From positions 930,001-994,000 of the forward strand of contig CP051228.1 of assembly GCA_017792345.1 (NCBI GenBank): DNA of 64,000 nucleotides. The letters are read 5' to 3'. Below the pieces are notes generated by a model. The model was given only the letters and a program-made list of their open reading frames with translations, was not told the origin of the DNA and did no database searches. Positions within the stretch are counted from its first letter, which is position 1. Each line of letters begins with the position of its first letter. Below, one piece after another: positions 1-64,000 of the stretch. The position numbers and the translations under genes are program-made. The stretch is from Mesoflavibacter sp. Lineage in GTDB: Bacteria > Pseudomonadota > Alphaproteobacteria > UBA8366 > Aestuariispiraceae.

Positions 1-1
1 G

Positions 2-208
2 TTGGAGGCCTTCACCCGGGCGGCGGCGACCGAATTCGGAAACGGCATGCGGATCAACGCGGTCAGCCCCGGCGTCCTGGTCGAATCCATGGAAGGCTAC
101 GGTCCCTATTTCCGGGGCCATCAACCGGTGCCGGGTGCCCGCGCGGCTCTGGGCTATGCCAAAAGCGTGGAAGGTCTTCAGACCGGGCAGGTATTCGAGA
201 TTTTCTGA
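2..208 (+). CDS. SDR-family oxidoreductase, C-terminal fragment (cut by window edge)
   Basis: Only the last 68 or so residues are present; the reading frame is open to the left edge, so the apparent TTG at position 2 is not a real start. The piece carries the short-chain dehydrogenase signature after the active site: an acidic/alanine helix, then RINAVSPG, which in SDRs closes the Rossmann fold beside the NAD(P) ribose. The substrate loop (VLVESMEGYGPYF) and the C-terminal strand follow. No substrate can be named. The next gene is on the opposite strand and converges on it. Confidence 0.75.
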   Translation: MEAFTRAAATEFGNGMRINAVSPGVLVESMEGYGPYFRGHQPVPGARAALGYAKSVEGLQTGQVFEIF

Positions 209-272
209 CCGCGGCAAGACAACGGGAGCCGCCGACACGGTCCGGGCGGCTCCCGCTATTTGCAGGACAGGA

Positions 273-596
273 TCACTGGAAGACGTATGCGCCCAGGTCG
301 CAGAGATCCAGATTGTAGTCTTCGAAGAACTCCCCATCCGCGAACTCCGTGCGGATGTCGTATTCGCAATTGTCCCGGCCGTCGGCGATGATCACGGTCA
401 CTTCGCCGGGCGACGGCAGGACATCCCCTTCCATCAGGTTCTCTTCCCAGGAACCCGTGCCGGGATGACTGACATAGAAGCCGACAATCTCGACACCGGT
501 TTCATTGCCCAACAGGAATTCAAGATCTTCCGCCACGGCCTGGGCGGACAGGGACATGAACACCGCCGCAAGGGCGATTTTCCCAAAGACACGCAT
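273..596 (-). CDS. Small secreted/periplasmic protein of unknown function
   Basis: 107 residues. Residues 1-22 form a clear Sec signal peptide (MRVFGK, a hydrophobic stretch, then AQAVAED with a likely cut after AVA). The mature part is acidic and has two cysteines (DNC near residue 77 and LDLC near 99) that could form a disulfide. It has the beta-rich look of small periplasmic proteins with a VEIVGFYVSHPGTGSWEENL region, where a surface-exposed Trp-Glu-Glu-Asn sits in a pattern seen in Tra-like or argininosuccinate-like periplasmic proteins, but no family was identified. The ATG at 596 was chosen because it gives the signal peptide and has an AGGGGA ribosome site just upstream. A longer in-frame extension to 896 lacks both. 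Confidence 0.7.
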   Translation of the reverse strand: MRVFGKIALAAVFMSLSAQAVAEDLEFLLGNETGVEIVGFYVSHPGTGSWEENLMEGDVLPSPGEVTVIIADGRDNCEYDIRTEFADGEFFEDYNLDLCDLGAYVFQ

Positions 597-747
597 TGAT
601 TTTCCCCTGGAAGCGGCCCGGCCAATCCCGGGCCAGAGACGGAAGCTTACGCTGTAATCCGTTTCGCCGTATCGTGAATTCTGTGCTTTCGGCCGACGCC
701 GGACGGGCGACCGCCATGCCCAGGACGGCCCCGGGATGAAGGTCCCG

Positions 748-1131
748 TTATACGTCCTGGTTCGCGAGATCGGGTAAGGGCCCGAAGAAGCCCAAGACCT
801 TCCGTAACGCCGCGCCATCACCGAATTCGACGAAATCGACGCTATCCGGCCGGACCGTGCCGTCGTCGAGAACCCGGCGCCATCCGAAACGGGCAACGTC
901 GTGATGAATGTCGATGCCGCTGGTCAATTCCAATCTGGAATTCGGAAATGCAGCACGAACCGCATCGATATGGGCGATCAAGGCTTCCGGCCCGGACAAG
1001 ATCACCGTCGGATCGCAATACACAGCCTGTTTATCCCAGATCGGTCCCAACAGATCGGCACGGAGAGCGAGATCCGGTTCGTCCCAGGCTGCACAGTATC
1101 GCAGAATCGCGGCTTCTTTATCCAAGGTCAC
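748..1131 (-). CDS. SnoaL-like / NTF2-fold polyketide-cyclase-type protein
   Basis: 127 residues with the cone-shaped NTF2/SnoaL pattern: an N-terminal helix (ILRYCAAWDEPD), then YCDPTVILSGPEALIAHIDAVRAAFP, then strands ending in VDFVEFGDGAALRKVLGFFG. Proteins of this fold bind small hydrophobic ligands or act as isomerases or cyclases; the actual role is unknown. The GTG start at 1131 overlaps the stop of the enolase-superfamily gene by four bases (GTGA), so the two are translationally coupled and probably act on related compounds. Confidence 0.75.
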   Translation of the reverse strand: MTLDKEAAILRYCAAWDEPDLALRADLLGPIWDKQAVYCDPTVILSGPEALIAHIDAVRAAFPNSRLELTSGIDIHHDVARFGWRRVLDDGTVRPDSVDFVEFGDGAALRKVLGFFGPLPDLANQDV

Positions 1132-2231
1132 CTCTCCGTCCGAAATACTGGTTCACCGAGTAGCGCCGGATCCACCCGAACGCCAAGTCCGGGCCCGTGA
1201 GGTACCAACAACATTCCGTCTCGGGTCTGCGGCATATCTTGCGCATTCTGGACGGTCACCCAATTCATGAAATCGACGGTATGGGCGCGATTGCGAACGG
1301 GGGTCGATGCCATCAATTGGGCCGTCGCGGCCGTGTTGATCGTACTTCCCCCAGTATCCTCGATCGTGACAGAGAGGCCCAGGGCGATGGCGGCATCGCG
1401 GATCAAGCACGTCCTAGTCACACCGCCGATCCTGGCGATCTTGAGGGTCACGCCGGAAACGATGCCGTCCTGATGCGCCGCCAGCAGATCCTGGAAACCG
1501 GAAACGCCTTCATCCAGCACCATCGGCTTGGCGCATCGTCGGGCGACCTGCACATTCTCCGCATGGGTCATACAGGGCTGTTCCAGCCGATAGTCGATGT
1601 CCCGGGTCATATCGACGAAACGGAGCGCATCCTCCACCAGCCATCCGCCATTGGCGTCGGCATAGAGCGGTACATTGGCCGGCACCGCAGCGCGCACCGC
1701 CCGCATGCGCTCTACATCCTCCAACGGGTCCGCGCCGACCTTCACCTGTAGCCGCCGATAGTCGCGTGCCACGAATTCCTTCGCCTTTGCGGCCATGGTA
1801 GCGGGATCGGCCTGGCTGACGGAACGATAGAGGTGGATCGGGCCCTCGCCCATCCCTCCTAGAAAATCCGCCATGGACACACCGGCCAGTTTCGACGCCA
1901 GATCCCATGCGGCCATATCGATGGCCGACTTGACGGCCGGCTGCCCAAGCATCGCTTCGTCCAGGGCGTCCGACAGCCGCGCCGGGGCAGTCGCTGACAA
2001 GCCGATCACTTCCGGCAAAAGACGTTGTATGCCAGCCGCCATCGCTTCCGGGAAAGCTTCGGCGTAGAAGGCCCCCAAAGGGGCGGCCTCACCCCAGCCA
2101 GCTGTCCCATCCTCAGCCGACAGCGCGACGATGCAACTGTCGAACCCTTCCTCCGTCTGACCCCGGCAGGTATAGGGCCCGTCGGCGAATGGCTGCCATT
2201 GACGGTACAATCGGGCTTCAACAATCTTCAC
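1128..2231 (-). CDS. Enolase-superfamily (MR/MLE subgroup) enzyme, hydroxyproline/proline-betaine epimerase or dehydratase type
   Basis: 367 residues, normal for the mandelate racemase/muconate lactonizing group. An N-terminal capping domain is followed by a TIM barrel. Expected catalytic residues are visible: K164 (LQVKVG), metal ligands D192 (YADANGGW), E217 (LEQPC) and D240 (VLDEG), and K264 (TLKIARIGG). The first lysine of the classical KxK motif is Q, with only K164 retained. As I recall, this single-lysine form with a partner lysine near 264 occurs in 4-hydroxyproline betaine 2-epimerases and cis-3-hydroxy-L-proline dehydratases, so such a substrate is likely but not proven. The GTG start at 2231 has a strong GGAGGGG site. 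It overlaps the downstream SnoaL-like gene by 4 nt. Confidence 0.85.
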   Translation of the reverse strand: MKIVEARLYRQWQPFADGPYTCRGQTEEGFDSCIVALSAEDGTAGWGEAAPLGAFYAEAFPEAMAAGIQRLLPEVIGLSATAPARLSDALDEAMLGQPAVKSAIDMAAWDLASKLAGVSMADFLGGMGEGPIHLYRSVSQADPATMAAKAKEFVARDYRRLQVKVGADPLEDVERMRAVRAAVPANVPLYADANGGWLVEDALRFVDMTRDIDYRLEQPCMTHAENVQVARRCAKPMVLDEGVSGFQDLLAAHQDGIVSGVTLKIARIGGVTRTCLIRDAAIALGLSVTIEDTGGSTINTAATAQLMASTPVRNRAHTVDFMNWVTVQNAQDMPQTRDGMLLVPHGPGLGVRVDPALLGEPVFRTER

Positions 2232-2321
2232 GGTGACCCCTCCGACGCTTATCGCTCAGAGAAATCTCTATCGCGATTGGCGCCGGACAGGAACCGTTTA
2301 CCGCCCCAACGCGAAGGACGA

Positions 2322-3251
2322 TCAGAGGGAATAGCCGAATGTTTGCCGGAAGCCGTCTAGGTGATTGTTTGCCAGATCCCGTTCCCAGGGCTTCAGGGTA
2401 ACCGGACGATTTTCCGGCACGGCATCGGTGCCGGCCTGTTCGGCGAAGCTTGAATTGCCGGTCCAGGGCTTCCCAAGCATCGTCGGAACGGCCAAGGTCG
2501 GTTGCCAGGTCAGCCCCACTCTTTCGCCGACGCGCCGCATCACGGATTCCGGGTTCGCCATCAGATCCTCGTACCGCACAACGGTCAGACGCTGACGCTC
2601 CGCCTCGGAAAGGGTGTCGACGGACCGGGCGAGTTCGTTCATCTCCCGGATCGTCTGCGCCAGGGTCGGCCAGGTCAGTCGTCGGGCCCCGCCCCTCTCG
2701 CGATACCGTTTCAGGCTGTTCAGCATTTCGATCGGGTCGCGCACCACGACGATCCCGCGCGCCTCCGGGAAGTAACGCAGGGCGCCGAACACGGATCGCC
2801 CGAAATCCGCCGCTTTGACGATCGTGCGAAAGCCCCCTTGCGCATTCAGACCGGCTCGATAGGCATCGACAAGCCGGGTCCAGAGCGTCCGCAGGTCCGA
2901 CACGTCGTCCAGTTTCAAGGCAGAGCGGAAGCGCTGGTCGCTCCACCCCAGATCGAGGGTCGGGAAATCGACGATGGGGCGATGCAACATCGGCATGATC
3001 GAACGGTCTCTCAGACCTTCTATGCACGCCTCCAGATCCGCCGTCGCCGCCTCGATCAGCAGGTCCTGGCGATCGGCCCCCATCAGTTCCAGATGCTCGA
3101 AAAAGAACCCCTCGTCCGGCAGCCAGAACCCGTCGCTGTGACCATCGAGATAGGCCATGAAGAGCGTCGTGCCGGAACGGGGCGGCCCGCTGACTACTAT
3201 CGGGCTATCCGCGTTCGACAAGGATTGCGAAAGGTTTTCCTGGGCCGCCAT
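2322..3251 (-). CDS. Sulfotransferase family protein (PAPS-dependent)
   Basis: 309 residues. The PAPS 5'-phosphosulfate loop is near the N-terminus (VSGPPRSGTTLFMAYLDGH) and the 3'-phosphate-binding motif is in the middle (IVVVRDPIEMLNSLKRYRERGG), both in the usual spacing for Sulfotransfer_1/3 proteins. The C-terminal PWTGNSSF region and KPWERDLANNHLD helix also fit. It would move sulfate from PAPS to an alcohol or amine acceptor that cannot be named. ATG at 3251 follows an AAGAGGA site; the longer upstream frame reads into the atpC terminator and is not credible. It is about 90 bp from the enolase-family gene and on the same strand. Confidence 0.85.
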   Translation of the reverse strand: MAAQENLSQSLSNADSPIVVSGPPRSGTTLFMAYLDGHSDGFWLPDEGFFFEHLELMGADRQDLLIEAATADLEACIEGLRDRSIMPMLHRPIVDFPTLDLGWSDQRFRSALKLDDVSDLRTLWTRLVDAYRAGLNAQGGFRTIVKAADFGRSVFGALRYFPEARGIVVVRDPIEMLNSLKRYRERGGARRLTWPTLAQTIREMNELARSVDTLSEAERQRLTVVRYEDLMANPESVMRRVGERVGLTWQPTLAVPTMLGKPWTGNSSFAEQAGTDAVPENRPVTLKPWERDLANNHLDGFRQTFGYSL

Positions 3252-3395
3252 CTGGTTCCTCTTGGGATTTGCGAATGTGAAAGCCCACCGGCCGGCGCGC
3301 GGCGCAATGGGCTTGGTCCCGCGAAGAGGAAGATTAGCGGCACAAGATGGCACCACCGTTACGGATGTTTGAAGGATTGGTGCAGCAGTCGAAAT

Positions 3396-3424
3396 GCAAA
3401 ACGGCCCACCAATGGCGGGCCGTT
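3396..3424 (-). terminator. Rho-independent terminator of the atp operon
   Basis: On the minus strand, about 25 bases after the atpC stop, ACGGCCC and GGGCCGT arms with a CCATTGG centre form a near-perfect hairpin followed by TTTT. This ends the atpHAGDC transcript. Confidence 0.8.
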
Positions 3425-3448
3425 CGGCAACTTCCAGATGGAAGAAAC

Positions 3449-3865
3449 TTACTTGTAGGCCGGGTTCTGCGCCGCCTGAACCTTGGCTTCCGCAATCGCG
3501 AGGGCGAGTTCGGCCTTGGCCCTTTCGTCCTCGGTCTTTGCGTGACTGACGTCTTCGCTCAGGTCCTTGGCTTCGGTCTGCGCCGCCGCGGCATCGATCT
3601 TCTCGACCGGCGTCGCCGTATCGGCCAGAACCGTGCACCGTTCCTGCGTCACTTCGACGAAGCCGCCGGCAACGAACAGGCGTTCCGTCACCGACCCGCC
3701 TTCATAGATGCAGATCGTGCCCGGACGGATCGTGGCGATGACCGGCGCGTGGCCGGGCAGGACGCCCATATCCCCGTCGGCGGCCGGCAGGACCACCATG
3801 TCGACCTCACCGGAGAACAGAAGCTTCTCCGGGGAGACGAGTTCGAAGGCCACCTTATCCGACAT
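3449..3865 (-). CDS. atpC: F1 ATP synthase epsilon subunit
   Basis: 138 residues. The N-terminal beta-sandwich is typical (FELVSPEKLLFSGEVDMVVLPAADGDMGVLPGHAPVI), followed by a C-terminal helical hairpin rich in Ala and Glu (VEKIDAAAAQTEAKDL). It couples the central stalk to the c-ring and restrains ATP hydrolysis. It is the last gene of the F1 operon, 42 bases after atpD, and a strong terminator follows. Its length fits alphaproteobacterial epsilon subunits. Confidence 0.96.
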   Translation of the reverse strand: MSDKVAFELVSPEKLLFSGEVDMVVLPAADGDMGVLPGHAPVIATIRPGTICIYEGGSVTERLFVAGGFVEVTQERCTVLADTATPVEKIDAAAAQTEAKDLSEDVSHAKTEDERAKAELALAIAEAKVQAAQNPAYK

Positions 3866-3907
3866 AGTCTGACTCCTGCGTAAGAATTGGCGTTACGATG
3901 CGGTCCA

Positions 3908-5356
<1,449 letters not shown>

Positions 5357-6247
5357 TTAGAGCGCCTCGGCGCCCGAGATAATTTCGATCAGTTCTTTGG
5401 TAATCATGGCCTGGCGGGCGCGGTTATACGTGATGCTGAGCGAGCTGATCATATCGCCCGCGTTCCGCGTCGCGTTGTCCATGGCCGTCATCCGGGCGCC
5501 CTGTTCGGAGGCGAAGCTTTCCAGCATGCTGCGGAACACCTGAACCGACAGGTTCTTCGGCAGCAGCGCCTTCAGGATGGCTTCCTCGTCGGGCTCGAAC
5601 TCATACTGCGCACCTCCCAGATCGGAGGCTTCCTCGTCGCCTTCGGCCTCGGTGGCGCTGGCGAAGGGGATCAACTGCAACGGCGTCACTTCCTGCGTCA
5701 GGGCGGAAATGAACTTGTTGTAGTACAGCGTGCAGACGTCGAACTCGCCGGCTTCGAACATGGTGACGATCTTGTCGACCACGGCATCGGCCTGATCGAA
5801 GGCCGGGTACGGCTTGACCAGTTCTTCAAAGCCGTGAACCAGCTTGTCGCGGTGTTCCCGGCGCAGCAGCGAGACGCCCTTACGGCCGATCGCGATCAGC
5901 TTGACCGTTTTGCCCTGGGAGGTCAGCTGGTCGATGCGCTTTTTGACGGCGCGGATGATCGACCCGTTGAACCCGCCGCAGAGGCCGCGGTCGGAGGACA
6001 TGACAACGATCAGATGGGTCTGGTCGTCACCGGTGCCCGCCAGCAGCTTCGGCGCACTGTCGGTGGAGACGCCGGCGGCCAGCGACCCCAGCATCCGTTC
6101 CATCCGCTCGGCATAAGGCCGGGCGGCTTCGGCCGCTTCCTGAGCGCGCTTCAGCTTCGCCGCCGCCACCATCTTCATCGCGGAAGTGATGCGGCGGGTC
6201 GACTGGACGCTCGAGATGCGGGTCTTTAGATCCTTGAGAGACGGCAT
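5357..6247 (-). CDS. atpG: F1 ATP synthase gamma subunit (rotor shaft)
   Basis: 296 residues. The conserved N-terminal helix ([29 protein letters not shown]) and the C-terminal helix ([44 protein letters not shown]) form the coiled-coil shaft; the [11 protein letters not shown] motif is in the Rossmann-like part. Position between atpA and atpD is standard. The 30-base gap to atpD and 55 bases to atpA indicate one transcript. Confidence 0.98.
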
Positions 6248-6302
6248 GTCCTATCCCGATAGAAGCGTTTCGTTTCCGTTTGGGTCGTCAGACCTTCGCC
6301 AA

Positions 6303-7832
<1,530 letters not shown>

Positions 7833-7835
7833 CTC

Positions 7836-8390
7836 TTAAGCTCCCTTCATCGCAAGCTTCAAGCGCTGCAGCTTGGTGGCGACCGACGTATCGATCATCC
7901 GGCTGCCGACTTTGACGATAAGACCGCCGATCAACGACGGATCCACTTTGTGCGAGACGGCAACCTTGCCGCCCACGGCTTTCTTGAGCGCGTCTTCAAC
8001 CGCGGCGATCTGCGCATCGCTGAGCGTCTTCGCGGAGGAGACTTCGGCAGTGATCTCGCCCCGGCGCGCGGCCAGTTCGGAGAGATACGCCTTTGAGATC
8101 GCTTTCAGCGCGGACAACCGGCGGTTCGCGGCGACATAGCCCACGAATTTGCGGGTCAGTTCCCCGCAACCGGCCTTGTCCAGCACCGCCGCCATCGCCT
8201 TGCCTTGATCGGCACGGCTGATGACCGGGCTGCGCACGAGACGCTGGAGATCTTCGGATTGATCGAGCAGAGCGCCAAGCGTACGGAGATCGTCCGCCAC
8301 GGCGTCCAGTTGTTTGCCTTCATCGGCCAGATCGAACAGCGCTTTCGCGTATCGATCGGCGATTTCGTTCACGCCACCTTTGGCTGCCAC
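7836..8390 (-). CDS. atpH: F1 ATP synthase delta subunit (OSCP)
   Basis: 184 residues from GTG at 8390. I chose this start because the protein then begins VAAKGGVNEIADRYAKALFDLADE, matching the conserved delta start (xxxxIAxRYAxALFxLA), with a GAGGGG site about ten bases upstream. The longer frame to 8609 crosses the promoter region. The C-terminal part (KVDPSLIGGLIVKVGSRMIDTSVATKLQRLK) is the OSCP signature. Delta ties F1 to the peripheral stalk. It is first in the atpHAGDC operon; the F0 genes must be elsewhere, as is usual in Alphaproteobacteria. Confidence 0.95.
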   Translation of the reverse strand: MAAKGGVNEIADRYAKALFDLADEGKQLDAVADDLRTLGALLDQSEDLQRLVRSPVISRADQGKAMAAVLDKAGCGELTRKFVGYVAANRRLSALKAISKAYLSELAARRGEITAEVSSAKTLSDAQIAAVEDALKKAVGGKVAVSHKVDPSLIGGLIVKVGSRMIDTSVATKLQRLKLAMKGA

Positions 8391-8537
8391 GGTTGGGAGA
8401 CCCCTCGATATTAATCGTTGCCGTCCGTGTCGTCGATCCACACCCCGGAGACGACCGGAATATGGGCCCGTCAAAGTGCGCTGAAACCCGCCGTATACCG
8501 GCTTTTTCTTGCTGCAACGCCCCCCGAGGACGCGCGG

Positions 8538-8566
8538 GGTGTAGCATAAGGGTCGGAAGGGTGCAA
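8538..8566 (-). promoter_or_regulatory. Candidate sigma-70 promoter for atpHAGDC
   Basis: On the minus strand, TTGCAC (8566-8561) and TACACC (8543-8538) are separated by 17 bases, with a TATGC just before the -10. This lies about 150 bases upstream of the atpH start in the gap shared with the divergent MFS gene. No other good pair was seen there. Confidence 0.45.
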
Positions 8567-8714
8567 CAAGACTCGGCCCCGGGCCGCATGGCGCATCTTG
8601 ACGCATCATTATTCGCCGGTTTCAGAACCGTTACACGGGGTCTTTCCATACCCCGCCGCGCGGGTCCAAACTGCGGCACGGAATTTATGTGGGGTAGGGT
8701 TCTTGGCGGCATCC

Positions 8715-9896
8715 ATGGACGCGGTCTGGCTAAGGCGCATCAAGTCGCCGGGCGCGGAAACGATCGCAATCCTGTTCGGTCTGGAGGCGCTGGCGCGCGG
8801 CACGGCGTCGGCCGTGCTGCCGATCGATACCGTGCGGCTGTTGGGATCGGACGAGGCGGTCAGTCTCTGCGTCCTGGCCGGGTCCGCCGTCGCCATCCCC
8901 GCCGTTTTCGCCGCCCCCTATCTGGCCCGGCGGTTCGGCCGCGCCAGCCTGTTGAGCCTGTCTTGCATCGGCGGGGCTCTGGCGGCGGTGATTTTTGCGC
9001 TGGATCTCGCCTCGACCCAGGTGCTGGGTTTCGTGCTGCGGGCCCTGGGCGTCGCCCTGGTCAGCGTCTGCCTCAACCTTTTCGTCATGGATTACGTCCG
9101 GCGCGGCGATCTGGGCCGGTCCGAGCCGATGCGCATGCTGTCGCTGGGCATCGGCTGGTTTGTCGGACCGATGATCGGGGTCGGCCTGGCGCAATTCGTA
9201 TCCTCGGCCGCCCCCTATTATTTCAGTGCCGGATCGATGCTGGCGCTGATGCTGCTGTTCTGGGCACTGCGCTTCAAATCCGCGCCCGGTGTCCGCCCGA
9301 CGGCGAATCGCACCTTCAACAGTCCCCTCGCCAATCTGGGTGTCTTCCTCAGCGACCGCCGGCTGCTGCATGCCTGGCTGAACGCGTCCGGGCGCGGCTT
9401 CTTCTGGATGAGTTTCTTCATCTACACCCCGATCTATGCCGTGAATACCGGGCTGGGGGAGGTCACGGCGGGCGTTTTGCTGTCGCTCGGCGCGGGATGG
9501 ATGATGGCGATGCCGGTCTGGGGCTGGCTGGCACGGCGATTCGGCATTCGCGCTATCGCCTCCCTGTCCTTCGGCTTCGCCGCCTTGGGTTGCATCGCGG
9601 CCTGGGGATTCGCGGGCATGCCGCTTTGGGGGGCGGCCGGCATCATGATAGCGGCGCTGGCCATGTCGGTGAATGACGGCTACGGCAACGCCCTGTTCTT
9701 CCGCGCCTGCCGGCCCAGCAGGCGGACCGAGATGACGCCCGCCTTCACGACCTATCGCGACGTAGCGGAAATCAGCCACGCCATCCTGTTCGCGATCCTG
9801 CTGATCTTCCTGCCGATTCAGATCGTCTATCTGGTTCTGGCGCTGATCCTGGGTTTGTTGGCCGTCCTGTCCCGGACCATCCATCCCAGGCTTTAG
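8715..9896 (+). CDS. Major facilitator superfamily (MFS) transporter
   Basis: 393 residues from ATG 8715. Around 12 hydrophobic segments can be followed, in two halves split by a basic loop near the middle (ALRFKSAPGVRPTANRTF). The loop after helix 2 (YLARRFGRASLL) is the MFS A-motif equivalent, and a similar one (WLARRFGIRAIASL) opens the second half. Substrate unknown; efflux-type carriers have this layout. The start is uncertain: a TTG at 8703 and longer forms are possible. The stop overlaps the stop of the convergent VOC-cupin gene by three to four bases, so there is no space for a terminator. Confidence 0.8.
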   Translation: MDAVWLRRIKSPGAETIAILFGLEALARGTASAVLPIDTVRLLGSDEAVSLCVLAGSAVAIPAVFAAPYLARRFGRASLLSLSCIGGALAAVIFALDLASTQVLGFVLRALGVALVSVCLNLFVMDYVRRGDLGRSEPMRMLSLGIGWFVGPMIGVGLAQFVSSAAPYYFSAGSMLALMLLFWALRFKSAPGVRPTANRTFNSPLANLGVFLSDRRLLHAWLNASGRGFFWMSFFIYTPIYAVNTGLGEVTAGVLLSLGAGWMMAMPVWGWLARRFGIRAIASLSFGFAALGCIAAWGFAGMPLWGAAGIMIAALAMSVNDGYGNALFFRACRPSRRTEMTPAFTTYRDVAEISHAILFAILLIFLPIQIVYLVLALILGLLAVLSRTIHPRL

Positions 9897-10945
9897 AGTA
9901 GAACTTCCAGAAACTCGAAAGGCGCGACAGAATCGAAATCGACCGCCAGCCCGCCCGGAATCGCGACGGATGCTCCTTCGGTCAGTGTTACCGGATCCTG
10001 CCCCTCGACCGTCAACCGGCTGGTCCCGTGCAGGCCGAATAGGAAATGGAATTCCGGGGCGCTTTCGATCCCACCGGGATCGCCTGCGTCGCGCCGCACG
10101 ACCCGCACTGTCGCCAGCCCGCCGGTCGCCGCGGCAATCCCCAGGTCCCGCGCCTCGAACCCCGGCGCGGTCCAGGGGGTCCAATCCGCCTTGGCCGCCT
10201 GGTGGAACACGAAGGCCTGACCATTAAAATCTCTTTCGGGGCGCAGATAGTCCGTCGGCAGCGGCAGGATATGGTCGACATGGGTCGGGTGATCAGCCGG
10301 GCACCCGATCTCAACGACTTCCAACCCGTCGGACGCTTCCAGCACGCGGTGGCGGATTTCCGGCGGCTGCAGCACGCAATCGCCCGCCTTCATGACGAAG
10401 GGGTCCCCCTGATCCTCATAGACCAGCCGGACCCAACCCTTGTAACAGAAGATCATCTGGAACCGGACCTTGTGGAAATGCACATAGTCCGGCACCGGCC
10501 CACCCGTCGGGATGCGGATATGCGAGGCGATGAAACGCCCACCCCATCGATCGGGGATCAGATCGCGGTACTGCATCCCGGCCCGTCCCTGCCCCCAGCC
10601 ATCCTGGCCGGGTGGCGGCATGTAACAGAAGGATTGCCGACCATCCGGAATGTCCGGCCAGGGATCCGCCGGGCCGAATTCGACCCGTGTGCCATTCGGC
10701 GCGGTCAAAGGCGCACGGTCTGCCGGACCGAGGAGACGCAAGGTTCCCGGGTCGGCCTGCAACCCACGCACAAGGCGCAGACGCACGCCATAGCCCGAGA
10801 TAACGGCGACGGCTGGATCATCTGCCGGATAGATGGTGTGCAGCAGAAAGCCCAGTCGCTCGGTGAAAAAGCCCGCCGTCTCCTGAACATCGCCGCAGGG
10901 CAGGTCCATTTCGGCGGCAAGAATTTCTGGCAGCGGGTCGCTCAT
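9893..10945 (-). CDS. Fusion of a VOC/glyoxalase-like domain with two cupin-like domains
   Basis: 350 residues. Residues 1-95 look like one vicinal-oxygen-chelate module (EMDLPCGDVQETAGFFTERLGFLLHTIYPADDPAVAVISGYGVRLRLV). From about 110 a cupin follows: HIRIPTGGPVPDYVHFHKVRFQMIFCYKGWVRLVYEDQG, with a metal-type HFHK and a later histidine in PPEIRHRVLEAS. A second cupin without evident metal histidines closes the protein (EFHFLFGLHGTSRLTVEG ... VAIPGG). A sensing or small-molecule enzyme role is possible, but no reaction can be assigned. ATG 10945 and GTG 10948 are both possible starts. Confidence 0.75.
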   Translation of the reverse strand: MSDPLPEILAAEMDLPCGDVQETAGFFTERLGFLLHTIYPADDPAVAVISGYGVRLRLVRGLQADPGTLRLLGPADRAPLTAPNGTRVEFGPADPWPDIPDGRQSFCYMPPPGQDGWGQGRAGMQYRDLIPDRWGGRFIASHIRIPTGGPVPDYVHFHKVRFQMIFCYKGWVRLVYEDQGDPFVMKAGDCVLQPPEIRHRVLEASDGLEVVEIGCPADHPTHVDHILPLPTDYLRPERDFNGQAFVFHQAAKADWTPWTAPGFEARDLGIAAATGGLATVRVVRRDAGDPGGIESAPEFHFLFGLHGTSRLTVEGQDPVTLTEGASVAIPGGLAVDFDSVAPFEFLEVLL

Positions 10946-11074
10946 CACACCATGTCCTTTGAAAACTCAACGGCAGAACCCTAGTCCATCCCGCCGCCTC
11001 TCGAAAACAGCCTTTCCTTTCGACCGGCACCCGCGCTACTGCACCCAAACAAACACCAAGCCCGGAGAGAACCA

Positions 11075-12856
11075 TTGGCGAGAGACGTCGGACCCGACCG
11101 GCCCAAGGGGCGCGATATCAAATCGCTGCGCCGCGCCCTGTCCTTTCTGGCGCCCTACCGGACCCGTGTCGTGCTGGCGACAATTGCCCTGACGGTCACG
11201 GCGGGCACCGTCCTTGCGCTGGGTCAGGGCCTGCGCGGTCTGGTCGACAGTGGATTCGCCGACGGCGACCCGGCGGCGCTGGACAATGCGCTGGCCTTCC
11301 TGATCGGCCTGTCCGTCCTAATGGCCGTCGGGACCTATTGCCGTTTCTATCTGGTCACCTGGCTGGGCGAACGGGTAGTGGCCGATCTGCGCAACGCGGT
11401 CTTCGACCGGGTCCTGCGGCTTGATCCTGGCTTCTTCGAGGTCACCAAGACCGGTGAAATCCTGTCCCGCCTGACCACCGACACGACCCTTTTGCAATCC
11501 ATCATCGGGTCCAGCGCCTCCATGGCCTTGCGCAACCTTCTGATCATGATCGGCGGCGTTGTGATGATGGCGGTGACCAATCCGAAACTGACCGCGCTGG
11601 TCCTGCTGGTCGTCCCAGTCGTCGTCGCCCCGATCCTGTTGATTGGCAGGCGGGTCCGGAAACTGTCCCGGGACAGCCAGGACCGCGTCGCCGATGTCGG
11701 CGCCTATGCGGAAGAAAGCCTGAACGCGATCCGCACGGTTCAGGCCTTCACCCATGAAGACCGCGACCGTGCGCGTTTCGGGGAGGATGTGCACAACGCC
11801 TTCGACACGGCGATCCGCCGCACGCGGCTGCGCGGCTTGCTGACGGCGACCGTCATCCTTCTGGTCTTCACGTCCATCGGGGTCATTCTGTGGGTCGGCG
11901 GCAACGACGTCCTGGCGGGCGCGATTTCCGGCGGCGAACTGGCGGCCTTCGTCTTCTACGCCACGCTGGTCGCTTTCTCCGTGGGGATCATCTCCGAAGT
12001 GTATGGCGAGTTGCTGCGCGCCGCCGGGGCGACGGAACGGCTGATCGAGTTGCTGGAATCCGAACCCGCGATCCAGCCTCCGGACGACCCGGCGACCCTG
12101 CCGCAGCCGCCGGTCGGCGAAATCCGCTTCGAGAACGTGTCCTTCCGCTATCCGTCCCGACCGGACATGGCGGCGTTGGAGGATTTCTCGCTGACCGTCG
12201 CACCGGGAGAGACCGTCGCGCTGGTCGGCCCCTCGGGCGCGGGCAAATCCACCGTGTTTCAACTGCTGCTGCGGTTTTATGATCCGCGCCACGGCAAGGT
12301 GCGGCTGGACGGCATCGACCTTTCGCTGGCGAATCCGTCGGCGATCCGCGCACGCATGGCCCTGGTGCCGCAGGACCCGGTCGTCTTCGGCACGTCGGGG
12401 CGCGAGAATATCCGCTATGGCCGCCCCGATGCGGATGACGCGGCAGTGGAAGCCGCCGCCAGGGACGCGGCCGCACATGACTTCCTGTACGAACTGCCCG
12501 AAGGCTATGACACGTTCCTGGGCGAAAAGGGCACCCGTCTGTCCGGCGGGCAGAAACAGCGCCTGTCCATTGCCCGGGCGATCCTGCGTGATCCGTCGGT
12601 TCTGCTGTTGGACGAGGCGACCAGCGCGCTGGATTCCGCCAATGAACGCCTGGTCCAGGACGCGCTGGAGCGGCTGATGCAGGGGCGCACGACCCTGATC
12701 ATCGCCCATCGGCTGGCGACCGTGGTCAATGCCGATCGGATCGCCGTGATGGACCGGGGCCGGATCGTCGCGACCGGCACCCATGACGAATTGCTGAAAT
12801 CCAGCCCGCTTTACGCCCGGCTGGCCGAATTGCAGTTCAGCCGCCCGGGCGCGTAG
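11075..12856 (+). CDS. ABC transporter, fused permease-ATPase (MsbA/exporter type)
   Basis: 593 residues. An N-terminal six-helix exporter domain (ALSFLAPYRTRVVLATIALTV to about residue 310) is followed by the ATPase: Walker A GPSGAGKST, Q-loop VPQDPVVFGTSGRENI, signature LSGGQKQRLS, Walker B VLLLDEATSALD, and H-loop IIAHRLATV. It would work as a homodimer exporting lipids, peptides or drugs; these cannot be told apart by sequence alone. The start is TTG at 11075 with GGAGAG seven bases upstream; no ATG fits. It converges on leuS with only five bases between the stops. Confidence 0.9.
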   Translation: MARDVGPDRPKGRDIKSLRRALSFLAPYRTRVVLATIALTVTAGTVLALGQGLRGLVDSGFADGDPAALDNALAFLIGLSVLMAVGTYCRFYLVTWLGERVVADLRNAVFDRVLRLDPGFFEVTKTGEILSRLTTDTTLLQSIIGSSASMALRNLLIMIGGVVMMAVTNPKLTALVLLVVPVVVAPILLIGRRVRKLSRDSQDRVADVGAYAEESLNAIRTVQAFTHEDRDRARFGEDVHNAFDTAIRRTRLRGLLTATVILLVFTSIGVILWVGGNDVLAGAISGGELAAFVFYATLVAFSVGIISEVYGELLRAAGATERLIELLESEPAIQPPDDPATLPQPPVGEIRFENVSFRYPSRPDMAALEDFSLTVAPGETVALVGPSGAGKSTVFQLLLRFYDPRHGKVRLDGIDLSLANPSAIRARMALVPQDPVVFGTSGRENIRYGRPDADDAAVEAAARDAAAHDFLYELPEGYDTFLGEKGTRLSGGQKQRLSIARAILRDPSVLLLDEATSALDSANERLVQDALERLMQGRTTLIIAHRLATVVNADRIAVMDRGRIVATGTHDELLKSSPLYARLAELQFSRPGA

Positions 12857-12861
12857 AGCGG

Positions 12862-15399
12862 TCAGCCCTTAACGACGAAGTTCACCAGACGGCCCGGCAC
12901 GGCGATTTCTTTCACGATTTCCTTGCCGGCCAGATATTCCTGAACCGCCGGATCGGCCTTCACCGCCGCCAGCAGACCGTCCTTGTCCAGGTTCGGATCG
13001 GCCATCACGCGGGCGCGCAGCTTGCCGTTGACCTGAACCGGATACTCTTTCTTCTGCTGCTCCGCCGCCGCGGCCAGGATCGCCGGATCGGCCACGGGCC
13101 AAGTCTCATATGCCAGCGTGTCCGCATGTCCCAGCTTCTGCCAAAGGTCTTCGGCCAGATGCGGGGCGAAGGGCGACAGCAGCAGAACGAAGCTTTCCAC
13201 CACCGAACGCGGACGGCGCTCCATCGGCGTCAGCTCGTTGACCAGTTCCATTAGCTTGGCGATGGCGGTGTTGAAGCGCAGCCCGTCCAGGTCGTCGGTC
13301 ACGCCCGCAATCGTCCGATGCAGGAACCCGTTCAGTTCCAGGCTCGGCTCCTCATCCACGATACGGGCGGCGTCCAGGACATCGTCTTCGTCGCAAACGA
13401 TCCGCCAGGACCGGTTCAAGAAGCGGCGCACCCCGGCGACGCCCGACGTCTGCCACGGCTTGGTAACGTCCAGCGGTCCCATGAACATTTCATAGAGGCG
13501 CATGGAATCGGCACCGAATTCCCGCACGACATCGTCCGGATTGACGACGTTCAGGCGCGACTTCGACATCTTTTCGATCTGCGAAGTGACTTCGACGTCG
13601 CCGACCATCTGCTTGCCGTCGACCTGCTGTACCTTCTCGGGCTCATAATATTTGCCCTGCGCGTCCCGGTACGAATAGGCCAGGATCATGCCCTGGTTGA
13701 ACAGTTTCCGGAACGGCTCCTTGGTCGACACCGCACCGATGTCATAGAGAACCTTGTGCCAGAACCGGGCGTAGAGCAGGTGCAGGACCGCATGTTCCGC
13801 GCCGCCAACATAGAGGTCGACGGGCATCCAGTACTTTTCCTTTTCCGGATCGACGAAGCATTCGTCGTTCTTCGGATCGATGAAGCGCAGATAGTACCAG
13901 CACGACCCGGCCCATTGCGGCATCGTATTGGTTTCCCGCAACATTGCCTCGCCCGACTCCGGATCGGTGACATTGACCCAATCCGTGGCGCGCGCCAGCG
14001 GCGGCTCGCCATTGTCGGTCGGACGGTAATCGTCCAGTGCCGGCGGCAGAACCGGCAGGCTGTCTTCCGGCAGCGGCACGATATCGCCATCGGATTTGCG
14101 CAGAACCGGGATCGGCTCGCCCCAATAGCGCTGACGCGAGAACAGCCAGTCGCGCAGGCGGTATTGAATGCGGCCCTGGCCGACGCCTTTTTCTTCCAGG
14201 AAGGCGATGATCTTCTTTTTCGCCTCGTCGACCCCAAGACCGTCCAGGAAGCCGGAATTCATCGCGACGCCGTCACCGGCATAGGCTTCCTTCTGAATGT
14301 CCACCTCTTCGGCCGGCCTGATCACCTGCACGATCGGCAGGTCGAACTTGCGGGCAAATTCGTGGTCGCGCTCGTCATGGGCGGGAACGGCCATGATCGC
14401 GCCGGTGCCATAGGACATCATGACGTAATCGGCGACCCAGATCGGCAACTTGTCGCCGTTCACCGGATTGACCGCATAGGCGCCGGTAAAGACGCCGGTC
14501 TTGTCCTTGGCCAGTTCCGTGCGCTGCAGCTCGCTCATCTTCGACGCCTGGTCGCGATAGGCGTCGACGGCGGCGCGCTGACCGTCCGTCGTAATGCCGT
14601 CGACCAGCGGATGTTCCGGCGACAGAACGCAATAGGTCGCCCCGAACAGCGTATCCGGCCGGGTCGTGTAGATTTCGAAGCTCTTGTCGCTGTCGGCCAC
14701 CGGGAAAGTGACCTGCGCGCCTTCGGACCGGCCGATCCAGTTGCGCTGCATCGCCTTGATGCCTTCCGGCCAATCCAGCTCTTCCAGATCTTCCAGCAGG
14801 CGGTCGCCGTATTTGGTGATGCGCAGCATCCATTGGCGCATCAGGCGGCGTTCGACCGGATCGCCGGTTTCGACATATTTGCCGTCCTTGACCTCTTCGT
14901 TGGCCAGGACCGTGCCCTGGGCCGGGCACCAGTTCACCGGGATCTCGGCCTGATAGGCCAAGCCGCGCTCATAGAGTTTCAGGAAAATCCACTGGGTCCA
15001 GCGGACGTAATCCGGATCGGTCGTCGAGAATTCGCGGCTCCAGTCATAGGAGAAGCCGAGGCGTTTGATCTGGGCGCGGAAGGTGTCGATATTCGCCTTG
15101 GTCGTAACCGACGGATGAACCCCGGTGCGCATCGCATAGCGTTCGGCGGGCAGGCCATAGGCGTCCCAGCCCATCGGGTGCAGAACGTTGAAGCCCTGCA
15201 TGCGCTTGTAGCGGCAAACGATGTCGGTGGCCGTGTATCCTTCCGGGTGACCGACATGCAGACCCGCCCCGGACGGATAAGGAAACATGTCCAGGACATA
15301 GAGCTTGTGCTTGGACGTATCGACCTCGACCTTGAAGGTCTCGTTCTCTTCCCAAAAGCGCTGCCACTTCGGCTCAACCAGGCTAGGATCGTAAGCCAT
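12862..15399 (-). CDS. leuS: Leucyl-tRNA synthetase
   Basis: 845 residues, normal for the bacterial enzyme. The HIGH-type motif is [12 protein letters not shown] near residue 48 and KMSKS occurs in [18 protein letters not shown]. The CP1 editing domain ([21 protein letters not shown]) and the C-terminal anticodon domain ([15 protein letters not shown]) are complete. It charges tRNA-Leu in the cytoplasm and edits mischarged products. The gene stands alone: the exporter gene converges on it and gbcB lies 165 bases upstream on the same strand. The opposite strand has a spurious 701-codon open frame. Confidence 0.98.
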
Positions 15400-15505
15400 T
15401 CAATCTCTTTCCGCGTTCGCTAGGAATGATGCGGCGGCCGGAAAGACCGCCTCGGATTCTATCTCTTTGAAAATGACCGTATTCGCGCGGTTCCGCGCGC
15501 GGCCT

Positions 15506-15535
15506 TAGATAGCAAGCCGCCCGGATTTAAGTCAA
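15506..15535 (-). promoter_or_regulatory. Candidate sigma-70 promoter for leuS
   Basis: Minus-strand TTGACT (15535-15530) and TATCTA (15511-15506) are 18 bases apart, about 105 bases before the leuS start. A GC-rich hairpin (15484-15499) lies in the leader. Confidence 0.5.
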
Positions 15536-15564
15536 TCACCGGGCTGTCATCACGCCGAACGAAT

Positions 15565-16647
15565 TCAGATTTCGATCTCGACCCTGCCGATCGGGTTGGA
15601 ACAACAGGCCAGCACCATGCCGTCGGCGATCTCCTTGTCGGTGATCCCGCCATTGTGGATCATGTGGACCTCGCCCGACGTCTTGCGGACCTTGCAGGTA
15701 CCGCAAACGCCGAATTGACAGGCCGACGGAATGTTTAGGCCCTGCGCCTTGGCGACCTGAAGAATGGTGTCGGTTTCGCTGCACGCCGCATCCAGACCCG
15801 ACGCGGCGAACCGGATCATCGCGCCGGCGGTTTCGTCCAATACGATATCGTCGTGTTCCGGGCGTTGATCTTCGGTCTGGATCGGCGCGTGGAAGCTTTC
15901 CTCATGGTAATGCGCCATCTCGAATCCGGCGGCGTTCAGAACATCGCGCACCGTCTTCATGAAGGGTTCCGGCCCGCAGCAGAAGATTTCCCGCTCCATA
16001 TAGTCGGGCGCCATCAGTTCGAGCATCAGTTGGTTCAACCGACCCCGATACCCGGCCCAGGCGGAGAACGGATCGTCCTCCTCCACCACGAAAGACAGTT
16101 TGATATCCGGCACGCGCTGGGCCATGCGGCGCAGTTCGGGTTCGAAGATCAGTTCCGACGGGCGGCGGGCGCAGGAAATCAGCGCGATATCCGTGTGCTC
16201 GCCATTGTCGAACAGCCAGCGCGTCATCGACATCATCGGCGTCACGCCAGACCCGGCGGAAATGAACAGATATTTGTCCGCCGGATACTGCATGAAGGTG
16301 AAGATGCCGCCCGGCCCATAGGCGCGCAGCCGGTCGCCGACCTTCACATTCTCCAGCATCCAGCGCGACCCGACACTGTCCTTCTGCGCCTTGACCGTGA
16401 CCGAGATCGACAGCGGCCGCGACGGTGAGGAAGACAGGGTATAGGTGCGTAACAATGGCTCCGGCCCGACCGGCAATTCCAGCGTGATGAACTGGCCGGG
16501 CAGATAACGGAACCAGCTATCGTCCGCCGTCTTGAAACAGAAGGACGTCACATCCGGCGCTTCTGGAATGATCATCATGCATTCCAGTTCCTTCGCGTCG
16601 GTCCAATAGGTCCGTTCGTCCAGGGCCTTGAATTGGGTCAGCCGCAT
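15565..16647 (-). CDS. gbcB: Glycine betaine monooxygenase, reductase subunit
   Basis: 360 residues. An FAD-binding ferredoxin-reductase domain (FRYLPGQFITLELPVGPEPLLRTYTLSSSPS), an NAD-binding domain (YLFISAGSGVTPMMSMTRWL, CCGPEPFM) and a C-terminal plant-type [2Fe-2S] domain (C in SACQFGVCGTCKVR, last Cys in LACCSNP) come in that order. It passes electrons from NAD(P)H to the Rieske subunit. It starts five bases after gbcA, so the two are one operon. ATG at 16647 was chosen because it immediately follows gbcA and starts the conserved region; the longer frame overlaps gbcA. The opposite strand frames are shadows. Confidence 0.9.
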   Translation of the reverse strand: MRLTQFKALDERTYWTDAKELECMMIIPEAPDVTSFCFKTADDSWFRYLPGQFITLELPVGPEPLLRTYTLSSSPSRPLSISVTVKAQKDSVGSRWMLENVKVGDRLRAYGPGGIFTFMQYPADKYLFISAGSGVTPMMSMTRWLFDNGEHTDIALISCARRPSELIFEPELRRMAQRVPDIKLSFVVEEDDPFSAWAGYRGRLNQLMLELMAPDYMEREIFCCGPEPFMKTVRDVLNAAGFEMAHYHEESFHAPIQTEDQRPEHDDIVLDETAGAMIRFAASGLDAACSETDTILQVAKAQGLNIPSACQFGVCGTCKVRKTSGEVHMIHNGGITDKEIADGMVLACCSNPIGRVEIEI

Positions 16648-16652
16648 TCCAG

Positions 16653-17891
16653 TCACTCCGCCGCTGCGGCCGGCGCGAAGGCGCCAAGCTGCCGGGTCAT
16701 CGCATCGCAATACCAGTCGGTGAACTGGCGCACGCCGGTTTCATGGATCGGCGAATAGGGGCCGGGCTCATAGGCCGGGGAATTCACCCCCAACTGGTTC
16801 TGTTCAACCAGCATCCGGTCCTGGTCGTTGGTCGCGTCCCAGACTTCGGTCAGCGTCTTCAGGTCATAATCCACGCCTTCGACCGCGTCCTTGCGCACCA
16901 GCCAGCGGGTCGTGACCTCCGTCTCCTGTGGGCCGATCGGATTGACATGGAAGGAGATGGCGTGATCGCGCAGCAGATGGTTCCAACTGCTGGGATAATG
17001 GAACAACAGCATGGAGCCGATGCGCTCTTCCCGGATCGCGCCCAGCGGCTTGGAACAGGCCGGTTTGCCGGACATGGTGAAGCTTTCGGTATCGCGCAGT
17101 AGCGGCACGCGCATGACGCGGTACTGGCCGCTGTCGTCCAGATAGAATTGGCTGGGCAGACCGGCCGCCTCGCAGCGGTTCCAATGATCTTGCAGGAAAT
17201 TGTCGCCGCCGGTCTGTTCGACCCCGGTGATGGTCGGCGCGTCGGTGAAGGTGCGGCACAGCTCCGGATGGGACCCGGAACAGTGATAGCATTCGCGGTT
17301 GTTCTCCCAGACCAGCTTCCAATTGCCTTTTTCGACAATCGTCGTCTTGTGCGCGACCTTGGTATATTCCAACCGGTGCGGCAGCATATAGGGCTCAATC
17401 CGCGCGCGGACCGGGGCGAAATCGGGCGGCGCATCGCTGAAATTGACGAAGAGGTAGCCGCCGACGCTTTCGCAGGCGACCGGCTTCAACTTGAACGCGT
17501 TGGGATCGAAATCCTGGCCCATCTCGCGGGCAAACAGCAGCTTGCCTTCCAGGTCGTAGGTCCATTGGTGATAGGGACAGACCAGACGCGCGGCATTGCC
17601 CTGCGCCGATTGGCAAATGCGCGAACCGCGATGGCGGCAGGCATTGTGGAAGGCCCGGATCTCACCGTCCGCGCCACGCAGGATGATCGCCTCGGCGCGG
17701 CCGACCCGATAGGTGGTGTAATCCCCGACCTCCGGAATCTCGCAGCCATGCCCTGCGAACAGCCATTCGTTCAGAAACAGAGTGTCCATTTCCAAATCGA
17801 AGACCGCGCGGTCGCCATAGAATTCCTGCGCCAGGGAATAGCCCGGCCGACGGGCGGCCAGCAGGCCTTGCACACGGTAAGATGCGTCCAT
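16653..17891 (-). CDS. gbcA: Glycine betaine monooxygenase, Rieske oxygenase subunit
   Basis: 412 residues. The Rieske [2Fe-2S] motif is C85-R-H87 and C105-P-Y-H108 (CRHRGS, CPYHQW). The mononuclear iron site is in ENNRECYHCSGSHPEL, and VWDATNDQDRMLVEQNQLGVNSPAYEPGPYS is a strong GbcA signature remembered from Pseudomonas aeruginosa GbcA. The reaction demethylates glycine betaine to dimethylglycine, releasing formaldehyde, with O2 and NAD(P)H. Start ATG 17891 has a TGAGGAG site. A cobalamin riboswitch lies about 145 bases upstream on the same strand, so expression should fall when cobalamin is plentiful. A related quaternary amine such as stachydrine is an alternative substrate. Confidence 0.88.
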   Translation of the reverse strand: MDASYRVQGLLAARRPGYSLAQEFYGDRAVFDLEMDTLFLNEWLFAGHGCEIPEVGDYTTYRVGRAEAIILRGADGEIRAFHNACRHRGSRICQSAQGNAARLVCPYHQWTYDLEGKLLFAREMGQDFDPNAFKLKPVACESVGGYLFVNFSDAPPDFAPVRARIEPYMLPHRLEYTKVAHKTTIVEKGNWKLVWENNRECYHCSGSHPELCRTFTDAPTITGVEQTGGDNFLQDHWNRCEAAGLPSQFYLDDSGQYRVMRVPLLRDTESFTMSGKPACSKPLGAIREERIGSMLLFHYPSSWNHLLRDHAISFHVNPIGPQETEVTTRWLVRKDAVEGVDYDLKTLTEVWDATNDQDRMLVEQNQLGVNSPAYEPGPYSPIHETGVRQFTDWYCDAMTRQLGAFAPAAAAE

Positions 17892-17910
17892 ACCGAATCT
17901 CCTCAGTCAT

Positions 17911-17929
17911 GCGCCGCATCCGGCGGCGC
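17911..17929 (-). promoter_or_regulatory. GC-rich hairpin just upstream of the gbcA ribosome site
   Basis: The minus-strand leader has GCGCCGC and GCGGCGC arms around a five-base loop, ending about seven bases before the TGAGGAG ribosome site of gbcA. It is a candidate expression platform of the cobalamin riboswitch, but no anti-hairpin was worked out. Confidence 0.4.
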
Positions 17930-18034
17930 GGTTGGTATGGTCGCTGGTGTTCTCAAGAGGACATCCCTTCCCCGCCCCGGCAACCGGCGGCGGACGGAAG
18001 GAAAGGCACCTCGTGATCGCCACCCGCGATCCAA

Positions 18035-18225
18035 GAGCAATCGTGCCTGGGCTGGTTTCCGGACTCGAAGGGAGTTGCTAGCCGAACGCGGCGCCTTCTC
18101 GGGACATTGCTTCCCAATGGCACTCGCCGCGCTTCAACCCTTCTTACCGTTGCGGGGGCAGTGCCGGGATCTCACCGGCTTCCCAATTATCCGGCCCGTC
18201 CAAAAAGGGACGGGCCGGCACCACA
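18035..18225 (-). promoter_or_regulatory. Cobalamin (AdoCbl-type) riboswitch upstream of gbcA
   Basis: Reading the minus strand 5' to 3', the conserved order is complete: a long GC stem (18222-18191), GGGAAGCCGGTGAGATCCCG, then CCCCCGCAACGGTAAGAAG, the B12-box region GCCATTGGGAAGCAATG, and GAGTCCGGAAACCAGCCCAGG near the 3' end. It ends about 145 bases before gbcA with no other gene between, so gbcAB is the target. Exact ends are approximate. Confidence 0.9.
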
Positions 18226-18314
18226 AGCGACCAGAATTTGCGCCTGGTCGTGTGTTTCCGATTTCTGCAACGCGACAGGTAACGTGCTGGCAGCGACAAG
18301 CCGACGATTTCGGG

Positions 18315-18764
18315 TCAGACAACATCATCCTGCGCATCGACCGCCGCCCCCGCCAACAGGCGGGCCAGATGCGGCATGTGTTTGGGGCGCAGGACAGGAC
18401 GCCACAGTCCGGTCTCGATCTCTCCGTTCGGGTCCATTGAATAGCGCTGTACGAAGGCCACCACCGCGTCAATATCGGCCGCCTGCCGAATCGGACCGAA
18501 CAGGAAGGCGGGCATTCCGTCCGCCCAAAGTGCGACGGCCGGGCCACTCTGGCACGCCCGAAGGCAGGCCACCGTCGCGACGTGTACCGGTGCGGGAAGA
18601 TAGCCGTGGGCCCTGCTGAGGCTTAGACCGGCACGAAGACGATCCGCCAAAATCGGCCGTCCCGAGACCGTGACCATCGGCACCGGTTCTTCCGCAAGGG
18701 CGCAGCCTTCACAGACTGCGACATGAACCTCTATCGCCGCGGATTTTCGGTCGGTTGTCGCCAC
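18315..18764 (-). CDS. DUF1636 family predicted metal-binding protein
   Basis: 149 residues from GTG 18764, which has an AGAGGAGG site six bases away; the longer frame reads into the riboswitch and is unlikely. The DUF1636 pattern is visible: an N-terminal VAVCEGC (two Cys, three apart), and VACLRACQSGPAVALWADGMPAFLFGPI, where two more cysteines form a probable metal or [2Fe-2S]-like site. In many Alphaproteobacteria this family is found beside cobalamin synthesis genes, and here it sits directly behind a cobalamin riboswitch. Its biochemical role is unknown; a link to cobalt or cobalamin metabolism is inference. Confidence 0.8.
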   Translation of the reverse strand: MATTDRKSAAIEVHVAVCEGCALAEEPVPMVTVSGRPILADRLRAGLSLSRAHGYLPAPVHVATVACLRACQSGPAVALWADGMPAFLFGPIRQAADIDAVVAFVQRYSMDPNGEIETGLWRPVLRPKHMPHLARLLAGAAVDAQDDVV

Positions 18765-18899
18765 AATCGGCCTCCTCTGCCCGGCTTGGACGAGGCGGTC
18801 GCGATGACAACGACGCTTGGCGCGTCTGACCTGTCGATGGATAAGTACCGTCCCATGCGCATCGCATCCTCCCGGCACGCCCCGACCGGATTGGGGTTG

Positions 18900-19085
18900 A
18901 ATTGCGATGGCAGGTCTCCTGACTCACGGATCGTCGCCCTGTTCCGGCCTTCCCGGTTTCCCAGTGGCCCAATCGGAACGGACTACCCGACTACAGTTGC
19001 GGGGACAGCCGCGGGATTGACCGGTCCGTCCGGACCTGAGCGCACCGCGTTCCCTTTTCATCGCCGGGCTTGAACCACGGCGAAC
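18900..19085 (-). promoter_or_regulatory. Cobalamin (AdoCbl-type) riboswitch upstream of the DUF1636 gene
   Basis: Minus strand, 5' to 3': AAAAGGGAACGCGGTGCG, then GCGGCTGTCCCCGCAACTGT, the B12-box GCCACTGGGAAACCGGGAAGG, and GTGAGTCAGGAGACCTGCC at the 3' end. These match the textbook cobalamin riboswitch core closely. The end lies about 140 bases before the DUF1636 start. Boundaries are approximate. Confidence 0.95.
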
Positions 19086-19132
19086 CATCACGGAAAAGGC
19101 TAGCAGGGGATCGAAGCAACGGTCAATCGGCG

Positions 19133-20656
19133 CTATGCGCCCAACTTGTCGCGGAAGGTCTCGATCAGGCGGTTCTTCAGGATCTTGCCGGTCGCGGCGG
19201 CCGGCAGCCGGTCGGTGATGACGATTTTCGACGGCCGCTTGTAGCTGGACAGGCTGCCGGCCACATGGGTCTTCAACTCGTCCTCCGTCACGGCGGCGGG
19301 GTCGGCTACTTGGACAAAGGCCAGCACTTCCTCGTTCCCGCCTTCCACCGTGCGGCCGACGACCGCAGCCAGAACGACGGACGGATGGTCGTTCAGCGCC
19401 TTCTCCACCTCCTGCGGATAGACGTTGAAGCCGGACCGGATGATCAGTTCCTTTGACCGGCCGACGATATGCAGCATGCCGCTCTCGTCAAACTTCCCCA
19501 GATCGCCGGTGCGCAGGAAACCATCTGGCAGCAGCACTTTTGCGGTCTCTTCCGGGTTCCGGAAATAGCCCTTCATGATATGCGGTCCCCGGGTCAGGAT
19601 CTCGCCGACACCGTCATTCTGACCGCCGATCGCCTCGTCCAGCGTGATATCGACACCGGGCAGGGCATAGCCGACGCTGACATCCGGATTGCCGATCGCA
19701 TTGCGCGTCGCGCAGACCCCGGCCGTGGTTTCCGTCATGCCATAGCCATTCTGCAAGGGGATGCCATAGAAGGCCTCGGCGCTGCGCTTCCAGGCCGGGT
19801 CCAGCGGCGCGGCGCCCGACGAGACGTAGCGCAGCCCGCTGCCCTCCAGCCGCGTATGGCCCTGGGCCTTCGTATAATGCATCAGATGGGCGTGCATCTG
19901 CGGCACGGCGGGCAGGATCGTCACATCCTCGCGCAGGGCATAATACAGGGCCTCTGCACTGAACCGGGGTTGCAGGCGGATGCAGGCCCCGCCATGGCTG
20001 GCCGCGACGACCATGGAGGCCAGACCGAAGACATGGGTCATCGGCAGGGCGCCATAGACCGTGTCCGTCGGGGTCATGTCGCGCAGTTCCGCCGACGACT
20101 TGCCCGCGAACAGAAGATTGCCATGGGTCAGCATCACGCCTTTCGGCGCGCCGGTCGTGCCGGTCGTATAAAGGACGACCCCGACCTGAGCGAGTCCCGG
20201 TTCCACCGGTTGCGGCGCGCTGTCGAAGGGTGTCGAAAACCCGACCGTTCCGAACGCCCCGTCCAGGTCTTGGGCGGCATCGGCGTTGGCATGCTCTGCC
20301 GCGTCCGGCGAGGCCTTGACCGTATAGACGATGGCGCGCGGCGTCGCGTGCTGACGGATACGTTCCAGCTCAGCCGCCGTCATGCGCGCGTTGACGGGCA
20401 CGGCCCAGGCGTCGAGGCGGCTGCAGGCAAAAACGAAGGCAATGGCGGCGAGGCTGTTCTCGGCCACGATCAGGACCCGGTCACCGGCGACGACCCCGGC
20501 CCCGGTCAGCACCGCCTCGGCCTGCATCACGGCGACAGCGTAATCGCGATAGGACAGGCGCCGGCCGTCAAAATCGATCACGGCGGGATTGTCCGGGCGT
20601 TCCGCCAGATGGCGGTCGATATTGTGGTGGATGCGGGTCGCCTGAATGTCACTCAT
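19133..20656 (-). CDS. AMP-forming acyl-CoA synthetase/ligase
   Basis: 507 residues from ATG 20656. The AMP-binding P-loop is LYTTGTTGAPKGVMLTHGN, the A8-type core is DGFLRTGDLGKFDESGMLHIVGRSKELIIRSGFNVYPQEVE, and a C-terminal catalytic lysine lies in LPAAATGKILKNRL. It activates a carboxylic acid to its CoA thioester with ATP. It ends a pim-like beta-oxidation operon, where the matching role is PimA (dicarboxylate or fatty-acid:CoA ligase). The substrate is inferred from context only. Confidence 0.9.
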   Translation of the reverse strand: MSDIQATRIHHNIDRHLAERPDNPAVIDFDGRRLSYRDYAVAVMQAEAVLTGAGVVAGDRVLIVAENSLAAIAFVFACSRLDAWAVPVNARMTAAELERIRQHATPRAIVYTVKASPDAAEHANADAAQDLDGAFGTVGFSTPFDSAPQPVEPGLAQVGVVLYTTGTTGAPKGVMLTHGNLLFAGKSSAELRDMTPTDTVYGALPMTHVFGLASMVVAASHGGACIRLQPRFSAEALYYALREDVTILPAVPQMHAHLMHYTKAQGHTRLEGSGLRYVSSGAAPLDPAWKRSAEAFYGIPLQNGYGMTETTAGVCATRNAIGNPDVSVGYALPGVDITLDEAIGGQNDGVGEILTRGPHIMKGYFRNPEETAKVLLPDGFLRTGDLGKFDESGMLHIVGRSKELIIRSGFNVYPQEVEKALNDHPSVVLAAVVGRTVEGGNEEVLAFVQVADPAAVTEDELKTHVAGSLSSYKRPSKIVITDRLPAAATGKILKNRLIETFRDKLGA

Positions 20657-20672
20657 ACCGGAACCAACCCCA

Positions 20673-21695
20673 TTAAACGCCAACAGGACGCAGCCGCGCC
20701 AGGGCCGCCATCGCCTCACGCTCCATACCCGCGACGATATCCGCCAACGGTTCGACCCGGTCGGTCAGGCCCAGCGATTGGCCCGCAGACAGCATGCCGC
20801 GCGATACATCGCCGGTGCGATAGGCCTCCCGCCCGATCTTGCCGGAGACATGGGGCATAAGCCCCGCGATTCCGATTTCCGGGTTTTCGGTCTCCAGCTT
20901 CGACACCAGATCGGTCGTCTCGTTCCGCAGTGTGCGGATCGTGTTGCGGACCGTCTGCATGGTCAGCGCCGTATCCAACTCGCTGGCGTCGACCAGCGCC
21001 TGCTTATAATTGGGATGGGCTGCGACCTCTTCCGCCACCAGGAAGCGGGTGCCGACCACGACGCCCGCCGCGCCCATGGCCAGCGCCGCCACCAATTGCG
21101 ATCCCGTGCCGATCCCGCCGCCGATCAGGAAGGGAATGGTCAGACGCCGTTCGGCCAGCGCCGCGTTGACCATGCTGCCGATCATGTCCATGCCGGGATG
21201 CCCGCCGCATTCCGCACCGACGATGGAGACCATATCGACGCCAACAGACTGCGCCTTCACGGCATAGCGGACGCTGGGCACCTTGTGTAGGACGGTGATG
21301 CCTGCTTCCTTCAGGATCGGCATATAGGCTTCGGGATTGCGGCCCGATGTTTCGACGAAGCGCACGCCCTCCTCCGCGATCAGCCGGAATACCCGTTCGG
21401 TCTGTTCGCCCTGGATCAGCTTCGGAAGCATGGAAACATTGACCCCGAAAGGCGCGCCGCCGCACAGTCCGCGGCAGGTACGGATCTCCGCGCGCAAGCG
21501 GTCCGGTTCCGGAAAGCTGGCGGCGGTGATGAAGGAAATGATCCCCGCCCGCGCCGCCGCCGAAACATACTGCGCATCGGCCAGCCACATCAGCCCACCC
21601 GCGACGACCGGAAGGCGCGTGCCATAGGCGCGGGTTACCGGCGTATCGAAGACCGGGTCCGTCACTCGCACCGCACCCCCGCCATGCGGCGCCAT
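20673..21695 (-). CDS. Nitronate monooxygenase family FMN enzyme
   Basis: 340 residues. A TIM-barrel FMN enzyme of the NMO/2-nitropropane dioxygenase group: VVAGGLMWLADAQYVSAAARAGIISFI, PFGVNVSMLP, VGVDMVSIVGAECGGHPG (family histidine), and the phosphate loop IGGGIGTGSQLVAALAMGAAGVVVGTRF. Within beta-oxidation operons such proteins are often annotated as nitronate monooxygenases, but some act on enoyl or quinone-type substrates, so the function is open. ATG 21695 overlaps the upstream hydratase stop by one base; GTG 21698 is an alternative. Confidence 0.85.
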   Translation of the reverse strand: MAPHGGGAVRVTDPVFDTPVTRAYGTRLPVVAGGLMWLADAQYVSAAARAGIISFITAASFPEPDRLRAEIRTCRGLCGGAPFGVNVSMLPKLIQGEQTERVFRLIAEEGVRFVETSGRNPEAYMPILKEAGITVLHKVPSVRYAVKAQSVGVDMVSIVGAECGGHPGMDMIGSMVNAALAERRLTIPFLIGGGIGTGSQLVAALAMGAAGVVVGTRFLVAEEVAAHPNYKQALVDASELDTALTMQTVRNTIRTLRNETTDLVSKLETENPEIGIAGLMPHVSGKIGREAYRTGDVSRGMLSAGQSLGLTDRVEPLADIVAGMEREAMAALARLRPVGV

Positions 21696-22489
21696 CACGC
21701 ACCGCCCCGCAATTTCGCGAAATCGGGTTTGCGCTTTTCCAGGAAGGCCCCGATCCCCTCCGCGCCCTCATCGCCGCCCAGGGCGCGGGCCATGGCATCG
21801 CGCTCCCGGTCCAATTGGGAATCCGGATCCATGAAGGACGCGGTTTCCAGCAATGATTTGATATCGCGCAGCGCATTGGCGGGTCCGGCGGCCAGGCGGG
21901 ATGCATAATGCGTCGCCATGTCCATCGCACCACCCGGCTCGCACAGCTCGGTGACCATGCCCAGATCGTAAAGCCGGTCCGCCGTGATCGGGTCGCCCAG
22001 CATGCACAGGCGGGATACCAGCGGGCGCGGCAATTGCGCCGCCAGCCGCGCGGTCAGACCGCCATCGGGCACCAGACCAGCCTTCACATAGGCGACGGTG
22101 AACTGCGCACCGCGCGCGGCAATGACGAAATCGCAGGCCAGCGCCAGTGAGACGCCTGCCCCCGCCGCACCGCCTTCCACCGCCGCGATGACGGGTTTCG
22201 GACAGGCGCGGATCGCGCGGATGACCCCATGCAGGCCGTCGATTGCCTCACGCCGCCCCGCCTCGGACATCTCGCGCCGTTTCACGAGGGTCTTCAGGTC
22301 GCCGCCGGCACAGAAGAAGCTGCCCTCGCCGGTCAGGACGACCGACGCAATGGCATCATCCTGCGCGGCCTGATCTGTCGCGGCCAGGATGGTCGCATAG
22401 AGTTCCGTCGACAGGGGATTGCGGCGCGCGCCGTTGCGGTTGGTGACCACCAGCGCGGCATCGATCTTTTCCAATGTCACATCGGCCAT
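21695..22489 (-). CDS. Enoyl-CoA hydratase/isomerase
   Basis: 264 residues of the crotonase fold: LTGEGSFFCAGGDLKTLV and AAVEGGAAGAGVSLALACDFVIAA make the CoA-binding and oxyanion-hole elements, and the later FTVAYVKAGLVPDGGLTARLAAQL is typical. It would hydrate an enoyl-CoA in the same pathway as the two acyl-CoA dehydrogenases. In the pim gene set the matching member is PimE. It starts one base after the thioesterase stop and overlaps the next gene. Confidence 0.9.
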   Translation of the reverse strand: MADVTLEKIDAALVVTNRNGARRNPLSTELYATILAATDQAAQDDAIASVVLTGEGSFFCAGGDLKTLVKRREMSEAGRREAIDGLHGVIRAIRACPKPVIAAVEGGAAGAGVSLALACDFVIAARGAQFTVAYVKAGLVPDGGLTARLAAQLPRPLVSRLCMLGDPITADRLYDLGMVTELCEPGGAMDMATHYASRLAAGPANALRDIKSLLETASFMDPDSQLDRERDAMARALGGDEGAEGIGAFLEKRKPDFAKLRGGA

Positions 22490-22490
22490 G

Positions 22491-22913
22491 TCAGTTTCCT
22501 CCCCGGCGGTGCGGCGGGACCTTCTTGAACACGCCGGTTGCCGTTGCGATCAAGGTTCCGGCCTCGTCGGTTAAATGCCCTTCGATGAACAACAGGCTAC
22601 GGCCGCCCCCGGTCACCCGGCCGACCGCCGTGACGCGCCCGCCCTTGGCCGGTGCCACGAATTGGGTGGTCAGCGAAATCGTCAGGAAGGGAACCCGCCC
22701 GGTTTCGTCCACCGTCAAACTGCCCGTCGCCCCGCAGGCACTGTCCAACAGTGCCGATGCGATGCCGCCATGCAGCACCCCGTGCCGGTTCAGATGCCGA
22801 TCGTCGATATCCAGCCAGCAGCGCGCACAACGGTCCGGTTGCCCGACATCGAGGACATAGCCGATCAGGCGCTGCGGCCCCGTTTCGTCGCGGATGATGC
22901 CCCCGTCGCTCAC
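22491..22913 (-). CDS. PaaI-type hotdog thioesterase
   Basis: 140 residues of the hotdog fold. The segment HLNRHGVLHGGIASALLDSACGAT is the 4HBT/PaaI signature, with the catalytic Asp-type residue in LLDSA and the HGG loop. It probably releases CoA from dead-end thioesters during catabolism. A likely zinc-like cluster of cysteines near the N-terminus (DRCARCWLDID) is unusual for this family. The start is GTG 22913, seven bases after the dehydrogenase stop. Confidence 0.82.
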   Translation of the reverse strand: MSDGGIIRDETGPQRLIGYVLDVGQPDRCARCWLDIDDRHLNRHGVLHGGIASALLDSACGATGSLTVDETGRVPFLTISLTTQFVAPAKGGRVTAVGRVTGGGRSLLFIEGHLTDEAGTLIATATGVFKKVPPHRRGGN

Positions 22914-22919
22914 GATGGA

Positions 22920-24056
22920 TCAGACCCGCGCCAGGGCGATGAACCGTTCCAAGTGATGATCGGTATCGCCGAAACGGTGGTCGACCATCACCATGCGCTT
23001 GGCCAGATGGGCCAAACCGTATTCCTGGGTCATACCGATCCCGCCATGCATCTGGATCGTTTCTTCGGCGACCAGCCGCCCGACCCGGCCGATCAGGTTC
23101 TTGGCGGCACTCACCTGACGTTCGCGGGTCGCGCGGTCGCGGTCCAGATGACCGGCCGCGTTGATCACGGCGGACCTCGCCTGTTCGATCTCGACCAGCA
23201 TATCCGCCATCCGGTGCTGCAGCGCCTGGAACTTGCCCAGCGGCCGACCGAATTGCTTACGGGTCCGCAGATAGTCGACCGTCAGGTCCTTGGCGCTTTC
23301 CATCGCGCCCAGGGCTTCGGCACACAAAGCCGCGATTGCGTAAGCCGCGCGCCGCTCGATCGCCGGGAAGGCCTCCCCAATCGCGCCCAACGCAGCATTC
23401 GACGGCACCTCGACATCGCGCAGCACGATTTCCGCCGCCGTGCCCCCGCCCATCACGGGATAGGCGCGGCGGGACAGGCCGGGTGCGTCGGCGGGGACCA
23501 GAAACAGGGAAATCCCCGCCTCGTCCGCGACATCCCCCCCGCTGCGCGCGCTGACCACCAATGTCTGTGCGTTGCCGCCGTTGCCGACGACCGCCTTGCG
23601 TCCATTCAGGACGAAAGCATCGCCGCGCATCTCGGCCTTTGCAGAAACACGGGAAAGTTCATAACGCGAGTCCGGCTCGCCATGCGCGAAGGCCAATTGC
23701 ACGGAACCTGCAATAACATCGTCGACGATGGCCTTCTGCCCGTCGGATCCCAGATCGGCGATCAGACCGCCTGCCAGTACCGCCGTATCCAGAAACGGCT
23801 CCACCACTCCGGCGCGGCCGAATTCTTCGAACACGACGGCCAGGTCGAATCCCGCCCCGCCGAATCCGCCTTCGGCCTCGCCGAACAAGGCCCCGATCAC
23901 GCCCAACTCGGCCAGTTCCGACCAGACGGTCCGGCAATAGCCTTCATCCTCCTGCAGGATGCCGTGCAAGGTTTCGGTGGAATACCGGTCCGCCAGATAA
24001 CGCCGCAGGGTATCCTGCAGCATCTGGCGTTCTTCGGTCAGCGCGAAATCGACCAT
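22920..24056 (-). CDS. Acyl-CoA dehydrogenase, small-subunit type (PimD-like)
   Basis: 378 residues. Three domains of acyl-CoA dehydrogenase: N-terminal helices (MVDFALTEERQMLQDTLRRYLADRY), a middle beta barrel with diverged FAD-binding sequence, and a C-terminal domain ending MHGGIGMTQEYGLAHLAKRMVMVDHRFGDTDHHLERFI. It starts two bases after the large partner, which suggests a heteromeric enzyme like PimC/PimD of Rhodopseudomonas palustris. It oxidises an acyl-CoA to the 2-enoyl-CoA with FAD. Confidence 0.9.
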   Translation of the reverse strand: MVDFALTEERQMLQDTLRRYLADRYSTETLHGILQEDEGYCRTVWSELAELGVIGALFGEAEGGFGGAGFDLAVVFEEFGRAGVVEPFLDTAVLAGGLIADLGSDGQKAIVDDVIAGSVQLAFAHGEPDSRYELSRVSAKAEMRGDAFVLNGRKAVVGNGGNAQTLVVSARSGGDVADEAGISLFLVPADAPGLSRRAYPVMGGGTAAEIVLRDVEVPSNAALGAIGEAFPAIERRAAYAIAALCAEALGAMESAKDLTVDYLRTRKQFGRPLGKFQALQHRMADMLVEIEQARSAVINAAGHLDRDRATRERQVSAAKNLIGRVGRLVAEETIQMHGGIGMTQEYGLAHLAKRMVMVDHRFGDTDHHLERFIALARV

Positions 24057-24058
24057 GA

Positions 24059-25255
24059 TTACAGTTCCAGAATTGCCTTGCTGATGATCGTCCGCTGGAC
24101 CTCGTTGGATCCGCCGAAGATCGACAGTTTTCGATTGTTGAAATATTGCGGCGCGGCGGGCGTCGCATAGTCGGGGCCGACCGGCTCTTCATTATAGCCC
24201 TCGTCGAGCGCTTCGGAGACGAAGGGCATCGCGTAGGGACCGACGGCGCGGCGCGTCAGATCGTTGATCTCCTGACGAATGGCCGTGCCCTTGATCTTCA
24301 GCATGGAACTTTCGGCGCCCGGCGCCTGCCCCGCCGCCGCCTTGGCAATCACGCGCAGATTGGTCGTGGCCATCGCCATCAGATCGATTTCGATCTGCGC
24401 CATGCGGGCCGCGAAATGCGGATTGTCGATCAGCGGCCGACCGCCGGACTGTTCCTGCCGCGCGATACGTTTCAGATTGGCCAGGCCGGCATTGGAGAAG
24501 CCGACACCCGCAATATTCGTCCGCTCATGGGTCAGCAGGTATTTGGCATAGGTCCAGCCTTCATTCTCCGTGCCGACCAGATTGGCCGCCGGGACGCGAA
24601 CGTCGTCGAAAAAGACCTCGTTCACTTCCGGCGTGCCTTCCAGAAGGACGATCGGGCGGACCTCGACCCCGGGGCTGTTCATGTCGATCAAAAGGAAGGA
24701 AATCCCTTCCTGCGGCTTCGCCTCCGCATCGGTCCGGACGAGACAGAATATCCAGTTCGCGTGCTGGCCCAGCGTGGTCCAGGTCTTCTGGCCGTTGACG
24801 ATATAGTCGTCGCCGTCGCGCACCGCGTGGGTCTTCAGCGACGCCAGATCGGACCCGGCACCCGGCTCGGAATATCCCTGGCACCACCAATGCTCGCCAT
24901 TCAGGATCTTCGGCAGGAAACGATCCTGCTGTTCCTTCGATCCGAATTTCTGCAGCACCGGCCCTAGCATGGTCAGGCCGAAGGGCACGATCCGCGGCGC
25001 GTTGGCCAGGGTCGTCTCTTCCTCGAAAATATGGCGCTGAACCGCATTCCAACCGGTGCCGCCGAATTCCGCCGGCCAGTTCCCTGCCAGCCAACCGCGG
25101 GCGTTCAGGACGGCGTGCCATTCCTCATGATCCGCTTTGGACAGGCGCTTGCCCAGCCGGACCTTCTCAGACAGCCGCTCCGGCAGATGTTCGGCCAGAA
25201 AATCGCGAACTTCCTGGCGGAAGGCGGTTTCCTCTGCGGTATAGTTCAGGTCCAT
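24059..25255 (-). CDS. Acyl-CoA dehydrogenase, large-subunit type (PimC-like)
   Basis: 398 residues from ATG 25255. The start MDLNYTAEETAFRQEVRDFL, then WHAVLNARGWLAGNWPAEFGGTGWNAVQRHIFEEE, then WWCQGYSEPGAGSDLASLKT and IVNGQKTWTTLGQHANWIFCLVRTD, closely follow the PimC sequence as I remember it. The C-terminal part has NNRKLSIFGGSNEVQRTIISKAILEL. It should form a complex with the neighbouring small subunit. The substrate (pimeloyl-CoA or a related dicarboxyl or branched CoA) is inferred from the operon. Confidence 0.92.
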   Translation of the reverse strand: MDLNYTAEETAFRQEVRDFLAEHLPERLSEKVRLGKRLSKADHEEWHAVLNARGWLAGNWPAEFGGTGWNAVQRHIFEEETTLANAPRIVPFGLTMLGPVLQKFGSKEQQDRFLPKILNGEHWWCQGYSEPGAGSDLASLKTHAVRDGDDYIVNGQKTWTTLGQHANWIFCLVRTDAEAKPQEGISFLLIDMNSPGVEVRPIVLLEGTPEVNEVFFDDVRVPAANLVGTENEGWTYAKYLLTHERTNIAGVGFSNAGLANLKRIARQEQSGGRPLIDNPHFAARMAQIEIDLMAMATTNLRVIAKAAAGQAPGAESSMLKIKGTAIRQEINDLTRRAVGPYAMPFVSEALDEGYNEEPVGPDYATPAAPQYFNNRKLSIFGGSNEVQRTIISKAILEL

Positions 25256-25268
25256 CGGCCGTCCCCCG

Positions 25269-26444
25269 TCAGTAGATTTCGAACAGGCCTGCCGCGCCCA
25301 TGCCGCCGCCGACACACATGGTGGCCACGCCCAGCTTGGCGCCCCGGCGTTTGCCTTCCAGCAACAGCGCCCCGACCATCCGCGCCCCGGTCATGCCGAA
25401 AGGATGACCGATGGCGATCGACCCGCCATTCACGTTGAAGATGTCCGGGTCGATGCCCAGCGTGTCGCGGCAGTAAAGGGCCTGACTGGCGAAGGCCTCG
25501 TTCAATTCCCAAAGGTCGATATCCGAGACCTTTTTGCCCGTCCGCTCCAGAAGGCGCGGCACGGCCAGGACCGGGCCGATGCCCATCTCGTCCGGCTCGC
25601 AGCCCGCGACCGCGAAACCGCGAAACGCGCCCAATGGTTCCAGTCCTTCGCGTTCCGCCTCTTTCGCGTCCATGACGATCAGCGCTGCCGCACCGTCGGA
25701 CAGCTGGGACGCATTCCCAGCGGTGATGAATTGATCTTCACCCCGTACCGGCAACAGTTTGGCCAGACCCTCCAGCGTGGTATCCGGGCGATTGCACTCG
25801 TCCTTCGACAGGGTGATGTTCTGTTCCGACACCGCGCCTGTCTCCTTGTCCTTAACCGCCTTGATCAGGTCGATGGACACCAGTTCCGCATCGATGCGGC
25901 CTGCCGCTTGCGCCGCCGCCGTGCGCTGCTGTGAAGACAGCGAGTATTCGTCCTGATACTCCCGGCTGATGCCATAGCGACGGGCGACGATGTCGGCCGT
26001 TTCGATCATGGTCAGGTAGAGGTCGGGCTTATGCGCTTCGATCCAGGTATCGCGGCTGTGCCGGACCGGCGGCTGGACCATGGAAATGGATTCGACCCCG
26101 CCCGCCAGCACACAGGCCGCGCCGTCCTGGACGACGGAATGCGCCGCCATCGCGACGGCCTGCAAGCCGGAGGCGCAGAAGCGGTTTACCGTTGTGCCGG
26201 CAACGCTGACCGGCAGACCCGCACGGATTGCGATCTGCCGGGCGATATTGCCGCCGGTCACATATTCCGGATAGCCGCAGCCGATGATGCTGTCTTCGAT
26301 CCGTACCGGGTCAATCCCGGCGCGGCGCACCGCCTCCGCCGCGACATGGCCGCCCATCGTCGCCCCATGGGTGCGGTTGAACGCACCCCGGCCGGCCTTG
26401 CCGATTGGGGTGCGTGCCGTGGATACGATAACGGCCTCGCGCAT
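25269..26444 (-). CDS. Thiolase (acetyl-CoA acyltransferase)
   Basis: 391 residues, full length. The nucleophilic cysteine is in [22 protein letters not shown]; the second active region [21 protein letters not shown] and the C-terminal [13 protein letters not shown] are both intact. It cleaves 3-oxoacyl-CoA to acetyl-CoA and a shortened acyl-CoA. It starts three bases after the bifunctional enzyme stop, so they are one transcript. In the pim operon the matching gene is pimB. Confidence 0.94.
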
Positions 26445-26447
26445 GCC

Positions 26448-28547
26448 TTAATCCTCGTTGTTCAAACTGTCGAAATTGCTACCTTTGGCCACAAGGTCCT
26501 CCAGCAACCGCGCCGGACGCCAGAAGAAGTCGTCTTCCTTCGCGAAGGTCCGGATATCGGACAGAACCGTGTCCAGCCCGACCATGTCCGCATACTTCAT
26601 CGGCCCGCCGCGCCAACGCGGGAAGCCATAGCCGGACAGCAGGGTGATATCGACATCCAGCGGCCGCTTGGCGATGCCCTCATCGACGATCTTCGCGGCT
26701 TCATTGATCATCGCGGCCATATAGCGCCGGACGATTTCCTCGTCGTCGAAAGCGCGCGGCTCGATACCCAGCTTGGCGCGTTCCTCGGCGATGATCTGTT
26801 CGACCTCGGGATCGGGCGTACCCTTCCGCGCGCCGTCTTCGTATTTGTAGTAGCCGCGTCCGGTTTTCTGCCCGAACCAGCCGTTTTCGCAGATCCGGTC
26901 GGCATAGGTCGGCACCCGTTCGCGCGGGTCGCGGGTCGCGGCGCGGCGCTTGCGCGTGGCCCAGCCGATGTCCAAGCCGGCCAGGTCGCTGACCGCAAAG
27001 GGACCCATGGCGAAGCCGAAATTCACCAGCGCCTTGTCGATCTGATAGGGGCTGGCCCCGTCCAGGATCATATGATCGGCGGCGGCGCGATAGACCGCCA
27101 GCATGCGGTTGCCGATGAACCCGTCGCAGACACCCGCCCGCACCGCGATCTTCTTCAGCGTCTTGGCGAGGGCGAAACCGGTCGCCACCACTTCGGGCGC
27201 GGTCTTGTCCGCCACGACCACTTCCAGCAATTTCATGATATGGGCCGGCGAAAAGAAGTGCAGGCCGATCACGTCCTGCGGGCGCGAGGTCATCGCGGCT
27301 ATTTCGTCGATATCCAGATAGGACGTGTTTGTCGCCAGCACCGCCCCCGGCTTGCAGACGGCGTCCAGTTTGGTGAAGACGTCCTGCTTCACCTCCATGC
27401 TTTCGAACACGGCCTCGACCACCAGATCCGCATCGGACAAGGCCGCGTAATCCGTCACCGCCCGGAACGACTTCCCGACCAGCGCGTCTCGCTTCTCCTG
27501 GGTCAACTTTCCGCGCTTGACGCTGCCGTCAGCGAGACCGGAGATCGTGCCGGCCGCCTTCGCCGCTGCATCCTGATCGCGTTCGATCAGGGTCACGTCC
27601 AGCCCGTTCAGCAGCGCGCAGAAGGCGATACCCGCCCCCATCGTGCCGCCGCCGATCACCCCGATCTTTGCGACCGGACGGGGCTCGACGCCCTTCAACT
27701 CCGGCAGCTTTGCGACTTTCCGTTCAGAGAAGAATGCGTGGATCAAGCCTTCGCGCTGCGGCGAGTCCAGCAAGGTCTTGAACAGGCGCCGCTCCTCGGC
27801 CAGCCCGTCCTCGAAAGGCAGGCTCAGCGCCGCCGCGACCGCGTCGACACAGGTCGGCGGCGCGATCTGACCGCGCGCGGCCTTCGTCACTTTCGCCCGC
27901 CAGTCGGCCAGAACGGCGTCATCCTTTGCCGGCGGGTCCATATCGCGGATACGCCGGACGCCGCGATTGTCCGCCAAGATCTTCGCGGCAAAGGCCAGGC
28001 CCGCAGCCTCGGGGTCGGCCTCATCGGAGACCGCATCGACAATGCCCAGCTTTTCCGCCTCGGCGATCGGGACATGCCGGCCGGATGTGATCATATCCAA
28101 AGCCGCGTCAACACCGACCAGTCGCGGCATGCGCTGCGTGCCGCCCGCGCCCGGCAAAATGCCCAAGGTCACTTCCGGCAGGCCGACCCGCGCGCCCTTC
28201 AGACCGACGCGGTAATGGGCGCCAAGCGCCACTTCCAATCCGCCGCCCAGCGCCGTGCCGTGAAGGACCGCCACGATGGGCTTCATGGAGGCTTCGATGC
28301 GGTTGATCACATCGGGCAGCGCCGGCGGTTGCGGCGGCTTGCCGAATTCGGAGATATCCGCCCCGGCGATGAAGGTCCGACCGTCGCCGACGATGATTGC
28401 CGCGTCGATATCGGCGCTGGTGTCGACGGTTTCGATCGCGTCGGAAAGGCCCTGACGGACCCCCTGGGACAGCGCGTTTACAGGCGGATTCGCCACCCGG
28501 ATGACGGCGATGCGATCAGTGACGGAAACGCGAACCAAATCGGACAT
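26448..28547 (-). CDS. Bifunctional enoyl-CoA hydratase / 3-hydroxyacyl-CoA dehydrogenase (FadJ/PimF-type)
   Basis: 699 residues. An N-terminal crotonase domain (VGDGRTFIAGADISEFG, LHGTALGGGLEVALGAHYRV, ILPGAGGTQRMPRLVG) is joined to a Rossmann dehydrogenase (IGVIGGGTMGAGIAFCALLNGLDVTLIERD) with the catalytic IGLHFFSPAHIMKLLEVV and a final dehydrogenase repeat. It carries out the hydration and NAD-linked oxidation steps of beta-oxidation. It is the first gene of the eight-gene operon; an IclR-type operator lies about 90 bases upstream. Confidence 0.95.
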   Translation of the reverse strand: MSDLVRVSVTDRIAVIRVANPPVNALSQGVRQGLSDAIETVDTSADIDAAIIVGDGRTFIAGADISEFGKPPQPPALPDVINRIEASMKPIVAVLHGTALGGGLEVALGAHYRVGLKGARVGLPEVTLGILPGAGGTQRMPRLVGVDAALDMITSGRHVPIAEAEKLGIVDAVSDEADPEAAGLAFAAKILADNRGVRRIRDMDPPAKDDAVLADWRAKVTKAARGQIAPPTCVDAVAAALSLPFEDGLAEERRLFKTLLDSPQREGLIHAFFSERKVAKLPELKGVEPRPVAKIGVIGGGTMGAGIAFCALLNGLDVTLIERDQDAAAKAAGTISGLADGSVKRGKLTQEKRDALVGKSFRAVTDYAALSDADLVVEAVFESMEVKQDVFTKLDAVCKPGAVLATNTSYLDIDEIAAMTSRPQDVIGLHFFSPAHIMKLLEVVVADKTAPEVVATGFALAKTLKKIAVRAGVCDGFIGNRMLAVYRAAADHMILDGASPYQIDKALVNFGFAMGPFAVSDLAGLDIGWATRKRRAATRDPRERVPTYADRICENGWFGQKTGRGYYKYEDGARKGTPDPEVEQIIAEERAKLGIEPRAFDDEEIVRRYMAAMINEAAKIVDEGIAKRPLDVDITLLSGYGFPRWRGGPMKYADMVGLDTVLSDIRTFAKEDDFFWRPARLLEDLVAKGSNFDSLNNED

Positions 28548-28635
28548 TTATCTTCCTCCTGGCCGGAACGGGCGACCCGCCCCGGCGACTTTCAGACCCT
28601 AGCAATCGGCATCGGAATTTCAATAATTAAAATCA

Positions 28636-28654
28636 AATTCCACTATGCAGAATT
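28636..28654 (-). promoter_or_regulatory. IclR-type operator upstream of the beta-oxidation operon
   Basis: AATTCCACTATGCAGAATT is an imperfect inverted repeat with a seven-base centre. The same sequence, differing at two positions, precedes the TRAP operon at 32491-32509. Both operons flank an IclR regulator gene, so this is probably its binding site. Confidence 0.7.
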
Positions 28655-28680
28655 ACTAGTTCTTGCAATGTGAACGCCGG

Positions 28681-29517
28681 TCACCCGCGCTGCGCCAAGA
28701 CAGGGGATTGACCGGTCGCCCGTTCCAGCTCCCGGACGGCGGCCCGCAGCTTCGGGCCGACCTCCTCCTGCATACGGGCATCCGTCAGGTCTTTTGGCAA
28801 CGCGCCACAGGTGAAGATCACCGGTTCCGTCAGTTCATAGCTTCGGAACGGCACGGCCACGGCATTCACCGTCGCGGCAAAGCGGATTTCCGGCTGCGCG
28901 ATGACATGGCCGACGGAGACGAGATCGGCATAGGCCTCGTTCCGCAATGTGCGCGCCATGTCGATTGTCAGTCCGTTTTCCCCTTCCAGATAGGCGGCGA
29001 CTTCTTCGAACTCGCTGTCCGACAAGGCGGCCAGCAGAGCATGACCGGAGGACGAGCCCTTGACCGGAATGCGGTGACCGGTTTCCAGCCAAATCGACGA
29101 CACGCCGCGCGGCCGCCAGGTCTTGACCAGCAGCAGCTTGCGTTCGTCCCGCACCGCCAACACGACCAGTGTCCCGGTCTCGTTCGCCAGATTCTGCATG
29201 ATCGGCGACCCGACCTCGACGAAGGACATGGACGCGGTGGCGACATTGCCCAAAGCCAGCAGGGACGGGCCGAGCCGATACCGGTCGCGCCGCCCCTCAT
29301 GGGTCAGATAGCCCAACGCCTGCAAGGTGAAGGTCAGGCGCGAAACGGTCGATTTCGGCAGGCCGGTGCGCTCCGCGATTTCCTGGTTGCCGAGACCGTC
29401 GTCGGACGCGCGGAACGCCCGCAATACGCTGAGCCCGCGCGCCAGCGTGGTCGCGAAACGACGATCGCCCTGATGATCGGACTCAAGCCCTTTTTTATCC
29501 GGTTTAACCGACGACAT
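28681..29517 (-). CDS. IclR-family transcriptional regulator
   Basis: 278 residues. An N-terminal winged helix (RGLSVLRAFRASDDGLGNQEIAERTGLPKSTVSRLTFTLQALGYL) precedes the effector domain, which ends VGHVIAQPEIRFAATVNAVAVPFRS. It follows the DctM gene by nine bases and is transcribed with the TRAP transporter. Two matching palindromes, one before the TRAP operon and one before the beta-oxidation operon, suggest it controls both and itself. The inducer is likely the transported acid or its CoA derivative (inference). Confidence 0.9.
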   Translation of the reverse strand: MSSVKPDKKGLESDHQGDRRFATTLARGLSVLRAFRASDDGLGNQEIAERTGLPKSTVSRLTFTLQALGYLTHEGRRDRYRLGPSLLALGNVATASMSFVEVGSPIMQNLANETGTLVVLAVRDERKLLLVKTWRPRGVSSIWLETGHRIPVKGSSSGHALLAALSDSEFEEVAAYLEGENGLTIDMARTLRNEAYADLVSVGHVIAQPEIRFAATVNAVAVPFRSYELTEPVIFTCGALPKDLTDARMQEEVGPKLRAAVRELERATGQSPVLAQRG

Positions 29518-29526
29518 GCTGCGGCC

Positions 29527-30867
29527 CTACCACATGGTGTTGGGGATCAAAAGCGACAGGATCGGGAAGGCGATGATCAGCACAAGGACGATCACATCCA
29601 CCGACAGGAAGCGCAGAATGCCCGAGAAGATGCGGTCGATCGACACTTCCTTGCCGACCACGTTGGCAATCACGAAAACGTTCAGTCCGACCGGGGGCGT
29701 GATCAACCCGATCTCGAGAAGCTTGATGACCACGACGCCGAACCAGATCAGATCGAACCCGTAGCTTTCGACCAGCGGCACCATCAACGGGAGCGTCAGA
29801 ACCATGATCCCGATCGGGTCCAAAAACATACCCAGCAGTAGGTATATCAGCGCAATCGCGACCAACAGCAGGAACGGCGACAATTGCGCCTCGGTCACCG
29901 ACGAAACCAGATCCGGGGCCAAGCCGGTCAGGGCGATGAAGGCAACGAATATTTTCGCCCCCGCCGCGATGAAGAAGATCGACGCGGTCTGAATGCAGGT
30001 CTCGCGCACCGATTCCCAGACCGCCTTGAAATCCAGTTTGCGCTGGGCGAAGCCGATGGCCACGGCGGCGACGACGCAGACGGCAGCCGCCTCCGTCGCG
30101 GTAAAAATGCCGCCATAGATGCCGCCGACGATGATTGCGAACAAGGTCAGCGCCGGCCAGGCCCGCGTCGCGGCGCGGAACCGGTCGCGCATGGCGACCT
30201 GACCGTCATCCGCCGGCGCGGCGGCCGGATCGCGCTTCACCCAGATATAGATGACCAGCAAGAAACCCAGCAGCGAAATGATCCCGGGCAGCACACCGGC
30301 CAGGAACAGGCGGCTGATCGACGTTTCAGTGAAGATCCCATAGATGATGAACAGAACGCTGGGCGGGATCAGCGATCCCAATGTCCCGCCGGACGCCACA
30401 CTGGCCGTCGCCAACCGGGGGTCGTAGCCCATACGCAGCATTTCCGGCGTACAGATCCGCCCCATGGTCGACGCGCAGGCGACGCTGGATCCGGTGATGG
30501 CGGAGAAGCCGCCGCAGCCGACGACCGAGGCCATCGCGACCCCGCCCGGCAAGCGGCTGAGCCAGACCCGCGCGGCATAATATATGTCGGTCGTGATGCC
30601 GGACCGGTAGGCGATATGCCCCAGCGCCACGAAAAGCGGGATCATGCTGAGATCATAGGAATGGATCAGGTCGAAGGAGTTCGAAAACACCATCGACGTC
30701 GTCGCCTTCAAGGCCCGTTCCGGCATGAAGGTGCCGGTACGGAAGGCGAAGATGCAGAAGCTTGCCACCGCCGCGACGCCGGCGAGGGCGAAAGCGATCG
30801 GCACGCGGACCGCCAGCAGCAGGAGAACCGCGAGAAAGGCGAACAGGCCGATCAGGCTGGGATCCAT
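29527..30867 (-). CDS. TRAP transporter large permease (DctM type)
   Basis: 446 residues with about 12 to 13 hydrophobic segments, including LLGMFLDPIGIMVLTLPLMVPLVESYGFDLIWFGVVVIKLLEIGLITPPVGLN, the DctM signature. It is the ion-coupled channel of a tripartite ATP-independent uptake system. It sits between the small permease (16-base gap) and the IclR gene, in the order DctP-DctQ-DctM. Substrate is inferred to be the acid oxidised by the neighbouring operon. Confidence 0.92.
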   Translation of the reverse strand: MDPSLIGLFAFLAVLLLLAVRVPIAFALAGVAAVASFCIFAFRTGTFMPERALKATTSMVFSNSFDLIHSYDLSMIPLFVALGHIAYRSGITTDIYYAARVWLSRLPGGVAMASVVGCGGFSAITGSSVACASTMGRICTPEMLRMGYDPRLATASVASGGTLGSLIPPSVLFIIYGIFTETSISRLFLAGVLPGIISLLGFLLVIYIWVKRDPAAAPADDGQVAMRDRFRAATRAWPALTLFAIIVGGIYGGIFTATEAAAVCVVAAVAIGFAQRKLDFKAVWESVRETCIQTASIFFIAAGAKIFVAFIALTGLAPDLVSSVTEAQLSPFLLLVAIALIYLLLGMFLDPIGIMVLTLPLMVPLVESYGFDLIWFGVVVIKLLEIGLITPPVGLNVFVIANVVGKEVSIDRIFSGILRFLSVDVIVLVLIIAFPILSLLIPNTMW

Positions 30868-30883
30868 TTAAACGCCTACCCCT

Positions 30884-31381
30884 CTAATGTCCGGATTCGG
30901 CGAGGCCGGTTGTTTCCGCTCCTGCCCGGATATCCGTGACAGCCAAGGTCAAAAGCCGGATCCAGCATACGGCGATGCCGACGACAAAAATGGCCCGGCC
31001 CGGCCATTTCGGCAGCTTCAGATCGCCGAAATAGAAGCTGCCGCTTGACGCCAGATGGAGGAATTCCCGACCTGCCGCATAGATCAAGGGAAGCAGCGCC
31101 AGCATGCCGACGATGGACCCGAAGATGATGCACCAGCCACGTATCCGGGCGGACAGCCTGTCGGTGAAGAAGGACACCGACACATGGTTCCGCGCGGCCG
31201 TCGTTGCGGCCAAGGGCAGGATGATCGCCGCGACCATCAATTCCCGGACCAAGACGATCGTGTCGGGCAGCGCAACCCCGAACAGGGATCGCGTGACGAC
31301 GCTGGCCGTGATCAACAGACCGAGCAGGATCACGGCGGCGGCGCCAATGCCGAGCAGAATATTCTCGCACTTACCCAGCAT
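30884..31381 (-). CDS. TRAP transporter small permease (DctQ type)
   Basis: 165 residues with four membrane segments and the DctQ pattern ELMVAAIILPLAATTAARNHVSVSFFTDRL. It is the small membrane partner that couples the binding protein to DctM. It starts 32 bases after dctP. Confidence 0.85.
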   Translation of the reverse strand: MLGKCENILLGIGAAAVILLGLLITASVVTRSLFGVALPDTIVLVRELMVAAIILPLAATTAARNHVSVSFFTDRLSARIRGWCIIFGSIVGMLALLPLIYAAGREFLHLASSGSFYFGDLKLPKWPGRAIFVVGIAVCWIRLLTLAVTDIRAGAETTGLAESGH

Positions 31382-31413
31382 GGACGTACCGCCGCCTTTG
31401 CAATCCCGACCGA

Positions 31414-32469
31414 TCAGTTACGCGTCCAAGGATAGCCTTTTTCGTCCCGCTCTTGGGTGTATTTCGCGATCAACGCACGATATTCGGTCATCAGACCGGC
31501 ACCGTCGAGACCGATGCCATTGGCGCCTTCGACCCATTCACCGATGAATTTCTCGCCGCTCTGCTTCAGCTTTTCCAGGTCTGCTTCCGGCAGTTCGATC
31601 ACTTCGACACCGGCTTCCTTCATCTTTTCGATGGCGGCTTCGTTGGCGGCGGTAATCAGACGGCCGAACTCGTCCGCCATGCCCAGACCGGCATCCAACA
31701 GAACCTTCTGCTGATCCGCGCTCAGACCGTCGAAGGAATCCTTGTTCATGAAAATGCCAAGGCCGCCGACCTGGCCCCAGTTCAACAAGGTGTAATTGTT
31801 GATTACTTCCTGCTGCTTCAGGGCGGAGACGGCATAGGAATAGCCCTGCGAGCAATCCAGCAGGCCCGTATCGAGACCCTGATAGGCCTTGTAGATGCTC
31901 ATTGGCACCATGTTCGCGCCGAATTCGGCGAAGACCTTGCCATAGGCGCCGACGCCGCGAACCTTCTTGCCCGCGATATCGTCAATGCTGCGGATCGCAT
32001 CGCCCTTGCAGCCGATATGCACGGCAGACGTCGTGAAGGTGCCGATATAGACCAGATTCTTTTCGGCCAGATCGGCGGCAATGGCGTCGGAATTGCGCAT
32101 CAGCTCGTCCGTTGCGCGCATGCCGACCCAGGCATCCGGGTTCTGGACGGGCAGGTCGGCAATGCCATAGCCGATCATTTCCTGCGGGAAGTAGACCGCG
32201 ATGACCGTGCCTAGATCGGACACGCCCTGGCCGATCGATTCGACCGCGGCCGGCGCCTTGTAGAGCGCGCCGCCCCACTGAATGTCGATCTTGACGTCGC
32301 CGCCGGACTTGGCGCCGACTTCGTCCGCGAACCATTGCAGGGCCACAGCGCGCGCACCGCGGTTCGGTCCGGCTTCGCCGTGAATGAGAACGGTTTCCGC
32401 CGACGCGGCGGCCGCGCCGAACAGGGACATCGTTACGCCAAGCGCAAGGGTACAGCTACGGAAATTCAT
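31414..32469 (-). CDS. TRAP transporter periplasmic substrate-binding protein (DctP type)
   Basis: 351 residues with a signal peptide (MNFRSCTLALGVTMSLFGAAAASAET). The mature protein has the DctP pattern: ALQWFADEVGAKSGGDVKIDIQWGGALYKAPAAVESIGQGVSDLGTV, then SIDDIAGKKVRGVGAYGKVFAEFGANMVPMSIYKAYQGLDTGLLD, where an arginine in KKVRG normally pairs with a carboxylate. First gene of the DctPQM-IclR operon. It is unlike the second DctP at 35859, so the two systems probably take up different acids. Confidence 0.93.
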   Translation of the reverse strand: MNFRSCTLALGVTMSLFGAAAASAETVLIHGEAGPNRGARAVALQWFADEVGAKSGGDVKIDIQWGGALYKAPAAVESIGQGVSDLGTVIAVYFPQEMIGYGIADLPVQNPDAWVGMRATDELMRNSDAIAADLAEKNLVYIGTFTTSAVHIGCKGDAIRSIDDIAGKKVRGVGAYGKVFAEFGANMVPMSIYKAYQGLDTGLLDCSQGYSYAVSALKQQEVINNYTLLNWGQVGGLGIFMNKDSFDGLSADQQKVLLDAGLGMADEFGRLITAANEAAIEKMKEAGVEVIELPEADLEKLKQSGEKFIGEWVEGANGIGLDGAGLMTEYRALIAKYTQERDEKGYPWTRN

Positions 32470-32490
32470 TGGATCGTTCCTCCCAGGTGT

Positions 32491-32509
32491 AGTTCCACTA
32501 TGCGGAATT
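32491..32509 (-). promoter_or_regulatory. IclR-type operator upstream of the TRAP operon
   Basis: AGTTCCACTATGCGGAATT is an inverted repeat (TTCC and GGAA around seven bases) 22 bases before the DctP start. It matches the site at 28636-28654 at 17 of 19 positions. Confidence 0.7.
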
Positions 32510-32603
32510 ATGTTTTACTTTTTTAGATTCGTACTGAATGCCGCTGCGACATGCAATGGTAATCTTCGTGACACCGGCCCCGGCCTGCGGGTACGACAGT
32601 GGA

Positions 32604-34370
32604 ATGGCGACGTGGACATTGCCCAGATTGACCCGGCCGCGCCTCGGCGCATGGCTGATTCTCGCGGTCGCGATATTCGCGGGCGTGACCGCCATCCTGT
32701 TCGAAGTGTCGCTGGGCTATTTTCAATCTCTGGAGCTGCAACGGTCCCAGGGCCGCGTCACATTGTATCGCAGCACCCTGATCAGCGCCCTCGACCGGTA
32801 TCAGCATCTGCCTTACGTCCTGGCGCGCGATCCCTATGTAATTGACGCCGCGCGCGGCGGGGACCGGGACGTCTTGAACCGGCGCCTCAAGGATTTCGCG
32901 GAACAGGGCGCGCTGGATGCGATCTATCTGATGGATCGGACCGGCCTGACCGTGTCCGCGTCAAACTATGACGAGCCCCAAACCTTCCTGGGACAGAACT
33001 ACGGGTTCCGCCCCTATTTTCAGAGCGCGATGCGCGGCGATCGGGGACAATTCTTCGGGATCGGCGCGACCACACTGCGCCCCGGATTCTTCATCGCCGA
33101 ACCGGTTCGGGATTCCGATGGGCGTATTCGCGGGGTCATCGCCCTGAAGCTCGACCTGACCGGCCTGGAGACCGCCTGGAACCGGGGCGGCGAAAGTGTA
33201 TTCGTGTCCAACCCGGACGGGGTGGTCGTATTATCCTCCGACCCGGCTTGGCGCTACAAGGCCCTGGAAGCCATTCCCGATACCCGCCGCAGCGCGATCC
33301 GGAACGGTCGGCAGTTCGGGAACGAGCCGCTGACCGCCCTGCATTGGCGCCCGGATGGGCCGGATTTTGCGGTTCTGAACGACACCCGGTTCCTGCATGT
33401 GACCGCGGGCATTCCGGCGCCGCAATGGACCCTTCATTTCCTGGTCGATGAGCGCGAGGTTCTGGTCCAGGCCTGGTTCAGCGTCATCGCCGCGACCATC
33501 GTGGCAGCGCTGATCCTGGCAATCGGCCTCTATATCCGGGCGCGCCGAATCCGCGCCGCATTGCATGCCTCCCAGGCCGCGCGCCGGAAACTGCGCCTGG
33601 CGAATATGGACCTCGCCCGCGAGATCGAAGACCGCCGTGCAGCGGAGCAGCGGTTGGAAACCGCGCGGTCGGAACTGGCCCGGACCAGCAAACTGGCGGC
33701 GCTGGGGCAACTCGCCGCCTCCGTCACGCATGAGCTCGGCCAGCCGATCGCGGCGATGAAGAATTATCTCGCCGCGGCAGAGATGGCACCGCGGCCGGAG
33801 GGACAGGGCCGCATCATCGAGCGCCTGACCGGAATCGTTGCGCGGATGGAGAAACTGACGGCCCAATTGCGGTTCTTTGCCCAGCCCAGCGCCGACCGGT
33901 TCAGCGAAACCGATTTGATCGCGGTGTGGCGCGGCGCGCAGGAATTGATCGCCGCCGATGCCCGTATCGCCGGGATCGACATTGTGGAACAGATGCCCCC
34001 GGGACCGATCCCGGTTCATGGCGATCGTCTGCGGCTGGAACAAGTCTTCGTCAATCTGGTGCGCAACGCCATCCTGGCCATGGCGGACAGCGCCACCAAA
34101 ACCCTGACCGTCACCATCGCGGATGAGGGCCGCGACACGCGCGTCGTCATCGCCGATACCGGCTGCGGCCTGGGCGACGCCAGTCTGGAGGACCTGCAGG
34201 AGCCGTTCGTGACCACACGCGCGTCGGGCGACGGCATGGGCCTGGGCCTGGCGATTTCGGCTGAGATCGTCAAAGAGCACGGCGGAACGCTGGCGGCCCG
34301 CAACCGGGAAGGCGGCGGTGCGGAATTCGCGGTTCGCTTCCCGCTGATGGCGGAGGAACGCGCGGCATGA
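32604..34370 (+). CDS. DctB-type sensor histidine kinase
   Basis: 588 residues from ATG 32604. A first membrane segment (LGAWLILAVAIFAGVTAILFEV), a periplasmic PDC sensing domain with the DctB pattern (RYQHLPYVLARDPYVIDAA, FLGQNYGFRPYFQSAMRG), a second membrane segment near 33490, a coiled linker, and a kinase core (H-box AASVTHELGQPIAAMKNYLAAAE, N-box VNLVRNAILAM, G1 VIADTGCGLGD, G2 GMGLGLAISAEIV). It should sense an external carboxylate for the adjacent TRAP system. An upstream ATG at 32556 is possible; the start is not certain. The stop overlaps the regulator start by four bases. Confidence 0.9.
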   Translation: MATWTLPRLTRPRLGAWLILAVAIFAGVTAILFEVSLGYFQSLELQRSQGRVTLYRSTLISALDRYQHLPYVLARDPYVIDAARGGDRDVLNRRLKDFAEQGALDAIYLMDRTGLTVSASNYDEPQTFLGQNYGFRPYFQSAMRGDRGQFFGIGATTLRPGFFIAEPVRDSDGRIRGVIALKLDLTGLETAWNRGGESVFVSNPDGVVVLSSDPAWRYKALEAIPDTRRSAIRNGRQFGNEPLTALHWRPDGPDFAVLNDTRFLHVTAGIPAPQWTLHFLVDEREVLVQAWFSVIAATIVAALILAIGLYIRARRIRAALHASQAARRKLRLANMDLAREIEDRRAAEQRLETARSELARTSKLAALGQLAASVTHELGQPIAAMKNYLAAAEMAPRPEGQGRIIERLTGIVARMEKLTAQLRFFAQPSADRFSETDLIAVWRGAQELIAADARIAGIDIVEQMPPGPIPVHGDRLRLEQVFVNLVRNAILAMADSATKTLTVTIADEGRDTRVVIADTGCGLGDASLEDLQEPFVTTRASGDGMGLGLAISAEIVKEHGGTLAARNREGGGAEFAVRFPLMAEERAA

Positions 34371-35713
34371 CGGCCCAAACGGCGGACCGGTTCCGAATCC
34401 TCGTGGTGGATGACGACCGCGAAATGCGGGACTCCCTGGAACACCTTCTGGACGCGGCGGGCTGGCAGGTCGAAACCCTGCCATCGGCACAGCAGGTCGA
34501 AAGCCGTATCGCCGCACTGCATCCCGACGTGGTCCTGACCGATGTCCGCATGCCCGGCATGGACGGGATGGCCTTGCTGCGCAGCCTGACGGAGCGCGAC
34601 GCGCCGCCGGTGCTGCTGATCTCCGCCCATGGCGACATTCCCATGGCGGTCGAAGCCATGCGCCAGGGCGCCTATAGCTTCATGGAAAAGCCGTTCGAGC
34701 CCCGCCGCCTGCTGACGGCGCTGCGCCACGCGGCCGAACAGCACCGGCTGGCCCAGAACGCCGCGCGCCTGCGCGACCGGTTGGCCAGCCTGTCCGACCT
34801 GGACCGGGTCATGCTGGGCGATTCCAAACCGATCCGCGACCTGCGGGAAGATGTGCTGGACCTCAGCGGGACCGAAGTGTCGGTCATGCTGTTGGGCGAG
34901 ACCGGAACCGGCAAAGAGCTGGTCGCGCGGTCGCTGCACGATCTGAGCACCCGTTCCGCCGGTCCCTTCATCCCGGTCAATTGCGCGACCATTCCGGTCG
35001 AACATTTCGAAACGGCCATGTTCGGGGCGGCCGATGGGGCCAGGGGCATGTTGGCCTCCGCCGACGGCGGCACCCTGTTCCTGGATGAAATCGGGGCCTG
35101 CCCGCCCGCCGCCCAGGCAAAGCTGTTGCGGGCCATCGAAACCCGGGAATTCATGGCCCTGGGGGCGTCCGGCCCGACAAGATCGGATTTCCGGATCGTC
35201 TCCGCTTCCAACGAACGGCTGGATACGGCCGTCGCGTCGGGCAAGTTCCGCGAGGATCTGCTGTTCCGCCTGAATACGGTGGTCCTGACCCTGCCGGCCT
35301 TGCGCGACCGCCGCGACGATATTCCCCTGCTCTATGTTCATTTCGTCGAGCAGTACGCCGCGCTTTATGAGATTTCCGCTCCGCCGACGACATCGGAAGA
35401 CCTGGCCGCCCTTTTGTCCCATGGCTGGCCGGGCAATGTGCGGGAACTGCGCCATGTCGCCGAACGCCGGGTCCTGGCGGCGCGGCGCGGGCGCGGATCG
35501 GTTGCGGAGGCGCTGGCGCTGGACGGGGACAGCACCGAAGTCCCGGAAACCCTGCGCGAGGCGGTCGCGGCCTTCGAACGGCAATTGGTCGCCAAGGCAA
35601 TTCAGACCCATGGCGGACGCATGGATGCGGTGGCCGAGGCGCTGGGGATCGGACGGCGGACCTTGAACGAGAAAATCGTCAAGCTGGGCCTCAAGAAGGC
35701 CGATCTTCTCTAA
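34367..35713 (+). CDS. DctD-type response regulator of the NtrC/AAA+ class, lacking the GAFTGA loop
   Basis: 448 residues: receiver domain with phospho-acceptor D59 (LTDVRMPG), AAA+ domain with Walker A GETGTGKE (178-185) and Walker B GGTLFLDEIG (235-244), and a C-terminal Fis-type helix-turn-helix (MDAVAEALGIGRRTLNEKIVKLGL). The region after ETAMFG (about residue 221) runs straight into ARGMLASADGGTLF, so the GAFTGA sigma-54 contact loop found in DctD is missing, by about ten residues. It may therefore work with sigma-70 or have lost activator function. A 4-nt overlap couples it to the kinase. Confidence 0.9.
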   Translation: MTAQTADRFRILVVDDDREMRDSLEHLLDAAGWQVETLPSAQQVESRIAALHPDVVLTDVRMPGMDGMALLRSLTERDAPPVLLISAHGDIPMAVEAMRQGAYSFMEKPFEPRRLLTALRHAAEQHRLAQNAARLRDRLASLSDLDRVMLGDSKPIRDLREDVLDLSGTEVSVMLLGETGTGKELVARSLHDLSTRSAGPFIPVNCATIPVEHFETAMFGAADGARGMLASADGGTLFLDEIGACPPAAQAKLLRAIETREFMALGASGPTRSDFRIVSASNERLDTAVASGKFREDLLFRLNTVVLTLPALRDRRDDIPLLYVHFVEQYAALYEISAPPTTSEDLAALLSHGWPGNVRELRHVAERRVLAARRGRGSVAEALALDGDSTEVPETLREAVAAFERQLVAKAIQTHGGRMDAVAEALGIGRRTLNEKIVKLGLKKADLL

Positions 35714-35725
35714 CGATTTCAGCTA

Positions 35726-35756
35726 TTTCCGCGTGCCCTGCGGAAATCCGCAGGGC
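35726..35756 (+). promoter_or_regulatory. Overlapping inverted repeats between dctD-like gene and TRAP operon
   Basis: TTTCCGC and GCGGAAA are separated by seven bases (35726-35746). Overlapping it, GCCCTGCGGA and TCCGCAGGGC (35735-35756) form a 10-bp-arm hairpin. The site sits 13 bases after the regulator stop and about 100 before dctP; it could be the regulator's binding site or a terminator. No convincing sigma-54 -24/-12 pair was seen. Confidence 0.5.
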
Positions 35757-35858
35757 CGTGGGCGGCGGCGCGCGCTTTTTTTCATAGCGGCAAACCCCGC
35801 CCGGCCCTACGCTCGCGGCCAATAACAATCACCATCAAACCAATCCTGGGAGGATCCG

Positions 35859-36866
35859 ATGAAATCCAAGACTTTCGGTATTGCCGTTTCTGCCGTTATC
35901 GGCCTGTCCTTCGCCACCGAGGCGATGGCGACCGAGTGGAACGTGTCGCTGTGGGGCAAACGCCGCGCCTTCACCGAACATGTCGAAAAGCTGGCCGAGC
36001 TGGTCTCCGCCAAGACCAATGGCGAGTTCACGCTGAACCTGTCCTATGGCGGTCTGGCGAACAACAAGGAGAACCTGGACGGGATCTCCATCGGTGCCTT
36101 TGAAATGGCCCAGTTCTGCGCCGGCTACCACGAAGACAAGAACCCGTCGATCACCGTGCTGGAACTGCCGTTCCTGGGCGTCGACACGCTGGAGAAGGAA
36201 ATCGAAGTTTCGATGGCCGTCTATCAGCACCCGGCCGTCCAGGAAGACCTGGCGCGTTGGAACGCGACGCTGCTGATGCCGTCGCCGCTGCCGCAGTACA
36301 ATTTCGTTGGCGTCGGCGATGCGCCGCGCACCCTGGCCGACTTCCAGGGCCTGACCGTTCGCGCCACCGGCGGGATCGGCAAGGCGATGGAAGCGATCGG
36401 CGCCGTCCCGACCTCGATGGACGCGACCGAAGTCCGCCAGGCCATGGACAGTGGCGTCGTGAAGGCCGTGTCCTTCGCCCCGCACGCCCATATGTCCTTC
36501 GGCACGGTCGAGAACGCCAAGTGGTGGACGACCAACCTGAACCCCGGCACCGTCAACTGCCCGGTCGTCGCCAACACCGACGCCCTGAACGCCCTGTCGG
36601 ATGCCGAGCGCGACGCGCTGATGAGCTCGATCGACGAAGCCCTGAAGCATTATGTCGATTTCTACAACAACGAGACCATGGCGAAATGGGGCCCGCTGCT
36701 GGACGAAAAAGGTGTCGAACGCGTGACCTATGACGCGGCCGCCCTGGCGTCCTTCCGCGACACGGTTTCCGGCCCGGCCGCCAAGTCCTGGATCGAAGAG
36801 AACAACGCCCGCGGCCTGCCGGCGCAGGATCTCTACGACCTGGTGGACAGCCTGATCGCCAAGTAA
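35859..36866 (+). CDS. TRAP transporter periplasmic substrate-binding protein (DctP type)
   Basis: 335 residues. A signal peptide (MKSKTFGIAVSAVIGLSFATEAMATE) is followed by a DctP fold: HVEKLAELVSAKTNGEFTLNLSYGGLANNKENLDGISIGAFEMAQF, then TLADFQGLTVRATGGIGKAMEAIGAVPTSMDATEVRQAMDSGVVKAV. Arg in LTVRAT is at the usual carboxylate-binding position. It opens the dctPQM operon next to the DctB/DctD-like pair. An intercistronic hairpin follows, as is common where the binding protein is needed in excess. Confidence 0.93.
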   Translation: MKSKTFGIAVSAVIGLSFATEAMATEWNVSLWGKRRAFTEHVEKLAELVSAKTNGEFTLNLSYGGLANNKENLDGISIGAFEMAQFCAGYHEDKNPSITVLELPFLGVDTLEKEIEVSMAVYQHPAVQEDLARWNATLLMPSPLPQYNFVGVGDAPRTLADFQGLTVRATGGIGKAMEAIGAVPTSMDATEVRQAMDSGVVKAVSFAPHAHMSFGTVENAKWWTTNLNPGTVNCPVVANTDALNALSDAERDALMSSIDEALKHYVDFYNNETMAKWGPLLDEKGVERVTYDAAALASFRDTVSGPAAKSWIEENNARGLPAQDLYDLVDSLIAK

Positions 36867-36887
36867 CCTGACCCCGTAACCCGGTCC

Positions 36888-36920
36888 GCATCCCGTCGTC
36901 CCAACCGGATGGCGGGATGC
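36888..36920 (+). other. Intercistronic stem-loop between dctP and dctQ
   Basis: GCATCCCG and CGGGATGC arms with a 17-base loop. It has no T-run and probably protects dctP mRNA or weakens downstream expression. Confidence 0.5.
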
Positions 36921-36946
36921 GCGCCTTTCCAGGGGAGAATTCCGAC

Positions 36947-37609
36947 ATGGCCGGACACGCCTCCATTCTGTCCGACGATTCCGTGCTGAGCCGGATCGAC
37001 CGCGCGTTGTTTCGGGTCGAAACGGTTCTGGCCCTGATCGGCGGACTGGCCGTCTTCTCGCTGATGCTCCTGGCGGTCGTCAGCGTCGGCGGGCGCAATT
37101 TCTTCAATCAGCCGCTGCGTGGCTATGTCGATTGGATCGAGCAGGCCATGCCGCTGATCGCCTTCATCGGCGTCGCTTATTGCCAGCGCCTGGGCGGTCA
37201 TATCCGCATGGACATCGCCATCGCGCGTCTGAAAGGCAGAGCGTTGTGGACGGCGGAATTCGCGTCGACCCTGGTCATGCTTGTTTTGATGATCCTTCTC
37301 GCATGGGGAAGCTGGGCCCATTTCGAGCGTTCCTTCGATTTCGGTGCGCCAATGTGGAGCCGCGATTCCAGCCTGGATATCCGCCTGCCGCTCTGGCCGG
37401 CAAAACTGCTGGCGCCGGTCGCCTTCGGGGTCCTGTCGCTGCGCCTTGCCTTGCAGCTCTGGGGGTATGGCCGGGCCATCGTCACCGGAACCGACGCGCC
37501 GGTCGCCGTACCGCTGATCGAGGATGCCAGCACGGTCGCGGCGAACGAGGCTGCAACCGTGTCGGGGTTCGAGGACAAGATGCGTGACGCGGGCGGGAGG
37601 AACGGGTGA
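36947..37609 (+). CDS. TRAP transporter small permease (DctQ type)
   Basis: 220 residues, longer than the usual 160 to 180 because of a C-terminal tail of about 40 residues. Four membrane segments are seen, the second with the DctQ pattern WIEQAMPLIAFIGVAYCQRLGGHIRMDI. ATG 36947 was chosen for its GGGGAGA site; the upstream ATG 36917 lacks one. The stop overlaps the dctM start by one base (TGATG). Confidence 0.87.
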   Translation: MAGHASILSDDSVLSRIDRALFRVETVLALIGGLAVFSLMLLAVVSVGGRNFFNQPLRGYVDWIEQAMPLIAFIGVAYCQRLGGHIRMDIAIARLKGRALWTAEFASTLVMLVLMILLAWGSWAHFERSFDFGAPMWSRDSSLDIRLPLWPAKLLAPVAFGVLSLRLALQLWGYGRAIVTGTDAPVAVPLIEDASTVAANEAATVSGFEDKMRDAGGRNG

Positions 37610-39018
37610 TGGATAATATCGATATCGGCCTGGCCGTTTCCGCCGGCCTGCTGTTCATGGTCGTGATCGGTGTGCGCGTCGCCTTCGCGGCCGCACTGGC
37701 CGGTCTCGCCGGCTTGATCTGGATCTTCTGGGCCAAAAAGGGCTACGACGCGAGCCAGTTCGTCTGGGCCCTGACCGTCGCGGTGAAAACCGCCGGATCG
37801 GTCCCGCATTCCAAGATTTCCTCACAGGCGCTGTCGCTGATCCCGACCTTCATCCTGATCGGCTATCTCGCTTATTACGCGGGCCTGACAAAGGCGCTGT
37901 TCGAAGCCGCCAAGCGCTGGGTCGGCTGGCTGCCGGGCGGCCTGGGCGTCTCCACCGTCTTCGCCACGGCGGGCTTTGCCGCCGTGTCCGGCGCGTCCGT
38001 CGCGACGTCGGCGGTCTTCGCACGGATCGCGATCCCGGAAATGCTGAAGATCGGCTATGACAAGCGCTTCGCCGCCGGTGTCGTCGCCTGTGCCGGGACC
38101 ATGGCCTCCCTGATCCCGCCATCGGCGATCCTGGTGATCTACGCCATCATCGTGGAACAGGATGTCGGCTCACTGCTGCTGGCCGGGTTCCTGCCGGGCG
38201 CCTTCTCGGCCCTGGTCTATGGCGCGCTGGTCGTGATCCTGGCCCTATCCTTCAAGAATTTCGGTCCGCCGGTACGCGGCTTCACCTGGGGCGAGCGCTT
38301 CAAGTCGCTGCCGGGCGCGCTGCCGATCTTCTTCGTCATCACCATCATCATCTTCTTCATCTACAACCCGTTCGGCGGCGATGCCTGGGGCACGCCGACT
38401 GAAGGCGGTGCCCTGGGCGCCTTCGTCGTCTTCCTGATGGCCCTGATGCGGGGTATGCGTTGGCCGCAGTTCAAGGACGCGCTGCTGGAATCGGCGAAGC
38501 TGTCCGTGATGATCTTCACGATCATCTGGGGCGTGCTGATCTATGTCCGCTTCCTGGGTTTCGCCGATCTGCCCGGCGTCTTTGCGGATTGGATTTCCGG
38601 ACTGGAACAAAGCCCGATGCTGACCCTGGTCCTGATCCTGTTGGCCTATGCCGTGCTGGGCATGTTCATGGATGCGATCGGGATGCTGTTGCTCACCCTG
38701 CCCGTCGTTTTCCCGGCGGTCATCGCCCTGAATGGCGGCGTCGGGGTCGCGGCGGCGGACAGCGCTTTCGGGATGAGCAGCACCGGATGTGCCATCTGGT
38801 TCGGGATCATCGTGGTGAAGATGGCGGAGTTGTGTCTGATCACACCGCCGATTGGGCTGAACTGTTTCGTCGTGGCCGGAGTCCGTCCCGACATTTCGGT
38901 TCAGGACGTCTTCCGCGGCGCGTCGCCCTTCTTCATCGCCGACGCCCTGACCATCGCGGCACTGATCGCCTTCCCGGGGATCGTGCTCTACCTTCCGGAG
39001 CTTTTGCTGGGCGGATAA
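37609..39018 (+). CDS. TRAP transporter large permease (DctM type)
   Basis: 469 residues with 12 or more hydrophobic segments. The typical AVLGMFMDAIGMLLLTLPVVFPAVIALNG and MAELCLITPPIGLNCFVVAGV motifs are present. The ATG at 37609 overlaps the dctQ stop by one base and has a GGGAGG site; the GTG at 37606 is less likely. It forms the ion-coupled channel of the second TRAP system. Substrate unknown. Confidence 0.92.
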   Translation: MDNIDIGLAVSAGLLFMVVIGVRVAFAAALAGLAGLIWIFWAKKGYDASQFVWALTVAVKTAGSVPHSKISSQALSLIPTFILIGYLAYYAGLTKALFEAAKRWVGWLPGGLGVSTVFATAGFAAVSGASVATSAVFARIAIPEMLKIGYDKRFAAGVVACAGTMASLIPPSAILVIYAIIVEQDVGSLLLAGFLPGAFSALVYGALVVILALSFKNFGPPVRGFTWGERFKSLPGALPIFFVITIIIFFIYNPFGGDAWGTPTEGGALGAFVVFLMALMRGMRWPQFKDALLESAKLSVMIFTIIWGVLIYVRFLGFADLPGVFADWISGLEQSPMLTLVLILLAYAVLGMFMDAIGMLLLTLPVVFPAVIALNGGVGVAAADSAFGMSSTGCAIWFGIIVVKMAELCLITPPIGLNCFVVAGVRPDISVQDVFRGASPFFIADALTIAALIAFPGIVLYLPELLLGG

Positions 39019-39020
39019 AT

Positions 39021-39043
39021 CCGGGCCGATTAGGTCGGCCCGG
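39021..39043. terminator. Bidirectional hairpin between dctM and the Crp/Fnr gene
   Basis: CCGGGCCGA and TCGGCCCGG form a perfect nine-base stem around a five-base loop. The stop codon of the convergent Crp/Fnr gene lies in the loop. Three bases separate it from the dctM stop, so it can end both transcripts. Confidence 0.6.
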
Positions 39044-39737
39044 TCACTTCCTGCAGCACGCGCAGTCGGTTGTGGCCGATGCTGACGAAACCGGCGCGGG
39101 ACAATTCCCCGATGCAGCGATTGGCATGGGTGACGGATATCCCGGCGCTGTCCGCGACCAGTTGCTGGTTCAGCGGCAGTTCGTGGGATTTCGGATAAGG
39201 GACGCCGGCAATGGTCTGGCGCACGACCAGGTCCGCCAGCAGCAGGCGGATCCGGTCCGTCGCCCGCAGCCGGCCAAGGCCGACGATCTGATCGCGCATC
39301 ATCGCCTCTTCCTGGGCGATCCCCCAGATGAAGGCGCCGAACAGTTTGGGGTGGACCGTGGCGATCTCCCACAACGCCGCTGAATTCAATTGTGCGTAGT
39401 TCAGCGGCGTGATCGCACGGACGTCATGGTCGGCGACCTGGAAGAAATTTGCGGCATAGCCGACGGTATCGCCCGCCAGCAGAAAGTTAATGATCTGGCG
39501 CTCGCCATCATAAACGTCGCGCGACCGCGACGCCCAGCCGGACAGAATGATGTAGGTCCCGCGATAGGGTTGATCGCGGCTGACCAATTCCTCGCCCGGT
39601 GCGGCGGTATAAGTGCCGGTCAGGCAGGACGCCAAGGCTTCGATGGCATCTTCCTTGGCGTCGATGACCCGGCGGAGCTTCGTCCGAAGCAGGTCGGCGG
39701 GTTCGAAGCTGATGGTAGTCATTGCATCCTCGCTCAT
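39030..39737 (-). CDS. Crp/Fnr-family transcriptional regulator
   Basis: 235 residues. A cyclic-nucleotide-type beta roll (TAAPGEELVSRDQPYRGTYIILSGWASRSRDVYDGERQIINFLLAGDTVGY) is joined by a long helix to a winged helix (LPLNQQLVADSAGISVTHANRCIGELSRAGFVSI). No Fnr-type N-terminal cysteine cluster is present, so it is probably not an iron-sulfur oxygen sensor. Effector unknown. The start at 39737 has a GGGAGGGG site. It may control the adjacent TRAP operon or stress genes; this is not shown. Confidence 0.88.
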   Translation of the reverse strand: MSEDAMTTISFEPADLLRTKLRRVIDAKEDAIEALASCLTGTYTAAPGEELVSRDQPYRGTYIILSGWASRSRDVYDGERQIINFLLAGDTVGYAANFFQVADHDVRAITPLNYAQLNSAALWEIATVHPKLFGAFIWGIAQEEAMMRDQIVGLGRLRATDRIRLLLADLVVRQTIAGVPYPKSHELPLNQQLVADSAGISVTHANRCIGELSRAGFVSIGHNRLRVLQEVTGPT

Positions 39738-39772
39738 GGTGACGAAACCCCTCCCATCGGGTGACGAAAAAG

Positions 39773-39806
39773 CCGATCCCCGCCGGGCACTGCCGGCGGG
39801 GATCGG
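39773..39806 (-). terminator. Rho-independent terminator after the DUF1328 gene
   Basis: CCGATCCCCGCCGG and CCGGCGGGGATCGG arms (14 bp) with a six-base loop; the minus strand continues C then TTTTT. It ends the entericidin-CsbD-DUF1328 transcript. Confidence 0.85.
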
Positions 39807-39836
39807 GATACGCGGTTGCCGGGGGCGTCAGGCGGA

Positions 39837-40013
39837 TCAGAGCCGCGGCTGACGGCCCCGGATCGCCCCGATGATCGCGGTAATCGCGAACAGGACGATA
39901 AAGACGAAGAACAGGATCTCCGCGATACCGACAAAGGTACCGGCCAGACCGCCGAAGCCGAGAACGGCCGCGATCAGCGCAAGAATAAGACAGGTGATAG
40001 CCCAACCGAGCAT
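39837..40013 (-). CDS. DUF1328 (YtjA-family) small membrane protein
   Basis: 58 residues starting [20 protein letters not shown], then [21 protein letters not shown] and a short basic tail RGRQPRL. Two membrane helices and the GFGGLAG turn match the DUF1328/YtjA family of small inner-membrane proteins, often induced by stress. A GAAGGAG site lies before the ATG at 40013. Last gene of a small-protein operon. Confidence 0.9.
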
Positions 40014-40055
40014 GGTGAAACTCCTTCTGAAGGGGTTAACGGGGGCGGGAGGCCC

Positions 40056-40250
40056 TTAGCGGTTCAACCAGCTTCGAACTTCCTTTTCCGCCTCGTGGCG
40101 GGTCAGCCCGTAGCTGTGCTGAATGGCGCCGATCAAACGGTCCCGGTTGCCTTCGATCCGACTGATCTGATCGTCGGTCAATTGGCCCCATTTGCGCTTA
40201 ACCTCGCCTTTCAGCTCCTTCCAGCGCCCTTCGATTATGTCCGAATTCAT
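40056..40250 (-). CDS. CsbD-family stress protein
   Basis: 64 residues: MNSDIIEGRWKELKGEVKRK then WGQLTDDQISRIEGNRDRLIG. This is the CsbD/YjbJ pattern (weight of N-terminal GxWKxxKGxxKxxWG). CsbD proteins are general-stress proteins of unknown activity. It starts 14 bases after the entericidin-like gene and 42 before DUF1328, on the same strand. ATG 40250 is chosen because the conserved sequence begins there; longer frames read into the neighbour. Confidence 0.92.
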   Translation of the reverse strand: MNSDIIEGRWKELKGEVKRKWGQLTDDQISRIEGNRDRLIGAIQHSYGLTRHEAEKEVRSWLNR

Positions 40251-40264
40251 TACCGCCACCGGAC

Positions 40265-40405
40265 TTACTCGGCAGCGTCCTGAATGGATTCGCCGGCATT
40301 CTCGATATCCCGGCCCGCACCTTCGACGGTCTCGCAGGCGGCAAGGCCCAGCGCACCGGCCAGCAGGAAAATCGGGACGGTAAGATTTCGAATTGTCTGC
40401 AACAT
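40265..40405 (-). CDS. Entericidin-like small lipoprotein
   Basis: 46 residues. A basic start (MLQTIRNLTV), hydrophobic segment and lipobox LAAC, then ETVEGAGRDIENAGESIQDAAE. The mature GxGxDIxxAGxxI repeat is the entericidin A/B signature. It would be lipid-anchored at the membrane after cleavage before the cysteine. A GGAAGGAG site precedes the ATG at 40405. First gene of the operon with CsbD and DUF1328. Confidence 0.88.
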   Translation of the reverse strand: MLQTIRNLTVPIFLLAGALGLAACETVEGAGRDIENAGESIQDAAE

Positions 40406-40461
40406 CGTGACTTCTCCTTCCAGTACCGTTTTGCGGCGTGTGGAACGCCACTCTTGCAACA

Positions 40462-40486
40462 GGAACGCGTGGGTTTGGAGAAGGTT
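40462..40486 (+). promoter_or_regulatory. Candidate EcfG-type promoter for the 40616 gene
   Basis: GGAAC (40462-40466) and GTT (40484-40486) lie 17 bases apart, close to the EcfG-consensus GGAAC-N16/17-CGTT (the C is a G here). It is about 130 bases before the start of the periplasmic-protein gene. A sigma factor of this type is encoded at 48442-48960. Confidence 0.45.
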
Positions 40487-40513
40487 GCGTCGGTGGGTTC
40501 TGGCCCGGCCCAG

Positions 40514-40557
40514 AAAAAATCGAACCGACCTGCAAAAAAAAATCGAACCGGTCTGCA
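40514..40557. repeat. Two tandem imperfect copies of an A-rich ~22-bp unit
   Basis: AATCGAACCG, then A/G, C/T, then CTGCAA occurs twice in succession, each preceded by a run of A (6 to 9). The copies differ at about two positions apart from the A-run length. It lies in the leader between the candidate EcfG-type promoter and the 40616 gene. The function is unknown. Confidence 0.6.
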
Positions 40558-40615
40558 ACCTCGCGCGGGCGCGGCGCGTTGATGGGTCGAACGTCAACCT
40601 GCTCAGGAGTCGACA

Positions 40616-41035
40616 ATGCCAAAAGGCAACAAATCCGTTTTCAGAACCGCCCTGACCGCGGTGCCGCTGGCCGGGGTGATCGCACTGACGGCGACCGCCG
40701 CGTCGGCGATCCAGATTCCGGTTTCCATGCGTCTGGCGCAGGCACCGCTGCAAGTGGCCGAGGCGACCAGCAACGCCGACGAGCGCGGTGAGCTGGAAGC
40801 GACATTCGAAGACTGGCAGCGCAAGGTGGAGGAAGCCGGTGACGACCTGCAGAACTATGCCGAAGACGCTTCGGCGGAAACCCGCGATGCGGCCGGCGAC
40901 GCCTGGGACGAAATGCAACTCGCCTGGGAGGACGTGAAGGACGCGTCCGAAGACAACTGGGACGAAACGAAAGCGAAGTTCGAGGACTCGGCTGCCCGGA
41001 TGGAAGCCGCCTGGAAGGAACTCACCAAGGACTAA
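40616..41035 (+). CDS. Periplasmic helical protein of unknown function
   Basis: 139 residues. A signal peptide of about 30 residues (MPKGNKSVFRTALTAVPLAGVIALTATAASAIQ), then a short linker and a long acidic amphipathic helix with repeating D/E-W and A-E-D patterns (DDLQNYAEDASAETRDAAGDAWDEM, WEDVKDASEDNWDETKAKFEDSAARM). The tryptophans recur near heptad-like spacing. Length and pattern resemble apolipoprotein-like or stress-induced coiled-coil proteins, but no family was recognised. The ATG at 40616 follows a CAGGAG site. Located beside CsbD and entericidin, so a stress role is likely (inference). Confidence 0.75.
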   Translation: MPKGNKSVFRTALTAVPLAGVIALTATAASAIQIPVSMRLAQAPLQVAEATSNADERGELEATFEDWQRKVEEAGDDLQNYAEDASAETRDAAGDAWDEMQLAWEDVKDASEDNWDETKAKFEDSAARMEAAWKELTKD

Positions 41036-41083
41036 TCGCGTTACGAGATGCGTATGGGTTCACAAGTACGACCCTATGAATTG

Positions 41084-41112
41084 AAAGGGATGCGGTGTTG
41101 CCGCATCCCTTT
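41084..41112 (+). terminator. Hairpin after the periplasmic-protein gene
   Basis: AAAGGGATGCGG and CCGCATCCCTTT arms (12 bp) around a five-base loop, about 48 bases after the stop. A terminator is likely, though the run after the stem is only partly T. Confidence 0.65.
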
Positions 41113-41157
41113 CGGGCGACTCTAACGCCTGACCCGATTAGAGGATTTGGGTACGCA

Positions 41158-41274
41158 ATGAAGTATTTCGCGCTCACCCTGGCGGCATTGACCATCGGCT
41201 TGATCGTTTCGACCTATATGTTCGGCATGCCCGAAACGCAGCAAGTCGAAAGTCACGAAGCCGGTAGCTTTTAG
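41158..41274 (+). CDS. Predicted single-span small membrane or exported peptide
   Basis: 38 residues: MKYFALTLAALTIGLIVSTY then MFGMPETQQVESHEAGSF. One hydrophobic segment of about 17 residues with an N-terminal lysine and an acidic/polar tail. The start has a weak TAGAGGATTTGG site. It is too short to class; coding is supported by the sensible membrane pattern and position between two envelope genes, but could be chance. Confidence 0.4.
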   Translation: MKYFALTLAALTIGLIVSTYMFGMPETQQVESHEAGSF

Positions 41275-41510
41275 ACAGAAGCCTCGCGGACAACACCAGT
41301 CCTCAACCGCCTTGAGCGCGGCGGATCAACCGAAACCTTTTTTACAAATTTTCTGTTTTATTCATTCTCAAAAGAAAATTCGCAACCATTCCACAGCCAC
41401 CGCGTTTCTGCCACGAGACTTGGATCGGCCACTGCCCGGTCGATCCGATCGGATGGCCGCGCGCCGCTTGCGTGCTGCGCGGCCGGAACCTGGAAAGAGG
41501 AGCATCCCAC

Positions 41511-42473
41511 ATGGCCTTCCGTAAAATTCTGACTTACGCGACCCCGTTCGTTCTCGTCGGCGGCATTGCCGCGACGCCGGCCTCCGCCGCGAACCTGCTG
41601 TTCCCGGACTATGCCGCGTTCAAGGACGAGGCGATTTCCGGCAAGTCCTTCGCTGCCTACCTGGCGCGCGACTATCAGGATCTGAGCGTCTATGAGTATC
41701 AGGAGATGTACGATTACATCGACGCTGAGATTTATGCCGAACGTGGCATGCAGGCCCGTGCCGGTGTCGCGCCGCAACCGTTCCAGCCGGATGACTGGGA
41801 CATCGACAGCGCGTCCGCCCGCAGCGACCTGAAGTCGGCGCGCCGCGACCTAGTCGCCGCCCTGAATAGCGGCGCCGGCACCATCGCGCCGGAACTGGCT
41901 GCCGAGGCGCAGTCCAAATACGATTGCTGGGTCGAACAGCAGGAGGAAGGCTGGCAGACGCTGCATATTGCCCGCTGCCGCGAAGGCTTCCAGACGGCCA
42001 TGGCCGATCTGCACAAGGCGATGATGCCGGCCGAACCGAAGGTCGAGTCCAAGGCTGAAACCAAGGTCGCCCCGCCGGTCATGGAAGAACTGGCCCGCCA
42101 CGTGATCTATTTCGACTTCGACGACGCGTCGCTGAACGCCACGGGTCAGACCAAGATCACCAAGATCGTCGGCGACCTGTCGATTCAGGATGACATCGAA
42201 ATCTATGTCGAGGGCCATGCCGACCGCGCCGGCCCGGCGGACTATAACGCCAAGCTGGCCAAACAGCGCGCCGAGACGGTGCGCGCCGAACTGATCCGTC
42301 ACGGCCTGGAAGTCTCGAAGGTCGATTCCCTGCGCACCGAAAGCGAGGGCGAAATGGACCCGGCCGTCCAAACCGCGGATGGCGTGCGCGAACTGCGCAA
42401 CCGCCGTGTCGAGATCGTGGTCAAGGGCACGATCGAGCCGGGTCAGACGGCTTCGGCCACGACCGTCAACTAA
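41511..42473 (+). CDS. OmpA-family outer-membrane/peptidoglycan-binding protein
   Basis: 320 residues. A signal peptide (MAFRKILTYATPFVLVGGIAATPASAAN) precedes a helical middle with one cysteine pair (SKYDCWVEQQEEGW, IARCREGF), then an OmpA C-terminal domain of about 110 residues: VIYFDFDDASLNATGQTKITKIV, VEGHADRAGPADYNAKLAKQRAETVRAEL, and RNRRVEI. The conserved peptidoglycan-contact Asp and Arg are present (HADR, NRRV). The N-terminal part is not a beta barrel, so it probably spans the periplasm between membrane and wall. ATG 41511 has an AAAGAGGAG site. A strong terminator follows. Confidence 0.88.
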   Translation: MAFRKILTYATPFVLVGGIAATPASAANLLFPDYAAFKDEAISGKSFAAYLARDYQDLSVYEYQEMYDYIDAEIYAERGMQARAGVAPQPFQPDDWDIDSASARSDLKSARRDLVAALNSGAGTIAPELAAEAQSKYDCWVEQQEEGWQTLHIARCREGFQTAMADLHKAMMPAEPKVESKAETKVAPPVMEELARHVIYFDFDDASLNATGQTKITKIVGDLSIQDDIEIYVEGHADRAGPADYNAKLAKQRAETVRAELIRHGLEVSKVDSLRTESEGEMDPAVQTADGVRELRNRRVEIVVKGTIEPGQTASATTVN

Positions 42474-42496
42474 CACCCCCTGCACAGCACCTGGAA

Positions 42497-42525
42497 AGCC
42501 CCCGGATCCGTCCGGGGGCTTTTCT
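42497..42525 (+). terminator. Rho-independent terminator after the OmpA-family gene
   Basis: AGCCCCCGGA and TCCGGGGGCT arms with a four-base loop, followed by TTTTCTTTT. A textbook terminator. Confidence 0.92.
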
Positions 42526-42547
42526 TTTGCGCGATCCCCGCCAGGCA

Positions 42548-43843
42548 TCAGTCGACGGAAGTTGATTGCCCCAAGGCGGTTCGACGGGCGGACCAAAGCA
42601 GCGCGGCGATGGCATTCCGATCATCGCGGTTTTCCACTTCCCGCTTCATATCCGCCGCAATCAGCCGAAGATGCATACGCAGGATGGCCGTATGAGCATG
42701 GTTCGAAACGAGAGCCATGCGCTGAATGGCCTCGATAAACTTCATCATGACCAAAAGATTGGGCGCGGATGCCCGGCGCAGCGGGTGCAGGGCGGTTCCG
42801 ACGATTTCGTCGAGCGGGATGATCTCGTGCCATACCCGGGGCGTGTCGTCCTTGTCCCGGGTCAGTGCGCTGGGGGCGCCACGCTGTAAGATGCGGGCAA
42901 GCGACCCCGACAGATGATCGATGGCGCTGATCGCCGTATAGGCGTCGTTCACCCCCGGGGACAGCGCCTTCAATGCGATTTCGACATTCAGATGGATCGA
43001 GAACTGAATGTCGCCCTCCGGTGCGCGGGCGTCCGATACCATGACCGCGGCATGCAGATCCGCGTCGCGGTCTTCCGAAATGTCATGGAGGATCGCGAGG
43101 GGCTCGCCTTCGATCAGAAACCGGCCCGGCCGAGCGAGCATCTGAATGAAACCGTCGCATCGGCATGCGATATCCATCAGGCGACCGGCATCGACCGCAG
43201 TCACATAGCCGGTCTTGACGGCCGGCAGTGCGCGTCCTTCCCGATCCGGGATCGCCTGGCGATCACCGTCGGCTTCCGTCGGTTCGTCAGCCAGAAGCCG
43301 GTCGATACTGGACCGAAGCGAACGCTGGACCCGGCCGATTTCATTGTCGACCATGATGCGCTGCGCCGTGTCATGGACGAAATACACGACCCAGAAGAAA
43401 CTGACCGTCGCCAACATCATGCCGGCCACGACCGTCACGCGCGGCGCCTCGACATTGGTGATGCCGTGCAGCGCCAGCAGCGAATACAGGAAGGTGGCGC
43501 CGAGCAACCCGACCGTCACCTGATTCACACGGTTATCCGTAAAGGTCTCCAACAGACGCGGCGCGATATTCCCGGCCGCCAGAGTGAAGACCACCAGGGT
43601 CAGGGAATAGACCAGGCTGAGCACCGTCATCATCGCGCCCGAGATGGTCCCCAGGACGGATTCGGCACCATCGCGATCGATCTCGAAGATCCCTGCCGGC
43701 GACAGAACGCCGTCCAACCAGCCCAGGGTATCAACCAGCAACGCCAGAATGGCCAAGACGATCCCGAAGCAGCTGAGCGCCGCGGGCAAGAACAGAAACC
43801 CGCGCGTCATCCTGCGCGTTGTAATCGCAAGCCGGTTGAACAT
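42548..43843 (-). CDS. DUF2254 predicted membrane protein
   Basis: 431 residues. Four membrane segments in the first 170 residues, including FLFLPAALSCFGIVLAILALLV and GAMMTVLSLVYSLTLVVFTLAAGNIAPRLL (the DUF2254 signature region), then a soluble domain of about 260 residues with IQFSIHLNVEIALKALSPGVNDAYTAISAIDHL. This family has no known function. The ATG at 43843 is preceded by a CTGAGAGATG context. It converges on the OmpA gene and faces the three-gene operon upstream on the same strand. Confidence 0.85.
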   Translation of the reverse strand: MFNRLAITTRRMTRGFLFLPAALSCFGIVLAILALLVDTLGWLDGVLSPAGIFEIDRDGAESVLGTISGAMMTVLSLVYSLTLVVFTLAAGNIAPRLLETFTDNRVNQVTVGLLGATFLYSLLALHGITNVEAPRVTVVAGMMLATVSFFWVVYFVHDTAQRIMVDNEIGRVQRSLRSSIDRLLADEPTEADGDRQAIPDREGRALPAVKTGYVTAVDAGRLMDIACRCDGFIQMLARPGRFLIEGEPLAILHDISEDRDADLHAAVMVSDARAPEGDIQFSIHLNVEIALKALSPGVNDAYTAISAIDHLSGSLARILQRGAPSALTRDKDDTPRVWHEIIPLDEIVGTALHPLRRASAPNLLVMMKFIEAIQRMALVSNHAHTAILRMHLRLIAADMKREVENRDDRNAIAALLWSARRTALGQSTSVD

Positions 43844-43872
43844 CTCTCAGCACATATCCCAAACAAACAAAA

Positions 43873-43904
43873 GCCGGGTGCCAACCCGAAGGTCGGCACC
43901 CGGC
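43873..43904 (-). terminator. Rho-independent terminator after the 43977-45300 operon
   Basis: GCCGGGTGCC and GGCACCCGGC arms around a 12-base loop. On the minus strand it is followed by TTTTGTTTGTTT. It separates the three-gene operon from the DUF2254 gene. Confidence 0.82.
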
Positions 43905-43976
43905 CTAATAGATCACATTCCCGCCGATCGCGCGCGCCGCAATTTTACACGGCACGCCGGTCAGCACGGACCCGGA

Positions 43977-44489
43977 TCAGGATTTGTCCGGCGTATCGCG
44001 GTTCAGAAGCTTCGGCAGGGCGAAGGCCAAACCTGCCCCCAACGCGGCGGCGGCAATACCGGACGCGACCGGATGCGTGGCGACGATCCGCTGCGTGCCG
44101 GCGACCGACCGGCGGGCGCCTTGTCCGACGCGTTGCACACCGTCGCGCGCCTTGCCGCCGATCACCCGGCCGTGCTTCGTGACCTGGGCGGCGGCGGAGG
44201 TCACGCCTTCCCGGCCCCTGCCGGCCGCGTTCATGACGGCATTGTCGCCGCCATTGACCGTCTTGGCCGCCAGCAAGCCGACACCGGTGGCGACCAGCGT
44301 CAGGGGCACGGCATTGTCCTTCACGAACTCCGCCGACGCGGCAACCGCCGAGGCGCGAGCGGTCGGCTCCGCCGACCGGACACTCTGCGCGGACTGGGCC
44401 GATGCGGCCTTGGCGGTTTGACGCTTCGTCTTCCGTTTGGATTTGGCGGTCGACGGTTTGGTCTTATTGGTTTTGGTCTTCTCAGCCAT
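43977..44489 (-). CDS. Basic, Ala/Lys-rich membrane-associated protein of unknown function
   Basis: 170 residues from ATG 44489 with an AAGGAGTG site. The N-terminal 25 residues are very Lys/Thr-rich (MAEKTKTNKTKPSTAKSKRK), followed by Ala/Ser-rich sequence, a hydrophobic segment (NAVPLTLVATGVGLLAAKTV), and a second near the C-terminus (VASGIAAAALGAGLAFALPKLL). The middle has RAVIGGKARDGVQRVGQGARR. No named family. Longer in-frame extension to 45197 covers the two upstream genes and is artefact. It ends the three-gene operon. Confidence 0.6.
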   Translation of the reverse strand: MAEKTKTNKTKPSTAKSKRKTKRQTAKAASAQSAQSVRSAEPTARASAVAASAEFVKDNAVPLTLVATGVGLLAAKTVNGGDNAVMNAAGRGREGVTSAAAQVTKHGRVIGGKARDGVQRVGQGARRSVAGTQRIVATHPVASGIAAAALGAGLAFALPKLLNRDTPDKS

Positions 44490-44494
44490 GGTAA

Positions 44495-44857
44495 TCACTC
44501 CTTCTTCGAGGGTTTCGAATTCCCCGGACTCAGGTTTCGCCCTTTGGGGGTAACGGTGAAGGCAATCACGGCTCCAAGGGCGAGGAGTCCGGATACGCCC
44601 AGAAACGCGGCCCAGAGCGGGGCCACCTCGTGGAGGGCCAACGTCAGTCCGATCGCTGCCCATGCGGTGGCCAGGGCGGCCGTAATCACGCCCAGAAACC
44701 GCCAGGCCAACCAGGCGCCCAGCAGCCGCAGATACGGTTGGGCCGCCCGGAAGATCATTCCCATCACGGCGGAAAATATCGCCTCGGCAATCGCCTCGAA
44801 GCGAGTTTCGCCAGGTGACGAACTGGGCGATTGATTGGATTGCGCCCGCGCCGTCAT
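44495..44857 (-). CDS. Small membrane protein, holin/DUF1469-like
   Basis: 120 residues. A polar N-terminus (MTARAQSNQSPSSSPGETRF), an amphipathic helix, then two or three membrane segments (FRAAQPYLRLLGAWLAWRFLGVITAALATAWAAIGL and LWAAFLGVSGLLALGAVIAFTV) and a charged tail ending GRNLSPGNSKPSKKE. Its layout resembles phage-holin-like or DUF1469 membrane proteins, but there are no phage genes nearby. It overlaps the upstream gene by four bases and lies six bases before the next. Confidence 0.6.
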   Translation of the reverse strand: MTARAQSNQSPSSSPGETRFEAIAEAIFSAVMGMIFRAAQPYLRLLGAWLAWRFLGVITAALATAWAAIGLTLALHEVAPLWAAFLGVSGLLALGAVIAFTVTPKGRNLSPGNSKPSKKE

Positions 44858-45300
44858 GCCGCGTCATGCGCGTCCGGCTTGCCGGACGGCTCAACCTGTT
44901 GAGCGGCCGGTGCGCGATATTGCAGCCACAACACGGCGGCGGCTCCCGCTGCGGCGGCACCGGCCAGGAACAAGGCCGGGCGCTCCCGCGCGGCACACGA
45001 CACCGTTGCGACCGCCTCTTCCGGCGTGGTGCGCAGCAGCCGCCGGCCCTGGCTCCCCAACCAATCAGCCGCGAGATCCAACAGACCGGCGGCATCGTCG
45101 CGTTGATTGGTTTCCAGATCCTCGGCGGCCGCATGGGCGGCGCTGGACGCGTCCAGCATGGCGGCCGACACGGCATTGCGCGGCTCGCCGAAAGCATAGT
45201 TCAGAATCGACCCCACCAGAGCGTCCGCCGCTTCGCGGTCGGGCCCAGTGCGAGTTTGTTCGTGCCCATCGGCCTTCGTTGTGTCGTTTGCGGTCTCCAT
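44854..45300 (-). CDS. Hypothetical protein with C-terminal membrane segment
   Basis: 148 residues. Acidic N-terminus (METANDTTKADGHEQTRTGPDREAAD), a helix-rich middle (VGSILNYAFGEPRNAVSAAMLDASSAAHAAAEDLE), and one hydrophobic stretch (RPALFLAGAAAAGAAAVLWLQ) near residue 120. It does not match a family I recognise. First gene of the operon with the holin-like and Lys-rich proteins, all with membrane segments, which suggests a shared membrane stress or envelope function (inference). Confidence 0.6.
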   Translation of the reverse strand: METANDTTKADGHEQTRTGPDREAADALVGSILNYAFGEPRNAVSAAMLDASSAAHAAAEDLETNQRDDAAGLLDLAADWLGSQGRRLLRTTPEEAVATVSCAARERPALFLAGAAAAGAAAVLWLQYRAPAAQQVEPSGKPDAHDAA

Positions 45301-45404
45301 TTCGGCGAACCTCCGACTTTGGTGTTACTAATCCAGTAACGTCGGAAATTCGGGAAAGTTGCGCCGCGTGGTAAAAAAGTTTCCAGGTGGCGGGTCACGA
45401 AGGT

Positions 45405-45430
45405 GGAACCGACAAAGACTGACTTTCGTC
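45405..45430 (+). promoter_or_regulatory. Candidate EcfG-type promoter upstream of the KdpD-like gene
   Basis: GGAAC (45405-45409), 17 bases, then CGTC (45427-45430), close to GGAAC-N16/17-CGTT. It lies about 130 bases before the KdpD-like start in the divergent gap. Weak evidence from a short consensus. Confidence 0.35.
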
Positions 45431-45559
45431 CTATAAACATGACATATGTTGGTGCTCTTCCCGTGCGCGTCGTCTAAAACAGCACGTTGGCAATTTGGAA
45501 TGCGACTAGCTGGCATGCGCACAGGCCTCGTCGCGCGCATGTCCTGAAGGGACAAACCA

Positions 45560-47563
45560 TTGAATCAAAAAGGCGATGACATCGCGGCCCAACCGGAGTC
45601 CGCGCAGGAGCAGTCGCCACCGCTTCAGCGGACTTATACTCTCGTACTGATGGGCGGCGCCGATTGGGCCGCCGTCCGGGCTGCCGGAGTTTCAAAGTTC
45701 CGCACCCAGGCGGAGAACTGGACGATCTTTGTCTTGGAAGGTTGGGCCCGGGACGGGCTGGCAACGACGCTGGCACGGCGCGATACCGCCGTCCGTGCCG
45801 AACGGGCCGGCGCGACCGTCCTGTCCGGCGATTTCCAGGATCTTCAGGCGCATATTGCCGGCGCGAACGAGGCCGCCAGTCATATCCTTGCGGTCCACGA
45901 CGCCGGCATTCTGTCGCGCTATCAACTGCGCATGCTGTCGGCCAAACTGCGACGTCAGTTTCGCCGTGCACGGGTTTCGACGGCCCGACTGCCGGTTTCG
46001 CTCTCTCTGGGCCTGACGGCCGATTGGGACGATGACGGCGGCATCGCATCCAAGCTGCTGGGCATTGCGGGGGTCGTAGCGGGCTTTTCCGCCGCCACCT
46101 GGGCCATCAACCAATGGGAAAACATCGCGCCGCCTTCCATGACCATGCTCTTGGCGGTGCTGGTGTCAGCGGTCATGTTCGGACGCTGGGCCGGGATCGT
46201 GGCTGCCTGTCTGGGGGCGATCGTCCTGAACCTCGTCTTCATCTGGCCGCTTTGGGTCTTCGAGATTTCCGACGCGCGCAGCCTGATGACCCTGTTCATC
46301 TTCCTGGGCGTCGGCGGCCTGATGAGTTTCATCGTCGGACGGTCGTCGGACCGGGCGGTCGCCGCCCGCGACCGGCAGGTAACGGCATCACTGCTGTTCG
46401 GCGCCGCCCGCCGCATGGCCGAGGCGAACAGCGAGGCTGACGTGGCCCGCGCCCTGGGCGACGAGTTCGGACAGGAACTAGGCTTCCGGCTGACTGTCAT
46501 AACCGGTGCAAACGATCCGGATCGGGTCGAACGGCAACTGACGGAGCAAGGCATCGAGTTCATGCCGAGCGATCTGCAAGCCGCCGCCTTCGCCTGCCAT
46601 ACCTCGGAACCGACCGGCGTCGGCACGTCCTTCTCGGATTATGTTCTGAACTATTACGAGCCGATCGAGGCCGGTCCGGAGAATGCGCTGCTGGTTGTTT
46701 CCGGTGCCGAGGAATCCACACTGCGCCAGAGCGGTTTCCGGGTCTTGATGGAAAGCCTGTCGGACCTGATCGGCCTGACCCTGTCGCGGATCCGGGCGCG
46801 CGAGGCGCTGCATTCGGTGCGCCTGCAATCCGAGGCGGAACAATCCCGAAGCGCGGTTCTGGCGGCGATGTCCCATGACTTCCGGACGCCCCTGTCGACC
46901 ATCCTGGGCACCGCGTCCAGCCTGCAGCAGTTCCGCGCCACCTATTCCGAAGAGACGGTGGACGAACTTCTGGGAAATATCGTCAGCGGCGCCGAACGCC
47001 TGGACAAGTTCGTCCGTAAAATTCTGGACCAGACAAGACTGCAGGCGAAGCCGGAAATCGACGAGTCGGATTTCGTCGACATGACCGATGTCGTGGATAC
47101 GGCCTGCGAGACGCTGAATCAGAAATTGATGAATTATCGCGTCGACGTCGTGGCACCCGACGTCGTGCCGCTGATCCGCGGCGACGCCGCCCTTCTGGAG
47201 CATCTGATCCAGAACCTGCTGGAAAACGCGATGAAGTATTCCAAGCCGAAATCGGCCATCGGCATCCAGTTCGAAGCGACCGGGAAAGTCCTTTCCGTAT
47301 CGATCACCGATCAGGGTATCGGACTGACCCGCGAACAATGCGCCGCAATATTCGATCCCTTCTATCAGGTCCATGCCGGAGAAGTGCGGTCGGACGGGAT
47401 CGGGCTCGGCCTGTCCATCTGCACGGAAATCGCGCGCCTGCACAAAGGCACCTTACGCGCGCAGAGTGATGGACTTGGGCATGGGACCACCTTTACAATA
47501 GACCTTCCCATTGAGAACGTCGTTGAAATCGACGGAGCAGGCGACCACGCGCAAACGGCATGA
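45560..47563 (+). CDS. KdpD-like sensor histidine kinase lacking the N-terminal KdpD domain
   Basis: 667 residues. A short USP-like region (about 30-150) comes first, then a four-helix DUF4118 membrane domain (GVVAGFSAATWAINQWENIAPPSMTMLLAVLVSAVMFG), a GAF-like segment, and a kinase core (H-box AAMSHDFRTPLSTILGTASSL, N-box NLLENAMKYS, G1 ITDQGIGL, G2 GIGLGLSICTEIA). Normal KdpD (about 900 residues) begins with a nucleotide-binding KdpD domain that is absent here. The start is TTG 45560 with GAAGGGA nearby. It overlaps the response regulator by 4 nt; no kdpFABC is adjacent. Confidence 0.9.
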   Translation: MNQKGDDIAAQPESAQEQSPPLQRTYTLVLMGGADWAAVRAAGVSKFRTQAENWTIFVLEGWARDGLATTLARRDTAVRAERAGATVLSGDFQDLQAHIAGANEAASHILAVHDAGILSRYQLRMLSAKLRRQFRRARVSTARLPVSLSLGLTADWDDDGGIASKLLGIAGVVAGFSAATWAINQWENIAPPSMTMLLAVLVSAVMFGRWAGIVAACLGAIVLNLVFIWPLWVFEISDARSLMTLFIFLGVGGLMSFIVGRSSDRAVAARDRQVTASLLFGAARRMAEANSEADVARALGDEFGQELGFRLTVITGANDPDRVERQLTEQGIEFMPSDLQAAAFACHTSEPTGVGTSFSDYVLNYYEPIEAGPENALLVVSGAEESTLRQSGFRVLMESLSDLIGLTLSRIRAREALHSVRLQSEAEQSRSAVLAAMSHDFRTPLSTILGTASSLQQFRATYSEETVDELLGNIVSGAERLDKFVRKILDQTRLQAKPEIDESDFVDMTDVVDTACETLNQKLMNYRVDVVAPDVVPLIRGDAALLEHLIQNLLENAMKYSKPKSAIGIQFEATGKVLSVSITDQGIGLTREQCAAIFDPFYQVHAGEVRSDGIGLGLSICTEIARLHKGTLRAQSDGLGHGTTFTIDLPIENVVEIDGAGDHAQTA

Positions 47564-48288
47564 AGGTTTTAGTTGTAGACGACGAAGCCCAGATCCGGCG
47601 TTTCCTGAACGTCAGTCTGAGCGCCCAGGGATATGAACTGTTCGAAGCCGGTGACTGCAAGGAAGCCATCCGGCAGTTCACGACGGTGTCCCCCGACGCG
47701 GTCATCCTCGATCTGGGCCTGCCGGACGGCGACGGCCTGGACGTGGTCAAGACCATCCGTTCGATCGCATCCACGCCCATCATCGTCCTGTCCGCCCGCC
47801 ATGACGAAAACCAGAAGGTCCTGGCGCTGGACGCCGGTTCCAACGACTATGTGACCAAGCCGTTCGGCATGCCGGAACTGCTGGCCAGGCTGCGGCGGTT
47901 GATCCGCGACATGTCGGATGTGGAGGCGCAGTTCGCCGGATCCACTCTGACAAACGGTGCGATCCGCATCGATGTGACGTCCCGCAGCGTCTATGTCCAC
48001 GACAAATATGTGCGCCTGACCAAGAAGGAATTCGACATCCTGGTGATGCTGACCCGTCACGCGGGCAAGGTCCTGACCCATCAACAGATTCTGGGGGAGT
48101 GCTGGGGGCCTGCCTATGTCGAGGAAAAGCAGTATCTGCGGATCTACATCAAGAACCTGCGCGACAAGATCGGCGATTCCGGCACCGACCCTGAACTACT
48201 GCTGACCGAACCAGGCGTGGGCTACAGGCTGGTCGCCGCGCCGACCGGTTCGCCGGACACAACGGCATCGGACGCGGAGACGGCGTAA
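47560..48288 (+). CDS. KdpE-like OmpR-family response regulator
   Basis: 242 residues. The receiver domain has DDE near the start and acceptor Asp in AVILDLGLPDGDGL, switch residues SAR and K in YVTKPFG, followed by a winged-helix domain (LTKKEFDILVMLTRHAGKVLTHQQILGECWGPAYVEEKQYLRIYIKNLRDKI) ending in the transactivation-loop pattern EPGVGYRL. Full-length KdpE-like. It overlaps the kinase gene, so the pair works together; the controlled genes are not obvious. Confidence 0.93.
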   Translation: MKVLVVDDEAQIRRFLNVSLSAQGYELFEAGDCKEAIRQFTTVSPDAVILDLGLPDGDGLDVVKTIRSIASTPIIVLSARHDENQKVLALDAGSNDYVTKPFGMPELLARLRRLIRDMSDVEAQFAGSTLTNGAIRIDVTSRSVYVHDKYVRLTKKEFDILVMLTRHAGKVLTHQQILGECWGPAYVEEKQYLRIYIKNLRDKIGDSGTDPELLLTEPGVGYRLVAAPTGSPDTTASDAETA

Positions 48289-48318
48289 CGCCTCCGCGTC
48301 CGATAACTAACCCGGCCC

Positions 48319-48414
48319 TTAGTGCCAGCGCATCAGCAGGAACAGATGTGCCCGGCGCAGGTCTTCGAACAGACCCGTAAACTCGTCTTTCAAACTCATG
48401 TAGTGCATGGACAT
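48319..48414 (-). CDS. Possible 31-residue peptide downstream of the sigma factor
   Basis: MSMHYMSLKDEFTGLFEDLRRAHLFLLMRWH, an amphipathic helix with an acidic half and a hydrophobic, basic end. The ATG at 48414 has a GGGAGACGAAAG site, and it starts 27 bases after the sigma-factor stop, on the same strand. The location and ribosome site argue for a real small gene; it could also be chance. A role as a regulator of the sigma factor is speculation. Confidence 0.4.
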   Translation of the reverse strand: MSMHYMSLKDEFTGLFEDLRRAHLFLLMRWH

Positions 48415-48441
48415 CTTTCGTCTCCCGATCTAGACTCGTCC

Positions 48442-48960
48442 TCAAGCGGCCAGTGCCGAAACGGCCTCGGCCGACATTCCTCCCAAATGCTTACGCAGTT
48501 TCGCGCGCGTCCGGCTCAGCCGCGATTTCACGGTGCCGATCGGCTCGCGATAGCGGCGCGCGATAGCGGCTTGCGGCCGCTCCAAAACGGCCAATTCGAT
48601 CAGCGTCTCGCGTTCCTTCGCCGGGAAGTTCCGCAGTGCCGCCGCCGTCTGTTCCAGCATCAGCTGAATGTTCTGCGGCGCATCGACGGTTTCATCCCCG
48701 GATGCCATCTGTTCGCGGGCATAGCGCGCCTTGACGCTGTCCCGGCGCTTCCCCGAAAGGAAAGCGTTGCGGGTGATCGTGAAGAGCCATCCGCGCAGGT
48801 TGGTTCCGCCTTGGAACGTATGAGCCTGCTTCAGAGCCTTCTCGATGCTTTCCTGAACGAGGTCGTCCGCGTCGTATTCGCGGCTGGGCCCCACCAAGGA
48901 CAGCGCGAAGCGACGAATATGAGGAACCTCACTCACGATATTGTCTCGTACATCACACAT
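48442..48960 (-). CDS. ECF-type sigma factor, EcfG-like
   Basis: 172 residues. Region 2 reads HIRRFALSLVGPSREYDADDLVQESIEKALKQAHTFQGGTNLRGWLFTITRNAFLSGKR, close to the EcfG pattern, and region 4 ends with RYREPIGTVKSRLSRTRAKLRKHL. No membrane anti-sigma is encoded next to it. NepR and PhyR, the usual partners, are not in this window. The candidate targets are the small stress genes and membrane-protein operon nearby. The exact ECF subgroup needs a database search. Confidence 0.9.
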   Translation of the reverse strand: MCDVRDNIVSEVPHIRRFALSLVGPSREYDADDLVQESIEKALKQAHTFQGGTNLRGWLFTITRNAFLSGKRRDSVKARYAREQMASGDETVDAPQNIQLMLEQTAAALRNFPAKERETLIELAVLERPQAAIARRYREPIGTVKSRLSRTRAKLRKHLGGMSAEAVSALAA

Positions 48961-49450
48961 GAAAGACGTCTCCGTCCCGATTAGCGATGACTAGAGAATG
49001 GGGTCTGTCCCCGTAAAACTTCGATATCGCGTTCGGGCCCCGCGCGTTAAAAAACCGTTAACTGGCATTTAGGGTAATTGTGGGACGCCACATTTGTTAA
49101 TGTCAGAGGGAAATCAGAATAAACAATTGATTTATATGCTATTTTTCAGACTCTCTTGGCCCAAGATCCGGACCGAAAATGTGACGCACCGCGCAGGATC
49201 TGCCTAAATTCGGCCGTTAACGACCATGATCCATTTATATGGATCACGGTTCAATCCGAGCGTTGGAACGCGCATTTTGGACATAAGCATTTACGCCGGC
49301 ACAAACGGTCCCGCAGGATGCGGAGGGCCGGATCGGGGGCTTTGACATGAAACTGTTCGATAGACCGCCGGTGTCCCTTACCCCGGCACGTGCCATACAA
49401 TAGTGTTTCAGTACTTTCTGACTTCGGGTGCCAATCGGATACTCCTTCGA
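48961..49450. other. Long intergenic region with a palindrome
   Basis: About 490 bases without a convincing gene, AT-rich in the middle (49060-49160). A perfect palindrome, TGATCCAT-TTAT-ATGGATCA, lies at 49227-49246. A short GGGG-TCTGT-CCCC hairpin is at about 49000. The divergent promoters of the sigma factor and the subtilase gene must be here; no -35/-10 pair was good enough to list. Confidence 0.5.
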
Positions 49451-50746
49451 ATGCGACCTTATCGGCTTTCATTGTTGGTACTCTGTGCTGGGGTGTTCAG
49501 CGCCGCAGGGTTGCCCTTGGCGATCGGACAGAGCCTCCCGGCAACCGAACGGGGATGGGTCGAACTGGCGGTCGCCGCACTATGCCCTGTCGACGATCTC
49601 TCCGGGATCGAGGCGCAAAGCCGGCTGCCCGGAAGCTGGCTGGTCGAAGAAACGCGTCATCCAGCCGATGGCGAACCGGGCATCGTGACGATCCGGCTGG
49701 CGCTGCCCGGCGCGGATGAGATCAGCATCGAACGGCGCCAGACCGCCGGACGCCTGCGGCAGTTCCGCGCCTCATACTTCGCACGGGTCGGCGATGAGTT
49801 GGCCCCGCGACTTCTGGCTATTGCCGATGGCGGCTGCACAATTCAGTCCGGTCGAGAAATCCGGCCGGCGGAGTCCCCTTGGCTCTACCTCGACCAATTG
49901 GACGGCGACCTGACCACGCTGCGCTGGTCCGAGACCCTGCAGGCACCCTGGCCCGACGGCAGTGATCCCGGCGGCGTTCGCGTCGCGTTGGTGGATTCCG
50001 GTCTTGCCTACGATATGGATCTGTTTCGCGACCGTCTGGCGCGGGACCCGAAAGGGATGCCTTTGGGTTATGATTACTGGGATCTCGATCCCTGGCCCTA
50101 TGACGGCGATGTTTCCCGCAGCCCTTTCCTGCCCATCCGGCACGGTACCGCGGTAGCGTCGGTCCTGGTCCGCGAGGCACCCGAAGCGACATTGATTCCC
50201 TTCCGCTATCCGCGTCCTGATATGTCGCGCATGGCCGATATCGTTTCCGATGCGGCACGTGCCGGGGCCCGCATTCTGGCCATGCCTCTCGGCAGCAATC
50301 GGATCGACGATTGGAACGCTTTTGCGGCCGCGCTGGCTCAGCATGACATTCTTGCCATCGTATCGGCCGGTAACGACGGCCGCGACATCGACCGCAATCC
50401 GCTATGGCCGGCGGTCCTGCCCCTGGAGAACATGATCGTCGTTACCTCGGCGGACGGGTTCGGCCGCCTGGCACAAGGGTCCAATTGGGGCCTGGAAAGC
50501 GTCGACATCATGCTGCCAGCCGAGAACGTTCCGATCATCGACTTTCGCGGCGCCAGCGGGACAGCGTCGGGGTCCAGTTACGCGGTCCCCCGGCTGGCCG
50601 CGCTGGCCGCGCGTCTGCTGCAGCGGGAACCGTCCCTCACCATCGCCGAACTTCGGGAACGGATATTCGCGCGGGCGACACCCTCGCCTTTCGAAACCTC
50701 ACCGGTCGTCGCAGTCGGCTGGATTCCCGATCCGTCCGCGGACTAG
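49451..50746 (+). CDS. Secreted subtilisin-like (S8) serine protease
   Basis: 431 residues. A signal peptide (MRPYRLSLLVLCAGVFSAAGLPLAIGQS) precedes a pro-like segment of about 130 residues, then the S8 domain: Asp in VRVALVDSGLAYD, His in RHGTAVASV, oxyanion Asn in IVSAGNDG, and Ser in GTASGSSYAVPRLAA. The catalytic Asp, His and Ser are all present. The protein begins at ATG 49451 because this gives the signal peptide; GTG 49403 is a longer possibility and neither has a strong ribosome site. It converges on the tandem-protease gene with only six bases between stops. Confidence 0.9.
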   Translation: MRPYRLSLLVLCAGVFSAAGLPLAIGQSLPATERGWVELAVAALCPVDDLSGIEAQSRLPGSWLVEETRHPADGEPGIVTIRLALPGADEISIERRQTAGRLRQFRASYFARVGDELAPRLLAIADGGCTIQSGREIRPAESPWLYLDQLDGDLTTLRWSETLQAPWPDGSDPGGVRVALVDSGLAYDMDLFRDRLARDPKGMPLGYDYWDLDPWPYDGDVSRSPFLPIRHGTAVASVLVREAPEATLIPFRYPRPDMSRMADIVSDAARAGARILAMPLGSNRIDDWNAFAAALAQHDILAIVSAGNDGRDIDRNPLWPAVLPLENMIVVTSADGFGRLAQGSNWGLESVDIMLPAENVPIIDFRGASGTASGSSYAVPRLAALAARLLQREPSLTIAELRERIFARATPSPFETSPVVAVGWIPDPSAD

Positions 50747-50752
50747 AGAAGC

Positions 50753-52804
50753 TTATCGCTTCGGCGGCGCCGGCGGCGGGTTGTCGAGGAACCGCCGAGC
50801 AGCCTCTGCCTGACGGGGATCGGCGATCAGAAGCAGCTCATACGCTTCTTCCGCCAAGTCCGGGTCATCTCCCCAAACCCCGGACTGAATGGCGAAGCGC
50901 AGGGCTTGCGGGTCCTTTGGTGCCATTCCCATAAGCGCGCGGGCATGCTCCGTCATTTCCGCGAACCGGCCGCCGATCTGAAGCGATACCAGAAGCGAGA
51001 TCCGTGCATTGATCGAATTCGGAACCTGCCGGACCGCCTGTCCGTGCATCGCGATCGCACCGTCGAAATCGCCCGATCGTCCAAGCACGCGGCCCGCATC
51101 CAGCAATTGACCGTGATTGTCGGCCGCACCACACAGCGCGCCGACTTGTCGAAGCCGATCGCCTTCTGAGGCACCTTCGGCAATCGCATCCAAGCTCTCG
51201 GCACAGGCACGAAATGCGGCGCCCAGTTCCCGATGGCGTTCCACTGCGTCCGGATTGTCGCGCAGGTCCAAAAGACGCTGCACATCGACAATGGGAATGG
51301 CCTCATACCGACCATCGCCCCCGCCGACGGCGATCGCCACCAGATTGCCGGCGGCGTCGACCAGCGCACCGCCACTGACACCGGGCTGCATTTGGGCCGA
51401 CACATGCAGCCGCCCAAGCGCCGCCCCCTCGGCGGGCAGGGCGATCAGACCGCCCGGCTCGAAGACCCGAATCTGTTGCCGCGCCACATCCGCCCCGACC
51501 GCGTGGAAGGCTAATTCGAGATTCGGATCATCCGGGTTGAGCGGTGGAATGAAACCGGAATCCGGCAGGGCCGACACTTCAATCAGAACCAGATCGCCAG
51601 CATAGGCGGACGGAAGCACGGTGCCGTTCAAGGGTCCATCCGGTGTATGAACGACCGCGTCCATGCGGTCCGCAACGACATGGCGGTTGGTCACCAGCAG
51701 CGTTTCCCCGATCCGTGTCGCACTGCCGATCGGATCGAAGCTGGAAATTGGGAACACGGCCTGGCGCATTCGGCAAACCGCCGCCCCATAGGGGCAATCA
51801 TCGCTTGCCGACGGGGCCGGCCGGTCCTGTTCCGTTGTCGGTGGTGCGCCACTGAAAGATAGCAGGATTGTCTGTTCCGCGCCGTTCCGCTCGATCAGCA
51901 CCGGCAGCGGCTCCGCAATATCGGCAATGACCGCGATGGCCGTGACGGCGTCTCTCGGCGTCCGAATGCGCCGGTCCCGGATACGAAGGATCAGATCACC
52001 GTCCCGAATTCCAGCGCGCGCCGCCGCCCCGTCTTCCGCCAGCGCCCCCACCACCGGGGCCGCGATCCGGGTCAGTTGCGCCGCATCCGGCGGTATCAGA
52101 CGCCATCCCGGTGCGGGGTAATCGACGGCTCCATCGGCGATCAGCGCATCCACAACGCGGACCAGCAACTCCGCCGAAACCGCGAAATTGATGCCGATAT
52201 TGGAATCCGCATCGGACGCGAAAATCGCAGACAGCATACCGACCAGCCGCCCCTCGGAATCCACCAGGGCCCCGCCCGACATGCCGGGGTTGGTTGCTGC
52301 ATCCGTCTGGACAAAGTCTTCGACCGGATTGAATCCGGCATTCGTCACGGCCAACGCCGACACCACGCCGCATGTTACGGACAATCCCAGACCATAGGCG
52401 TTGCCGACGGCACAGACCGGCTCGACCAGAGAGGGGGTCGGCGAGAAACGAAATACCGGGAGGTCGGCGTTCACCTGCAATACCGCAATGTCGCTGGCGA
52501 CATCTCCGGCGATCAAACGCGCCGGCAGAACACGGCCGTCACGCAGGCGGATATCGATCCTCTCGGCCGGTTCGATGACATGCCATGCCGTTGCGACAAT
52601 GCCCGGACGAACGACCACGCCGCTGCCCTCCGGCACAGTGCCCGGCGCGGCGCCGGTTCCCCCTTGCCCCCTACCCGGCCAGACCGGCAGGACCGACACA
52701 ACGGAATCCATTGCCTCTTGCGGTGCCGCTTGCGCCTCGGGCAGCGGCGCGGACCAAGGGCCGAAGCCGACCAGAAGAACAATCGCAAACTGCAGCGCCC
52801 GCAT
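50753..52804 (-). CDS. Secreted protein with two trypsin-like protease domains, a PDZ domain and C-terminal repeats
   Basis: 683 residues from ATG 52804 with a GAGAGGAA site and a signal peptide ending AQAAPQ. The first S1C protease has His in TAWHVIEPAE, Asp in SDIAVLQV and Ser in NPGMSGGALVDSEG. A PDZ domain follows (VGALAEDGAAARAGIRDGDLILRI). The second protease has His in VTNRHVVADRMD, Asp in GDLVLIEV and Ser in PGVSGGALVDAAGN. The last 150 residues contain TPR-like helices (GDFDGAIAMHGQAVRQVPN). Both catalytic triads look intact. DegP-type proteins have one protease and one or two PDZ domains, so this tandem layout is unusual. Confidence 0.88.
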   Translation of the reverse strand: MRALQFAIVLLVGFGPWSAPLPEAQAAPQEAMDSVVSVLPVWPGRGQGGTGAAPGTVPEGSGVVVRPGIVATAWHVIEPAERIDIRLRDGRVLPARLIAGDVASDIAVLQVNADLPVFRFSPTPSLVEPVCAVGNAYGLGLSVTCGVVSALAVTNAGFNPVEDFVQTDAATNPGMSGGALVDSEGRLVGMLSAIFASDADSNIGINFAVSAELLVRVVDALIADGAVDYPAPGWRLIPPDAAQLTRIAAPVVGALAEDGAAARAGIRDGDLILRIRDRRIRTPRDAVTAIAVIADIAEPLPVLIERNGAEQTILLSFSGAPPTTEQDRPAPSASDDCPYGAAVCRMRQAVFPISSFDPIGSATRIGETLLVTNRHVVADRMDAVVHTPDGPLNGTVLPSAYAGDLVLIEVSALPDSGFIPPLNPDDPNLELAFHAVGADVARQQIRVFEPGGLIALPAEGAALGRLHVSAQMQPGVSGGALVDAAGNLVAIAVGGGDGRYEAIPIVDVQRLLDLRDNPDAVERHRELGAAFRACAESLDAIAEGASEGDRLRQVGALCGAADNHGQLLDAGRVLGRSGDFDGAIAMHGQAVRQVPNSINARISLLVSLQIGGRFAEMTEHARALMGMAPKDPQALRFAIQSGVWGDDPDLAEEAYELLLIADPRQAEAARRFLDNPPPAPPKR

Positions 52805-53024
52805 GAAGCTTCCTCTCAAATGTCCGGCGGTTCCATCACGCCGCCTCACCCATACTCGACACTAGTGCGGTATCCATTCAAGTGGAACGGCGATCGAGGG
52901 TCGGCATCCTCTGTTAAGGTCCTTCGACGATGGAATTCCACCGGAGAGGGCCGGATCGGGATCGACCTGGAGCACCGACTTGGGTGCCCGAAAATGCTCA
53001 GTCCGTTTTCCTCGGACGGCTCCC

Positions 53025-53507
53025 CTAGATAGAGGGGATTACGGAATACTGCTGTTTCAGGCAGCGGAGTGCGAAACTCGACCGAGTATGGCGAATGCCG
53101 GGAACCCGATAGAGCTTCTCGCGCAGGAACTCCTCATAGCCGCTCGTTCCGTCTACGGCGACCTTGACCAGATAATCGTACTCCCCGGTCGTCAGATAGA
53201 CTTCCAGGACCTCCGGCATTTCGGCCATGGACTTTCCGAACATCTCCAAAATCTCATCGTCGTGGCGGTCGAGCGTGACCTCGATAATGACGGTTTCCGT
53301 CAGTCCCAGGAGCTTCTGATCCAGCAGGGCCGTATACCCGATAATGTATCCGTCCCGCTCCAGGCGTTTGACCCGCTGCCAGCACGGACTGGACGACAGC
53401 CCGACCCGATCCGCCAGTTGGGCCACGGTCAGACGGCAATCCGCCATCAGCGCCCGGAGGATCCGAATGTCCGCCTGATCCAGATCTTTCCTGCCACCCT
53501 GCGCCAT
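53025..53507 (-). CDS. bkdR: Lrp/AsnC-type regulator of branched-chain oxoacid dehydrogenase
   Basis: 160 residues. The N-terminal helix-turn-helix reads DIRILRALMADCRLTVAQLADRVGLSSSPCWQRVKRLERDGYI, followed by the RAM effector domain (PEVLEVYLTTGEYDYLVKVAVDG). It lies divergent from the branched-chain oxoacid dehydrogenase operon across a 131-base AT-rich gap, exactly as BkdR does in Pseudomonas putida, where it activates bkd in response to branched-chain amino acids. The name rests on this arrangement and family match. Confidence 0.85.
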   Translation of the reverse strand: MAQGGRKDLDQADIRILRALMADCRLTVAQLADRVGLSSSPCWQRVKRLERDGYIIGYTALLDQKLLGLTETVIIEVTLDRHDDEILEMFGKSMAEMPEVLEVYLTTGEYDYLVKVAVDGTSGYEEFLREKLYRVPGIRHTRSSFALRCLKQQYSVIPSI

Positions 53508-53638
53508 ACACAGTTATTCCTTTTGCTATTTTCACATAAATCGAAAAACTTTCCCTCATTTACCGTAACAACTCAAAACAAAAGAAAATCTTTCTGACCC
53601 TTCCCTGATACCGTCACCTGGCGATTGGAGAGGCCCGA

Positions 53639-55140
<1,502 letters not shown>

Positions 55141-55143
55141 GCC

Positions 55144-56160
55144 ATGGCTAACATGACCATGATCGAAGCCGTTCAGAATGCCCTGGACATCATGATGGAC
55201 CGCGACCCGAGCGTCGTCGTCTTCGGGGAGGATGTCGGATATTTCGGCGGCGTCTTCCGATGCACGGCGGGTCTGCAAAAGAAATACGGACGAACCCGGT
55301 GCTTCGACACGCCGATCAGTGAATTGGGGATCGTGGGTGCGGGTATCGGCATGGCGGCCGCCGGAATGAAACCCTGCGTCGAGCTGCAATTCGCGGACTA
55401 TATGTATCCGGCCTACGATCAAATCGTGTCGGAGGCCGCGCGCCTTCGATACCGGTCCGCCGGGGAATTCACCTGCCCGATGGTCGTGCGGATGCCGACC
55501 GGCGGCGGCATTTTCGGGGCGCAAACCCATAGCCAAAGCCCGGAGGCGCTGTTCACCCATGTCACCGGGTTGAAGACGGTCATTCCATCCACGCCGGAGG
55601 ATGCGCGCGGCCTGCTGATGGCGGCCATCGACGACCCGGACCCGGTGATCTTTCTGGAACCGAAACGCCTCTACAACGGGCCGTTCGACGGCCATCACGA
55701 ACGTCCCGTCGTGTCCTGGAAAAAGCACGACCTCGGCGCGGTCGCAGACGACGCGACCGCGATTCCGATCGGAAAGGCCCGGATCATGCGGCTGGGAAAC
55801 GAGGTAACGGTCCTGGCCTACGGCACCATGGTCCACGTCGCCCTGACCGCGGCGGAGGAAACCGGCATCGATGCCGAGATCATCGACTTGCGCACGCTGC
55901 TGCCGCTGGATACCGAAACGGTCTTCGGTTCCGTTCGCCGCACGGGGCGTTGCGTTATCATTCACGAGGCGACCCTGACCTGCGGCTATGGGGCCGAACT
56001 TGCGGCACTGGTTCAGGAACAGTGCTTCTATCATCTGGAAGCGCCGATCCAGAGGGTGGCGGGTTGGGACACCCCCTACCCTCACGCCCAGGAATGGTTC
56101 TACTTCCCCGGCCCGAAGCGTGTCGGCGAAGCCCTGCGGGCGACTGTGGAGGCAATCTGA
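55144..56160 (+). CDS. bkdA2: Branched-chain 2-oxoacid dehydrogenase E1 beta subunit
   Basis: 338 residues of the transketolase-like family: IEAVQNALDIMMDRDPSVVVFGEDVGYFGGVFRCTAGL, CFDTPISELGIVGAGIGMAAAGMKPCVELQFADYMYPAYDQIVSEAA, and the C-terminal LRTLLPLDTETVFGSVRRTGRCVIIHEA. It starts three bases after bkdA1, and its stop overlaps the E2 start by one base. The length is normal. Confidence 0.96.
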   Translation: MANMTMIEAVQNALDIMMDRDPSVVVFGEDVGYFGGVFRCTAGLQKKYGRTRCFDTPISELGIVGAGIGMAAAGMKPCVELQFADYMYPAYDQIVSEAARLRYRSAGEFTCPMVVRMPTGGGIFGAQTHSQSPEALFTHVTGLKTVIPSTPEDARGLLMAAIDDPDPVIFLEPKRLYNGPFDGHHERPVVSWKKHDLGAVADDATAIPIGKARIMRLGNEVTVLAYGTMVHVALTAAEETGIDAEIIDLRTLLPLDTETVFGSVRRTGRCVIIHEATLTCGYGAELAALVQEQCFYHLEAPIQRVAGWDTPYPHAQEWFYFPGPKRVGEALRATVEAI

Positions 56161-57425
56161 TGGGACGCTATGTCGTAAAACTGCCGGATGTCGGCGAAGG
56201 CATCGCGGAAGCGGAACTTGTCGAATGGATGGTGGAAGTCGGCGATACGGTACAGGAAGACGACGCACTCGCCTCCGTCATGACCGACAAGGCCACGGTC
56301 GAAATTCCCTCCGCAGCCGCCGGGATCGTGACCTGGCGGGGCGGAGAGATCGGCGACATCATAGCGATCGGCTCGGAGTTGGTGCACCTGGACGTGCCCG
56401 GTTTTGACGACTCCGGTCCAAAGGACGCATCGGAACAAGGGGCCGCCGAACCAGACTCCCAGCCGTCGCCCTCACCTCAATCGCCGACCCCGCCCAAGGA
56501 GCCCAAACCGGCCCGATCCGAGGCTGTGGAACCTCCAAACCAGGTCAAACTTTCGACCACTCGTGTGCTGGCGGCACCGTCGGTCCGACGTCGGGCGTTG
56601 GAAGCCGGTATCGATCTGGCACGTATAGCCGGATCGGGACCCGGTGGACGGGTCGTGCACGCCGATATCGAGAAAGCGGACCAGAACCGTCGCACAGAAC
56701 CGGGCCAAGCAGAGGAGAGGCCGAACGAGGAAGTGCGGGTCATCGGCCTGCGCAGGAAGATATCCGAACGGATGTCCCTCAGTTGGTCACGCATCCCCCA
56801 TATTACGATTGTCGAGGAAGTCGACGTCTCGGCGTTGGAGCGCTTGCGTGGGGACATGAACGCCCGGAGAAAAGGGGACGGCGTCAAGCTGACCGTGCTG
56901 CCTTTTCTCATGCGCGCCCTCGTCATCGCAATCGGCGAGCAACCGGCCCTGAACGCGACATTCGACGACGAAGCCAATGTGGTCACCCAATGGGGACCGA
57001 TCCATATCGGTATCGCGACACAGACCGATACCGGGCTTACCGTCCCTGTGGTCAGACATGGCGAAAACCGATCCATCCGTTCCCTCGCCACGGAACTTGC
57101 CCGGGTCGCCGGGGCAGCGCGGGACGGCAGTGCAACGCGCGAAGAACTGACCGGATCCACCATCACAATCACCTCACTGGGCCCTTTGGGTGCGTTGGCA
57201 ACCACGCCAATCATCAACCACCCGGAGGTCGCCATCGTAGGTGTCAATCGCATGTCCGTCCGCCCCTTCTGGAACGGCAACGCCTTCGAGCCGCGGATGA
57301 TGATGAACCTGTCCAGCAGCTTCGATCATCGCGTCATCGACGGATGGATCGCCGCCGTTTTCGTCCAGCGGCTGAAGCAACTTCTTGAAACCCCAGCCCT
57401 GTTGTTCGCGGAGATGGAGAAATGA
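56160..57425 (+). CDS. bkdB: Branched-chain 2-oxoacid dehydrogenase E2 (dihydrolipoamide acyltransferase)
   Basis: 421 residues from ATG 56160. One N-terminal lipoyl domain (lipoylated Lys in VMTDKATVEIPS), a Pro/Glu-rich linker, a peripheral-subunit-binding domain (VLAAPSVRRRALEAGIDLARIAGSGPGGRV), and the catalytic domain with IPHITIVEEVDVSALERLR and SSFDHRVIDGWIAAVFVQRLK, where His-Arg-Val-Ile-Asp-Gly is the active site. It forms the complex core and passes acyl groups to CoA. The upstream frame to 55950 is an extension and not used. It overlaps the E3 gene by 4 nt. Confidence 0.95.
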   Translation: MGRYVVKLPDVGEGIAEAELVEWMVEVGDTVQEDDALASVMTDKATVEIPSAAAGIVTWRGGEIGDIIAIGSELVHLDVPGFDDSGPKDASEQGAAEPDSQPSPSPQSPTPPKEPKPARSEAVEPPNQVKLSTTRVLAAPSVRRRALEAGIDLARIAGSGPGGRVVHADIEKADQNRRTEPGQAEERPNEEVRVIGLRRKISERMSLSWSRIPHITIVEEVDVSALERLRGDMNARRKGDGVKLTVLPFLMRALVIAIGEQPALNATFDDEANVVTQWGPIHIGIATQTDTGLTVPVVRHGENRSIRSLATELARVAGAARDGSATREELTGSTITITSLGPLGALATTPIINHPEVAIVGVNRMSVRPFWNGNAFEPRMMMNLSSSFDHRVIDGWIAAVFVQRLKQLLETPALLFAEMEK

Positions 57426-58816
57426 AGGACCTGACTTGCCGCGTCCTTGTCGTCGGCGGCGGCCCAGGCGGCTATGTCTGCGCAATCCGCGCCGGTCAAC
57501 TGGGCCTGGACACTGTGCTGGTCGAGCGCGCCGCGCTTGGCGGAACCTGCCTGAATGTCGGCTGCATTCCGTCAAAGGCGTTGATCCACACGGCGGAGCA
57601 GTTTCATGCCGCGACCGACACGGCATCGGAAACGGGCCTATCGTTTGGCAAGGCGACCGTGGACATGGGCCGGAACGTGGCATGGCGCAGGTCGATCGTC
57701 GACCGGCTGAACCGGGGTGTCGCGGGTTTGCTGAAAAAGGCGAAGGTGCGTGTCGTCACCGGCGAGGCCCGTTTCCTGGACGGCAAAACGGTCGAGGTGA
57801 CGGATGGATCGTCATCGTATCGCATCAACGCGGACGACGTCGTCATCGCGACCGGATCCGACCCCGTATCCCTTCCCGATGTACCGTTCGATGGCCCCGT
57901 CCTGTCCTCCACGGAGGCTTTGTCACTGACCGAAGTACCGGACCGGCTTGTCGTCGTGGGAGGCGGGTATATCGGGCTGGAACTGGGAACGGCCTTCGCG
58001 AAGTTTGGCGCCAAAGTAACGGTCGTTGAAGCAGGCGACCGCCTTCTTCCCCAGTATGACTCGGCGTTAACGAAACCGGTCGCAGACCGTCTCAAATCCC
58101 TATCGGTGACGGTCCACACCGGGACGACGGTCGTTTCCGTATCCAAAACCGGCGGAGCGGTGACGCTTCAACTGCGAACCCCGGACGGGACGGAACGGAC
58201 CCTGGAGGCGGAAAAGGCTCTGGTAACAATCGGTCGGCGCCCCAATGCCGGCAGCGCGGGATTGTCCGAATTGGGGCTCGACATGGCAGGGCCGGCCATC
58301 GCGATCGACGATCGCTGCCGAACCTCGATGCGCGGCGTCTATGCCATCGGTGATGTCACCGGGGAACCGATGCTGGCGCATCGTGCGATGGCTCAGGGCG
58401 CGATGGTCGCGGACCTTCTCGCCGGCAAGAAGCGCAAATGGGACGTGCGCGCGTTCCCCGCGATCTGCTTCACCGATCCGGAAATCGTTCAGGTCGGACA
58501 AACCGCCGAAGAAGCAAAGCAGCAGGGTATCGAAGTCAAAGTATCCGAGTTTCCGCTGGCTGCGAATGGGCGGGCCATGACCCGGGAAAGAACGGACGGC
58601 TTCGTCCGGGTAGTGGCGGAGAAGGCGACCGGCGTACTGCTCGGCATTCAAGCGGTCGGGACTGAAATCTCCGAACTGTCGGCAGCATTCTCCATCGCAC
58701 TTGAAATGGGGGCGCGGGCCGAAGACGTCGCGGCAACCATCCACGCCCACCCGACGCAAGGGGAAGGGTTTCAGGAAGCCGCACTTGGCGTCATGGGGCA
58801 CGCCCTTCATATCTGA
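57422..58816 (+). CDS. lpdV: Dihydrolipoamide dehydrogenase (E3), bkd-type
   Basis: 464 residues. FAD site VVGGGPGGYVCAIRAGQLG, redox disulfide GGTCLNVGCIPSK, NAD site VVGGGYIGLELGTAFAKFG, second FAD motif YAIGDVTGEPMLAH, and catalytic His-Pro in IHAHPTQGEG. It reoxidises E2-bound lipoamide and reduces NAD. Coupled to E2 by a 4-nt overlap. The symbol follows the Pseudomonas bkd operon; other lpd genes may exist elsewhere in the genome. Confidence 0.95.
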   Translation: MKDLTCRVLVVGGGPGGYVCAIRAGQLGLDTVLVERAALGGTCLNVGCIPSKALIHTAEQFHAATDTASETGLSFGKATVDMGRNVAWRRSIVDRLNRGVAGLLKKAKVRVVTGEARFLDGKTVEVTDGSSSYRINADDVVIATGSDPVSLPDVPFDGPVLSSTEALSLTEVPDRLVVVGGGYIGLELGTAFAKFGAKVTVVEAGDRLLPQYDSALTKPVADRLKSLSVTVHTGTTVVSVSKTGGAVTLQLRTPDGTERTLEAEKALVTIGRRPNAGSAGLSELGLDMAGPAIAIDDRCRTSMRGVYAIGDVTGEPMLAHRAMAQGAMVADLLAGKKRKWDVRAFPAICFTDPEIVQVGQTAEEAKQQGIEVKVSEFPLAANGRAMTRERTDGFVRVVAEKATGVLLGIQAVGTEISELSAAFSIALEMGARAEDVAATIHAHPTQGEGFQEAALGVMGHALHI

Positions 58817-58950
58817 CCGGATTGCTCATTTCGCAGCGGTTCCGGTATTCGGCAAAATGTGAACCCAGTTCGCATCGCCCGGCATCGCGCCTCACCGATC
58901 CAGCACACGTCAGGTTAGCCGCCGCAAGGGCATAAAACTGGACGACCCGT

Positions 58951-58989
58951 CAAATCGTAATTATGATATCAACAATCATAATTACGATT
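58951..58989. promoter_or_regulatory. Perfect inverted-repeat operator with 16-bp arms
   Basis: AAATCGTAATTATGAT and ATCATAATTACGATTT flank a seven-base centre (ATCAACA). It lies two bases before the SDR ribosome site. A related half-perfect copy at 63780-63802 has the same core and spacing. An IclR-family regulator lies between them. Confidence 0.85.
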
Positions 58990-59004
58990 TGGAGGCGATA
59001 CCCT

Positions 59005-59745
59005 GTGCAGGAACAAAGTCAAGACCCTGTGGCTGTCATATTCGGTGGCGCACGGGGGATCGGTTTAGCCACTGCGGAAGTTTTAAAGCAGGAAAACTGG
59101 ACTGTGGTTTTGGCGGACAGAGATCCGCCGGAAGAGAACACAGCTGCCGGGTTCAAGAGCTATGTCGTGGATGTCACGGACAGCAGGTCCGTCACGCAAG
59201 TCATTGACGACGTGGCAGAAACCTATGGGCGGATGGACGGATTGGTCAATGCGGCCGGCTACAACCGGCACGCCCCGGTCGCAGAGCTGGAGGACGACGT
59301 CTGGAGCGCCTTGTTCGATGTCCATCTGGGAGGAGTCCTCAGGGCCTGCCGCGCAGCCTACGAACCCTTGCGCGCCGGACAAGGCAGCGTCGTCAACTTT
59401 TCGTCCATCAACTCACGGATCGGCCGGCCGCGGCGAGCCCCCTATGCGGCGGCGAAGGCCGGCGTGGAGGCGATGACGCGCACGCTCGCGGTTGAATGGG
59501 CCCAGGACGGAATCCGCGTGAACTCTGTTGTGCCCGGCATCATTAACACCCGCCTCGTCCAAGACAATCTGGCGCGCGGCCTTGCCGACCGGGCCAGCCT
59601 GGAAGGAGCCGTTCCGCTGCGGCGGCTTGGGGAACCCAATGAAGTGGCGGAAGCCGTCGCGTTCCTGCTCTCCAAAAGGGCGAGCTACATCACCGGCCAA
59701 ACCATCGTCGTCGACGGCGGTGCCCTGGCCAATGGAAACTGGTAG
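59005..59745 (+). CDS. SDR-family oxidoreductase
   Basis: 246 residues from GTG 59005 with GGAGG nine bases upstream. The NAD(P) loop is [12 protein letters not shown]-type motif VNAAGYNRH, catalytic Ser in [10 protein letters not shown] and Tyr-Lys in [11 protein letters not shown], followed by VNSVVPGII. Substrate unknown; FabG/3-hydroxy-dehydrogenase-like. First gene of the cluster controlled by the IclR-type operator. An earlier in-frame ATG at 58963 falls inside the operator and is rejected. Confidence 0.88.
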
Positions 59746-59753
59746 GTGCAGAA

Positions 59754-59960
59754 ATGGGAAAGCTGAAGGTCGAGATTATTCAGGACAAATGCGTCGGCGC
59801 GGGACAATGCGTGTTCGCCGCGCCGGACGTCTTCGATCAGCGTGAGGAAGACGGCATCGTCGTCCTGCTAGACGAAGACCCGGATATCTCCAAAGCACCG
59901 GAGATCCGGAAAGCCGCCAAATTGTGTCCGGCAATGGCGATTTTGGTCGAGGAATCGTGA
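59754..59960 (+). CDS. P450-type ferredoxin ([3Fe-4S] type)
   Basis: 68 residues. Cysteines C13 and C19 in DKCVGAGQCVFAAPDVFD and C58 in AAKLCPAMAI. The second cysteine of a four-cysteine site is A16, so only three ligands remain, the pattern of [3Fe-4S] ferredoxins that feed cytochromes P450 or similar oxygenases. It transfers electrons from the neighbouring reductase. It is coupled to that gene by a 4-nt overlap. No P450 is visible in the window. Confidence 0.88.
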   Translation: MGKLKVEIIQDKCVGAGQCVFAAPDVFDQREEDGIVVLLDEDPDISKAPEIRKAAKLCPAMAILVEES

Positions 59961-61126
59961 CGACGACGCCTGGCAGAATCGCGATTGTCGGGGCGTCCGC
60001 CGCAGGATTCGCGGTCGCCAACGAGTTACGCGATCAAGGCTATGACGGTACGATCTCATTGATCGGTGCGGAGGCGCTACCGCCCTATGATCGCCCCCCC
60101 TTGTCCAAGCGCAAGGCCATCGACATCGACGATATCGCCCTCGCGGATTTGGGAAAGCTAGAGGCACTGGATCTGAACCTCTGTCTTGGTCAACGCGCGG
60201 TGGGATTGGATACCATCGATAAGATCGTTCGCATGGCGGATGGGCGCGCCGTTCGTTGGGACGCCTGTGTCATTGCCACGGGCGCGGATCCAATCCGCAT
60301 CCCAGGGGTGGATTCGGTGCTCCGGACCATGGCGGACGCGCACGTGATTCAAAGCAGGTTGGACCGTGCCGGGAGCGTCGCAATCATCGGTGCCGGTGTC
60401 CTGGGATGTGAGCTTGCGTCTTTGACCGTCAGCATGAATTGCGCGGTCACCGTCATCGACGGATTGCCGGGCCCGATGCAAAACCGTCTCGGAACGTCGG
60501 TGTCGGACCGGCTGCGACGCCACCACGAAGAGGCCGGCGTGATGTTCCGGCTGGGCCAGACGGTTAGCGACGTCGCCGGAAACCCCGATCAGGGATATCG
60601 CATCGGCCTGTCAGACGGCGGAACGGTGCAAGCGGACGCCGTCATCGCCGCCGTCGGCTGCAGGCCCGCGACCGGATGGCTGAAAGACAGCGATGTCCCC
60701 GTGAACAACGGCGTCGTATGCGACGAAAACTGCCGCGCCATGCCGGGTGTCTTCGCCGCAGGGGATGTCGCCAACTGGTTCAATCCGCGATTCGGTCGGC
60801 ATATGCGGGTCGAGCACCGAATGAACGCGACCGAGCAGGGTATGGCCGTTGCCAATCAATTGCTGGCGCGCGGCCAACCGTTCGATCCGATTCCGTTCTT
60901 CTGGACGGATCAGGGCGACTTAAAACTGCAGGTTCACGGCCTTGTCGGCCCGGACATGGAAATCGTCCGACTGGATGGAGAATCAGATGACAAACGGTTT
61001 GTACTGGCCTATCTGCGGGAAGGCTTGATTGAGGGCGTCCTCGGCTGGAATATGGCGCAAATGTTGCGAAAAGCACGACCTCTGATAGGTCGTCCGCGCG
61101 CGGCAATCGCGGATTGGGCCAAATAG
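59957..61126 (+). CDS. FAD-dependent ferredoxin reductase
   Basis: 389 residues from GTG 59957. FAD motif IAIVGASAAGFAVANELRDQGYDG, PYDRPPLSKR, NAD motif VAIIGAGVLGCELASL, and second FAD motif GVFAAGDVANWFNP. The C-terminal domain is typical of rhodocoxin/putidaredoxin-type reductases. It supplies electrons from NAD(P)H to the ferredoxin. GTG 59957 was preferred because of the GTGA overlap and nearby GAGG; a longer frame from 59924 is possible. Confidence 0.88.
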   Translation: MTTTPGRIAIVGASAAGFAVANELRDQGYDGTISLIGAEALPPYDRPPLSKRKAIDIDDIALADLGKLEALDLNLCLGQRAVGLDTIDKIVRMADGRAVRWDACVIATGADPIRIPGVDSVLRTMADAHVIQSRLDRAGSVAIIGAGVLGCELASLTVSMNCAVTVIDGLPGPMQNRLGTSVSDRLRRHHEEAGVMFRLGQTVSDVAGNPDQGYRIGLSDGGTVQADAVIAAVGCRPATGWLKDSDVPVNNGVVCDENCRAMPGVFAAGDVANWFNPRFGRHMRVEHRMNATEQGMAVANQLLARGQPFDPIPFFWTDQGDLKLQVHGLVGPDMEIVRLDGESDDKRFVLAYLREGLIEGVLGWNMAQMLRKARPLIGRPRAAIADWAK

Positions 61127-61160
61127 GTCGGAACTCGGTGAATAGTGGGGTTGGTTCGGC

Positions 61161-61922
61161 GTGTCAGCAGAACTCTCAAGATCGATTAAGCGGACACTTG
61201 AGGTCCTTGAGTATTTCGATAACGACCATCCGTCGGTGTCGGTCGGTGAAATTTCGCGCGCCCTTGGCTACCCGCAATCCAGCACCTCAATTCTGCTGAA
61301 GAGCCTGATGGAACTCGGGTATCTTCACTACGACAAATCTCAACGGAGCTACAGCCCGACCGCCCGCGTTGCGCTGCTGGGCCGCGGCGTTCAGGCCTAT
61401 CTGTTCGGGGACGGAAGCGTCATGTCGGCCCTGGAAGAAATCAGCCGGCGGACCGGGGAAATGACTATTCTGGCCGCGCAAGCCGGCGTCGTGGTCCAGT
61501 ACATTCACGTCATTCCCGCGACCAACCCCGTCCGCATGCACCTTCGGACAGGGGCCGTGCGTCCCATGATCGGTTCCGCGGTGGGCCACCTGTTCCTGTC
61601 CGCGCTCGACAATGAAGAGTTGAAAGACGAAATCGCGCAGATTCGATCGATCGCCGGCGATCCACCGCGCTTGGACGATGAGGCGCTGATGAAGGAAATC
61701 CGGAAAATCCGGCGTAGCGGTTATGCGCTCTCGACCAACACGGTGACACCGGGTGGCGGCGTGGCCGCGATTCTGCTCCCCGGGTCCTATAATGGTCAAC
61801 GGCTCGCGATCGGCATCGGCGGTGTCGCGGAAGTCATCACGCAGAACAGTCAAACCTTCGTGGAAACGATGCGCGACTGCATCGGGCGGCATATTCTGAC
61901 GGCCGACCCAGTCGCGGAATGA
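61161..61922 (+). CDS. IclR-family transcriptional regulator
   Basis: 253 residues. N-terminal winged helix (KRTLEVLEYFDNDHPSVSVGEISRALGYPQSSTSILLKSLMELGYLHYD) and effector domain with YIHVIPATNPVRMHLRTGAVRPM and SAVGHLFLSALDN. The start is GTG 61161. It is transcribed in the same direction as the ferredoxin genes and lies between two matching inverted repeats, which it likely binds. It ends one base before the FAH gene stop (convergent). Confidence 0.9.
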   Translation: MSAELSRSIKRTLEVLEYFDNDHPSVSVGEISRALGYPQSSTSILLKSLMELGYLHYDKSQRSYSPTARVALLGRGVQAYLFGDGSVMSALEEISRRTGEMTILAAQAGVVVQYIHVIPATNPVRMHLRTGAVRPMIGSAVGHLFLSALDNEELKDEIAQIRSIAGDPPRLDDEALMKEIRKIRRSGYALSTNTVTPGGGVAAILLPGSYNGQRLAIGIGGVAEVITQNSQTFVETMRDCIGRHILTADPVAE

Positions 61923-62855
61923 CTATTCGATCCGATTTCTGATTTCACCCAACCCTTCAATCCGTGCGGTAACCACCTGCCCGGCCCGTAGGTAGAAGCG
62001 ATCCGGCTCCTCCCTGGCCAGCGCAACGCCGGACGGGGTTCCCGTGATCAGCATATCGCCGGTTTCGAGCCCGACCTGCGAGAAGTACGAAATCAGCTTT
62101 CTTACCGGGAAGATCATATCGGCTGTGCTGGCCTGCTGCCGAACATCGCCGTCGACGTCCAATGCAAGGTCGAGGGACTGCGGATCGCCGACCGCATCCG
62201 ATGTCGTCAGCCAAGGTCCCATCGGCGCGAACCGCGGAAAGTTCTTGGCCAGGGTAATGCCAATCTGCTGCTCCATCTCGCGGCGCTGGATCCCCCGCGC
62301 CGCCAAGTCGTTGCAGATGCAGTACCCGACCACATGGTCCAGCGCCTCTTCCTCGCTGACATTCAGGGCGGGCTTGCCGATAACAACGGCCAGTTCGATC
62401 TCATAGTCCAGATCGTCGATGCCGTTGGGAATGGCGACGGCATCGTACGGTCCGGTTAGGCTGCTCGCGAACTTCGCAAAGGCACTGGGATATTCAGGGA
62501 TCTCGATTTTTCGCCCACGCTTCGCCCAGATCTCCTGCCCCTCACGCACGTGGTCCATGTAGTTTCGACCGACGGCGACAATCTTTCCTGGTCGCATGAC
62601 CGGCGCAGCCAGACGACGGCCCAGCGCCTCCACCGACTGCGACAGCGCGGGGTCGCGGCTTTCATCGATGCGTCGAAGCCCGTCCATGATCGGTTCGCCC
62701 AACCACGACACCGAAGCGGGGTCCAATAGGGCGGCGTCCAATTCCAAGCCGGTTTCCGCCATGGCGTCGTCGACCGTGGTGACACGGCCGTCGACCTCCG
62801 CAAATGCAAGCGACAACCGGCCGCTTTCGGGATCAATGAGTGTTGCAATCCGCAT
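61923..62855 (-). CDS. Fumarylacetoacetate hydrolase (FAH) family protein
   Basis: 310 residues. The FAH signature is present: VAVGRNYMDHVREG, metal ligands in DYEIELAVVIGK, NDLAARGIQRREMEQQ and the late ITGTPSGVALAR. These enzymes hydrolyse or decarboxylate acylpyruvates and similar products of ring cleavage. It is coupled to the cupin gene (one-base overlap), suggesting joint action on the same intermediate. The exact substrate is unknown. Confidence 0.92.
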   Translation of the reverse strand: MRIATLIDPESGRLSLAFAEVDGRVTTVDDAMAETGLELDAALLDPASVSWLGEPIMDGLRRIDESRDPALSQSVEALGRRLAAPVMRPGKIVAVGRNYMDHVREGQEIWAKRGRKIEIPEYPSAFAKFASSLTGPYDAVAIPNGIDDLDYEIELAVVIGKPALNVSEEEALDHVVGYCICNDLAARGIQRREMEQQIGITLAKNFPRFAPMGPWLTTSDAVGDPQSLDLALDVDGDVRQQASTADMIFPVRKLISYFSQVGLETGDMLITGTPSGVALAREEPDRFYLRAGQVVTARIEGLGEIRNRIE

Positions 62856-63724
62856 CAGAACATCTCGAAAGGAACCTGCTCGCCGGTCGGGCTCCAGCCC
62901 ACGAACAACAATGTCGCCTCCGACTTGGCGCAGAAAGCAGGTGCCTCCTCACCGGTCGGCAGGACGAAATAGGAAAGCCCGTCATAGGCCGCGTCGCTGA
63001 ACTCAACGTCGCCGGACAGAAGAAAGACCGCGCGGTGCCCAACCGGTACGGATTTCAGCAGTTCGGCGCCCGGCGACAGTTTTGCCATTTTCAGGTTCGG
63101 TCCGGTTTCGAAGAAGAAGGCCAAATGCTTGGTCGAAACGCCCGACAGGCTGGCATGGGCCTTCCAGGGAATCCCTTCCGTCTTCATCACGACATAGCTG
63201 TTCAGGCGCGGCTTCGGATATTCGATGCGCTCGCCGGTGATCTTTTCCAGGATCGCCTCATAGGCATCGCGCTTTCTGCCGTTTGGGAAGGTATAGACGC
63301 CTTCCTCAAAGGTTCCCTCACGCGCCAGTTCGCGTTGCGCATCCACAACGATGTCCGGTTCCGGATAGGGAATACCCGACGGGCCTTCAAACTGAATGTC
63401 GGCGAAATGCAGTTGCTCGCCATTGTCAACCGGCTTGATCGGTCCGTAATACGCACCTTCGGGAATGTACAGGCAATCCCCGGCCGAGTATGTCTCAGCA
63501 CCATACTTCATTTGACCGGAAAGAACGTAACGCACCTGCTGAAAGGTGTGACGGTGGCGTGGCGAATGATAGTAGGGCTCGGCATAAAGACTGCCGAGAC
63601 GCGCGCCGATATGGCGGTCCTGATCGAAGAACCCCTGATAGCGCTGATTGTATCCCGGCCGAACGCCAATATCGACCCATGGCAGATCCGCCTCGCGGAC
63701 GCCTGTTGCACCTTCGATGCTCAT
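62855..63724 (-). CDS. Cupin-domain protein (two cupin-like halves)
   Basis: 289 residues. The first cupin holds metal ligands: SPRHRHTFQQVRYVLSGQM, then YSAGDCLYIPEGAYYG and a later region. The second half (WKAHASLSGVSTKHLAFFF ... VGHRAVFLLSGDVEFSD) is a degenerate cupin. A ring-cleaving or isomerase role in a catabolic pathway is possible, since it is paired with an FAH hydrolase; the known gentisate dioxygenase pattern does not match clearly. It is transcribed away from the AbrB-like gene across the operator. Confidence 0.8.
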   Translation of the reverse strand: MSIEGATGVREADLPWVDIGVRPGYNQRYQGFFDQDRHIGARLGSLYAEPYYHSPRHRHTFQQVRYVLSGQMKYGAETYSAGDCLYIPEGAYYGPIKPVDNGEQLHFADIQFEGPSGIPYPEPDIVVDAQRELAREGTFEEGVYTFPNGRKRDAYEAILEKITGERIEYPKPRLNSYVVMKTEGIPWKAHASLSGVSTKHLAFFFETGPNLKMAKLSPGAELLKSVPVGHRAVFLLSGDVEFSDAAYDGLSYFVLPTGEEAPAFCAKSEATLLFVGWSPTGEQVPFEMF

Positions 63725-63779
63725 TGTTCCTCCCGTTTCGGAAATCCGGCCCGTAAATGGCTCCTTGCATCACATCATT

Positions 63780-63802
63780 ATTATGATTGATAGTATCACA
63801 AT
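63780..63802. promoter_or_regulatory. Second copy of the inverted-repeat operator
   Basis: ATTATGAT, seven bases (TGATAGT), ATCACAAT. The core matches the 58951 site (ATTATGAT-N7-ATCATAAT) with one mismatch and the same spacing. It lies between the divergent cupin/FAH operon and the AbrB-like gene. Confidence 0.75.
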
Positions 63803-63828
63803 GTCAATTGTCCAAGGGTGAGTTTCCG

Positions 63829-64000
63829 GTGCTCCATATTGTGATTTCAACCGTCGCAACTCTAATTGTCGGCGGACTTGGTGGCGCGGCGGCTTCCTGG
63901 TTTGGCATTACCGGCGGTTGGTTGATCGGATCCTTGATTGCGGCATTCGCCGCCGGCTTAACCCCTCTGAATCTCGCCATCCCGAAGTTGGTTCGCAGCA
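63829..64000 (+). CDS. AbrB/DUF family membrane protein, N-terminal fragment (cut by window edge)
   Basis: Only about 57 residues are present. The GTG at 63829 has an AAGGGTGA site seven bases away. The sequence is MLHIVISTVATLIVGGLGG, then AAASWFGITGGWLIGSLIAAFAAGLTPLNL, with two hydrophobic segments and the Gly-rich WLxGSLxAA pattern typical of AbrB-family membrane proteins (often called ammonia monooxygenase-like, wrongly). These may be exporters or uptake proteins. It is possibly part of the IclR-controlled regulon, since the operator is just upstream. Confidence 0.6.
   Translation, partial: MLHIVISTVATLIVGGLGGAAASWFGITGGWLIGSLIAAFAAGLTPLNLAIPKLVRS

Follow-up and report, generated by a model that had tools for sequence, protein, structure and literature searches.

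Why should a cobalamin riboswitch stand before genes that resemble gbcAB, which encode a demethylase with no need of B12? Cobalamin riboswitches control metE and class I ribonucleotide reductase, B12-free enzymes whose B12-dependent isozymes are metH and nrdJ. The present locus lies in a 64,000-nucleotide stretch of a Mesoflavibacter genome, the whole of which is called the window here, and its features are collected in Table 1. Our analysis makes it likely that an O2-dependent enzyme, which works without B12 and removes N-methyl groups from glycine betaine or a close quaternary amine, is under the control of a distinct corrinoid-riboswitch subtype. This reading draws on the aptamer itself, its repeated occurrence before the oxygenase gene, a covarying P13, an excess of start-codon pairing across leaders and the co-occurrence of the pairing with MtgB/MtgC.

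The preliminary description of this DNA had claimed a complete cobalamin riboswitch core on the minus strand and no gene between it and gbcA. The Infernal/Rfam check bore out the core, as cmscan matched RF00174 over its full length. The second claim is accepted as well: 141 nt separate the aptamer from the oxygenase start codon (17891, minus strand), and the Pfam scan, which covered the three ORFs (80 aa or longer) overlapping the aptamer, at 17148-18440 and 18107-18619 on the plus strand and 18134-18547 on the minus strand, matched none of them; a further 85-aa ORF at 17662-17919 (minus strand) runs into the beginning of the oxygenase gene in a different frame. The oxygenase gene is followed directly by the reductase ORF and then by a gene that is leuS-like by eye. 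The DUF1636 ORF lies directly 5' of the gbcA-linked aptamer and is itself headed by a second cobalamin riboswitch, whose P13 adjoins a GGGAGG ribosome-binding site (by eye); this tandem riboswitch is absent from the preliminary description. The genome holds five RF00174 matches in total, two of which are the tandem pair in the window.

Table 1. Features of the riboswitch-oxygenase locus, in window coordinates
Feature	Position	Strand	Basis
FAD/2Fe-2S reductase subunit, GbcB type	15565..16710 as listed ORF; likely start ~16647 by eye	-	NF058606, 385 bits (cut-off 500)
Rieske oxygenase subunit, GbcA/Stc2 group, 412 aa	16653..17891	-	NF058607, 512 bits (cut-off 670); iron-ligand residues
GGTATGG holding the oxygenase start codon	17888..17894	-	leader pairing
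CCATACC, perfect complement of GGTATGG; proposed sequestering strand	17934..17940	-	leader pairing
P13 hairpin GATCGC-GGGTG-GCGATC, loop complementary to L5	18015..18031	-	pairing and covariation
Cobalamin riboswitch aptamer (RF00174), gbcA-linked subtype	18033..18239	-	cmscan, 107.4 bits (gathering threshold 31.5), E 6.4e-26, model positions 1-189
Subtype signature CCGGAAACCAGCC: J6/3 AAA and 3' strand of core helix	18050..18062	-	pattern comparison
L5 stretch CTGCCCCCGCAAC, kissing-loop side of aptamer	18149..18161	-	L5-L13 rule as given in PMC10653944
DUF1636 protein ORF, between the two riboswitches	18315..18878	-	PF07845, 46.4 bits (cut-off 31.6)
Second cobalamin riboswitch, tandem, canonical core	18892..19104	-	cmscan, 125.5 bits; GGAGACC core

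The label gbcAB, given earlier to the two enzyme genes, holds at the level of the family (GbcA/Stc2 type) and fails at that of the equivalog: the best-scoring NCBIfam models for the pair are those of glycine betaine monooxygenase, GbcA (NF058607) and GbcB (NF058606), and both scores lie below the curated cut-offs. Like GbcAB of Pseudomonas and Chromohalobacter, the window pair consists of two genes with Rieske and mononuclear iron motifs and an FAD/2Fe-2S reductase; unlike GbcAB, it misses those cut-offs. The Rieske ligands C85, H87, C105 and H108 and the mononuclear iron residues H203 and H208 are all there, and the oxygenase is paired with an FAD/2Fe-2S reductase, as in GbcA/GbcB. The window oxygenase is 56% identical to 3n0q, about 55% to the stachydrine demethylase Stc2 and 48% to a protein of Halomonas, itself above the GbcA cut-off at 832 bits. 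In trees, the window oxygenase clusters with proteins of Pacificispira, Hwanghaeella and the same-genus genome G427; the proteins of three switch-bearing loci in other genomes (L153, L155 and L156) cluster with Halomonas GbcA (support 100/99), and the two of them that were scored, L153 and L156, reached 635 and 655 bits against the cut-off of 670. In Paracoccus versutus, an orthologue with no switch is part of an operon of betaine type that also has a GlxA-type regulator, ETF, folD, fdhA and BCCT. Because of the family scores, the iron ligands, the tree grouping and the P. versutus operon, oxidative N-demethylation of a quaternary amine by the window enzyme is likely, with glycine betaine as the first candidate substrate. 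Replacement of a corrin-ring oxygenase was another role weighed; demethylation is favored by the reductase, which is of GbcB type, and by the link to Mtg described below. As to regulation, control of the Pseudomonas gbc genes falls to an AraC-type regulator that senses betaine, with no riboswitch known to take part, and the two loci examined in Sinorhizobium meliloti, home of Stc2/Stc4, differ from the window in having an adjoining LysR-type regulator gene and no RF00174 match.

It is quite possible, if less than probable, that the same switch logic serves a different quaternary amine (stachydrine, a carnitine-derived compound or another), with a different MTTB paralogue as its B12-dependent partner. 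The GbcA score of only 512 of 670 bits and the identities to Stc2, 3n0q and Halomonas GbcA point that way, as do the six MTTB paralogues of the genome and a second switch of the subtype, found also by cmscan, before a divergent Rieske oxygenase in G003; the grouping of L153, L155 and L156 with Halomonas GbcA, the near-cut-off scores of L153 and L156 and the resemblance of the P. versutus operon to betaine catabolism argue for betaine.

The riboswitch itself departs from the family in a consistent manner. Like canonical RF00174 members, it gives a full-length match, has a P13 and shows L5-L13 complementarity (L5 CCCCCG against L13 CGGGTGG in the window leader); unlike them, the gbcA-type aptamers have AAA for AGA in J6/3, mostly AAUUGGGAA together with CAACGGU as core sequences, and their P13 is far from the start codon. 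The string CGGAAACCAGCC occurred in 61 of 61 distinct gbcA-type aptamers, sorted by their own P13 (60 by pattern and L081 by eye), and in 0 of 13 other cobalamin riboswitches of the same loci. Most of the 61 distinct sequences carry AAUUGGGAA, and CAACGGU was present in all 23 gbcA-type aptamers aligned; the other cobalamin riboswitches of these loci have GGAGACC (13/13) and CAACUGU (12/13). Set against the Rfam structure line, two of the core changes are compensated pairs, and the change from AGA to AAA falls in the unpaired junction J6/3. AAA does not strictly mark the subtype, since it also occurs in G315, in a riboswitch upstream of a gene that is cobU/cobP-like by eye; the other 14 non-gbcA-type sites that were read have AGA (site set of 22; L167 left out).

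P13 was recognized by pattern in 56 of 63 leaders and by eye, with variant loops, in the remaining seven, and its stem is weaker in L077 and L090. Among 38 distinct sequences, both partners vary in five of the seven P13 pairs and the paired cells make up 93.2%, a covariation that exceeds shuffled and slid controls on most measures. The loop follows the consensus CGGNGGG or CGGGYGG, complementary to L5, and the kissing pairs show no covariation because both loops are nearly invariant. Where measured, P13 lies 82-202 nt upstream of the start codon (about 125 nt in the window), and in the four other riboswitches of the window genome it lies beside the ribosome-binding site (by eye). By sequence comparison, the gbcA-linked riboswitches are a distinct subtype, sharing J6/3 AAA, the compensated pairs and the distant P13.

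J6/3 faces the ligand. A few binding-site residues can change the preference of such aptamers for the upper ligand, according to the portion of PMC9600662 that was available. We think it unlikely that the subtype senses, through J6/3 AAA, a corrinoid state other than adenosylcobalamin (e.g. methylcobalamin) and governs a B12-sparing betaine regulon; if it did, the chemical route taken by the methyl groups of betaine would depend on B12 status. The regulon proposed in that case would comprise Rieske demethylases, a formaldehyde dehydrogenase (one genome) and, via sister switches, a PF02574 homocysteine methyltransferase (two related genomes). A pattern of signature plus P13, run on 64 genomes, matched in all 31 switch genomes and in one of 33 others, and its backward control matched in none of the 64; the match in G322, the sole switch-less genome with one, and an extra match in G012 look like chance. 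In G349, a second subtype site, which cmscan also finds, precedes a gene for glutathione-independent formaldehyde dehydrogenase (711 bits against a cut-off of 637). That family was above its cut-off in five of 25 genomes (1/18 with the switch, 4/7 without) and not in the genome of the window, and for this reason the formaldehyde dehydrogenase link rests on one genome. Second sites also precede a second gbcA-like copy in Sinorhizobium fredii (G011; weak, 43.3 bits) and a small ORF at L037, and a gene predicted by family to be a homocysteine S-methyltransferase (PF02574) has a cobalamin riboswitch before it in both G349 and G259. The NrdA/NrdE ribonucleotide reductase is a known B12-independent isozyme, and alpha genes of this type lie within a few kb behind cobalamin riboswitches at L017 and in G428 (cmscan) and at L078 and L086 (core pattern).

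The linkage to the oxygenase recurs widely. By a core-pattern search of genome contigs, an aptamer lies upstream in 55 of the 80 nearest homologues, these being the best 80 of a longer list; cmscan matched at all seven of the pattern-positive loci on which it was run and gave no RF00174 match at any of the 25 pattern-negative ones. A class-wide draw of 385 genomes contained gbcA (E <=1e-120) in 14 besides the window genome, and cmscan placed a riboswitch before it in seven of these 14. The pairing is carried on a plasmid in Tritonibacter, and the riboswitch is also present at L102, a locus wrongly labeled switch-less in the tree used for the contrasts below and left out of the Mtg counts.

What, then, distinguishes the genomes with the switch? 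In aerobic bacteria, MtgB (pfam06253), MtgC and MtgD constitute a cobalamin-dependent betaine demethylase, according to the accessible text of PMC12478193. Searches with pfam06253 and a MetH model, the latter of which also matches separate MtgC-, MtgD- and MtgE-like modules, covered 49 genomes and 15 more (L055 being outside the MTTB search set, and G153, one of the 15, having no gbcA at the cut-off). Among the 63 genomes with gbcA, 31 had both the switch and MTTB/MtgC-like machinery, none had the switch only, eight had the machinery only and 24 had neither (Fisher p 8e-11, uncorrected for relatedness); that is, the module is absent from 24 of the 32 switch-less gbcA genomes. In the class-wide sample alone, the comparison of switch with Mtg (8/0 against 5/2) was not significant (p 0.20); MTTB was found in 83 of the 385 genomes of the class; of the 15 genomes with gbcA in the same sample, 13 had it. 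As to kinship, 20 of 22 near relatives without switch and Mtg form one clade of the gbcA tree (support 89/93), the halves of which are unresolved in a second tree, and nine non-overlapping switch contrasts, drawn by eye on this second tree and several of them through unresolved forks, gave four in the expected Mtg direction, none opposed and five silent (sign test, 0.06). A full-length MtgD-like match occurred in 29 of the 31 switch genomes, with none in G004 and end-of-contig pieces only in G305, whose MtgC-like match holds stop codons. MetH was above its cut-off in 45 of the 49 genomes, the exceptions being G001, G003 and G021 (with the switch) and G026 (without), and it does not track the switch. 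Each of the 49 genomes has at least two other cobalamin riboswitches; therefore, the loss before gbcA is local.

The preliminary description had contrasted GbcAB with corrinoid-dependent betaine methyltransferases, and a search of the window genome for the latter recovered six MTTB/MtgB-family genes together with MtgC-like and MtgD-like modules. One of these MTTB genes has in its neighborhood a choline-dehydrogenase-like gene and another that combines FAD-oxidoreductase and GcvT in the layout of dimethylglycine/sarcosine dehydrogenases and scores below the equivalog cut-offs. An MTTB gene of this genome may take betaine; MTTB is a broad family, and some copies act on other amines. The idea of switching between a B12-free and a B12-dependent route thereby gains comparative support (machinery in 31/31 genomes with the switch, and the switch in 0/24 without the machinery), and its other part, glycine betaine as the substrate, is weakened by the missed GbcA cut-off. 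From this distribution, in which the pairing is found only alongside B12-dependent machinery, our data suggest that the oxygenase may be a vitamin-saving backup route. Betaine stimulates B12 production in some bacteria, and in alphaproteobacteria glycine feeds the C4 route to 5-aminolevulinate; both facts would suit a scheme in which cobalamin shortage induces the breakdown of betaine as a source of glycine and one-carbon units for making the corrin, rather than as a stand-in for a B12 enzyme. We regard this scheme as highly improbable, since 22 near relatives have gbcA and other cobalamin riboswitches with no switch before gbcA, and the same relatives are without MTTB/MtgC.

How would such a leader act on the gene? 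Intrinsic termination was rejected, as no terminator-like site was found within 17880-18420. The start codon of the window leader was unpaired at 0.00, against 0.40 in shuffles, and its wider initiation region differed little (0.34 against 0.39). Across leaders, the initiation region was less open than with shuffled upstream sequence in 26 of 33 (Wilcoxon 6e-6, kinship uncorrected) and the start codon less open than in shuffles in 24 of 33, the 33 being representatives chosen among the 56 leaders that matched the P13 pattern, out of 63 overall. The strands complementary to the start codon vary by lineage, with CCATACC/GGTATGG in the window and ATCCATAAC/GTTATGGAT in G349. Sequestration of the Shine-Dalgarno stretch only was tried on 28 leaders (the 33 chosen minus five with no recognized Shine-Dalgarno match) and rejected: 19 of them were less open than shuffles (mean z -0.48), the initiation region fits better, and the window runs counter to it, with a stretch that shuffling makes less open (0.58, against 0.40 for the shuffles). 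By eye, the 5' arm of P13 could well act as an antisequestor in the window leader and in L014 and L015; this serves as a model only, as competition between P13 and the sequestering strand did not rise above chance in the shuffle test (p 0.31). In these predicted folds, start-codon pairing supports a translational platform, and for its ligand-favored state we infer the closed one described below.

The platform is unusual in that about 125 nt lie between P13 and the start codon, and it does not directly reveal the sign of regulation. That cobalamin raises gbcAB expression would accord with the lack of a terminator-like site in 17880-18420 and of a gbcA ribosome-binding site abutting P13 (by eye), unlike in the four other riboswitches of the genome, and one activating corrinoid riboswitch has been described (PMC10653944, in the part accessible). 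All previously known corrinoid riboswitches repress, according to the same part of that source, and activation is hard to explain given the link to a B12-dependent alternative; we consider it very unlikely. That the riboswitch belongs to the DUF1636 unit, with gbcAB a chance downstream neighbor, is suggested by the tandem arrangement in the window and is hardly credible, being contradicted by the recurrence of the subtype before gbcA in many Rhizobiales and some Rhodospirillales and by locus L146 of G427, whose single RF00174 match lies before gbcA.

For the preferred reading, a repressing switch on a B12-independent demethylase, we propose the following working model. When cobalamin is plentiful, L5 would dock with L13 and P13 would form, the leader with P13 formed would pair over the start codon and translation would be low, and betaine methyl groups would pass via MtgB-MtgC-MtgD to tetrahydrofolate. 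Under cobalamin shortage, the start codon would be freed and GbcAB-type demethylation would take over, with production of formaldehyde. The working analogy is metE, which may be compared as a gene under a cobalamin riboswitch beside metH.

Like metE and class I ribonucleotide reductase, the window oxygenase gene is a probable B12-free alternative to a B12-dependent route with a cobalamin riboswitch before it; unlike them, gbcA is a catabolic target encoding an O2-dependent Rieske oxygenase and not a biosynthetic one, and, unlike metE/metH, the two betaine routes differ chemically, one yielding formaldehyde and the other methyl-tetrahydrofolate. The proposed B12-dependent counterpart is MtgBCDE (betaine methyltransferase with a split methionine synthase; PMC12478193, in its accessible text), which has homologues in the window genome and belongs to an enzyme family unrelated to the GbcA-type oxygenase. 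The same text (2025) describes MtgBCD as the route by which many marine aerobes use betaine with the help of cobalamin and sets gbcAB apart from it as a less common route, and the word riboswitch occurs in that text once, in a cited title. The category 'isozymes of B12-dependent enzymes' is among those controlled by riboswitches in PMC3766115, the accessible main text of which contains none of the words betaine, Rieske and dioxygenase. The full-text literature searched contained no description of a cobalamin riboswitch paired with gbcA or a Rieske oxygenase, and none of a link from such a riboswitch to formaldehyde dehydrogenase or betaine-homocysteine chemistry. The kind of regulation, a cobalamin riboswitch on a B12-free alternative, is established; the class of target is new here, the aptamer subtype is marked and the platform unusual.

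Isozyme switching by cobalamin riboswitches would thus be extended from biosynthesis (metE, ribonucleotide reductase) to the breakdown of a major osmolyte. Homologues of both betaine routes are present together in 31 genomes, in which the B12-free route is apparently wired to B12 status. Vitamin supply is therefore predicted to help control betaine turnover, the production of formaldehyde and the flow of one-carbon units in alphaproteobacteria of soil and sea.

Within the window, the gbcA riboswitch has a second cobalamin riboswitch, whose core is canonical, directly upstream in tandem; this second element precedes a DUF1636 gene, whereas the same-genus locus L146 gave a single RF00174 match. 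Sinorhizobium fredii apparently carries two gbcA-like copies, each with a riboswitch before it; a formaldehyde dehydrogenase gene, matching as two overlapping pieces, also seems to share the contig of one copy. Among the rhizobial and agrobacterial gbcA homologues that lack a riboswitch, inspection by eye revealed GATGTCGC-like motifs approximately 150 nt upstream of gbcA, common to loci L035, L043 and L047 and their relatives, and these are possibly the sites of another regulator.

Cobalamin riboswitches also precede other genes. At loci L002 and L037, the downstream products are small proteins of approximately 100-125 residues that appear alike by eye, and a Pfam scan of the L037 protein returned no match. 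A homocysteine S-methyltransferase gene (PF02574) that lies behind a cobalamin riboswitch in two genomes from the same family as the window possibly serves a B12-free methionine route.

Cobalamin riboswitch-associated features
Feature	Location	Strand
Riboswitch and DUF1636 gene	window 18315-19104	-
S. fredii locus	G011:C154:5534-6699	+
Riboswitch and PF02574 gene	L186:7887-9356	+
Riboswitch and PF02574 gene	L187:6258-7707	-
Small protein	L002:1718 onward	+
Small protein	L037:8348-8719	-

At four loci, a cobalamin riboswitch, detected by cmscan (L017 and L188) or by the core pattern (L078 and L086), is followed by an NrdA/NrdE-type ribonucleotide reductase alpha gene. The gbcA riboswitch is only a few kilobases away from this gene in each case, and these loci resemble small islands of B12-independent isozymes.
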